A DNA stretch of 38,119 nt from Deltaproteobacteria bacterium (GCA_021793275.1 JAJYTC010000025.1:1-38119); one strand, 5' to 3'; positions 1 to 38,119 are shown, counted from the first letter of the stretch. The notes: generated from the letters alone by a model not told the origin. Program-made: numbers and translations.

Positions 1-811
1 ATGGTCTTCGGTAAAACTATCCCCGAACCGGATGTTATCGAGGCTCTGTCCCTTTATCATCATGTCCGAACCGCAGATCGCATACGCCTGGTCATTATAG
101 TCCTGCCCGAATACCGCGAGTCGTGCATCCGGGTTTGTATTCTTCGGAAACGGAGAACATCCCGCCGGTCCCGCATGCCGGGTCGTATATGGTCTTTATT
201 ATCCCTTTCGTTGTCAAAACATCGCTGTCCGGCGCGAATAAAAGATCGACCATGAGGCGGATAACTTCGCGGGGCGTGAAGTGGTCGCCTGCCTCTTCAT
301 TGCTGGCTTCATTGAATCGCCTGATAAGGTCTTCAAAAATATAGCCCATTTCGATATTGGAGACTGTATCCGGGTGCAGGTCGATCTCGCAGAAATACGA
401 GACGACAAGAAAAAGGCGGTCCGATTTATCGAGTTTATCGATATGCTGCTCGAATCCGAAATGATCGATGATTTCGCGAGCGCGGATCGAAAAGCCTTTT
501 ATGTATTGAATCAGGTTTGCGTCGATATTGTTCGGATCGCCCTTGAGCTTATCGAACGTAAACCGGTTCGTGTTGTGGAAATCCTGCCCGGCGACCTTAT
601 TGAGAAATGGCTCGATATTCTTTGTCACGCCATTCTCAAGCTCCTTGAGCCTATTCAGGACCGCGTCTTTCGTCGGCTCCAGTACGCAGTCCAGCCGCCG
701 AAGGACGGTCAATGGAAGCATAACATCTTTATATTGGTTGGGCCGTTACGGTCCCCGGAGAAGATCCGCGACCGACCAAATGAAGCTTACCTTGTCGTTG
801 AAGCCGTTCAC
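1..811 (-). pseudogene. hsdM: Type I restriction-modification methylase HsdM, decayed and cut by the window edge
   Basis: The reading starts at GTG 811 with an AAGGAG ribosome site just upstream and gives the usual HsdM N-terminus (NGFNDKVSFIWSVADLLRGP). Codon 22, normally Tyr in GPYRPNQYKD, is TAA (746-748). After it the frame resumes with LPLTVLRRLDCVLEPTK and runs through the HsdM helical domain and the AdoMet motif DPACGTGGMFSV. Near 131-139, a few residues after EEY, the frame shifts; the continuation NPDARLAVFGQDYNDQAYA is read in another frame to the window edge. The catalytic NPPF motif would lie outside the window. Known role of the family: adenine methylation in a type I R-M complex with HsdS and HsdR. 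Two independent lesions make this a pseudogene unless they are sequence errors. Confidence 0.9.
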
Positions 812-992
812 TGCCGCTCCTTTAGTTCAAGGCCCCGAGACAGACTCAACCCTTTCTGGCGCCTTCGAATCCGATTCCACCTTGTTTGCAAATGGGAATG
901 ACGCTTTTTACCACAAAATGATCTGACTGTCTGTCGGAGCTTAATAACAAACTGGCGGGAGAGCTTCGATTCGGGATAGAAATCCGTACCCT

Positions 993-1343
993 ATGAAAAA
1001 CGCAAATACCACGAAGAAAATTCCAGACCATGACTGGAAAGGATTTGATGCTATGATCGATCAGCAACGCCATGCTGCCGCTTTGGCAGATCCGGACGCT
1101 CAACCCGTCTCGCCGGAGAACATAGGACGCATGAAACGTACTCCGCAGGTCAAAGTCATTCGGCGTGCGCTTGGCTTGAGCCAGGAAGAGTTTGCTGCGC
1201 GTTTTCACATTCCACTAGGCACTCTGCGCGATTGGGAACAGAGCCGCAAAGAACCCGATGCAGCGGGACGCGCCTATCTCACGGTGATTGCTCGCAATCC
1301 TGACGCCGTAAGCGATGCGCTCTCAGAACCACAGGTTGGATAG
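993..1343 (+). CDS. XRE-family helix-turn-helix regulator, antitoxin-like
   Basis: This 116-residue protein has an N-terminal linker (DHDWKGFDAMIDQQ) and a C-terminal HTH of XRE type at about 50-100 (VKVIRRALGLSQEEFAARF, then GTLRDWEQSRKEPD). The architecture matches antitoxins that sit beside BrnT- or HigB-type toxins, where they bind the operator and neutralise the toxin. No toxin gene is readable in the 180 bases upstream or in the 500 bases downstream, so it appears to be an orphan. There is no strong ribosome site before ATG 993, so the start is less certain than the family call. It lies between a decayed hsdM and a tRNA remnant, in what looks like the end of an integrated element. Confidence 0.75.
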   Translation: MKNANTTKKIPDHDWKGFDAMIDQQRHAAALADPDAQPVSPENIGRMKRTPQVKVIRRALGLSQEEFAARFHIPLGTLRDWEQSRKEPDAAGRAYLTVIARNPDAVSDALSEPQVG

Positions 1344-1424
1344 AACCACCCCTGCCATTCAGAAAAAAGGACTTCAACACTTTTGCATACCCAGCGTTTC
1401 AATTTATCGGAATTTCTACAATAA

Positions 1425-1456
1425 TTTCACGCCGACACTCGCCTTTCACGCCGACA
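1425..1456 (+). repeat. 13-bp direct repeat of the tRNA-Glu anticodon-loop segment
   Basis: TTTCACGCCGACA occurs at 1425-1437 and again at 1444-1456, 19 bases apart. The second copy is the anticodon loop and 3' anticodon stem of the tRNA-Glu remnant. Tyrosine integrases often exchange strands at the anticodon loop, so the duplication could be a scar of repeated integration or excision. That interpretation is inference. Confidence 0.6.
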
Positions 1457-1483
1457 ACACCGGTTCAAATCCGGTTGGGGACG
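1441..1483 (+). pseudogene. Truncated 3' half of tRNA-Glu(UUC), probable attachment-site remnant
   Basis: The anticodon loop CTTTCAC (anticodon TTC), 3' anticodon stem, a perfect five-pair T arm (ACCGG-TTCAAAT-CCGGT, 1459-1475), the 3' acceptor strand TGGGGAC and discriminator G are present. The matching 5' acceptor strand GTCCCCA, the D arm and a proper 5' anticodon stem are missing upstream. Homology begins at about the anticodon loop, the usual crossover region for elements that integrate into tRNA genes. Because the fragment is followed by a terminator at normal tRNA spacing, the right side is probably old chromosome and the element lies to the left. Confidence 0.8.
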
Positions 1484-1494
1484 CTTGTAAAATC

Positions 1495-1531
1495 AAGGGG
1501 GTAGGCCGACAGCAGCAAGCCCCCTTTTTTT
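1495..1531 (+). terminator. Rho-independent terminator of the tRNA-Glu locus
   Basis: A stem AAGGGGG (1495-1501) pairs with CCCCCTT (1520-1526) and runs into a T tract ending at 1531. It lies 12 bases after the tRNA remnant, as expected for a tRNA transcription unit. Confidence 0.75.
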
Positions 1532-1739
1532 ATCCATGCCATGTCCGGCTAAACCTCCCGCAAAGAGCGTCGTCGTGATTTGCCGCCGCTTTCCTTAAAT
1601 AGCCCGGCAGAGACGTCCCGGCCCGTCGTAAAGATGTCAGGGCTGCCGTCTTTACGCTTCGGAGGGTGGCCCTTGACTCCTCCGCATTCATATTTATCGT
1701 TTCGTCATGACACATCGGGACATCCTGAAACCCTGAAAA

Positions 1740-1779
1740 GGCGGGCTTTAGGGTGGGCTAAGCGGAGCGCAGCCCGCCG
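1740..1779. repeat. REP-like intergenic palindrome
   Basis: GGCGGGCT (1740-1747) is a perfect inverted repeat of AGCCCGCC (1771-1778), and the inner GGTGGGCT (1752-1759) pairs with the same right arm with one mismatch. Elements of the form GGTGGGCTAAGC...GCAGCCCGCC are widespread intergenic repeats in proteobacteria. Whether it is multicopy in this genome cannot be seen from the window. Confidence 0.5.
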
Positions 1780-1865
1780 GGAACTTTTTAAAGCATCGCC
1801 ACAGGAAATTTCTCCCCCTGTTAAGTGAAGTGCACTGACTGAGACATGAGACACTGTTCGATCAG

Positions 1866-3152
1866 ATGACAGCCACATCGGCGCCCAAAGCTTTTCATGT
1901 TATGGCCAAGCCCTCGGGGTCGGCCTGCAACCTCCATTGTGACTACTGCTTCTTCCTTGAGAAGGCGAAGCTTTATCCGGGCGGCAGCTTCCGCATGAGC
2001 GACGAAGTGCACGAAGCATTCATCAGGCAACTGCTCGAAGCCCTCCATGTTCCAGATGCGACTGTAGCCTGGCAGGGGGGCGAGCCGACGCTGATGGGAC
2101 TGGATTTTTTCCGCCGTTCGTTGGAGCTTCAAAAAAAATACCGAAAACCGGGTGTCCGGATCGAAAATACATTCCAGACCAACGGTATTCTTCTCGACGA
2201 CGAGTGGTGCGGCTTTTTCCACGAAAACGATTTCCTTGTCGGCCTCAGCATGGATGGGCCGGCCGAGCTTCACGACTTCTACCGCAAGGACAAAAAAGGC
2301 AGGGGGACCTTCGAGACGGTGGCACGGGCCGCCCGGCTGCTTCGCAAGCATAAGGTCGAGTTCAATATCCTCTGCACCGTCAATTCGAAAAATCAGGACC
2401 GCCCGCTGGAGGTCTACCGGTTCTTTCGGGACGAAATCGGGGTGCGCTACATCCAGTTCATTCCGGTCGTGGAGCGGGTTAACCGTCCGGGGTGCCAGGA
2501 AGGCGACACCGTAACAGATCGCTCGGTAGATGCCGAGGAATTCGGCCGTTTCATGATCGAGATCTTCGACGAATGGGTCATAAACGACGTGGGCCGCACC
2601 TTCGTCCTCAATTTTGACGGAGCTCTGGCGGGCTGGCTGGGAAGAGCGGGGACGGTTTGCATCTTCGCACCCACATGCGGCCTGGGACTGGCCCTCGAAC
2701 ACAATGGCGATCTCTACTCCTGCGACCACTTCGTCGAACCGGCCTGCTACCTGGGTAATATTCTTGAAAACCATATGGTCGAACTCGTGGCTTCTCCAAT
2801 GCAGCAAAAGTTCGGGCGGCGGAAGCAGGATGCTTTGCCGCAGTACTGCCTCGAGTGTGACTTTCTTTCGGTGTGCAACGGAGAGTGCCCTAAGAACCGC
2901 TTTATTCGTACTCCGGACGGGCAGGGGGGACTCAATTACCTCTGTGCCGGGTACAGGGCTTTTTTTATGCACGCCGACCCCGCCATGAGACTCATGGCGC
3001 AGTTGATTCGCAGTGGACAAAGCGCCGAGGGCGTCATGCAAATCTTATCGGATAAGGGGGTCGATTTCCGGCGCAAAATTGCGGGGACGAGACGCAATGA
3101 ACCTTGTCCCTGCGGCAGTGGACTCAAATTCAAGCGTTGTCACGGAAAATAA
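1866..3152 (+). CDS. Anaerobic sulfatase-maturating enzyme (radical SAM/SPASM) with C-terminal SEC-C motif
   Basis: The enzyme oxidises the active-site Cys or Ser of a sulfatase to C-alpha-formylglycine in the cytoplasm. The radical-SAM cluster motif is CNLHCDYC (C21, C25, C28), followed by AWQGGEPTL at about 68-76, typical of anSMEs. The SPASM half carries the auxiliary-cluster cysteines, including YSCDHFVEP, ECDFLSVC and NGECPKNRF. The last 20 residues form a SEC-C zinc motif (C414, C416, C425, H426), which is seen in some anSMEs. The length of 428 is normal for the family with that tail. The upstream ATG at 1844 hits a stop within eight codons, so ATG 1866 is used although its ribosome site is weak. 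Two genes downstream lies a Cys-type sulfatase, its likely substrate. Confidence 0.93.
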   Translation: MTATSAPKAFHVMAKPSGSACNLHCDYCFFLEKAKLYPGGSFRMSDEVHEAFIRQLLEALHVPDATVAWQGGEPTLMGLDFFRRSLELQKKYRKPGVRIENTFQTNGILLDDEWCGFFHENDFLVGLSMDGPAELHDFYRKDKKGRGTFETVARAARLLRKHKVEFNILCTVNSKNQDRPLEVYRFFRDEIGVRYIQFIPVVERVNRPGCQEGDTVTDRSVDAEEFGRFMIEIFDEWVINDVGRTFVLNFDGALAGWLGRAGTVCIFAPTCGLGLALEHNGDLYSCDHFVEPACYLGNILENHMVELVASPMQQKFGRRKQDALPQYCLECDFLSVCNGECPKNRFIRTPDGQGGLNYLCAGYRAFFMHADPAMRLMAQLIRSGQSAEGVMQILSDKGVDFRRKIAGTRRNEPCPCGSGLKFKRCHGK

Positions 3153-3256
3153 TCTTTGTGCTGGAACAGATGAAAAATGCTCTTGGCAGCGGCATGCGCT
3201 GAGTACCGAGGACGGAATACGGAGAACGCAAGCGTCCTCCGTCATGAGAGGTCCCA

Positions 3257-3808
3257 ATGAGCGAGTCGGCAGCGGAAAAAATTGGCTGGAAACGGAAAGT
3301 CGGCCACGAGCTGACCGAATATTGGCTAAACTTCGCTTACCTATTCACTTTTTTCGGCGTGTTCACCGTGTACCGAAGGTTAGTGCTTGCCGAGTATAAG
3401 ATCAGCTACCTGCACTATGGGTATGCCTTTTTTAAAGCGCTCGTCTTAGCCAAAATCATTATGATCGGAGACTTTTTCGGCATTGCCCGGCGTCTTCAGG
3501 ACAAACCTTTGATTGTGACAACCTTGTATAAAGCGGTTGTTTTTGCAGTTTGGGTGGTTCTCTTTGATGCAATCGAGCACGTGGCGGATGGGCGCCTTCA
3601 AGGACAAAGCCCGGCCGGAAGCATTTACCAACTCGGGAGAAACCTCGATAAGCTGCTGGCCGGGGTGTTGGTCGTGTTTTTTGCCTTCATACCCTTTTTC
3701 GCTTTCAAGGAACTGGGGCGAGTACTGGGCGTAAGGAGGATAGCCCGGCTTTTTTTCATAAAACGAGCAGCCTTGGAATCCGAGCTGCCCATATGTAAGA
3801 CCGAATAA
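3257..3808 (+). CDS. Integral membrane protein of unknown function between maturase and sulfatase
   Basis: I do not recognise the family. The 183 residues contain about four hydrophobic segments (roughly 25-40, 55-75, 85-105 and 130-155), with a charged stretch DAIEHVADGRLQGQ between the third and fourth and a basic C-terminal tail. There is no signal peptide with a cleavage site and no catalytic motif. An AGAGG site lies 7-8 bases before ATG 3257. The gene sits about 100 bases after the maturase and 65 bases before the sulfatase on the same strand, so co-expression and a role in anchoring or in substrate entry are plausible, but this is inference from position only. Confidence 0.75.
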   Translation: MSESAAEKIGWKRKVGHELTEYWLNFAYLFTFFGVFTVYRRLVLAEYKISYLHYGYAFFKALVLAKIIMIGDFFGIARRLQDKPLIVTTLYKAVVFAVWVVLFDAIEHVADGRLQGQSPAGSIYQLGRNLDKLLAGVLVVFFAFIPFFAFKELGRVLGVRRIARLFFIKRAALESELPICKTE

Positions 3809-3873
3809 AGGCCCATGCGTAGACAATGCTTAACGCTTCGGTAATCTGAAGCTAAATGAAAAAGGAGGCTCGC

Positions 3874-6228
3874 ATGTCGCTCAAAGAATACAGGCCTGGA
3901 ACAGCATTTGCCGGCGTGATCGGCCGGACCTTCGACCAGTCGTCACCCGCGTGGCCCGAACCGTTACGTGCCAGGCAAGGGGCGCCAAACGTGTTGTTCG
4001 TCATAATAGATGATATGGGCTACGCGCAGTTGGGATGCTACGGAAGTCCCATCGAGACACCCAATATCGACGCTCTCGCAAAGGGTGGTTTGCTTTATAA
4101 CAACATGCATACCACGGCATTGTGCTCGCCGACGCGCTCCTGCATTTTGACGGGTCGCAACCACCACTCTAACGCGATGGCCTGCATTACCGAAGGCGCG
4201 ACGGGTTATCCGGGCAGCAACGGCAACATTCCATTCGAAAATGGTTTCCTCTCCGAGATGTTCTTGCAACAGGGCTACAATACATACGCCGTAGGCAAAT
4301 GGCACCTGACGCCCGCAGACCAGGTTTCCGCTGCAGGCCCTTACGATCGCTGGCCGCTTGGTCGCGGATTCGAGCGGTTCTATGGCTTTCTTGGCGGCGA
4401 GACCAACCAGTACTATCCCGATCTTATATACGACAATCACGCGGTCGAACCTGAAAAGAGCCCGGAACAGGGCTATCACCTTACCGAGGATCTGGTGGAC
4501 AAGGCCATAAGCTTCATCGCCGACTCCAAGCAAGTAGCCCCGAACAAGCCGTTCTTCATGTACTTCTGCCCCGGCGCCATGCACGCGCCCCACCACGTTC
4601 CCAAAGAATGGGCCGACAGGTACAAAGGAAAGTTCGACGCGGGCTGGGAATCCTACCGGGAGCAGGCCTTCAAGCGTCAAAAGGAACTGGGTGTCGTACC
4701 TGCCAATGCCGAACTCTCCCGTCATGATCCCGACGTCCAGAAGTGGGATTCATTGTCCGCAGACGAGAAAAAGCTTTACGCCCGCATGATGGAAGTCTAC
4801 GCCGGGTTTCTCACCCATACCGATCACCATATAGGGCGATTGATCGATTTTCTGAAAAAGCTCGGCGAGTTCGACAACACCCTGATAATGGTCCTTTCGG
4901 ATAACGGCGCCAGCTCCGAGGGAGGGCCCCAGGGCATGGTGAACGAAGCGCTGTTTTTCAACAACGTGAAGGCTTCGCTCGAAGAGAACCTGGCTGCCAT
5001 CGATAAGCTTGGCGGCCCGGAGGTCTGTAATCACTATCCCTGGGGGTGGTGTTGGGCAGGCGACACGCCATTTCGCCGGTGGAAACGCGAGACCTACCGC
5101 GGCGGTATAAGCGACCCGTTCATTGTGCACTGGCCAAAGGGAATCGCAGTCAAAGGCGAGATCCGTACGCAGTACGCCCATGCCGTCGACATGGTTCCAA
5201 CGGTTTTAGAGGCGGCAGGCATCGAAGCGCCAACATCCATCAGGGGTGTAACGCAATCACCCATTGAAGGAGTGAGCTTTGCTCATACTTTCAACCACGC
5301 GCAGGCGCCTGCCGGACACCTGACCCAGTACTTCGAAATGTTCGGCCATCGGTCTATCTACCACGACGGCTGGCGGGCCGTGTGCCCATGGCCGGGTACA
5401 TCGTTTGTGGAATCGGGAAAATTTTTCGGCGCGCCTATCGACAAGGACAAGTTGGCCGAACTCGATGCGACTGGATGGGAACTCTACCATGTTGCCGAGG
5501 ACTTCGCGGAAAATCACAACGTCGCTGCCCAAAATCGGGCGAAACTGATCGAGATGATCGCCATGTGGTATGTCGAGGCCGGAAAGTATAAGGTCATGCC
5601 TATCGATTCGCGCGGCACTCTGCGATTTGCCGACGAACGGCCAAAGATAGCCGTCGACCGCATGTCATACGTGTTTTATCCCGGCACCCGGGGGGCCCCG
5701 CCAAATGTCACCGCCAATATACTCAACCGCCCGCACAGCATCACTGCAGATGTGGAAATCCCGGACGGCAGGGCCGAAGGCGTGCTGCTCTCCCAGGGAG
5801 GCAGCGATGGCGGTTTCTCGCTGTATGTGCAGGAAGGTAAGCTCTACTACGCTTACAACTATGTCGGTCGGGAGCTCTATTATGTCGAGTCGGTCGAGCC
5901 CGTTCCCGCAGGGCGCCACCAGTTGCGTTTCGAGTTTGAAGTAACGGGCAAACCGGACATTGCAAACGGCAAAGGCGCATCCGGCAAGGCTCAGCTTTAT
6001 TTCGACCGCAGGCTGGTCGCAGAAAGCAAAATCGAGTTGACCAACCCGCTCACTATTGGTTTGCTCGGCAGCATAGTTTGCGGCAGGGACGCCGGCTCCC
6101 CGGTAACCCCCAAATACAAGCCGCCCTTTCCATTCACCGGCACTATTCACAGCGTCACGGTGGACGTAAGCGGGGAGTTGATCAGGGACGCTGAAGCAGA
6201 GGTGCGGATGATCCTGGCTCGCCAGTAG
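3874..6228 (+). CDS. Large cysteine-type arylsulfatase, apparently cytoplasmic
   Basis: This enzyme hydrolyses sulfate esters. The formylglycine site is CSPTRSCILTGR, with the modified Cys at residue 84. Metal ligands are in IIDDMGY (D46, D47) and in SDNGAS, and GKWHL supplies the conserved Lys and His. The protein has about 784 residues, like the long sulfatase class that includes mycobacterial AtsA, with a beta-rich C-terminal region after about 580. An ATG at 3856 is in frame, but the AAAAAGGAGG ribosome site lies inside those first codons, so ATG 3874 (MSLKEYRPG) is the better start. There is no signal peptide, so it probably acts in the cytoplasm, where the neighbouring maturase can also act. 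The substrate is unknown. Confidence 0.93.
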   Translation: MSLKEYRPGTAFAGVIGRTFDQSSPAWPEPLRARQGAPNVLFVIIDDMGYAQLGCYGSPIETPNIDALAKGGLLYNNMHTTALCSPTRSCILTGRNHHSNAMACITEGATGYPGSNGNIPFENGFLSEMFLQQGYNTYAVGKWHLTPADQVSAAGPYDRWPLGRGFERFYGFLGGETNQYYPDLIYDNHAVEPEKSPEQGYHLTEDLVDKAISFIADSKQVAPNKPFFMYFCPGAMHAPHHVPKEWADRYKGKFDAGWESYREQAFKRQKELGVVPANAELSRHDPDVQKWDSLSADEKKLYARMMEVYAGFLTHTDHHIGRLIDFLKKLGEFDNTLIMVLSDNGASSEGGPQGMVNEALFFNNVKASLEENLAAIDKLGGPEVCNHYPWGWCWAGDTPFRRWKRETYRGGISDPFIVHWPKGIAVKGEIRTQYAHAVDMVPTVLEAAGIEAPTSIRGVTQSPIEGVSFAHTFNHAQAPAGHLTQYFEMFGHRSIYHDGWRAVCPWPGTSFVESGKFFGAPIDKDKLAELDATGWELYHVAEDFAENHNVAAQNRAKLIEMIAMWYVEAGKYKVMPIDSRGTLRFADERPKIAVDRMSYVFYPGTRGAPPNVTANILNRPHSITADVEIPDGRAEGVLLSQGGSDGGFSLYVQEGKLYYAYNYVGRELYYVESVEPVPAGRHQLRFEFEVTGKPDIANGKGASGKAQLYFDRRLVAESKIELTNPLTIGLLGSIVCGRDAGSPVTPKYKPPFPFTGTIHSVTVDVSGELIRDAEAEVRMILARQ

Positions 6229-6502
6229 CTTCAACCGTATGCAGCTCGACCGGTTGTGGAGAACGATCTGACATATTATCTTTCGAACGGCGCCTGAATA
6301 TCAGTCCTGCTGCCGGGGTGCCGAGGTTCAATACTGCGTGGTCGAAAATCCAAATCGTTATCAGTATGGGCATCGCTCAAGGGATGACAGCGGCCTTTCT
6401 TCGATTAGGGCAGGCGCGCCGGGTGCTGATCGGGCGCTCTGTTCGCCCTGGAAAGCCGATCCTGAGGGCGGATTTGCTGAACAAGAAGGGGGAAAAACAA
6501 AA

Positions 6503-7225
6503 TTGAAGACGAAAAACGGAACTTTTCCGCCGGATAATACCGCCGCCCCGGCGTCGGTGGCCGGCTCCGGCATCAGCCCGGACGAAGCGCTGAAAAAACT
6601 GCTCGACGGCAATCGCAGTTTCGTTGAGAACAGGTTGACAATCATGGAATCCTGCGGTCCCGCCACCCGCCGGGCCATTGCCTCCGAGCAGCACCCTTAC
6701 GCCATTATTCTTTCCTGTTCCGATTCCAGGGTCCCTCCCGAAATCATCTTTAATAAGGGGCTTGGCGAACTCTTTGTCGTAAGGGACGCAGGCAATATTG
6801 TGGCCCCGATAGTGCTCGGAACCATCGAATTTGCCGTGCAATACTTCGGCGCCACTCTCATCATGGTGCTCGGCCACAGCAAGTGCGGAGCGGTAACGAC
6901 CGCCGTCGACGGTAACGGCTATGAAGGTTCGAACATCGGCGCAGTAATCGAAAAGATCGCCCCCGCTGTTCGGCTTGCCGGTAAGCAGGTCGAAGGAAGC
7001 GATAAATCCCGGCTGGTCGAAGCCACTATAGACTTTAATATAAGGCTGTCGGCACAGTCGCTGCTCAGTGAGTCGCAACTGATACATTCCCTTGTCGATT
7101 CGGGCAAAGTGAGGATCGTATGCGCGAAATATGATGTTGAAGAGGGTACCGTCAAGCTGTTGTCAACTGAGGCGAACCAATACAAGGTTGCGTTCGATAT
7201 GGATCTTGAACCCAATTTGGTATAA
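6503..7225 (+). CDS. Beta-class carbonic anhydrase
   Basis: Interconverts CO2 and bicarbonate. From the chosen start the zinc ligands are C72 (in SCSDSRVPP), H125 and C128 (in GHSKCGAV), and the D74-R76 dyad of the beta class is intact. RDAGNIV at about 94-100 is also typical. The open frame extends to 6338, but the early part has no family similarity. A strong AAGGGGGA site lies just before TTG 6503, giving a 240-residue protein of normal size. The first 25 residues are low-complexity, so a cleaved or flexible tail is possible. It may supply bicarbonate for carboxylations. It stands alone, about 270 bases after the sulfatase and 80 before the ligase. Confidence 0.92.
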   Translation: MKTKNGTFPPDNTAAPASVAGSGISPDEALKKLLDGNRSFVENRLTIMESCGPATRRAIASEQHPYAIILSCSDSRVPPEIIFNKGLGELFVVRDAGNIVAPIVLGTIEFAVQYFGATLIMVLGHSKCGAVTTAVDGNGYEGSNIGAVIEKIAPAVRLAGKQVEGSDKSRLVEATIDFNIRLSAQSLLSESQLIHSLVDSGKVRIVCAKYDVEEGTVKLLSTEANQYKVAFDMDLEPNLV

Positions 7226-7304
7226 AACGGTTCCTATCTTCAATGTGCACGACGATATAACCTGACAAGAACGAATGATAACTTTTACCTGCGGGGGAAG
7301 CGCG

Positions 7305-8906
7305 ATGAACTACACTGCACATGTAGACCTTTTTGTTCGCGAAAACCTTCCGGCCAAAGACCTCTTGCCGGAGTTTATCTTCCAAACCCCCGAACTGCAG
7401 TTTCCAAAGCGTTTGAACGCCGCTGCCGAGATGTTGGACAAGGCAGTGGTTGAGGGCTTTGGAGATCGGGTCGCCGTGATCGGCAAAGATGTCCTGTGGA
7501 CTTACCGTGACCTGCAAAATAATGTAAACCGGCTTGCGCGCATACTGAGCGAAGACATGGGGCTCGTTCCGGGAAACCGGGTCCTGCTGCGCGGCGCCAA
7601 TACGCCTTGGCTTGCCGCCGGCTGGCTTGCGGTGTGGAAGGCGGGGGGAGTCGCAGTCGGCACAATGCCGCTATTGCGTGCCAAGGAATTGAAACAGTTC
7701 ATCCGCCTGGCCAGGATCAGTCATGCTCTTTGCGAAGCTTCCCTGATGGAAGAACTGGAGCTGGCGCGTTGCGAATGCTCCGAGCTTACTCAAGTCCTGT
7801 CTTTCGGCGACAGCGCCTTTGATAGGAAACTTGCCGGGAAACCCGCCGATTTTGCTGCAGTCGACACCGCCGCCGAAGACCCGGCCCTTATCGCTTTCAC
7901 ATCCGGGACCACGGGGATTCCCAAAGGCTGCATCCATTTCCACCGCGATGTGCTCGCTCAGTGTGAGGTCGTCTGCGGTTACTGGTTAAAGCCTGAGACA
8001 GACGACGTTTTCATCGGCACACCGCCGCTCGCATTCACCTTCGGCCTGGGAGGGCTCCTCTGTTTTCCCCTCTGGGCCAGAGCGTGTACGGTGCTTTTGG
8101 AAAAACTCGCACCACCGGTCTTGATAAAAGCCATCGAGCAATATTGCGCTACGATTTGCTTCACCTCTCCTACCGGCTACCGTCAGATGAGCGGTTTAGC
8201 TTCTCAGTACAACATCGGAAGTTTGAGAAAGTGCGTTTCCGCCGGCGAAGCGCTGCCTGTCGATACGCGCAACAAATGGAGGGAAGCTACGGGCATACAG
8301 ATCCACGACGGGATCGGCGGGACCGAAATGATTCATATCTATGTCGGCTCCGGCCCCGGTGATTATCGTGAAGGCGCGCTGGGAAAGTTTCTGCCCGGCT
8401 ATCACGGAATGCTCGTCGATGAGCGGATGTGCCCTGTGCCGGCAGGGCAAACAGGGAAGCTGGCGGTCAAAGGCCCCACGGGATGCCGATACCTGGCCGA
8501 CGAGCGTCAGAAGTCCTTTGTTCGGGAAGGTTGGAACATCACAGGTGATGCCTATCATCAGGACGACGACGGATATTTGTACTATCATTCCCGGGTGGAC
8601 GACTTGATCGTGACGTCGGGCTACAACGTTTCCGGCCCGGAGGTGGAGGAGGTACTGCTCGAACATCCGGCGGTGGCCGAATGCGGCGTCATCGGGACCC
8701 CGGACCCGGACCGCGGCCAGCTAATCAAGGCATTTGTCGTATTGCGTCCCGGTCATGCCGGTGACGAAGCGATGGTAAAAAGCCTTCAGGACTTCGTCAA
8801 GCGCAAGGCCGCCCCGTACAAATATCCGAGGGCCGTCAATTTCATTGATGCTTTGCCTCGCACGGAAACAGGCAAGTTGCAACGCTATAAACTTAAGACC
8901 CTATGA
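7305..8906 (+). CDS. AMP-forming aromatic acid-CoA ligase (benzoate/2-aminobenzoate-CoA ligase group)
   Basis: Activates a carboxylic acid as acyl-AMP and then as the CoA thioester. The phosphate loop is TSGTTGIPKG (199-208), the A5 region reads GIGGTEMIH, the hinge region is GWNITGDAYH...YYHSRVDDLIVTSGYNVSG, and the catalytic C-terminal Lys is K524 in RTETGKLQ. The GIGxTEMxH form and an N-terminus resembling YTAHVDxFxRxNLP are characteristic of benzoate and 2-aminobenzoate ligases, so an aromatic substrate is likely but not proven. ATG 7305 is preferred over 7275 because a GGGGGAAG site precedes it at normal spacing. The VOC gene starts 13 bases after the stop, so the two probably form an operon for aromatic acid use. 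Confidence 0.88.
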   Translation: MNYTAHVDLFVRENLPAKDLLPEFIFQTPELQFPKRLNAAAEMLDKAVVEGFGDRVAVIGKDVLWTYRDLQNNVNRLARILSEDMGLVPGNRVLLRGANTPWLAAGWLAVWKAGGVAVGTMPLLRAKELKQFIRLARISHALCEASLMEELELARCECSELTQVLSFGDSAFDRKLAGKPADFAAVDTAAEDPALIAFTSGTTGIPKGCIHFHRDVLAQCEVVCGYWLKPETDDVFIGTPPLAFTFGLGGLLCFPLWARACTVLLEKLAPPVLIKAIEQYCATICFTSPTGYRQMSGLASQYNIGSLRKCVSAGEALPVDTRNKWREATGIQIHDGIGGTEMIHIYVGSGPGDYREGALGKFLPGYHGMLVDERMCPVPAGQTGKLAVKGPTGCRYLADERQKSFVREGWNITGDAYHQDDDGYLYYHSRVDDLIVTSGYNVSGPEVEEVLLEHPAVAECGVIGTPDPDRGQLIKAFVVLRPGHAGDEAMVKSLQDFVKRKAAPYKYPRAVNFIDALPRTETGKLQRYKLKTL

Positions 8907-8919
8907 TCGGGAGGATATT

Positions 8920-9360
8920 ATGAATATCAACAAGATGGATCATATTTGCATTGCTGTAAAGAATCTCGATGAGGCGCGCAAGAAATGGGAGCCGCTTCTG
9001 GGAAAAAGCGAACCCGATGATCCCTATGAGGATGAATTGGAAAAGATAAGGGTCGCGCGTTATTGGATTGGAGAAGTCGGGTTTGAATTGATGGAATCCA
9101 CAACCCCGGACGGCGACGTCGCCAGGTTCATCGAAAAAAACGGTGAGGGGATTATGCTTATCAGCTTCAATGTGGACAGTACGCGCGATTCCATCAAAGA
9201 ACTCCAGGAAAAGGGTTATCCTTTCATACCCGATAAAGGGGGTGAGGTCGCTCGGCCATTCCGTGAGGGCGAGTTCGCGTTCATACATCCCAAGAAACTG
9301 AACGGGGTCCTTACCGAAATTATCGATGATCGCGGCAGATCAGCATCTCGGGGAAAATAA
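8920..9360 (+). CDS. VOC-superfamily protein, methylmalonyl-CoA epimerase/glyoxalase-like
   Basis: A 146-residue single-module VOC protein. It starts with MDHICIAVKNLDEARKKW, where the His of DHICIAV is the usual first metal ligand, and continues with GFELMEST and GVLTEII, whose Glu residues fit metal ligands of the fold. This pattern resembles methylmalonyl-CoA epimerase, which moves the alpha proton of a CoA thioester. A GGGAGG site 6 bases before ATG 8920 sets the start. Directly following a CoA ligase, it may act on the CoA thioester that the ligase produces; this is inference, and a lyase or dioxygenase-like role cannot be excluded. Confidence 0.82.
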   Translation: MNINKMDHICIAVKNLDEARKKWEPLLGKSEPDDPYEDELEKIRVARYWIGEVGFELMESTTPDGDVARFIEKNGEGIMLISFNVDSTRDSIKELQEKGYPFIPDKGGEVARPFREGEFAFIHPKKLNGVLTEIIDDRGRSASRGK

Positions 9361-9415
9361 CAAAGGCGGGTTCTCACAACGGATGTTTTAAAATCCTCAT
9401 GCGGACAAGAGGACT

Positions 9416-10414
9416 TTACAAGCTCGAAACGGCTTGTTTCCGCTCGGAGGTTTTCTGATTGGCGACTGCTGCGGCGGCCAATCCCAGGGAAAGCCAGAAG
9501 GCTTCCCGGATACGCCGCAGGATGGTGAAGGCGCCGGCCAACGCAGCTCCCAGGTCGAGTCCCATGGCGACCAGAATTGTGCCTCCGTCCTGGATCCCGA
9601 GGGCGCCCGGGATCATAAAGCCCAGTGAAGAAAAGATCGTGGCCAGTGCGTCCAGGCATAAGGCCGGGCCGAAATTAATCGGATGGCCCATTAGCCGGAA
9701 AATGACGCAAACCTCCACCGCGTGGATCAGCCAGCCCAGCATGAGCGTGAGCAATGAAAGGAAAATGCGGAAGGGATATTTGTGATAGAATCCGGCCAGG
9801 CACAAATCCAGCTCTACGAGTTCCCGCTCTTTATCTTTGAGCTTCCGGGGACACAGCCGGCATTTTTCGAGAAAACGCATTGCCGATACGCAGGGACTTT
9901 TGCGTTGAGCAATTAAGAAAGATAGGCCGCCGGTCCCGAGCGCTAAAACCCCGAGGCTCAGAAATCTCAGGCGGAAGACGCTGATGCTTGACATCAATGG
10001 GGTAAGGATAAGACCCAGGAAAGAATAAAGCGTGAGGCTCAAAACGAAGAGCCCTTTGCGAATCACGACGGAAGCCGTCGCCTCTTCCCACGCGACCCCG
10101 AAGTCCTTGAGACGGAGGGCCATGAAAGGCTCGCCTCCCATGGAGGCCGAGGGGGTGAGTTGATTGAGTGATTGGCCGGCCAGGAAAAGCAGAAAAAGAC
10201 GGCCCGGGGAAGGTCGAGACATTTTATCCGGCAGCAGGCAACCCCATGAGACAGTCCAAAGCAAATTCACCAGTCCGTAGGGCACGAACAACAAAGGCAA
10301 ATAATATCCCGCATGGCACAGATACAGGCCCAGCTTTGCCCAGCCCAACCGCTTCAACATCCAATAGAGACAAACCGTGCCGGCAATCAGCAGGATCAAG
10401 TTAAGACGGCGCAT
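9416..10414 (-). CDS. Flippase-like membrane protein of the LPG-synthase TM/UPF0104 family
   Basis: A 332-residue polytopic membrane protein with about eight hydrophobic segments. Motifs typical of the lysylphosphatidylglycerol-synthase TM/UPF0104 family are visible: GQSLNQLTPSASMGGEP at about 90 and LGFMIPGALGIQDGG toward the C-terminus. Family members move lipids or lipid-linked sugars across the inner membrane or are fused to lipid-aminoacylating domains; the latter domain is absent here. ATG 10414 (MRRLNLIL) is preferred over GTG 10441 because an AAGGGC site precedes it. It is divergent from the glycosyltransferase gene, and the two may cooperate on a lipid-linked glycan. It converges with the VOC gene. 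Confidence 0.8.
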   Translation of the reverse strand: MRRLNLILLIAGTVCLYWMLKRLGWAKLGLYLCHAGYYLPLLFVPYGLVNLLWTVSWGCLLPDKMSRPSPGRLFLLFLAGQSLNQLTPSASMGGEPFMALRLKDFGVAWEEATASVVIRKGLFVLSLTLYSFLGLILTPLMSSISVFRLRFLSLGVLALGTGGLSFLIAQRKSPCVSAMRFLEKCRLCPRKLKDKERELVELDLCLAGFYHKYPFRIFLSLLTLMLGWLIHAVEVCVIFRLMGHPINFGPALCLDALATIFSSLGFMIPGALGIQDGGTILVAMGLDLGAALAGAFTILRRIREAFWLSLGLAAAAVANQKTSERKQAVSSL

Positions 10415-10740
10415 CGATCTAGCCCTTGGAATCCTTTCCACCGCTATTGCAGGAACCTGAAGCCCGGCTCACGGAACTGGGGAAAACGCTTCGGCGGCAA
10501 CATACCACAAATCGTGTTCGGGCCGGGAGAAATTAAACACTGGTCCCATTGGTCGAAATATTGAGCTGGATAGCTCCTATTTATGAAAGGAAGATAAATT
10601 ATCTTTCACAATATCCGGATTGACCTCCAGATTTCGATTGTGTAGATTGCCTTTTTCTGTCAATCCTGGGGCGGTCGGTTGCAGGTGTGAATTAGTATTA
10701 TCAGAGAGTCGGATTCATCAAGGTTAAACAGGATCTTACA
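10415..10740. other. Divergent intergenic region
   Basis: This stretch of 326 bases between the flippase-like gene (-) and the glycosyltransferase gene (+) has no coding sequence that I can support. It contains a dyad and a sigma70-like promoter, listed separately. Confidence 0.5.
10591..10648 (+). promoter_or_regulatory. Candidate dyad operator and sigma70-type promoter for the glycosyltransferase gene
   Basis: AAGATAA-A-TTATCTT (10591-10605) is a perfect 7-bp dyad. Fifteen bases further lies TTGACC (10620-10625), a 17-base spacer and TAGATT (10643-10648), giving a -35/-10 pair with 5/6 and 4/6 consensus matches. Transcription would start near 10655, about 85 bases before the gene. This is pattern matching only. 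Confidence 0.4.
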
Positions 10741-12591
10741 GTGTCAAAATGTCAGTTGGACGCGAAGGAATGCCTTCCACAAACTGAGTCTTCATCATCA
10801 AATCGCTACCTGGCGATACTACGCCATCCCCTTGTGTGGATCTTCCTCCTCAGCCTTCCTTTTTACCTGATCGGGGTAAAAAGTTTGCCCCTCTGGAATA
10901 ATGATGCGATGTATCCGCAAATCGGGGGGGAAATGCTGCGCTCGGGCAATTGGATCACCCCCCGCCTGGACGGTATTCCGCATTTGGAAAAACCTCCCCT
11001 GGTCTACTGGTTAAACGCCATCAGTCTGCGTGTCCTTGGACATAGCGTTGCCGCTGCGCGTATTTGGCCTGTCCTTGCCTCCTGTTTGACGATCCTTGTG
11101 GTCGGCGGGATCGGCGCCTCGCTTTACGGAAAACGCGCGGGGTGGCTCAGCGCGTTGGTATTCAGCGTATCTATGGGTCCCTTCCTTTACTGCCGGGTGG
11201 TCGCGGTCAGTGCGGATGTCCTCCTCAGCTTGTGGACCTCCCTGGCTATTTTAGCTTACATCAGGGCGATCATAGAGAAAAGCAGGCACAGCGGATCGTG
11301 GCTTCTGGTCATGTTTGCATGTTTCGGTCTGGCAGGTCTGACGAAGTCACTCTACGGCTTCGGATTGCCCATTGTGATTATAGGCTTGCATGCAATCCCC
11401 ACCGGCAGATGGAGAAGCTTTCTATGCCGGCGGACAGCCTGGGGGAGCCTGTTGACTTTCGCCATAGCCGCTCCTTGGCATATACTGGTTGCAAGGGCTA
11501 ACCCCGATTTTCTCTGGTGTTATTTCGTCCGCGAAAATTTTCAACGTTTTGCGGGAGATCGCTGGCCAAGAGATGAGTTTCTCTCGGCGCCTCTATTCCT
11601 TACCTTCACTGTCCTGTGGCTTTTCCCGTGGACGGGCCTGCTGCCGCAGGCGGTGTTCAGGTCTTTTCGCCGTATCCGGGAGACCCGGTGGCTTCAGGCC
11701 AACGACCTGCTTATTTGTATATGGTTTTTGTTCATTGTAGGGCTATTCGTCGCTTCCCACGACCGCCTCGAATACTACTCGCTTCCCGCAGTCCCCGCGT
11801 TTGCGCTGCTTATCGGAAAGCTGTGGGATGACGGGCTCAAAGATGAAAAGCCGACTCTGCGACGCTCTATGTCGCTGGCTCTGGCTGCTACCGGTGTTAT
11901 CCTTTTGCTCGGCGCAATTGCAGGATGGGTGGTCCTTGGTTCCTTGAAAAACGATGTATTCAAGTTTCTCGATGCCTGGTGGCCGTATTCCGGCTGGTCG
12001 GGGGTATCCGCACAGATCGCTGTCCTGCAGCGAATACGCATTCCAACCGTGGTCGTTTTGACAGGGGCGGCTATTTTTGTTCTTGGCGCTTCGGCCGCCT
12101 TGCTAAGGTCTCGCCCCCGACTTGCTTGCGGCCTCATGATTGGAATCATGGCGCCGATCTTCATAATGTCCAATTGGGGCTTCAAATTGATGGCGCCCTT
12201 TGAGTCCAGTGCCCCCATTGTCAAAATCTTGAAAAAGGCCGGACCTGTCCAGGCGATCGTTATCCGCGAACCCCATGAGTACCAGTGGGTAAGTGGCATG
12301 GTTTATTACACCGGGCGAAAAGTATATATCCTTAAGAACCCGGATTCGCGCGATTCTGTTTTGGACGGGCACTTGGGAGGAATGTTCCTGAGCAGGCAAG
12401 AGTTCTCGAAATTGTGGGCGTCCGGCAAAAGAGTGGTCTTTGTCTACAACCTCTCTCAGAATAATGAAGTCTCCGGATTGTTGAAGTCGCAACCGTCAAA
12501 GGTGATAGGCAGATTTGGGACACGGGTGGTTTTGGAAAACCTGGGAAAATCTGAGAAGACCTTGGCGGGCCTGCCGGAGGAAAAACAATAG
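10741..12591 (+). CDS. ArnT-like GT-C glycosyltransferase (family 39/83 type)
   Basis: A 616-residue polytopic membrane enzyme that would transfer a sugar from a polyprenyl-phosphate donor on the outer face of the inner membrane. The first periplasmic loop carries the catalytic-loop pattern of the ArnT/PMT group: WNNDAMYPQIGGEML with D55, then NWITPRLDGIPHLEKPPLVYW (about 70-90). Around ten further membrane segments follow, and the C-terminal 120 residues form a soluble domain. The canonical DEARY motif is replaced by NDAMY. The start is GTG 10741 with an AGGAT site upstream. It stands divergent from a flippase-like gene and convergent with a radical SAM gene; lipid A, lipid or protein could be the acceptor. 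Confidence 0.85.
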   Translation: MSKCQLDAKECLPQTESSSSNRYLAILRHPLVWIFLLSLPFYLIGVKSLPLWNNDAMYPQIGGEMLRSGNWITPRLDGIPHLEKPPLVYWLNAISLRVLGHSVAAARIWPVLASCLTILVVGGIGASLYGKRAGWLSALVFSVSMGPFLYCRVVAVSADVLLSLWTSLAILAYIRAIIEKSRHSGSWLLVMFACFGLAGLTKSLYGFGLPIVIIGLHAIPTGRWRSFLCRRTAWGSLLTFAIAAPWHILVARANPDFLWCYFVRENFQRFAGDRWPRDEFLSAPLFLTFTVLWLFPWTGLLPQAVFRSFRRIRETRWLQANDLLICIWFLFIVGLFVASHDRLEYYSLPAVPAFALLIGKLWDDGLKDEKPTLRRSMSLALAATGVILLLGAIAGWVVLGSLKNDVFKFLDAWWPYSGWSGVSAQIAVLQRIRIPTVVVLTGAAIFVLGASAALLRSRPRLACGLMIGIMAPIFIMSNWGFKLMAPFESSAPIVKILKKAGPVQAIVIREPHEYQWVSGMVYYTGRKVYILKNPDSRDSVLDGHLGGMFLSRQEFSKLWASGKRVVFVYNLSQNNEVSGLLKSQPSKVIGRFGTRVVLENLGKSEKTLAGLPEEKQ

Positions 12592-12614
12592 CCGGCTCAA
12601 TATGCTTTTTCCCT

Positions 12615-13934
12615 TCAGTAACTGTCGAAATTCTCCATGGCGTTGTCCCCGCGCGAGGTCTTCCTCTGTTCCAGATTTACCATCCATGAGGCCATATCGG
12701 ACCGGCTCACGGGAAACGAAAGGCGCGAAAAGATCGATCTGAGGCTGTAGAATTCGCGGTACAATCTTTTCACGTTTTTCTCGAGTTGTTGGGGCGAGCA
12801 ATGCCTTGGCTGGAAATGGCAGGTAAGCTCGGGCCATCTGCCTATGTTGCCAGGGTCGACGAGACGGTCTTCTGCTCTTATGCGGTCATAGAAGGGAGTG
12901 CCTATGTGGGGGGTGAGGATATTGAAATAGGCCACAGGCACCTTGTTCTGCCTCAGAAAAGCGAGCGTGGAGTCATAGATGCTTTTGTCTTCGGAGTCAT
13001 AACCAAACACAAAATTGAGCGAATAACTGATCCCTCTTTTGCGCAGGTTGTTAAGTATTTCTGCATAATTTTTGACTTTGTTCGCTTTCTTGTTCATGCC
13101 TGAAAGTGTGGCCTGCTCGATGCTTTCGATTCCGATATTAACGTGGAGCAGGCCGCTGCGCTTTGCGAGGTCCAGAAACTCCTTGTCAAGGCAAAGGTTG
13201 GAGGACCACAGGGTCGACCAATATATCTCTAATGGCGCAAGCGCTTCCATGAGCTCTTCTGTGTGAGATTTCTTGCCGGCAAAGGTGCTGTCGGCGAAAA
13301 AAAAGTATTTGCCTTTGCTTTGCTTTATTTCGTCGATGACATCCTGCACCGGCCGGTAACGGTAGAGTTTCCCGAGATAGAAGCGTTCGGAGCAAAAGTC
13401 GCAACTGAAAGGGCACCCGCGGGAAGTCTGGACCGCGAAAGTTTTGACAGGACCATAATTTCGTAAACTGAGAAGTTCACGGCGCGGCAAAGGTAGAGTT
13501 CTCAAATTGTGATAGCCTTCGGCCCGGTAGAATTTGCGAAGCCTGCCGTTTGCGGCGTCATCGAGCATCTTGGCCCAGATAGTCTCTCCTTCCCCGATTC
13601 CCACTCCGTCACAATGTTCGGCGGCTTCGTCGGAGAAAAAAAAGGTGTGTGGACCGCCCATGATGACAGGAACGCCCCTTGCCCTGAATCGGTCGGCTAT
13701 TTCATAGGCCGCATACGAGTTGATTGTCCACGTGGTAATGGCAACCAGATCCACACGAGCCTCGTAATCGATATCGGTCAACTGCTGGTCGATCAGTTTT
13801 ACTTCCCAGTCGGCCGGAGTGAGTGCGGCAAGGTAAGGCAGCGTCAATCCCACAAGGCTTCTTTTTTTCGACTTGTACAGCTTTCGAATTGATCTTCCCT
13901 GATAATGAGAGGGCTGGATGATGAACAGCTTCAT
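12615..13934 (-). CDS. B12-binding-domain radical SAM enzyme of unknown substrate
   Basis: A 439-residue class B-like radical SAM protein. Residues 1 to about 125 form a Rossmann cobalamin-type domain (VDLVAITTWTINSY, VPVIMGGPHTFFFSDE, GIGEGE). I see no DxHxxG motif, so cobalamin would be bound without a His ligand if bound at all. The cluster motif is SRGCPFSCDFC (C174, C178, C181), and HVNIGIESIEQATLSGMNKK is the usual downstream element. Relatives modify hopanoids, bacteriochlorophylls and other lipids or cofactors by methylation or ring rearrangement. A GAGG site precedes ATG 13934. Convergent with the ArnT-like gene (23-base gap), it may belong to the same lipid-modifying function. Confidence 0.85.
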   Translation of the reverse strand: MKLFIIQPSHYQGRSIRKLYKSKKRSLVGLTLPYLAALTPADWEVKLIDQQLTDIDYEARVDLVAITTWTINSYAAYEIADRFRARGVPVIMGGPHTFFFSDEAAEHCDGVGIGEGETIWAKMLDDAANGRLRKFYRAEGYHNLRTLPLPRRELLSLRNYGPVKTFAVQTSRGCPFSCDFCSERFYLGKLYRYRPVQDVIDEIKQSKGKYFFFADSTFAGKKSHTEELMEALAPLEIYWSTLWSSNLCLDKEFLDLAKRSGLLHVNIGIESIEQATLSGMNKKANKVKNYAEILNNLRKRGISYSLNFVFGYDSEDKSIYDSTLAFLRQNKVPVAYFNILTPHIGTPFYDRIRAEDRLVDPGNIGRWPELTCHFQPRHCSPQQLEKNVKRLYREFYSLRSIFSRLSFPVSRSDMASWMVNLEQRKTSRGDNAMENFDSY

Positions 13935-14270
13935 TTAGGATGACCTCAAAATTGAACCATTCGCGCTCGACGACGGATGTCAGTTGTTAGCTAAAGAGTT
14001 CGACCGAGAACTGAATCAAGCATGATACATTATAGATCTCGATGCATCTTCATGCAAATGGGGGTAGTACAAACAATATGCACAGTTGTGCATTTTACTA
14101 TTTTCGTTCATACTGACTTCCCGCAGCCGATGCTACGGTGGAGCAGGTCCAAAATCCGACGATAGGCCTGCGCCCGCCTTGGTTGCATCTAAATTGGAGC
14201 GGGACCATTTACCGGCGCATCAACGATAATTAGATTGGCACTCGTTGCCTTTTTGACAATAGGAGGTTTT
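13935..14270. other. Intergenic region upstream of the nuo operon
   Basis: This divergent spacer of 336 bases must contain the nuo promoter. I find no strong -35/-10 pair. An AT-rich stretch around 14020-14032 (GATACATTATAG) is the best -10-like sequence. A 16-bp dyad lies at 14078-14093, and an AGGAGG ribosome site precedes nuoA. Confidence 0.45.
14078..14093. promoter_or_regulatory. Perfect dyad upstream of nuoA, candidate operator
   Basis: ATGCACA-GT-TGTGCAT is a 7-bp perfect inverted repeat with a 2-base centre, in the divergent spacer about 180 bases before nuoA. A dimeric repressor or activator could bind it. It does not match an operator that I can name with certainty. Confidence 0.45.
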
Positions 14271-14684
14271 ATGCAGCCTGTAGCTGCAGGGGTTATGTCG
14301 CCCTTCCATGCAGGGGTCTTCAGCCTTGTCGTCTTCACGATCCTTGTCATGCTTTTCATAGCTTCGCAACTGTTCCTGGCGGCCTGGCTCGGGGAAAAGA
14401 AAAAGAGCCCCGAAAAATCCAGGCCCTACGAATGCGGCATCATTCCAACGGGATCGGCCCGTTTCCGCTACCCCGTTCCTTTCTACTTGGTCGCCATTTT
14501 CTTTTTGATCTTCGATGTGGAAGGCGCCTTCATCATCACCTGGGCCGTGGTTTATCGTAAGGTGGGCCTTCCGGGCTATGAACAGATGTCGTTTTTTATC
14601 GTTTTGCTGCTTGCAGGGCTGTTTTATATCTGGAAACAGGGAGGACTGGATTGGAGAGAGACCGGCAAGCGAGCCGATTCCTGA
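14271..14684 (+). CDS. nuoA: Complex I subunit NuoA
   Basis: Small membrane subunit at the junction of the membrane and peripheral arms of NADH:quinone oxidoreductase. The 137 residues have three membrane helices. The conserved loop [25 protein letters not shown] contains the family Cys, and the next helix has [10 protein letters not shown], with the conserved Asp-x-Glu pair. An AGGAGG site lies just before ATG 14271, so the upstream in-frame ATG at 14235 is not used. It is the first gene of a nine-gene operon, and its last 34 bases overlap the next gene. Confidence 0.95.
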
Positions 14685-17125
14685 GCATAGCGGACAGGGT
14701 GATAAACTGGTCGCGCAAATACAGTTTGTGGCCCATGTTTTTCGGCCTCTCCTGCTGCTTTGTCGAGGAAGCCGCCACTTTCACATCCCGCTACGATATG
14801 GCGCGGTTTGGCGCCGAGGTGATGCGTCCATCTCCAAGGCAGGCCGACCTGCTTATAGTTTCCGGGACGGTTTTTAAAAAAATTGCCCCCGTGGTTTTGC
14901 GTCTCTACGAACAGATGCCTGAACCCAAGTGGGTGATCTCCATGGGCTCCTGCGCTAATTCGGGCGGAATGTTCGACGTCTACAGCGTAGTGCAGGGCGT
15001 CGATCAGATCATTCCCGTCGATGTCTACGTTCCCGGGTGTCCGCCGCGTCCCGAGGCCCTTCTCGAAGGCCTCGTGATTTTGCAGGAAAAAATCATGTCC
15101 ACCGAGAAGCCGAGCCGGAAAGTATTCCACCTCGGAGGCGGGACCCAGGGCACCGACAGGCCGGTTCTGGAGATAGGGGCGACAAAATCAAGAGACCCGC
15201 GCGGACCGGGATATGAAGGAATTCCGATCAGGGGAACTTCGATACTTCCCGGAGGACTCCATTGGGGCAACAGGTCCGATCTTATGTGGACGCCTCCCGC
15301 GCGCCGCATCGAACTTTCTGAAGCCGACCTGGCGCTTGCCGCTGAGATGCGGGAGAGATTCGGGGACAAGGCGCGCCTGGAACCCCACAGTTCGGACATG
15401 CTGACCTTCGAGGTCGATCGAGGCAGCGTAAAAGATGTATTGCGTTTTCTCAAAAACGAATCCAAACCGAAATATAAACGCCTCGATGATCTTACCGCCA
15501 TCGACGAATCGGCCAGAAGAAACAGGATCTGGAACAAGGGCCTGGCGGAAGCCTCAAGCGACGCAGGGGCCGTGGAATCTTTTTCCCGCAGGCAGCCGGG
15601 GCGCTATCCGGATTTTACGGTAGTCTATCAACTGCTGTCTTTTGATACCGCCGGTCGCGTCAGGATAAAATCGGGCCTGGAGGCCGAAGGCGGGGCTGGC
15701 CTACCGGCCTCTGTCACCGACATCTGGCCTTCTGCCAACTGGTATGAGCGGGAAGTGTTCGACATGTTCGGCATCCGCTTCGAGGGGCATCCGAATCTTC
15801 GCAGAATCCTCATGCCCGAATGGTGGGAAGGCCACCCGCTAAGGAAAGACTATCCGGGACGGGCAACGGAAATGGCGCCCTATACCTTGGAGGACGCTCG
15901 AAAGCGCCAGCCTATGGATGCCATGGAAGTCGCGGCCCTCGATCACAAAGTGCCCCCGGGGGAACGAGAGTTTTTCCTCAATATCGGGCCGCACCACGTC
16001 AGCACTCACGGGCTCTTGCGCTGTATTGCGGCCCTCGATGGCGAAACGATAAAGTCGCTCGATCTCGAGATTGGCTATCATCACCGGGCGACCGAAAAGC
16101 TTGGCGAGCGCCAGAGCTGGCATCAATATATTCCTTATACGGATCGCAATGATTACCTGGCCGGCAGCTCGCTCGAGTTTTCATACGTGACCGCAGTCGA
16201 AACGCTTGCGGACATTCATATCCCGGAACGGGCCCAGGCTGTGCGGGTCTTGCTTGCCGAGCTCTATCGGCTGAGCAATCATCTCGTCTGGATGGCAACC
16301 TTTGCCCACGACGTCGGGGCAATGACGCCCAATTTTTACACCTTTGCCGAACGCGAGATGATTCTCGACATTATAGAGCTCATCACCGGAGGCCGGCTGC
16401 ATGCCGAATTCCTGAGGATAGGCGGGCTTGCCGCCGACCTTCCTGAAGGCTGGAAGGAAGCGGTCGACAATCTTACGGCAATATTTCCGCGGCGCCTTCT
16501 GGAGTATGAAAAGCTTCTGAGGGAAAACCCTATCTTTTTGGCCAGGACCAAAGGCATCGGGCGGATATCCCTTGAAGAGGCGATGGACTGGGGCGTTAGC
16601 GGGCCTAATCTGCGGGCATGCGGTTTGGCCTGGGACTTAAGGAAGAAGCTTCCATACTCGGGCTATGAAAATTATGATTTCGAAGTCCCTACGGAGACCG
16701 CGGGCGACTGCTACGCACGTTATCTGGTGAGAGTGGAGGAAATGCGGCAGAGCATCAGGATTATCGAGCAGGTCGTGCGCAACATGCCTTCCGGCCGCCA
16801 TGTCACGGAGGATTACCGCTACGCCATACCGGAGCGCCGTGAGATGCTAAAAGACATCGAAACCCTGATTCATCACTTTGTAAACGTTACCAGGGGAATG
16901 AAAATCCCCGTGGGGGAGGCTTACGGGGCTACTGAAGTCCCGCGCGGCGAGCACGGCTACTATGTGGTGAGCGATGGCCTCGGCTCTGCCTACCGCATGC
17001 GCGTGCGAGGTCCGGGCTTCGCCAATATCCAGACATTGCCCATAATGGCGACAGGCGAGAGCATAGCGGACCTTATCTCGATCATCGGGTCCATGGACGT
17101 TATCTTGCCGGACATTGACCGGTAG
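14651..17125 (+). CDS. nuoBCD: Fused complex I subunits NuoB-NuoC-NuoD
   Basis: One 824-residue protein carries the connector module. Residues 1-150 are NuoB, with the N2 iron-sulfur ligands C35, C36 (GLSCCFVEE), C101 (MGSCANSGG) and C130 (VPGCPPRPE). Residues about 225-405 are NuoC ([34 protein letters not shown]). Residues about 437-824 are NuoD, starting [11 protein letters not shown] with the quinone-site His, then [15 protein letters not shown], and ending [12 protein letters not shown]. The start is TTG 14651 behind a GGGAGG site, overlapping nuoA. NuoCD fusions are common; full BCD fusions are known in some deltaproteobacteria. A linker of about 70 residues (150-220) separates B from C. 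It takes the N2 electron and reduces quinone. Confidence 0.95.
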
Positions 17126-17170
17126 TAAGCGGTTAATAAGAGTCAAAAGTTGAAGATCGGGGTGGCAAAC

Positions 17171-18166
17171 ATGCTCCTGTGGATAGCGGGATTTATTATC
17201 CTTCTGATAAAGCTCACGATCGTCCTGGGTGTCGTGCTCTTTTTGGCCGGCTACCTGGTGTGGGTTGAACGTAAGTTCTTGGCGAGGCTTCAGATCCGCT
17301 ACGGGCCTAATCGCGCCGGTCCTTTCGGCCTCCTGCAGCCGATAGCGGACATTGTCAAAATGATTACCAAGGAAGATACGGTGCCCGACGGCGCGGACAG
17401 GACCTTTTTTCTGATCGCTCCGGCCGTAGTGGCCTTGACCGCCTTACTTATGTTCTCGGTTGTCCCTTTCGGTAAAGATATCACACTATTGGGGCAAAAG
17501 GTCCCCCTCGTCGTTACCGATTTGAACATAGGCCTTCTTTTTGTTTTCGCCATGTCGTCTCTAAGCGTCTACGGGGTGGCGCTCGGAGGCTGGGCATCGA
17601 ACTCCAAGTACGGTCTTCTCGGCGGAATCCGTGGCGCTGCGCAGATGATCAGCTACGAGCTTTCCCTCGGACTTTCGCTCGTTCCCATAGTCATGATGGC
17701 GCACTCCTTCAGCATGGTCGATATAGTTCAGGCTCAGCAAAGATACCCCTTTATCTTGTTTCAGCCAGTGGCCTTCCTTATTTTCGTCGTGAGCGCGATG
17801 GCCGAAAGCAAGCGAATTCCCTTCGACCTGCCGGAGGCCGAAAACGAACTGGTGGCGGGATATCACACCGAATACAGCGGCATGCGGTTCGGCCTGTTTT
17901 TCTTGGGCGAGTACGTCCACATAATGGTTTTTGGAGGAATCCTTGCGGTGCTTTTTCTGGGCGGATGGCGCGGACCGTTTCTGCCCCCGGTTGTCTGGCT
18001 GCTGATAAAAATCTTTTTGGTCGCCTTGTTCATGATCTGGGTGCGGGGCACCCTTCCACGGCTAAGATACGATCAGCTGATGACCCTGGGGTGGAAAGTG
18101 CTGATCCCGCTTGCCCTCATAAATATACTGGTTACCGGGGCGATCGGGTTGATCTTCGGTGGGTGA
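17171..18166 (+). CDS. nuoH: Complex I subunit NuoH
   Basis: Membrane subunit that forms the entrance of the quinone channel. Conserved blocks are WVERKFLARLQIRYGPNRAG, FGLLQPIADIVKMITKED, AESKRIPFDLPEAENELVAG followed by YHTEYSGMRFGLFFLGEY, and RGTLPRLRYDQLM. About eight membrane helices and 331 residues are normal for the family. ATG 17171 follows GGGGTGG at good spacing; a TTG at 17150 would add seven residues and cannot be excluded. It lies 45 bases after nuoBCD. The nuoE, nuoF and nuoG genes that usually sit between D and H are absent. Confidence 0.95.
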   Translation: MLLWIAGFIILLIKLTIVLGVVLFLAGYLVWVERKFLARLQIRYGPNRAGPFGLLQPIADIVKMITKEDTVPDGADRTFFLIAPAVVALTALLMFSVVPFGKDITLLGQKVPLVVTDLNIGLLFVFAMSSLSVYGVALGGWASNSKYGLLGGIRGAAQMISYELSLGLSLVPIVMMAHSFSMVDIVQAQQRYPFILFQPVAFLIFVVSAMAESKRIPFDLPEAENELVAGYHTEYSGMRFGLFFLGEYVHIMVFGGILAVLFLGGWRGPFLPPVVWLLIKIFLVALFMIWVRGTLPRLRYDQLMTLGWKVLIPLALINILVTGAIGLIFGG

Positions 18167-18237
18167 GTAGGTGAATGGGTGAGTAGGTGAGCGGGCAAAA
18201 CCTCCCTCCATTCACCGATTCACCTATTCACCCGCCC
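18158..18237. repeat. Long inverted repeat of heptamer units between nuoH and nuoI
   Basis: The left arm 18158-18187 is made of GGTGAGT/GGTGAAT-type 7-base units and pairs with the right arm 18208-18237, with 24 of 30 positions matching. The left arm contains the nuoH stop codon. Transcribed, it would fold into a long hairpin inside the operon mRNA, and it may be a mobile palindrome or a message stabiliser. Confidence 0.7.
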
Positions 18238-18266
18238 TTATCGTATTTGGGAGGAACGAGTACAAA

Positions 18267-18803
18267 ATGGAATCGGTGTGGGAAGCTGTAAAAGAGCTCC
18301 TTTCGGGTCTTGGGACGGTATTCATTCATCTTTTCAGAAAACCGATAACCGAGCAGTATCCCGAATACAAAAGGCCTCTGCCCGAAAGGGCGCGAGGGAG
18401 GATAATCCTTACGTGCGATCCCGACGGCGGTGAACGCTGTGTCGCCTGCCGTCTGTGTTCAGCCGTCTGTCCGGTCAACTGCATTTCGATGGAAGGCGCT
18501 GAAAGACCGGATGGCCGCCGCTACGCGCCATGGTTTCGAATCAATTTTGCCCGGTGCATTCTGTGCGGGTTTTGCGAGGAGGCCTGCCCGACCTCGGCAA
18601 TCCAGCTCACTACCGACTATGAATTCTCCAAAACAGACATTCTCTCCTTTGTCTACGAAAAAGAGGACCTCCTGGTAAACCACCAGGGAAAGGACAAGGA
18701 ATACAATTTTTACAGATATTCAGGCGTAACCACAAACTACGGCGACAAGGGCGAACACGTCGGGGAGAGCAAACCCGTCGATATAAAAAGCAATATGCCG
18801 TGA
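18267..18803 (+). CDS. nuoI: Complex I subunit NuoI, 2x[4Fe-4S] ferredoxin-like
   Basis: Carries clusters N6a and N6b and passes electrons toward N2 on NuoB. The two motifs are C58-C61-C64-C68 (CVACRLCSAVCP) and C97-C100-C103-C107 (CILCGFCEEACP). The N-terminal amphipathic segment lies against the membrane, and the C-terminal 70 residues are longer than in minimal homologues. The GGGAGG site lies before ATG 18267, just after the long hairpin. In a complex without NuoEFG, this subunit is the likely docking point for a ferredoxin or other electron donor; that is inference. Confidence 0.95.
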   Translation: MESVWEAVKELLSGLGTVFIHLFRKPITEQYPEYKRPLPERARGRIILTCDPDGGERCVACRLCSAVCPVNCISMEGAERPDGRRYAPWFRINFARCILCGFCEEACPTSAIQLTTDYEFSKTDILSFVYEKEDLLVNHQGKDKEYNFYRYSGVTTNYGDKGEHVGESKPVDIKSNMP

Positions 18804-18816
18804 CGGGAGGCGTGCG

Positions 18817-18874
18817 CAGGATTTACATGATCTGCAGGATTTTGAATGCTCATGACCAAATCCTTTAAATCCTG
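18817..18874. repeat. AATCCTG-type intergenic palindrome between nuoI and nuoJ
   Basis: CAGGATTTACATGATCTGCAGGATTT on the left is an imperfect inverted repeat of AAATCCTTTAAATCCTG on the right. The unit CAGGATTT/AAATCCTG recurs in both arms. Similar ATCCTG palindromes are common in many bacterial genomes. This is the second hairpin-forming repeat inside this operon. Confidence 0.6.
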
Positions 18875-18888
18875 TCGAGGATGACGGA

Positions 18889-19503
18889 ATGACGCTTTAC
18901 GGAATTCTTTTTTATCTGATATCGGCGGCGGTGATAGCGGCAACGGCTATGGCTATCACACGAAAAAACCTGGTGCACGCCGTGGTTTACCTGATAATCT
19001 CCTTTTTCGGGACCGCGATGCTTTTCTATCTTTTCGGCGCTCCTCTTCTGGCCGCCCTCGAGGTCATCATCTACGCTGGTGCGATAATGGTGCTGTTTTT
19101 GTTCGTGGTGATGATGCTCCGGGCCGAATCTTCGCATGAGAGCGTGTTTCCTCCGATTCAGTGGCTTCCGGCGGCCTTTTTCTGCCTGATCTATGTCCTT
19201 GTGGCTACGGCGATGTCCGTTCGAACGCCGGGCATGAACGTCCCTTTGAAAATGCTGACCGCCTCGCCGAGACAATTCGCCGTCTATGTTTTCGAGTATC
19301 ACTGGTTTTCAATAGAGGTCGTTTCGATATTGCTTCTGCTCGCGCTGATAGGCGCTCTGAATCTTGGGGCAGGCAAGGACGCAGGATCTGATGGCGAGCC
19401 GACAGACTATAACACGGACCCGGCCGGGGAACCGCCCGCCGCCGCAGGCAGCGGGCAACCTGGCCGGCGGTCCAACCGCCATGGTGTTGAGGATGAAAAA
19501 TGA
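18889..19503 (+). CDS. nuoJ: Complex I subunit NuoJ
   Basis: Membrane subunit of the antiporter-like chain. It has five hydrophobic helices, with the conserved block NLVHAVVYLIISFFGTAMLF and LEVIIYAGAIMVLFLFVVMM, whose third helix contains the pi-bulge region of the family. The C-terminal 45 residues (about 160-204) are hydrophilic, rich in Gly, Pro and Asp, and longer than usual. Its stop overlaps the nuoK start as ATGA, a sign of coupled translation. Confidence 0.94.
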   Translation: MTLYGILFYLISAAVIAATAMAITRKNLVHAVVYLIISFFGTAMLFYLFGAPLLAALEVIIYAGAIMVLFLFVVMMLRAESSHESVFPPIQWLPAAFFCLIYVLVATAMSVRTPGMNVPLKMLTASPRQFAVYVFEYHWFSIEVVSILLLLALIGALNLGAGKDAGSDGEPTDYNTDPAGEPPAAAGSGQPGRRSNRHGVEDEK

Positions 19504-19802
19504 TAGTGCCCTTCAGTAATGTTTTGGTGGTTGCAGGTATTCTTTTCGCGCTGGGAGTATTTTGCACCGTTGCCAGGCGCAACCTGATCATGATCGTTCT
19601 CGGAATCGAAATCATGCTGAATGCGGCATCCATCGTTTTTGTCGGGGCTGCGCTGCACCTGGATAGTCTCGACGGCCAGACTTTCGTGCTCTTCATACTG
19701 GCCGTGGCCGCCACCGAGGTTTCCGTGGGGCTTGCGATCATCGTTTACGCCTTCAGGCGCACCGGGTCATTCGATCCGGCCAACTTCAACCTTTTGAGGT
19801 AA
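19500..19802 (+). CDS. nuoK: Complex I subunit NuoK
   Basis: A 100-residue MrpC-like subunit with three membrane helices. The two conserved membrane glutamates are visible, the first in LGIEIMLNAAS and the second in AATEVSVGLAII. Both are needed for proton movement in studied enzymes. The length is exactly that of the family. ATGA overlap with nuoJ; nuoL follows after six bases. Confidence 0.95.
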   Translation: MIVPFSNVLVVAGILFALGVFCTVARRNLIMIVLGIEIMLNAASIVFVGAALHLDSLDGQTFVLFILAVAATEVSVGLAIIVYAFRRTGSFDPANFNLLR

Positions 19803-19808
19803 GGCAAT

Positions 19809-21719
19809 ATGGTTGGCTCACCTCCTCATGCTGTGGACCTGGCGGCCCTGATCGCGGCCACGATGCTGCCGTTTGCCTCCTTTCTGGCAATACTTGTCGC
19901 AACGCGGGGCCGGCCCCGACTTTCAGCCGGGCTCTCGATCGGGTCGGTCACGATCGCACTGGTATGTTCTATTGCTCTTCTGGCTTTGAATTTCCAATTG
20001 GCCGCGCCGATCCAGTTTTCGACCAGGCTGATCGCTTCGAGCGGTCTGAATATTCCCTTCGGCTTTTTGCTGGATCCACTGAATCTGCTGATGATTGTTG
20101 TGGTGTCGACAATCTGTTTTCTGGTGCAGGTTTATTCGCTTGGATACATGGCGGGAGATCCCGGATTTTCGCGCTACTATGCCTTCATGTCGCTTTTTAC
20201 CTGGGCGATGATGAGCCTGTCGCTTTCGGCGAGTTTGCTCCAGCTTTATTTTTTCTGGGAACTGGTGGGCCTTTCGTCCTATCTGCTGATCGGTTTCTGG
20301 TATGAAAAGTTCAGCGCCACTCAGGCGGGCAAAAAAGCGTTCGTAATGACCAGGGCCGGCGACGTGGCGTTTTTCATCGGCTTTTTGCTTCTTTTTATAC
20401 ACACGGGCGATTTGAGTATCGTGCATCTGAACAGCCGCGCTGCATTGGCGGGCATCTCGCCCTCTTTTCTTACCTTATCTGCCCTGCTGATCTTTGGCGG
20501 AATAGTGGGCAAAAGCGCGCAGTTTCCATTGCTTACCTGGCTGCCGGATGCGATGGAAGGCCCCACCCCGGTGAGCGCTCTGCTCCATTCGGCGACGATG
20601 GTTGCAGCAGGCGTTTACCTTTTCGCACGTCTTTTCCCCTTTTTCAGCATGTCCCCGGTCGCAATGTCCGTCTTTCTGGCCATTGGAACGATCAGCATGC
20701 TCCTTGCCTCCACGATGGCCCTGGTGAGCCGGGACATAAAGAGGGTTTGGGCCTATTCCACAATCAGCCAGCTCGGGTTCATGATCATGGCCCTCGGCGC
20801 CGGCGGATATTTCGCCGGTGTGTTTCATCTCACCACGCACGCAGGTTTCAAGGCGCTGCTCTTTCTTTGCTCCGGGGTGTTCATCCACCGCTACGAGACC
20901 AACGACATCTATGAATTGAGCCGTCTTGGCGCCAGGCGGATGCTTGTCCCCATGGTTTCGATGGTCCTCGGGGCCGCGGCGCTTTCCGGTTTGCCGCCTC
21001 TTTCGGGCTATTTCAGCAAGGAGGCCATAATGGGTTCGCTTTCTGTGCTGCCCGACCCTGTATGGCTGGCCGCGGGTCTTGTCGGGGTCTTTTTGACCGC
21101 CTATTATTCGTTCCGCCTGATTTTTATCCTGCTCCTTCCCGGTGAATCTGAAGCCCCGGCAGGCGCCCCCGCCGCACCGGCGCATGAAAGCGATGAATCC
21201 GGACATAAGTTCCAAGATCGGGTGATGGCCTTGCCGTTGATTATCCTTTCTGCGGTTACGGTTATTTTGGGTTTTTTTGCAACTCCGCTTAAGCATTTTC
21301 TCGGGGCCTCCCTAACGGCGCGCGGCCTGGCCGGGACTGAAGCCTCATCCTGGCCCCATATGGCCGCGCTGGCTCTCGCCGTTGCGGGAGTGTCGCTGGC
21401 CTGGATCGAATTCGGCAGAAAGGGCGCAAAACAGGTAGGTTTTGTGGACAGAATACCGTCTCTATATAGACTCTTCTCCGAGCGATGGTACATCGATCGT
21501 TTTTACGGCCTGCTGGTCAACGTTGTTGTCGACAGGGGCATATCCCGGCTCTGCTACCAGAACGACAAAAAAGTCATCGACGGCAGCATCGACGGAATTT
21601 GCGAGGGAACGGTCGAAAGCGGCAGGGTGGTCGCCTTTCTGCAGACCGGGATGGTGCAATACAGGCTGTTGGCGATGTTTGCCGTTTTGGTACTGCTTGC
21701 CCTTTATTTTTATTATTGA
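19809..21719 (+). CDS. nuoL: Complex I antiporter-like subunit NuoL
   Basis: The distal proton-pumping subunit, 636 residues. The key residues are present: the Glu of TMH5 in YFFWELVGLSSY, the Lys of TMH7 in GIVGKSAQFPLLTW, and the following WLPDAMEGPTPVSALLHSAT. Further conserved blocks are KRVWAYSTISQLG and FHLTTHAGFKALLFL. The C-terminal amphipathic helix and last anchor helix are present, so it can span the membrane arm as in the 14-subunit enzyme. The start is ATG 19809, with a short spacer after nuoK. Confidence 0.95.
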   Translation: MVGSPPHAVDLAALIAATMLPFASFLAILVATRGRPRLSAGLSIGSVTIALVCSIALLALNFQLAAPIQFSTRLIASSGLNIPFGFLLDPLNLLMIVVVSTICFLVQVYSLGYMAGDPGFSRYYAFMSLFTWAMMSLSLSASLLQLYFFWELVGLSSYLLIGFWYEKFSATQAGKKAFVMTRAGDVAFFIGFLLLFIHTGDLSIVHLNSRAALAGISPSFLTLSALLIFGGIVGKSAQFPLLTWLPDAMEGPTPVSALLHSATMVAAGVYLFARLFPFFSMSPVAMSVFLAIGTISMLLASTMALVSRDIKRVWAYSTISQLGFMIMALGAGGYFAGVFHLTTHAGFKALLFLCSGVFIHRYETNDIYELSRLGARRMLVPMVSMVLGAAALSGLPPLSGYFSKEAIMGSLSVLPDPVWLAAGLVGVFLTAYYSFRLIFILLLPGESEAPAGAPAAPAHESDESGHKFQDRVMALPLIILSAVTVILGFFATPLKHFLGASLTARGLAGTEASSWPHMAALALAVAGVSLAWIEFGRKGAKQVGFVDRIPSLYRLFSERWYIDRFYGLLVNVVVDRGISRLCYQNDKKVIDGSIDGICEGTVESGRVVAFLQTGMVQYRLLAMFAVLVLLALYFYY

Positions 21720-21761
21720 AAACGTATTTGAGAACCCTGGATCAAAGAAGGCGATTTTCCC

Positions 21762-23243
21762 ATGCAGATGGAGCCTGCTTCATTTCCTTTTCTTTCCGCC
21801 ATCTTGCTTAGTTGCGTTGTCGGAATGCTGACGATTATGCTTATTCCCGAAGAGAAACACCGGCTGATAAAGCAGGTGAGCGTCGTCTTCTCCGGGATTT
21901 GCCTCCTTTTGACCCTCTATGTTTTCTTTGCTTTTAACAGGAAGTTGGGTGGTCTTCAGTTCGTAGAGCACGTCAGTTGGATTCCCTCCCTGGGCATCAG
22001 TTACTTCAACGCCGTGGACGGATTCAGCCTGCCGAATATATTGCTCACCGGCATTGTATTTTTTACCGGCGTGCTGACCATGTGGGAACTCAATACGAGG
22101 GTGAAAGAATACTTCGCTCTCTATTTCCTGATGGTCGCCGGAGTGTTCGGTCTATTCATGAGCATGGACCTCTTCTTCATATTCGTCTGGTACGATGTCT
22201 CCCTTTTTCCAATGTACCTGCTGATTGCAGTCTGGGGCACGACCCGGAAAGAGTACGGGGCAATGAAGCTGACCCTCTATCTTCTTGCGGGAAGCGCCCT
22301 GATTCTGCCTGCCATCATCTTACTCTGGGCCAAGTCCGGTCTTGACACCTTTTCTTTCGTTTCGCTGATGCACCCGGGACTGTTTACTCCGGAAGTGCAG
22401 AAGTTCGCTTTCCTGCTTCTCTTTTTGGGATTCGGCATCCTTGCGGCCGTTTGGCCCTTGCATACCTGGTCTCCCGACGGACATGTGGCTGCGCCCCATG
22501 GGGTTAGCATGGTGCACGCCGGGGTCCTGATGAAGATCGGCGCATTCGGCATTCTGCGTGTTGCCATTATGCTCTGCCCCCTTGGATGGATTTACTGGGC
22601 AAAGTTTATGGCGGTGCTTGCCGTAATCGGAATAGTCTACGGGGCGTTTGTTGGTCTGATGCAAACCGACCTCAAGTACGTGATCGGGTATTCGAGCGTG
22701 TCGCATATGGGGGTTGTCTGCCTCGGTTTATCAACGGTTACTGTCGCCGGTCTGAACGGGGCTGTGTTCCAAATGTTCGCTCACGGCATTATGACGGCTT
22801 TGTTCTTTTCTTCTGTCGGCTACATTTACGACCGGACCCACACCAAGATGATTCCCGAACTCGGCGGCTTGAGCCGTATAATGCCGGTTGCCTCGGGGTT
22901 TTTTATCATGGCGGCCCTCGCCGGCATGGGTCTGCCCGGGCTGGCGAATTTCTGGGGTGAGCTCGTGGTATTTCTGGCCGCTCTTAAAGTTTATCCCCTG
23001 TTCGGAGTAATTGCCGTGTTGGGGCTCGTTGTGACAGCTCTTTTCATGCTGCGCGTTGTGCAGAAGGCATTTTACGGCCCTGCAAACCCGCGCTTCGCCG
23101 GACTCCAGGATGTTTCCCTGTGGCTTGGAACTCCCCGGATAATACTGGCTGCGGTCCTGCTGATCGTGGGACTTTGTCCTTCCCTGCTTTTTAACGTGAT
23201 CCGGACCGCTTCGGTTCCATTTATGAATGGGTTGCTGAGATGA
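21762..23243 (+). CDS. nuoM: Complex I antiporter-like subunit NuoM, with altered channel residues
   Basis: A 493-residue antiporter-like subunit with about fourteen helices. It is odd at two positions. The TMH5 Glu (E144 in E. coli) is Asp in FVWYDVSLFPMYLL (D145). The TMH7 Lys (K234 in E. coli) is Leu: GFGILAAVWPLHTW aligns without gaps to the usual GFAVKxPLxPxHTW. The next block is SPDGHVAAPHGVSMVHAGVLMK, instead of LPDAHTEAPTAGSVxLAGVLLK, but its TMH8 Lys is kept. The TMH12 Glu in ANFWGELVV is also kept. I recall similar SPDGH-type NuoM proteins in other anaerobes, so this may be a subfamily trait. The stop overlaps nuoN as ATGA. Confidence 0.93.
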   Translation: MQMEPASFPFLSAILLSCVVGMLTIMLIPEEKHRLIKQVSVVFSGICLLLTLYVFFAFNRKLGGLQFVEHVSWIPSLGISYFNAVDGFSLPNILLTGIVFFTGVLTMWELNTRVKEYFALYFLMVAGVFGLFMSMDLFFIFVWYDVSLFPMYLLIAVWGTTRKEYGAMKLTLYLLAGSALILPAIILLWAKSGLDTFSFVSLMHPGLFTPEVQKFAFLLLFLGFGILAAVWPLHTWSPDGHVAAPHGVSMVHAGVLMKIGAFGILRVAIMLCPLGWIYWAKFMAVLAVIGIVYGAFVGLMQTDLKYVIGYSSVSHMGVVCLGLSTVTVAGLNGAVFQMFAHGIMTALFFSSVGYIYDRTHTKMIPELGGLSRIMPVASGFFIMAALAGMGLPGLANFWGELVVFLAALKVYPLFGVIAVLGLVVTALFMLRVVQKAFYGPANPRFAGLQDVSLWLGTPRIILAAVLLIVGLCPSLLFNVIRTASVPFMNGLLR

Positions 23244-24685
23244 ACTGGACAATTGCCGGCCCCGAAATATTCTACTTTGCCGCAAGTCTTTGGTTTCTGC
23301 TCCTTTCTTTCGCACCGCCCCGGAAGCCCGCTGCGGACCGCGCGCACCGCCGGGAATATCTTACGGCCATCTTCCTGGCTTCTGTCGGCATTCTGGTTTG
23401 CCTCGCCTCAATCCATGCGCAAGGCTGGCTTTTTATCAGGGCCTACAGCGTGGATGTTTTTTCCCAGGTCTTTAAGACCCTCCTCTCGCTGGGGCTCTTT
23501 TTGATTGTATCCATTTGCGGCCACATGACAGACATTGATGACCGGAGGCATAACGAGTTCTATTTCCTCCTTTTTGTCTGCACGCTTGCGCTGATGCTGC
23601 TGGTAAGCGCCGACAGCCTTCTCTCGATTTATTTGTCCCTGGAGCTTTCCAGCTACTCTCTCTACATCCTCGTTGCGTTGAGGAAGAAGCAAAGCCTCGG
23701 GCTGGAAGCAGGAATAAAATATTTTCTCATAGGCAGTTTCGCCTCTGCGGTGATGCTTTTCGGAATGGCGCTCCTCTATTCCTCTTCCGGCGCCGCCTAT
23801 CTTCCCGCTATGGCAAAAGTGCTGCCCGCTATGATCGCCCATCCGGCAGTGATAATAGGATTGCTTTTCACCCTTAGCGGCTTCTTCTTCAAGCTCGCCG
23901 TATTTCCCTTCCATTTTTGGGCGCCCGATACCTACCAGGGAGCTTCCAACCAGGTCGCAGCCTATATCGCTACGGCATCGAAAGTCGCTGCCATCGCCGT
24001 TATCATGAGAGTGCTGGCCTTTGCCGGCCACGGCAGCGCATACCTCGTCCACGTGCTGGTGTTTTTATCCGTTGTTTCGATGACCCTGGGAAACCTTGCC
24101 GCCATTGTGCAAAAAGACATAAAGAGGCTGCTGGCATTCTCGACGATAGCCCATTCCGGCTACGTGCTCATCGGAATATTGGTTTTGGATCCTGCGGGGT
24201 ATTCCGCTGCGATTTTTTATGCGCTTGCGCTGCTGGCGATGAAATTTACCGCTTTCATGGTTGTCGTGGAACTGGCCCCCGACGGTCGCAACCTGCAGAT
24301 AGAAGAGCTCGCCGGGCTTCACAAGAGGTCTCCGATAATGGCCCTGGCGCTTCTTGTGGCGCTTTTCAGCCTGGCCGGAATTCCACCCACCATCGGATTT
24401 ACCGGAAAATTCCTCATTTTCACGGCGGCTATCCAGAAAGGCTATGTGTGGCTTGTAATCATCGCCATGATAAACGTCGTGATATCCCTTTACTATTACC
24501 TGCTGGTAATCAAAGCAGCATACCTGCTCGAGCCGGCCGAAGCGCTGCCGCCCCTTGTGGTTTCGTTTCCAAAGAAGCTGCTGGCGGGCCTGTCCATAGC
24601 GGCAATCGTGGTCGTGGGCTTTTGCCCCTACTGGCTGATTCAGGTAGCGCAGGCCGCCGCCCAGCCGCTGTCCTTATGGCGGTAG
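23240..24685 (+). CDS. nuoN: Complex I antiporter-like subunit NuoN
   Basis: A 481-residue antiporter-like subunit next to NuoK. The TMH5 Glu is present (YLSLELSSYSLYILV), as are the TMH7 Lys in FFFKLAVFPFHFWAPD and the TMH8 Lys in YIATASKVAA. The conserved DIKRLLAFSTIAHSGY follows. It is the last gene of the nuo operon and ends in TAG, followed by a GC-rich hairpin. The N-terminal helices are those of the bacterial 14-helix form. Confidence 0.95.
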   Translation: MNWTIAGPEIFYFAASLWFLLLSFAPPRKPAADRAHRREYLTAIFLASVGILVCLASIHAQGWLFIRAYSVDVFSQVFKTLLSLGLFLIVSICGHMTDIDDRRHNEFYFLLFVCTLALMLLVSADSLLSIYLSLELSSYSLYILVALRKKQSLGLEAGIKYFLIGSFASAVMLFGMALLYSSSGAAYLPAMAKVLPAMIAHPAVIIGLLFTLSGFFFKLAVFPFHFWAPDTYQGASNQVAAYIATASKVAAIAVIMRVLAFAGHGSAYLVHVLVFLSVVSMTLGNLAAIVQKDIKRLLAFSTIAHSGYVLIGILVLDPAGYSAAIFYALALLAMKFTAFMVVVELAPDGRNLQIEELAGLHKRSPIMALALLVALFSLAGIPPTIGFTGKFLIFTAAIQKGYVWLVIIAMINVVISLYYYLLVIKAAYLLEPAEALPPLVVSFPKKLLAGLSIAAIVVVGFCPYWLIQVAQAAAQPLSLWR

Positions 24686-24689
24686 ATAA

Positions 24690-24721
24690 GCCGCCAGGCA
24701 ATCCGAATGACTGCTGGCGGC
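24690..24721. terminator. GC-rich hairpin between convergent nuoN and TPR genes
   Basis: GCCGCCAG (24690-24697) and CTGGCGGC (24714-24721) form a perfect 8-bp stem with a 16-base loop in the 43-base gap between convergent genes. There is no T tract on either side, so it may be a weak bidirectional terminator or a 3'-end stabiliser. Confidence 0.45.
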
Positions 24722-24728
24722 CACAAAT

Positions 24729-25403
24729 TTAGGGTTTCGCTGGCGGGGATTTCGTTTTCCGCGGGGATGCAGCTGCCTTGAGGTACGCGTCCGCTACCGC
24801 ATTGAGAGGGCTAAGGATTTTAAGATTGCTAAAGACCGCGAGGCTTTCTTTCTTTTTATTATCCAGGAACAGGTTTTCACCAAGTTCCTGCAGGAAGGTA
24901 GCCGACGTGGGATAGACTCCCAGCATCTTGCGATCCACTTTGATCGCAAGTTCATATTTTTTCTCCATTCTGAGCGAATGGGAATACCAGTAATTAGCCG
25001 TGAGGTTGTAGTAATCGATTTTGAGCACGGCCAGCGATGTCTCTTCGACCTTTGTCCAGTCCGCTTTAGCCGCATGAACCAGAATGACCGTGTTCATCAC
25101 CTCGATGGAGCCGGGCGATATGGCCAACGCCTTATTGAGATGCTCCAGCGCCTTTGAGTAGTTCTTGTCCAGGTAGTAGAGCCAGCCCATCCTGTAATTA
25201 ACGGTATAGGTGTTTGGATATGCCCTGTAGACTGCGCTCAAGTCCTTGATCGCATCTTCATATCGTTGCTGCCGCTCGTGCTCGTAGGACTTGTAATATG
25301 CGGCGGTTATTTCGGACTGGTTCAGGTCCGCCGCACGCAGCGGCAGACCGTAAGCTGTCAGAAAGATAACGGCTAAAGCCAAAAGAACCCCTAATTTCTT
25401 CAT
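24729..25403 (-). CDS. Secreted tetratricopeptide-repeat protein
   Basis: A 224-residue protein with a signal peptide (MKKLGVLLALAVIFLTAYG, cleavage probably after LRA at about 25), hence periplasmic. The mature part has about four TPR units, for example YRMGWLYYLDKNYSKALEHL and YWYSHSLRMEKKYELAIKV. The C-terminus is basic and Pro/Lys-rich. ATG 25403 starts the signal peptide; the TTG three codons earlier is not needed. It lies 19 bases after the TPR lipoprotein gene and is the last gene of the PqqD-cluster operon. TPR proteins of this type act as scaffolds; the partner is unknown. Confidence 0.8.
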   Translation of the reverse strand: MKKLGVLLALAVIFLTAYGLPLRAADLNQSEITAAYYKSYEHERQQRYEDAIKDLSAVYRAYPNTYTVNYRMGWLYYLDKNYSKALEHLNKALAISPGSIEVMNTVILVHAAKADWTKVEETSLAVLKIDYYNLTANYWYSHSLRMEKKYELAIKVDRKMLGVYPTSATFLQELGENLFLDNKKKESLAVFSNLKILSPLNAVADAYLKAAASPRKTKSPPAKP

Positions 25404-25422
25404 GTCGCCCAACCTTTGACCT

Positions 25423-27057
25423 CTAATTTTGAACTTGCATGGCGGACAATCGGGAAAGACCTGCCATTGCAGTGGGGTCCCCGGGCCAGAGGCTCAGGGA
25501 GATCCGAAATTGTTTTTCAGCTTCACCATTCTCGCCCAGGTGCAGGTAAGCCCAGCCAAGGCCGTCTGAAACCTCGGGGTAGAACGGTACGGGATGATAA
25601 GCCTGCAGACGCTTGAATGCTTTCAGAGCTTCCTGATAATCTCCGGTGTATATGTAGCTCCATCCCAGGTTATCAAGAGCGTGGCTCGGCCATGAAAAGT
25701 AAAGTTCCTGCTTCGGAAGCTGGCTGAGATTGGCCGTGTAGATCGCAATTGCACCCCGGTAATCCCTCTTCAAGAAGGCAACCGCTCCCAAGGCCACCCT
25801 GGCGCGGACATTCCGGGGGTCTTTTGCTACGACCTCCTTGAGCACAGCCCGGGACTCATTCAGACGCCCCAGGTAGAGGAGCGTAACCCCCTTGCCGAGC
25901 AAAGCATCCGTTCCTACAGCTCCTCTTTCCCTCGAAAGTTGATTGAATTCTCTAAGAGCGGTCTTGAGGTTCAGGTACACCTCGCACCAGGCTTCCATCA
26001 CGCGGGCATGAGAATCATGTCTCGCCGTCGGCAGATACCTGACGAGCATCTCGTGGGCCTTGGCGAATTCTCCCCTCTCGAAGTAGGCCGAAGCAAAATC
26101 CTTGTATAAAGTCTTCCAGCCCCTGTTCCTTTCGATCAATTGGCGGACGTAGCCGACGTCGGCGAAATACGGGTCGAGCCGGATCAGTCTTTCGAGGTAT
26201 TTTTTCGATTCTGAAGTTCTTCTGAGGGCCTTTGACGTAAATACCAGGCCGTACAAAAAAGGCCGTTGGTCGGCTTCAGTCGCGAGGCCCTTTTGGAAAA
26301 GCTCGTTGGCTTTCAAGATTTGGCCCTTGTAGTAGAAGCACCAGGCAACTTTAGCCGCGACCATGGGGTCGTCTTTCTCCCGTAATGATTCATCATAATA
26401 GCCGATGGCCCTGGAATAATCGCCCCTGTAATAGTAGGCATCCCCGAGCGCCGCCCTGATTGTCGCATGACCCACGAAATCGTTGCGATGCTTCAAAGCT
26501 TGCCTGAAGTGCTCTTCGGCGGAGATAAATTGTCGTTGGGCGAGAGCGGTGAGCCCCAGGCCGTAATTGGCGTCCGATATGTTCGAGATGACGAAGATTT
26601 TGTCTCTGGTTCTAAAGTAGGCCCAATTGTAATGGTGCCTGAGTTGTACGGCGCGCTTGAGCTGTTTTTCGAACCATTGCCTGGCCTCAGGGTATCGGCC
26701 TTTGGTGTATTCTACCCAGGCAAGCCCCTGGAGAGCGGCAAGGTTGTCGTGATGTTGCTTGTAAATAGCGGTAAAAAGCCTTTCGGCTTCCACGGTATTG
26801 CCTTGCTTCAAATATGTCCATCCCAGTAGCGACCGGTACTTGTCGGAACCGGGATCCGCCGACCAGGCCTTCAAGGCATGCTGGTGTGCCTGCGGATATT
26901 CGCCGGCCTTAAAGAGCCGAAGACCTTCCGAGTATTCCCGGTTGGCAACTATGGAGGTTACGGGATTGAAGTTTATGCCGGCGCATCCCTGGGCCAGGAT
27001 CAACAGCAAAATTGCCGCAAACCAAATGAGAGTTCGACTGATTATCCGATCGTGCAT
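25423..27057 (-). CDS. TPR-repeat lipoprotein
   Basis: A 544-residue protein with a lipoprotein signal: the hydrophobic stretch LIWFAAILLLILAQGC ends in AQGC, with the lipidated Cys at 25 (the -3 position is Ala, slightly atypical). Ten or more TPR-like helical pairs fill the rest, such as YRSLLGWTYLKQGNTVEAERLF, RAALGDAYYYRGDYSRAIGYY and DNLGWSYIYTGDYQEALKAF (trimmed here to short pieces). No enzymatic motif is seen. GGAGAAAG precedes ATG 27057. It is 38 bases after the M23 reading frame and probably forms an envelope scaffold with the secreted TPR protein. Inner- or outer-membrane placement cannot be decided. Confidence 0.83.
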   Translation of the reverse strand: MHDRIISRTLIWFAAILLLILAQGCAGINFNPVTSIVANREYSEGLRLFKAGEYPQAHQHALKAWSADPGSDKYRSLLGWTYLKQGNTVEAERLFTAIYKQHHDNLAALQGLAWVEYTKGRYPEARQWFEKQLKRAVQLRHHYNWAYFRTRDKIFVISNISDANYGLGLTALAQRQFISAEEHFRQALKHRNDFVGHATIRAALGDAYYYRGDYSRAIGYYDESLREKDDPMVAAKVAWCFYYKGQILKANELFQKGLATEADQRPFLYGLVFTSKALRRTSESKKYLERLIRLDPYFADVGYVRQLIERNRGWKTLYKDFASAYFERGEFAKAHEMLVRYLPTARHDSHARVMEAWCEVYLNLKTALREFNQLSRERGAVGTDALLGKGVTLLYLGRLNESRAVLKEVVAKDPRNVRARVALGAVAFLKRDYRGAIAIYTANLSQLPKQELYFSWPSHALDNLGWSYIYTGDYQEALKAFKRLQAYHPVPFYPEVSDGLGWAYLHLGENGEAEKQFRISLSLWPGDPTAMAGLSRLSAMQVQN

Positions 27058-27095
27058 CTTCTTTCTCCACCTTCCCGTGCGGGTTCAAAATAGGT

Positions 27096-28139
27096 TTAAG
27101 GCTTTTTCAAACCGAAGATCCCGTCCGAAGTCTCCAGCAGCACTTCGCTAAAACCCTTCATGTCATCGAGCACCAGCGAAGTAGTCGCCAACTGCTTGCC
27201 GTTGGAAATTTCTCCCCTGATTTCGTCTGCCGAGACAAATCTATAGTTCCCGGTAGCTTTCCCCAGATCATGATGAAAAGACCTCAGAAATCCGTTGAGG
27301 CTGTGGTTCGCTGAGAGGATGTTGTCCGGAAGGGGATCCTCCCAACTCACCCCTGCCTCACTGCATAGAGGAATCCTGGGCATGGCCGCAAAAAGAAGCC
27401 TCAAAGGGGAATGCCTGCTTCCCTCCAGGCTGTAGAACACAAAACAGTTGTCCTCAAATCCGAAGTAGAGCCTGTCTTGAGTCCCATCGATTTTCAGGTA
27501 GCGGGCGCCGTCGCTGGCCATTTTCACCACGAACCGCGCCTCGCCGGTCTCGACGCCCTCCCGGAGCAATGTGAACGTGAAAACGTCATCGAGGACGAAC
27601 GCGAGCTTTTTCGACAGCCTCCTGGAAGCGGTCAGGGGCTCGACTTTCATGCCGTCATCGAGGAACTTGTTCCTCAGCAGGGCCCCCGCGCCAATGCAGT
27701 TCGACAGATAAAACCGCCCCGTCTCGGAACCCAGTTGGGACGTGTACTGCACTTGCATGTGGATGTGAGGCTGCGCCGAATGGCCGGAGTTGCCGCAGGC
27801 GGCAATTACCTCGCCCGCCTTAACCGAATCGCCGTTCTTTACTTTTAATGAGGCATGCTTCAGGTGTGAGATCTCAACGTAATATCCATATGGGCTGTAG
27901 AGAAGAATATAATTTCCCCAGTTGCTGTTTTTGTCGACCTCCCCGGGTGGATTATCTTTTAAGCAGTCGCTGGCATCCACCACGGTCCCGCTCACGGGAG
28001 CAAGAATTGGTTTGCCGTAGCAAAAGTAATCTTCGATCAGATCGCCCTGGTTTTGATGGGTCCTTCCCCTGTCATCTTCAATGAGGAAATCATAGGCGTA
28101 TTTCCAGGCTCCTTTGTGGGTCCATTTGCCATCGAAACC
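27096..28139 (-). CDS. M23 (LytM-type) peptidase domain, in-frame continuation of the channel gene after an amber codon
   Basis: Directly after the TAG at 28142-28140 the same frame reads GFDGKWTHKGAWKYAYDF, the start of an M23 metallopeptidase domain whose first zinc ligands are the His and Asp of HKGAWKYAYD. The third ligand lies in the QPHIHMQV motif. M23 enzymes cut peptidoglycan or other peptide cross-links outside the cytoplasm. About 200 further residues form an unassigned beta-rich C-terminal domain. No ATG, GTG or TTG occurs in frame before GTG 27995, and starting there would lose the first zinc ligands. The domain was therefore evidently made as the C-terminal part of a fused protein with the upstream channel. 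It is now either decayed, read through, or affected by a sequence error. Confidence 0.8.
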   Translation of the reverse strand, partial: GFDGKWTHKGAWKYAYDFLIEDDRGRTHQNQGDLIEDYFCYGKPILAPVSGTVVDASDCLKDNPPGEVDKNSNWGNYILLYSPYGYYVEISHLKHASLKVKNGDSVKAGEVIAACGNSGHSAQPHIHMQVQYTSQLGSETGRFYLSNCIGAGALLRNKFLDDGMKVEPLTASRRLSKKLAFVLDDVFTFTLLREGVETGEARFVVKMASDGARYLKIDGTQDRLYFGFEDNCFVFYSLEGSRHSPLRLLFAAMPRIPLCSEAGVSWEDPLPDNILSANHSLNGFLRSFHHDLGKATGNYRFVSADEIRGEISNGKQLATTSLVLDDMKGFSEVLLETSDGIFGLKKP

Positions 28140-28142
28140 CTA
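28140..28142 (-). other. In-frame amber codon between channel and peptidase domains
   Basis: The frame reads WTVY-TAG-GFDGKWTHKG. In M23 proteins with this N-terminal pattern the residue before GF/GY is usually Gln (VxQGFxGxxTHKG), so a single C-to-T change (CAG to TAG) explains the stop. The frame is open for 384 codons before it and 347 after it. TAG is an ordinary terminator for several intact genes nearby (sulfatase, nuoBCD, nuoN, TPR lipoprotein), which argues against a changed code. Confidence 0.8.
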
Positions 28143-29294
28143 GTAGACGGTCCATCGGCCGGAAAAAGGCAAAAAAGGCCTCGGAAACACGCGGTCGAAC
28201 CGGCGAGCGAAGTTCAAATAATTGGAAAGGGAAGCTTCCGGGGACGATTTGATCGACAGGGTGATCTCGGGATAACCTGTCTGGATAAGAACGTATACGA
28301 GAAGTAGAACCACCAGGTTGAAAGGCAACGTGAAGACCGGCACGCCGAAGTGGATCCATACCACCGAAGCGGCATCCAGCACAAACACCGAGAGCAGAAC
28401 GCCCAGAAGGGCAAAAAGATAGCTGCGTCTGGACGGCACCAGGAAGACTGCTGCGATGGCCATGCCGGTCAGGATGAAATTGAAGCAATACAAGTTGCTG
28501 TATGCGTTTGTGAAGCTGCCGGTGAGAAGCGCTACGGCGGTGGTGCCGAGATAATAGGATAACACGGCCGCAAAGAACGCGATCCTTGAAAAAACCAGCA
28601 AGCCCGCTAATATCAATATCCCGCAAATGTCGTAGGGCATGAAAATCAGTATGCCCAGAGAGCGCAGAAGGCCTTGAACGCAAGCCGGAAGGGCATTGAG
28701 GTTCAGCAGGCGACTGTAAATGTAAAAAGAATCGACAAAAAGAGAGCTGTACCTGATGGAAGCAAGGTAGATTATTGTAGAGCAGATCAGGAAGGGGAGG
28801 TTCAACACCGGTAGCCGTAGGTTCTTGGACAAAAGCGAATAGAGCGTGCAACTCACCAGCACCGTCAGGGCAGAGGCCCCCGTTACCAGAAGCAGGGACA
28901 GGAAAGAAAACCTGAAGAGAAAACCTATCGAAAAGCCGACAATCAGAGCGTTGTATTCGCAAATGATCCGGACCGGGTCCCCTTTCCTTATCCCGAGCAG
29001 GCTGCTGAAGCTGATGGCCGTAAGCCACGAAAGAATTCCCGCGATGCCCAGATTCAAATTTAGAAACGAGCAGAACAACAGGACCGAGCCAATCAGACCG
29101 CTTCTGACGAATAAGAGCGTTGAATAACTATAGAGCAGTTCCAAGCCGGCCGTTCGGATCTTTGCCCATCCCACATCGAATAAATCGTACAGCCTCGATC
29201 GATGCCCGGCCGCTGACGCCTGCACAAGCGCAGGCCTCGATCCTCCGGCAGAGTTCGGCGGTTGAGAAGGGGATTCGGAAATCATTTCACTCAT
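28140..29294 (-). CDS. Urea-transporter-family (UT) channel, N-terminal part of a UT-M23 fusion
   Basis: A 384-residue polytopic membrane protein with the two-fold repeat of the UT family. Each half has the pore signature: CEYNALIVGF with VLNLPFLI, and LYCFNFILTGM with VFTLPFNLV. UT proteins are channels for urea and related small amides. The first 40 residues are a hydrophilic cytoplasmic tail. The start ATG 29294 overlaps the decarboxylase stop (AATGAGTGA). After the last helix the protein continues through SLSNYLNFARRF to FSGRWTVY and a TAG, after which an M23 domain follows in frame. I recall UT-M23 architectures in other deltaproteobacteria. In this operon the channel may carry the small product of the decarboxylase or ligase and not urea itself. 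Confidence 0.85.
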   Translation of the reverse strand: MSEMISESPSQPPNSAGGSRPALVQASAAGHRSRLYDLFDVGWAKIRTAGLELLYSYSTLLFVRSGLIGSVLLFCSFLNLNLGIAGILSWLTAISFSSLLGIRKGDPVRIICEYNALIVGFSIGFLFRFSFLSLLLVTGASALTVLVSCTLYSLLSKNLRLPVLNLPFLICSTIIYLASIRYSSLFVDSFYIYSRLLNLNALPACVQGLLRSLGILIFMPYDICGILILAGLLVFSRIAFFAAVLSYYLGTTAVALLTGSFTNAYSNLYCFNFILTGMAIAAVFLVPSRRSYLFALLGVLLSVFVLDAASVVWIHFGVPVFTLPFNLVVLLLVYVLIQTGYPEITLSIKSSPEASLSNYLNFARRFDRVFPRPFLPFSGRWTVY

Positions 29295-30699
29295 TCACCC
29301 TCCCGAGAGTGGAACCGCCCGCGCCACCCGATGGCAGACCATCGCCCAACTTCGGATTTCTCAGCCTATCGGGCACGAATTCAAGCGAAACGATATCTTC
29401 CAGCTGTTCTGCCCGCCTGATTTGCTCAACTGTCCCGTCTTCCATGACCATCACTACGGCAGGCCTGTACCGGATGAATTGCATCCATTGCGTCACGTTG
29501 TAGGCGCCGACCGGGGAGATTACCAGCCGATGCCCTCTGGAAAGCGGAGGAAGAGAAACGTTTTCTACAACCACATCTATATTCATGCATAAGGGGCCGA
29601 AAATGGTCGAATTTTCGTAGGCGCCCTCAACCGGACGGTCCAATTCGACCCTGTGGTTGTACCAGTTGGAAGTGTAGAGCAGGTTGACCCCCGCATCGAT
29701 AATATAGCTTCTCGATCCATCCGGGAGCCGCTTTGATCCCTCAATTGTCGCCACAAGATAGCCGGCTTCATCGATAAGCGCCCGGCCGGTCTCGAAGATC
29801 ACCATGGGGTATTCACCGGGGGCAAGATGACGAAGAAGCGTCGCGCTGATGGCCTCGGCATATTCACTGATCGGGGGGACCGACACCTCCGGGGGAAGGT
29901 AAGCCCCTTTGAGCTTGTTTCTTGAGGGAAAACCTCCGCCCATGTCCAGATAATCAATGCTCGCGTCGAAATCCTTTTCAAGGACCTTCATAAAATCGAT
30001 CATCTTCCGCAGTTGGACCGAGTAAGCCTTGGGGTCCAAAATAAACGTGCCGATGTGCGAATGAAGACCTGTAAGGTTCAACCATTGGCTCTGGTGAATT
30101 CTCTTGACCGCGTCCAGGGCAACGGTGGTGTCCAGGTTCAAACCGAATCTGGTCCACTGGGGATGTATCCCCGTATCCATATTGAGCCTCAAACCGACAT
30201 TGGCCCGCCTGCCCATTTCCCTGGCGACGCTTTCCGCTTTGTATATCTCGTCGAAACTGTCCAGATTAACCATCGCTCCTTCGCCGAAAGCAGTTCGGAG
30301 CGATTCCGCAGGCTTGAACGGACCGTTGTAGATGATCTCGCTGCCGGGCATGCCCAGCCTTCTGGCCTTCTGGTACTCGAAATCAGAGACCACCTCGGCC
30401 AGTTCCCCCTCCTGGTGGAAGACAGAGCAAATCGCGTCGAGATAGTTGGTCTTATACGACCATGAAAATCGAACCCTGGGGTAACGGCTCGAAAATTCCC
30501 GGTACACCTCACGGTATCGATCCCGGATAGCCCGTTCGCTGAAAATAAAAACCGGCGAGCCGTACCTGGATACAATCTCTTTTATGCTTGCCCCGTCGAT
30601 TTCGTCCCGGTAGCCCATGTGATATGAGCAACCGAATTTATTCATCCTGCCGGAGACCTGTTTCTTTATAAAAGGCTTCACATACGGTTTTTTGCTCAT
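29287..30699 (-). CDS. PLP-dependent decarboxylase of the DapDC/ODC (fold III) family
   Basis: A 470-residue enzyme with an alanine-racemase barrel and a C-terminal beta domain. The Schiff-base Lys is K83 in FSWSYKTNYL. The barrel contains LHSHIGTF, the phosphate-binding DMGGGFPS and FETGRALI, and the C-terminal domain has GPLCMNIDVV with the catalytic Cys and Asp, plus GAYNVTQW. Family members decarboxylate diaminopimelate, lysine, ornithine, arginine or carboxyspermidine; the specificity-helix region does not let me choose one. It is longer than typical DapDC (about 420). It is not placed with lysine or polyamine genes. ATG 30699 overlaps the ATP-grasp stop as ATGA, and its own stop overlaps the channel start, so translation is coupled on both sides. 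Confidence 0.87.
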   Translation of the reverse strand: MSKKPYVKPFIKKQVSGRMNKFGCSYHMGYRDEIDGASIKEIVSRYGSPVFIFSERAIRDRYREVYREFSSRYPRVRFSWSYKTNYLDAICSVFHQEGELAEVVSDFEYQKARRLGMPGSEIIYNGPFKPAESLRTAFGEGAMVNLDSFDEIYKAESVAREMGRRANVGLRLNMDTGIHPQWTRFGLNLDTTVALDAVKRIHQSQWLNLTGLHSHIGTFILDPKAYSVQLRKMIDFMKVLEKDFDASIDYLDMGGGFPSRNKLKGAYLPPEVSVPPISEYAEAISATLLRHLAPGEYPMVIFETGRALIDEAGYLVATIEGSKRLPDGSRSYIIDAGVNLLYTSNWYNHRVELDRPVEGAYENSTIFGPLCMNIDVVVENVSLPPLSRGHRLVISPVGAYNVTQWMQFIRYRPAVVMVMEDGTVEQIRRAEQLEDIVSLEFVPDRLRNPKLGDGLPSGGAGGSTLGRVNE

Positions 30700-31775
30700 A
30701 TTCCAACCGCCGATCCCAAATCGTTGTCCCTTGGCCCCTCGCTCGATTCCCCGGAGCAAACGACCTGCTCAAAATCCGTTATGTCCTTGAGCATCTCCGC
30801 GGTGAACCGGATCATCATTTTGCCGCTCTCATAGCGCGAATGATCTTCGTAGCTCATTCCCATCAAAAGTCGAACCATTCTCTCGGGCAGATTGATGCCG
30901 CACGCCGCAGCCATGTACACCCAGGCGGGAAAACGCGGATTGGCCTCCAAAAGGTATATTTCCCGGCTCTTGTCCTCGATTATCACCTCCATTTCGAAAC
31001 CGCCCCGCCAGCAGAGGCGCTCGACGAACCGGGATGCAAGCGCCAGCAACTCTTCGTTTCGTATGCTTACCGCGTTCCACACTTTTCCAAGGGCGGTCGT
31101 CGTCATCTTCTTCATGGCAAACAACCCCATATTTCCGCCTTCGCCGTCGCCGCAACCCACCACGTCGTATTCTTCTCCCGAAACGAATTCCTGGATGATT
31201 ATCGGGAACCCCCACTTGTTGGCCAGTTTGAGGAAATACTCCTCGGCCTCCATGTCCGAAGCCGCCTTGTAGGCCTCATAAAAAGGCCCCTTTACCATCC
31301 GGGGCGCCTCGATGTCGTTGAGCGCCGACCTCAGATCGCGAAAAGATGTGCAGGTCCTGAACTCGGGACACTTGACTCCTATGCGCGTCGCGAGTTCGTC
31401 GAGCTTTGTTTTCTCGCGTTCCTGGAAGGCATGCCGGGAAGGAATCAGCATCTTTATCCCCCAGCGCCGCAGTTCGCCTTCGATTTCCATGTAGATTGGC
31501 AACTCAGCATCGAGTGCGCTGATGATCACGTCAATGTTTTCTCTTGCGTGAATTTCTCGGAGCCTTCCCAAAAATAGCCGCCTGTCCGATGAGGGGTAGG
31601 GCAAAACATAGGCTTTGTCTATGATCTGCGTCATGTAGATGCCCGGCTCCATAGAATCGTATGCCAGGCCAACGGCCCTCACCTCCAGAGAACTTTCCTT
31701 GAGTGCCCGGACAATCCCAGTTCCCGGCCCGGGATTGTCCACCGCATTTATGCCGCTTACCGCGACTGTCAACAT
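30696..31775 (-). CDS. ATP-grasp ligase of unknown substrate
   Basis: A 359-residue ATP-grasp protein of the carbamoyl-phosphate-synthase/biotin-carboxylase type. The N-terminal preATP-grasp domain starts MLTVAVSGINAVDNPGPG. The ATP-binding part has RMVKGPFYEAYKA, IIIQEFVSGEEYDV and the metal-binding LLEANPRFPAW. Such enzymes join a carboxylate to an amine via an acyl phosphate. ATG 31775 is preferred to ATG 31781, because GGAG lies 8 bases before it. It follows the PqqD-like gene by 28 bases and overlaps the decarboxylase gene by 4. The natural reading is that it builds or modifies a small amide or peptide whose other step is the PLP decarboxylation. Confidence 0.85.
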   Translation of the reverse strand: MLTVAVSGINAVDNPGPGTGIVRALKESSLEVRAVGLAYDSMEPGIYMTQIIDKAYVLPYPSSDRRLFLGRLREIHARENIDVIISALDAELPIYMEIEGELRRWGIKMLIPSRHAFQEREKTKLDELATRIGVKCPEFRTCTSFRDLRSALNDIEAPRMVKGPFYEAYKAASDMEAEEYFLKLANKWGFPIIIQEFVSGEEYDVVGCGDGEGGNMGLFAMKKMTTTALGKVWNAVSIRNEELLALASRFVERLCWRGGFEMEVIIEDKSREIYLLEANPRFPAWVYMAAACGINLPERMVRLLMGMSYEDHSRYESGKMMIRFTAEMLKDITDFEQVVCSGESSEGPRDNDLGSAVGI

Positions 31776-31803
31776 GGCCATGTCTCCATTTTTCCGCCAG
31801 GCT

Positions 31804-32046
31804 TCAGATGAGATAGGCGTCTTTGAGGCTTCTTATGAAATCCGTGACGTCCGATTCCAGCTCATCCAGCGAAACATCATAGATTTCGGAAAGTAATTGG
31901 ATTATTTCTGCGCTGTCCATACCCTCTTTCAGGCAGCCGATGATCCGCAGACCAACCCCATTGGAGCTGAATGCCGAGCCTGTAGCCGGGTCGAAAATGA
32001 ACCCTGTGTCGCTGATCGCCAGTGATTTCAGTCTGTCTGTACTCAC
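31804..32046 (-). CDS. PqqD-family small protein
   Basis: An 80-residue winged-helix protein. ISDTGFIFDPATGSAFSSN, then GLRIIGCLKEGMDSAEII, and DELESDVTDFIRSLKDAYLI match the PqqD family, which binds leader peptides of ribosomally made peptides (the RRE fold). GTG 32046 overlaps the stop of the upstream small ORF as GTGA, and GGAGGAG lies about 10 bases before it; TTG 32064 is an alternative. It heads the known part of the operon with the ATP-grasp ligase. PqqD-like proteins also occur without peptide substrates, so a peptide role is suggestive only. Confidence 0.82.
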   Translation of the reverse strand: MSTDRLKSLAISDTGFIFDPATGSAFSSNGVGLRIIGCLKEGMDSAEIIQLLSEIYDVSLDELESDVTDFIRSLKDAYLI

Positions 32047-32261
32047 GATGCTGTGCTCCTCCAAATTGGCAGCCGCTGTCCAGTCTCTACAAAAATCAGT
32101 CTCTTAAACGGTCCGGCCATTGATTGAGCTTTCCCTGGCCCAAAGCCACGTTTCGGGCTGTATGGATGCGATTTATTACATAGACTGACGAGACATCGGT
32201 TCTTTCCAGATAATCGGTTGCAATGATCGCGTTCATTCGAGCAACATCCGGGCCGGAACAT
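32043..32261 (-). CDS. Possible small cysteine-rich ORF preceding PqqD (candidate precursor peptide)
   Basis: A 72-codon frame starts at ATG 32261, about 15 bases after the predicted transcription start, and ends with TGA overlapping the PqqD GTG (GTGA). It has five Cys in the first 30 residues (RPGCCSNERDHC, KNRCLVSLC) and a basic middle. No good ribosome site precedes it, although a near-leaderless start is conceivable. It matches no family that I know. The position suits a peptide substrate for PqqD/ATP-grasp, but chance cannot be excluded. Confidence 0.28.
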   Translation of the reverse strand: MFRPGCCSNERDHCNRLSGKNRCLVSLCNKSHPYSPKRGFGPGKAQSMAGPFKRLIFVETGQRLPIWRSTAS

Positions 32262-32283
32262 GAATTCTGTTGTAAATTTTTTT

Positions 32284-32312
32284 ATTATACTGAATTGAAT
32301 ATGAAATATGAA
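32284..32312 (-). promoter_or_regulatory. Sigma70-type promoter of the PqqD-cluster operon
   Basis: On the minus strand TTCATA (32312-32307, 4/6 to TTGACA) is followed by 17 bases and a perfect TATAAT (32289-32284). Transcription would begin near 32277, some 230 bases before the PqqD start. No other strong promoter is seen before the six-gene operon. Confidence 0.6.
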
Positions 32313-32361
32313 GAGAGCGAAAAAGCTGGGGGCAGTTTTTGAGCGTTTATCGGACTGCGGA

Positions 32362-32427
32362 TTGAAAAAAGCTTTCAGAAGGCTTGAAAAAAACTTTCAC
32401 AAGTGTGGAAAAAAACGTTCAAAAGGA
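32362..32427. repeat. Three tandem 22-bp repeats upstream of the operon promoter
   Basis: Units at 32362-32383, 32384-32405 and 32406-32427 share the pattern TTGAAAAAAnCTTTCAnAAG with exact 22-base spacing; a weak fourth unit may follow to 32449. Each has an A-tract and a TGAAA/TTTCA dyad (shifted and imperfect in the third). They lie about 85 to 150 bases upstream of the predicted start, on one face of the helix, fitting activator sites or curved DNA. Confidence 0.7.
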
Positions 32428-32676
32428 CGTAACGGAAGTTTCACTTGATAATCGCATTTTTGAAGTTCAGCGGGATTGGGCCCGGACTAGCTGAGATGCA
32501 CATAAGTATTGGATTCTTTACTGCTTTTGTAAACTATATTCGTTGCGTCGTTCCTGCGTGAAATTATCCGCTGGGAAAAAGCCTGAAAAAATTCTGAAGA
32601 AAAAGTCCTGGCGGCCCCGTTAAGAGGAACAGGTGAAGGGTAGGGGGCCATTGCCGAACAGTCACGGTCGACTGAG

Positions 32677-32958
32677 CTAATTTAGTTTTTCCTTATCGGG
32701 TAATCTCCAAAATTCAGCTTTTGAGATTCCGAATCGCCTTAGAATGGCATCAATTATCTATGGGCTGATTGCTGTCCCTGGCCTGTGATTTTTGACGGGA
32801 TATTGTGGACCCTGGCGTGATTCTGGAGAGTTGGGTTTCAGAAGGATGATTTCTGATCCCTTACCCCGCTTACCACTCCCGCTTCCTTCCAGGACTATTA
32901 CCCCATAAGTCTTGAGCCTAGCTTGCAACTCTCGAAGTTTGAGAGCGCCTCTAGACAT
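32677..32958 (-). pseudogene. hicA: HicA-like toxin interrupted by an in-frame amber codon
   Basis: From ATG 32958 the frame gives MSRGALKLRELQARLKTYG, GKGSEIILLKP, then GPQYPVKNHRPGTAISP and TAG (32760-32758). The same frame continues with IIDAILRRFGISKAEFW and ends at TAG 32677. That continuation is the conserved C-terminal helix of this HicA-like family, so codon 67 was originally sense. HicA toxins are mRNA interferases with a double-stranded-RNA-binding fold. The usual GSH catalytic His is Glu (GKGSE) here, with a His in KNHRP further on. The start overlaps the hicB stop. With the stop, the 66-residue product probably is non-toxic. Confidence 0.75.
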
Positions 32959-33304
32959 GGCACTCCGCCTGTGGTCTGCACAGTTGCGCGATGATCCAAG
33001 GCGGCATGAATCCCTTTGCTGAATCATCCTCGGAGAGAACCGAGATTTTCTTTTCTTCCAGCTCCTCCTTGCACTTATAGAATTCTGCCCACACCTCAGG
33101 AGGAGCCGGCCGATAGAGATGACCGAGGTTATCGTGGGTAAAAGCGTACCTTAGTTGAGCTATGATAAGATATATCATATCCTGGGTGACCGCATCGCCA
33201 GTCGATCCAGTTGCGACAATATCCAACTCCATGCAGTGGACAACGAACGTCTTACCTTCCTTCTTGATGAGAATGTTAAAAACCATGCCGGCAGAACGGC
33301 TCAT
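32951..33304 (-). CDS. hicB: HicB-like antitoxin
   Basis: A 117-residue protein of the HicB type. The N-terminal partial RNase-H-like fold reads FNILIKKEGKTFVVHCMELD, followed by IVATGSTGDAVTQDMIYLII, and the C-terminal half contains RPAPPEVWAEFYKCKEELEE. It would neutralise the adjacent HicA-like toxin. No obvious DNA-binding HTH or RHH domain follows, as in the antitoxins of this subfamily. GAGGG precedes ATG 33304. The stop overlaps the hicA ATG by 8 bases, antitoxin first, which is the reverse of the E. coli hicAB order. Confidence 0.75.
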   Translation of the reverse strand: MSRSAGMVFNILIKKEGKTFVVHCMELDIVATGSTGDAVTQDMIYLIIAQLRYAFTHDNLGHLYRPAPPEVWAEFYKCKEELEEKKISVLSEDDSAKGFMPPWIIAQLCRPQAECHV

Positions 33305-33985
33305 CGCTATACCCTCTATATCTTAAGAAAATATGGAAAATGACACAGTCGTTCACCGGCCGGCCGATCTCTACCTTCTTTTGCGTCCATCTTGCCCATG
33401 GAGTCAAACGGAATCTATAGGGTGAGTCCCGCATTGCCTGGGGGAAACCACAGTAATTCCATCGGGAGGATCGAGAGAAAACTAAAAGACTCCTCCAAAA
33501 TGGTATTACGGTAGAAGGCCTCGGAGGACCTAAGGCGGGCCGCCCCTTCGTAAGAGATAGACGTACATACAGCCTTCAACACGAGCGAAGCTGTTGTTCG
33601 CAGGTCCGGCGTGCAGCGGCGCCGTCCTTCCGCCCTAAAGACTTTTGATGAGATCTCGTGTCCTTCGAGCAAGTCGCCTGCTCGGTGGCGATTGGTCGCC
33701 AGGATTTGGCTCTCAGGGGCCTCCACTGTGCCATCGGGACTTATGAACGATGTTTGCTTTCATGGGGCGCTTGGCCCGCCGCAGACAAAAGCTAGCATTC
33801 ACAGAGCAGTCCGCGGCAAACGCCTTAATCGAGATCCATCAAATCGTGGACCACGTTTCCGCCCAGGTAGAGGGGCAGACGGTTACGAAAGCCTTTTGAT
33901 ACCCTGCTTTTTCTGCCGGTCGCACCAACAAGCGATGCGATGGCGGTAGCGAAGATATAGGGGGCAAACGTCGGCTGGACCGGGC
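33305..33985. other. Gene-free stretch between hicB and the TOPRIM-like gene
   Basis: Within 681 bases I find no frame with a recognisable domain, ribosome site or coding character. Open frames at 33611-33949 (+) and 33415-33726 (-) are rich in Arg, Ser and Pro and look like chance. It may be the remains of an inserted or decayed element. Confidence 0.5.
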
Positions 33986-34642
33986 TCAAATGCTGCATAA
34001 TGAATCGAAATCCTTGAGAAATTGCTTGATCTCATCGAAGCATGGATGATCAAGGGAAAGGGTGCCATTCCTGAAGAGGTGCCCGATGCCCTTATAGGGG
34101 TCACGTTCATGAAATCCCACTATGGCAGCCCTAGCACGTGCCTTATCCAAGCTCTTCCCCTTCGCCCATGCATTCGCGCCGGTAGATTCGAGAAAAGCGT
34201 CGACGCACCTTTCTGCTTCCGGCCATTTATCATAGATAGCAGGAAGGACCAGCGTCTCAATGCCACCGGGGGAGCCCATAGGGACCGTGAGAATAACCAC
34301 CGGCTTCTCATCCATGTAGCCCCTGCAACCTTGAGCAACGGGTGGGGTGAATCCGCTATCAAATAGAGCGTTTCTGATAAGTTTGTCCGATTCACCGGCA
34401 ACATGGTTATTGGCGACGAGCAATACCGCCTTCAGGACGTCACGAAAACCCGTCGTAATTCGGATCCCCTTTAGAGAACTCCCGAATGCAGAGACCCCTC
34501 CCGTATTTTGCTTGTTAAGCTCCGCTACGTGGCAAATCTGAAATTCGATATCGAGACTCCGCGTTAATGCCTCAAAGAATCCCTTATCGTCATCACCCTC
34601 GCACAACATGAAGCGCGACTTCACGAATTTCTCAAAGCTCAT
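33986..34642 (-). CDS. DUF3226/OLD-like TOPRIM-type protein, partner of an ABC ATPase
   Basis: A 218-residue protein. Its first motif, FMLCEGDDDKGFFEAL at about 11-26, is the Glu/Asp motif of OLD-family TOPRIM nucleases and of the DUF3226/DUF4435 group. The later GSPGGIETLVLPAI is also typical. Where the family usually has a DxD motif, this protein has LLVANNHVAGESD, so metal binding may be altered. The start ATG 34642 lies 9 bases after the ATPase stop with GGGGG as ribosome site, so the two are co-translated. By analogy with PARIS (AriA/AriB) and OLD/Gabija-type systems it may be the effector nuclease of an anti-phage pair; the family assignment is from memory of motifs. Confidence 0.7.
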   Translation of the reverse strand: MSFEKFVKSRFMLCEGDDDKGFFEALTRSLDIEFQICHVAELNKQNTGGVSAFGSSLKGIRITTGFRDVLKAVLLVANNHVAGESDKLIRNALFDSGFTPPVAQGCRGYMDEKPVVILTVPMGSPGGIETLVLPAIYDKWPEAERCVDAFLESTGANAWAKGKSLDKARARAAIVGFHERDPYKGIGHLFRNGTLSLDHPCFDEIKQFLKDFDSLCSI

Positions 34643-34651
34643 TTTGCCCCC

Positions 34652-35797
34652 TTAATGACGGATTTCCCCCCTTTTTTGAAGAGCCGCTCCGAGCTCGCTA
34701 CCGTTGTACTGCTCAACAAATGATTCACCGTTTTCCAACCGAAGTTTAAGAAGAGAGAAATCATCAGGAAACTGGGAGATAACGGGAGCGGCCTGTTCAA
34801 GGCACTCTCTGCTGTGTGAGGAAATGAACAGCTGCGTATTGTTTGTTCTAGACAAATCGACCAATGTGTCCCAAACAAGCGGATATTGCTCGTAAAAGAC
34901 CCCGTTTTCAAGCTCGTCAATAAGGACCACGCCTCCGCTAAATTGGGCCAGTGCGAGCATCATGAAAAGTATTCGGCTCGCTCCAGCGGAGACAAGGGTT
35001 AGGGGAATCATCCGCTGCAGATCAACGTCCGCATAGATAGCCGGTACCCCAGGCACTGGCATCTCTGAGCTCAGTTTGTGGATAACTGGGAAGTGTGTCC
35101 TAAATCTTTCAACAAATTGCTCCCCCCGCTTCTGGATGTTTAACTGCGACAGCCATTGAGCGGCCTCACCTGGACCACCGAACTGGCTTCCAGCGACAAG
35201 ACCGGAAGTGAGCCCCATATTTTTGCCCTGTTGCAGCTCGAGCCCACCTTGAGCGTTGACGGTAGCCAGAAGGACATCGGTATGGCCGTGAAAGTCAGTC
35301 CTGTCGAAAGCCAGAGGTACTATGGTAACCGATGAGCCGTGAGGGGCTATCGACGGCTGGAATCCGATGGGCTGTGGCTGGGTCGTCACGGCCCTAGCCG
35401 GGTCGAAATAAATAAGCAGTCTGGCGACCTTCTCTTCGCTATCCACCATCGAAAACTGTATTTTGTTGCGCGTGTCCGACTGGTAAAAAAAATCGGCGAA
35501 CACCGATTCAAACTGGGATTGGGATGGCGGGCTAGGAAATGTCAATATCAGATTCCGCACCTGGAAGAACCATGGGACGCCCGACGGGAGGCCGTCGAGC
35601 CCCATCTTAATTGCCTCGAGAAGTGCTGTCTTACCGCTTGCACTGTCGCCCAAAAGGATGTTAACGCGCTTCAAATTTTCCATCTCGACAGATTTGAAGC
35701 AACGAAAATTTTGAATGCTCAATTTGTTGACCATCAGGTAATCCCCAGCTTCGCACGTTAAGGCCGCGTAATGATCTTGCCCCGCAGGCAGCACCAT
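34652..35797 (-). CDS. ABC-type AAA ATPase of a two-gene defence-like system
   Basis: A protein of about 381 residues of the AAA_15/AAA_21 (RecF/OLD-like) class. It starts near VNKLSIQNFRCFKSVEM, has Walker A GDSASGKTALLEAI, the ABC-signature-like LVSAGASRILFMM, Walker B VVLIDELENGVF and the switch His in QLFISSHSRECLE. Insertions between Walker A and the signature form the usual dimer region. ATG 35797 has a GAGGGGGG site; ATG 35734, directly before the first beta strand, is also possible. Together with the TOPRIM-like gene it resembles ATPase-nuclease abortive infection systems. Its place among toxin-antitoxin genes supports a defence role, which remains inference. Confidence 0.82.
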   Translation of the reverse strand: MVLPAGQDHYAALTCEAGDYLMVNKLSIQNFRCFKSVEMENLKRVNILLGDSASGKTALLEAIKMGLDGLPSGVPWFFQVRNLILTFPSPPSQSQFESVFADFFYQSDTRNKIQFSMVDSEEKVARLLIYFDPARAVTTQPQPIGFQPSIAPHGSSVTIVPLAFDRTDFHGHTDVLLATVNAQGGLELQQGKNMGLTSGLVAGSQFGGPGEAAQWLSQLNIQKRGEQFVERFRTHFPVIHKLSSEMPVPGVPAIYADVDLQRMIPLTLVSAGASRILFMMLALAQFSGGVVLIDELENGVFYEQYPLVWDTLVDLSRTNNTQLFISSHSRECLEQAAPVISQFPDDFSLLKLRLENGESFVEQYNGSELGAALQKRGEIRH

Positions 35798-37138
35798 GTT
35801 GGTCCCCCCTCGTTCAAATGTGCGCTTCGCCACTCAAGAGGGAGCTAAATCAGCGAATCCGATGCCACAGCCTGAAGGCAACCCGTTCCGATCCCAGGTC
35901 TATAATCTTGGCACCCGAGGATAGCAGATTCCGCTATGTTTGCAAGGAGCATTTCAGACGCAATAGCGGCCTCGTCCTAATGTGTTTCAGGTGCGGGAAA
36001 ATTCAGACCGGAAAGCTACCAACCAGGGCGCCTCAAGATAATTAGCTGGGCTCCCATTAGAATATACCTCTTCCGCTTTGTCCTGGGACGTCCTGTCGGC
36101 AGCCTCGACCAAATCGACGAATCCAGGGCTCTCGCTCCGCCAGGATAGAGCGCGGCCCGTCAACTGCCGCCTGCTCCTGCTAAGTTTCACCGCCGCAGTC
36201 TCGCCATCCAAGGCCCCACTTTCGGCGATCTCACGGGAAGCCCCTGCGACGGCAGTAAAAGCCATAAACGTGCCGCAGTGTTCATCTATCGTACAGCCTG
36301 TCTCCGCGTGTCAGCTGTCCCGCTCAAGTGCCCTGCAAGTCCCTGCTCTGCTGACGGGCTGATCTCCACGTACCGGAGGCCTACTACTGGACAGGCCTCT
36401 CCCCCTTAAAAGGTTCGACACCGCACGCGGCCGGACGCGCTACCTTGGAGGTGCCGCAAGGAGCACGCGCCGAGTGCGCACAGACCGGGAACGGACTTGC
36501 GGGCCCCCGACATGGAAGGTATATCAACCTTCTTTACGCCATCGAGCGGTGGTGGGAAAACTGTTGCTGATGATATCGTTTCCCGCCGCCTAGCACCGAG
36601 GCTGCCGTCCAACAGCAGTCGCCGCATCGGACCTCATATGGCCGCTCAAGCGCCACGTCAACATGCACGTCAGAATCGGCGGGTCCGCCAAGCAATCAAT
36701 CTGCACGGCGCGACATTTTAGACGGGTGAAAGAATCTCTGGCGCCGCTACACACTTCTTCGCAGTCCTTGACGCGTCCTACGCCCTACCACAGCCAGCAG
36801 CAAGCCCCGCCTTCCGTGCATTCGCGCAGGAAGCTTTTCAGAGCAGCGTATAGGGGTTGGTCTGAAAATGTCAAAGGGCAACCAGAAACGGCAATAGAAG
36901 CGGCAACCAGAAGCGGCAATACAAAAGGCAAAATGATCAAGACGGTAAAAAACGAAATTGTGCGAGGGAGAAGTAAATCCTTAGGCTGAAGGGGTTCAGC
37001 AAAAAGGCCGGCGCCAAGGCCATGCAGTCACCATACATCCAGGCTAGGAATCTTAACGAGGGCACTTCGATGTCTGGACAGTCGCAATAGGAATACGGGA
37101 TCGGTGTGGTGTAGCGGTGAAGTCTTTCAAAATCGATC
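35798..37138. other. Gene-poor region of about 1.3 kb
   Basis: No frame here has a known domain, and the overlapping open frames on both strands (for example 36078-36362 and 36406-36627) are shadow-like, rich in Ser, Pro, Ala and Arg. The stretch 36100-36650 is GC-rich without codon structure. A short frame at 35818-36045 has a C-x(2)-C-like piece (LMCFRCGKIQTG), which is too little to call. It may be decayed mobile DNA or hold an unrecognised RNA. Confidence 0.5.
36877..36926. repeat. Two tandem 25-bp repeats
   Basis: The units 36877-36901 and 36902-36926 share GGCAACCAGAA(A/G)CGGCAATA with only a few differences near the end, and a third partial GGCAA follows. No gene spans them convincingly. 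Confidence 0.6.
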
Positions 37139-37564
37139 TCAAGAATGCTCGGCGATCCAATCCGTCACCACTCGGATGAAAAGGTCGAAGTCGCCGAGGC
37201 GCTTTTTGAAGATGCCAAAAACCACCTCATCGTCATTGCTTTCATACCGGTGGACCAGCATGTTCCTGAAGGAGGCCATTCTCTGAAAAGTGGGCAGATG
37301 GTTTTCCGGAATGACGTCATGTTCCCTCATGACCGCGAAGAGGTCGCGGAAACTGGTCGGCTCGCGCCAATGATGAAAAGCTACAAAGTGGTTTGCGACA
37401 TCTATTACCTCTTCTATGGCGAGGTGAATGTATCTTTCAACGAAGGCCCTGCTTCTGACATCCGAACGATATTTCTCCCAGTTTATGTCCTGTGCCATCC
37501 TCAGTTCATCCACATACACCCGAAGCCTGGAAAGCTTCCTTGAAACGAGCTCTTTATCCACCAT
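37139..37564 (-). CDS. hepT: HepT-type HEPN toxin/ribonuclease of the HepT-MntA pair
   Basis: A 141-residue helical HEPN-domain protein (DUF86). The catalytic Rx4HxY motif is RNMLVHRY at about 100-107, intact. HepT proteins cut RNA and are silenced when the partner MntA adds AMP groups to the Tyr of this motif. It follows the nucleotidyltransferase gene by 9 bases on the same strand, antitoxin first. Length and motif spacing are normal, so it looks functional. Confidence 0.88.
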   Translation of the reverse strand: MVDKELVSRKLSRLRVYVDELRMAQDINWEKYRSDVRSRAFVERYIHLAIEEVIDVANHFVAFHHWREPTSFRDLFAVMREHDVIPENHLPTFQRMASFRNMLVHRYESNDDEVVFGIFKKRLGDFDLFIRVVTDWIAEHS

Positions 37565-37573
37565 GGGACTGTC

Positions 37574-38059
37574 CTAACGCAACATGCGGTAAAGAACGAG
37601 CGAGTCGAGGTATTCTCTTCGCGCCGCCGTTTCCTGCCTGATACGCTCTCTTCGGTCCGCTTCGTAGACAAGACGTCCGTATTGGAGTATCTGGTGCTGA
37701 AGAAGCGGCGAGGCCAAACCGAAAATCACAAGGTCGACGTCTTTGCCTATCAAATTGGATAGCTCGGTCTCCAGCCGCACTCTTTCAAAACCCTCCATTG
37801 ATCCGCGGATCATAATAGAGATATCGACGTCGCTGCCGCGGCGCTCTCTTCCCGCAGCGCTCGATCCGAATACATGCGCGGCAACGATCGCACCGTTGGA
37901 TTCGGCAAACTTCTCAATTTTCTCCAGTGCCTCGGCTGAGATCACGACTTCTAAAACGCCTCCTTCGACCGATGAATCCACCTTGTAATCTATGGACGGT
38001 CGGGACGCAGGAAAAGGTCCCATTCCTTCTATCCACATCGATTCTGAATCATACCACAC
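37574..38059 (-). CDS. mntA: MntA-type minimal nucleotidyltransferase antitoxin
   Basis: A 161-residue protein with the polymerase-beta fold motif GSSAAGRERRGSDVDI, i.e. GSx10DxD, at about 65-80, and the third acidic strand KDVDLVIF. MntA antitoxins AMPylate HepT and block its RNase activity. The first 35 residues (up to VVISAEALEKI) are not part of the usual family. GTG 38059 is the longest start; ATG 38038 or a GTG shortly before ISAEALEK, with GGAGG upstream, are alternatives. The pair is a type VII toxin-antitoxin system. Confidence 0.85.
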   Translation of the reverse strand: MWYDSESMWIEGMGPFPASRPSIDYKVDSSVEGGVLEVVISAEALEKIEKFAESNGAIVAAHVFGSSAAGRERRGSDVDISIMIRGSMEGFERVRLETELSNLIGKDVDLVIFGLASPLLQHQILQYGRLVYEADRRERIRQETAARREYLDSLVLYRMLR

Positions 38060-38119
38060 CTTTGCTGGCGACTGAAGAACCCTCCGCTATGTGATTTTTT
38101 GTTCTGAAGAGGTGTTCGT

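Follow-up and report, generated by a model that had tools for sequence, protein, structure and literature searches.

Analysis of a 38,119-nucleotide stretch of DNA from a Deltaproteobacteria bacterium (GCA_021793275.1 JAJYTC010000025.1:1-38119; hereafter the window) revealed, in the region 24729-32312, seven reading frames, all on the minus strand, downstream of a sigma70-like promoter. The features, numbered from the first letter of the window, were as follows.

32284..32312 (-), sigma70-like promoter, TTCATA-17-TATAAT, predicted only, by consensus scan (10/12 matches)
31804..32046 (-), PqqD-like protein of about 80 aa, Pfam PF05402 (9.6e-13), GTG start at 32046 after GGAGGAG
30696..31781 (-), ATP-grasp ligase of 361 aa, Pfam ATP-grasp_3 (1e-6)/ATPgrasp_Ter
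29287..30699 (-), alanine-racemase-fold PLP decarboxylase, ATG at 30699, Pfam Orn_Arg_deC_N (5.6e-31) and Orn_Arg_deC_C
28143..29294 (-), UT part (urea-channel fold) of a UT-M23 fusion, Pfam UT (3.7e-50)
28140..28142 (-), in-frame TAG interrupting the fusion, Gln in 80/80 relatives
27672..28139 (-), M23 peptidase domain of the fusion, Pfam PF01551 (2.1e-12)
27096..27671 (-), predicted LolA/YmcC-like half-barrel, C-terminal domain of the fusion, from an AF2 model and Foldseek
25423..27057 (-), TPR lipoprotein of 544 aa with lipobox LAQGC, Pfam TPR
24729..25403 (-), secreted TPR protein of the TPR2 family, ATG at 25403, Pfam TPR

All domains claimed in the earlier note (PqqD, ATP-grasp, decarboxylase, UT, M23 and two TPR proteins) were matched by Pfam, and a sigma70-like candidate for the promoter that it proposed lay at 32312-32284. 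Its claim that the genes were joined by ATGA or similar overlaps or by gaps below 40 bases agreed with the coordinates: PqqD and ATP-grasp were separated by 22 bases, ATP-grasp and decarboxylase were joined by an ATGA overlap (30699-30696), the decarboxylase and UT frames overlapped by 8 bases, 38 bases lay between the M23 end and the TPR lipoprotein gene, and the last TPR gene was preceded by a gap of 10-20 bases. The operon is thus real, but UT-M23 was not the single open gene described, as its frame is split by the TAG in this assembly; the TAG, the LolA-like domain and the lack of a barrel gene described below were absent from that note. Riboswitch control of the operon was dropped because an Rfam search gave no match. 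Other features lay elsewhere in the window. A small frame at 32683-32955 (-) resembled a HicA-type toxin by eye and contained a second in-frame TAG near 32760, and a HicB-like frame lay beside it at 32951-33304, both without a Pfam match. An AAA_15 ATPase followed by a weak, sub-cut-off DUF3226 match (33986-35833, -) formed a pair that we take to resemble OLD-type ATPase/TOPRIM defence pairs, and a pair of HepT-like and nucleotidyltransferase genes at 37139-38059 (-) was assigned by Pfam to the MNT-HepT type of toxin-antitoxin modules.

A contig scan for the fusion returned 296 relatives, of which 80 were kept and used in the alignments. In the window, the M23 part resumed in the same frame after the TAG and ran to 27096, and in the same-genus genome G004 the fusion was uninterrupted with Gln at this site. 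Since all 80 aligned relatives have Gln there, the unbroken fusion was taken as normal, with a nonsense codon in the copy of the window. Rescue of the M23 part by re-initiation was ruled out because no in-frame start codon was found between the TAG and the first zinc-ligand His. Reading of the TAG as an amino acid was also rejected: a PylS search gave nothing over the cut-off, TAG served as an ordinary stop in this genome (37/159 coding-like ends in about 280 kb), and the only two TAG-split coding-like segment pairs in that sequence both failed a stricter test requiring both flanks to be coding-like. An old pseudogene was rejected because the dN/dS of the M23 part relative to G004 (0.23) resembled that of the UT part (0.24). 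Given the similar dN/dS of both parts and the ordinary use of TAG as a stop, the TAG was attributed either to a nonsense mutation of recent date or to an error in the sequence. With this codon in the fusion and no barrel gene adjoining it, the window copy may have lost its function recently, unless the TAG is such an error.

The AF2 model of the fusion, built from the intact G004 orthologue, had a pLDDT of 83. Its UT part matched dvUT and the human UTs with a Z of 35, and the UT-family fold and pore-loop signatures were present, with motif residues near invariant among the 80 sequences. The UT part scored 104.6 against the NCBIfam equivalog TIGR03441 and did not reach the cut-off of 274.6. The M23 part of the model resembled LytM domains (Z 13-14), and the zinc-ligand and catalytic set H408, D417, H492, H525 and H527 was invariant in 80/80 aligned relatives. 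Modelled alone, the C-terminal domain reached a pLDDT of 92; Foldseek gave a LolA probability of 0.97-0.99 but an E of 2e-3, and structure comparison (VIA) gave Z 6-9 to LolA, YmcC and MTP types, the best being 9. The domain is accordingly described here as a predicted LolA/YmcC-like half-barrel. The termini of human UT are cytoplasmic, and alignment to human and mammalian UT suggested a cytoplasmic M23 domain. The loop charges favoured periplasmic termini in 72/80 sequences, though the N- and C-terminal segments were positive, and the M23 and LolA-like domain types also suggested the periplasmic side. No plasmid in the collection searched matched the fusion over 80 percent of its length, and among the places listed the best-ranked ones were of the M23 family.

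The PqqD-like protein scored 21.3 bits against the HPr-rel-A PqqD model TIGR04353 (cut-off 35) and fell under every RiPP-type NCBIfam cut-off, and its orthologues adjoined the ligase in nearly all loci. A carrier role in which the C-terminus is modified was rejected because the C-terminal residues vary, and a 46-aa frame ahead of the window gene was rejected as a precursor peptide because it was missing from a close relative. The nearest solved structure to the ligase was 2pn1 (6e-18), and its C-terminal EINPRFP-type (ExNPRFP) motif was conserved (alignment A2). The decarboxylase was closest to the N-citrylornithine decarboxylase FigC (7kh2, 6e-86; LysA, 4e-65), and the PLP Lys of SYKTNYL was invariant in its alignment. 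FigC and its relatives SbnH, AcsE, MccE and BtrK act on conjugated amino acids and are grouped with diaminopimelate decarboxylases in a published tree (PMC7857480). The FigC pocket residues M355 and Y383 were retained, but the citrate-contacting H357 and R387 (PMC7857480) were replaced by Ile/Leu and an invariant Gln at the aligned positions, so that a citryl substrate appears unlikely from the alignment. The enzyme did not qualify as the genome's LysA: it had GPLCMNID instead of the LysA motif CES(G/S)D, its NCBIfam lysA score of 209 was under the cut-off of 297.9, and a separate canonical LysA (CESGD), overlapping a DapF-like frame, was present in the same genome (G000:C5).

The operon proved to be one copy of a widely conserved and apparently undescribed system, whose hosts, bacteria with two membranes, belonged to over a dozen phyla and were in many cases hydrothermal or sulfur-cycling. 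The shared order was PqqD-like protein, ATP-grasp ligase, alanine-racemase-fold decarboxylase, UT-M23, usually an outer-membrane beta-barrel, and a secreted TPR protein. According to their labels, which may err for MAGs, the kept relatives belonged to Aquificota, Thermodesulfobacteriota and other delta lineages, Campylobacterota, Cloacimonadota, Calditrichota, Ignavibacteria, Gemmatimonadota, Verrucomicrobia, Lentisphaerae, Planctomycetota, Gammaproteobacteria, Nitrospinia, Omnitrophus, Riflebacteria, WOR-3 and others. No Bacillota or Actinomycetota label appeared among the fusion relatives in the contig-scan list, which would fit a requirement for an outer membrane. Among loci with enough flanking sequence, PqqD, ligase and decarboxylase stood in order upstream of the fusion in 49/56, and TPR2 and the barrel were found downstream in 52/64 and 40/64, respectively. 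In 395 genomes of the window's phylum, the fusion (full or cut by a contig end) occurred in 16 and the ligase in 17, and all 16 fusion genomes carried both (16/16; P ~1e-27); every fusion locus had the same order, and partial copies ended at contig ends. Conserved gene order across distant genera had been named beforehand as the test of a system, and the many phyla together with the 49/56 and 16/16 counts bore it out decisively. In keeping with the remark in the earlier note that no pathway was known to its author to use this set, no paper joining these gene families was found in the open-access literature; "undescribed" is used here in that sense.

The system was patchy, since only G000 and G004 carried it among eleven genomes of the window's genus. 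G004 had a second, diverged copy of UT-M23 and TPR2, about 50 percent identical and cut by a contig end (L037 1-2096, contig C39). At L085 (1661-3790), UT-M23 was inverted within an otherwise one-strand operon, possibly as an assembly artefact, and in one of the 395 genomes of the phylum (L048) a TPR2 relative lay upstream of the fusion instead of downstream. The genome with the ligase and no fusion (G074) had TPR, PqqD, two tandem ATP-grasp genes and decarboxylase on a 4.8-kb contig (L178 1-4769), its PqqD having a Cys-rich N-terminal extension. The barrel was about 290 aa in most relatives, with a C-terminal Phe in 39/44, and was fused to TPRs at the Verrucomicrobia locus L101. In the window and G004, the TPR lipoprotein stood at the usual place of the barrel. 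The only recurrent extra neighbours that were widespread were two-component or kinase genes, which are generic, and Verrucomicrobia surface proteins. In Verrucomicrobia (L101 12335-16389, L111, L123, L126, L130, L132, L091) genes for large surface proteins often lay downstream of the operon; one of these proteins had an endosialidase chaperone domain and another was Ig-like, and they may be clients or there by chance.

Genomes in which the genes were separated argue for a shared function more strongly than operon structure does by itself. In 12 genomes, the fusion stood alone or near a contig end, and the ligase was found elsewhere in 9 of these; PqqD was beside the ligase in 8/8 regions read, and the decarboxylase in 6/8. 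In Shewanella, the genus of L131, 4 of the 97 genomes searched, from four species, carried a variant cluster of constant order: UT-M23, TPR2, a fold-I Orn/Lys/Arg decarboxylase, another ATP-grasp protein (a weak Pfam match, CPSase_L_D2, 4e-4), an AAT-family protein, a similarly sized secreted protein (296 aa) and a TPR protein. The L131 genome had no orthologue of the window ligase, and its operon had no PqqD gene. Because two unrelated modules thus share a decarboxylase and an ATP-grasp protein, the swap points to a decarboxylated, amide-linked amine as the product. As such strains can be cultured, this natural replacement of one synthesis module by an unrelated one opens the chemistry to direct tests.

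We tentatively favor, at somewhat less than an even chance, a conserved system of diderm bacteria that makes an amide-conjugated amine and carries out its export or assembly across the envelope. The PqqD-like protein would hold either a peptide or the ligase, the ATP-grasp enzyme would join an amino acid to a partner through an ATP-driven amide bond, and the FigC-like decarboxylase would strip the carboxylate from the conjugated amino acid to leave an amide-linked amine. The product could then cross the inner membrane through the UT-fold channel, undergo trimming or release by the fused M23 domain, for which the LolA-like domain would offer a binding surface, and exit by way of the outer-membrane barrel and the periplasmic TPR protein. 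Gene order, co-occurrence, predicted folds, conserved catalytic residues and the Shewanella swap are the observations behind this proposal; we infer the rest, namely the reaction order, the cargo, the direction of transport and what each envelope part does. The earlier suggestion that the cell makes a small amide and hands it to the envelope gained partial support, as it fits the ligase/decarboxylase pair, the swap and the barrel of most relatives; the TPR proteins may act as the scaffold proposed there. The constriction of the UT pore is 2-3 Å wide (PMC10541013), and a large conjugate may not fit through it, which counts against export, as do the stop codon in the fusion of the window copy and its lack of a neighbouring barrel. 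A bolder form is improbable on present evidence: a peptide-borne or small-molecule amine of a new class, common to deep-branching diderm phyla, would be built by the ATP-grasp and PLP-decarboxylase pair on a PqqD-held carrier, freed by M23 and moved by a repurposed urea channel, which would constitute an ATPase-free type of peptidase-channel exporter. A six-gene unit kept together in more than a dozen phyla must serve a useful role.

The system might instead modify the envelope, the amide-linked amine being added to or removed from peptidoglycan stem peptides that a periplasmic M23 domain opens or trims. The outcome, reached by other chemistry, would match that of peptidoglycan polyamination in Negativicutes, where cadaverine or putrescine on the stem-peptide D-Glu tethers the outer membrane (PMC10628300). 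The mostly extracytoplasmic types of the M23 and LolA-like folds, the loop charges favoring periplasmic termini and the outer-membrane barrel and secreted TPR protein that the operon encodes agree with such a function, but no peptidoglycan synthesis gene recurred widely among the neighbours and the urea channel would have no obvious role. Moreover, the closest free M23 homologues on plasmids included, among the matches listed, haloarchaeal ones, and haloarchaea have no murein. Envelope modification was judged rather unlikely.

A ribosomal peptide pathway, with PqqD recognising a precursor that the ligase and decarboxylase modify and UT-M23 acting as leader peptidase and exporter, draws on the known peptide chaperone function of PqqD-like proteins, on the pairing of PqqD and ligase where the rest is scattered, and on MccE of the same decarboxylase clade, which acts on a peptide conjugate (PMC7857480). 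It was considered quite unlikely, as no conserved small frame was found upstream of PqqD in the inspected loci, where the upstream genes differ, PqqD fell under the RiPP-type cut-offs, and the Shewanella genome of L131 showed neither a PqqD gene in the operon nor an orthologue of the ligase. Uptake is similarly doubtful: the UT family conducts urea passively and the barrel could be a porin, so that barrel, TPR protein and UT might import a urea-like or amide nitrogen compound for processing by M23 and the cytosolic enzymes, but the ATP-spending ligase and FigC-like decarboxylase are biosynthetic in type, and no urease or amidase cluster was found among the recurrent neighbours. A chance grouping of unrelated genes in this genome could appeal to the differing window copy, with its extra TPR lipoprotein and nonsense codon, but was refuted, with next to no probability left, by the order kept in many phyla, the co-occurrence statistics and the co-occurrence of the genes when split.

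Comparison of the export or assembly system proposed here with known systems revealed partial likenesses. Like the FigC/FslC and NIS siderophore pathways (rhizoferrin, staphyloferrin B, achromobactin), it pairs an alanine-racemase-fold decarboxylase with an ATP-dependent amide former; however, the ligase there is an NIS synthetase instead of an ATP-grasp enzyme, an MFS exporter takes the place of UT-M23, barrel and TPR protein, and while M355 and Y383 of the FigC pocket are shared, the citrate-contacting H357 and R387 are exchanged for Ile/Leu and Gln in the window family. Butirosin biosynthesis, of which BtrJ is the ATP-grasp ligase, resembles it in the BtrJ-BtrK-BtrI set, where an ATP-grasp ligase works with a same-clade decarboxylase and a small partner of 80-90 aa, but that partner is an acyl carrier protein instead of a PqqD-like protein, and no aminoglycoside genes are present here. 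The 10-helix fold (Z 35) and the pore-loop motifs LPxxxLPF and PxFTLPFN of dvUT, UT-A and UT-B are retained, whereas here the channel is fused to M23 and LolA-like domains inside a biosynthetic operon. The C39-ABC RiPP exporters also have a peptidase fused to a membrane transporter beside modifying enzymes, but the present fusion has a UT channel without ATPase and an M23 metallopeptidase, and no precursor peptide was found in the loci inspected. The polymer exporters PgaA, BcsC and AlgK-AlgE combine TPRs with an outer-membrane barrel, as does the fused protein of L101; the barrel here is of about 290 aa in most relatives, and the operon has no glycosyltransferase. Each single domain family is already known. 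Since to our knowledge no kind of system that we could name or find joins a urea-channel/M23/LolA-like fusion to a dedicated synthesis module, the system was regarded as a new kind, in which a urea-channel fold is built into a biosynthetic envelope system.
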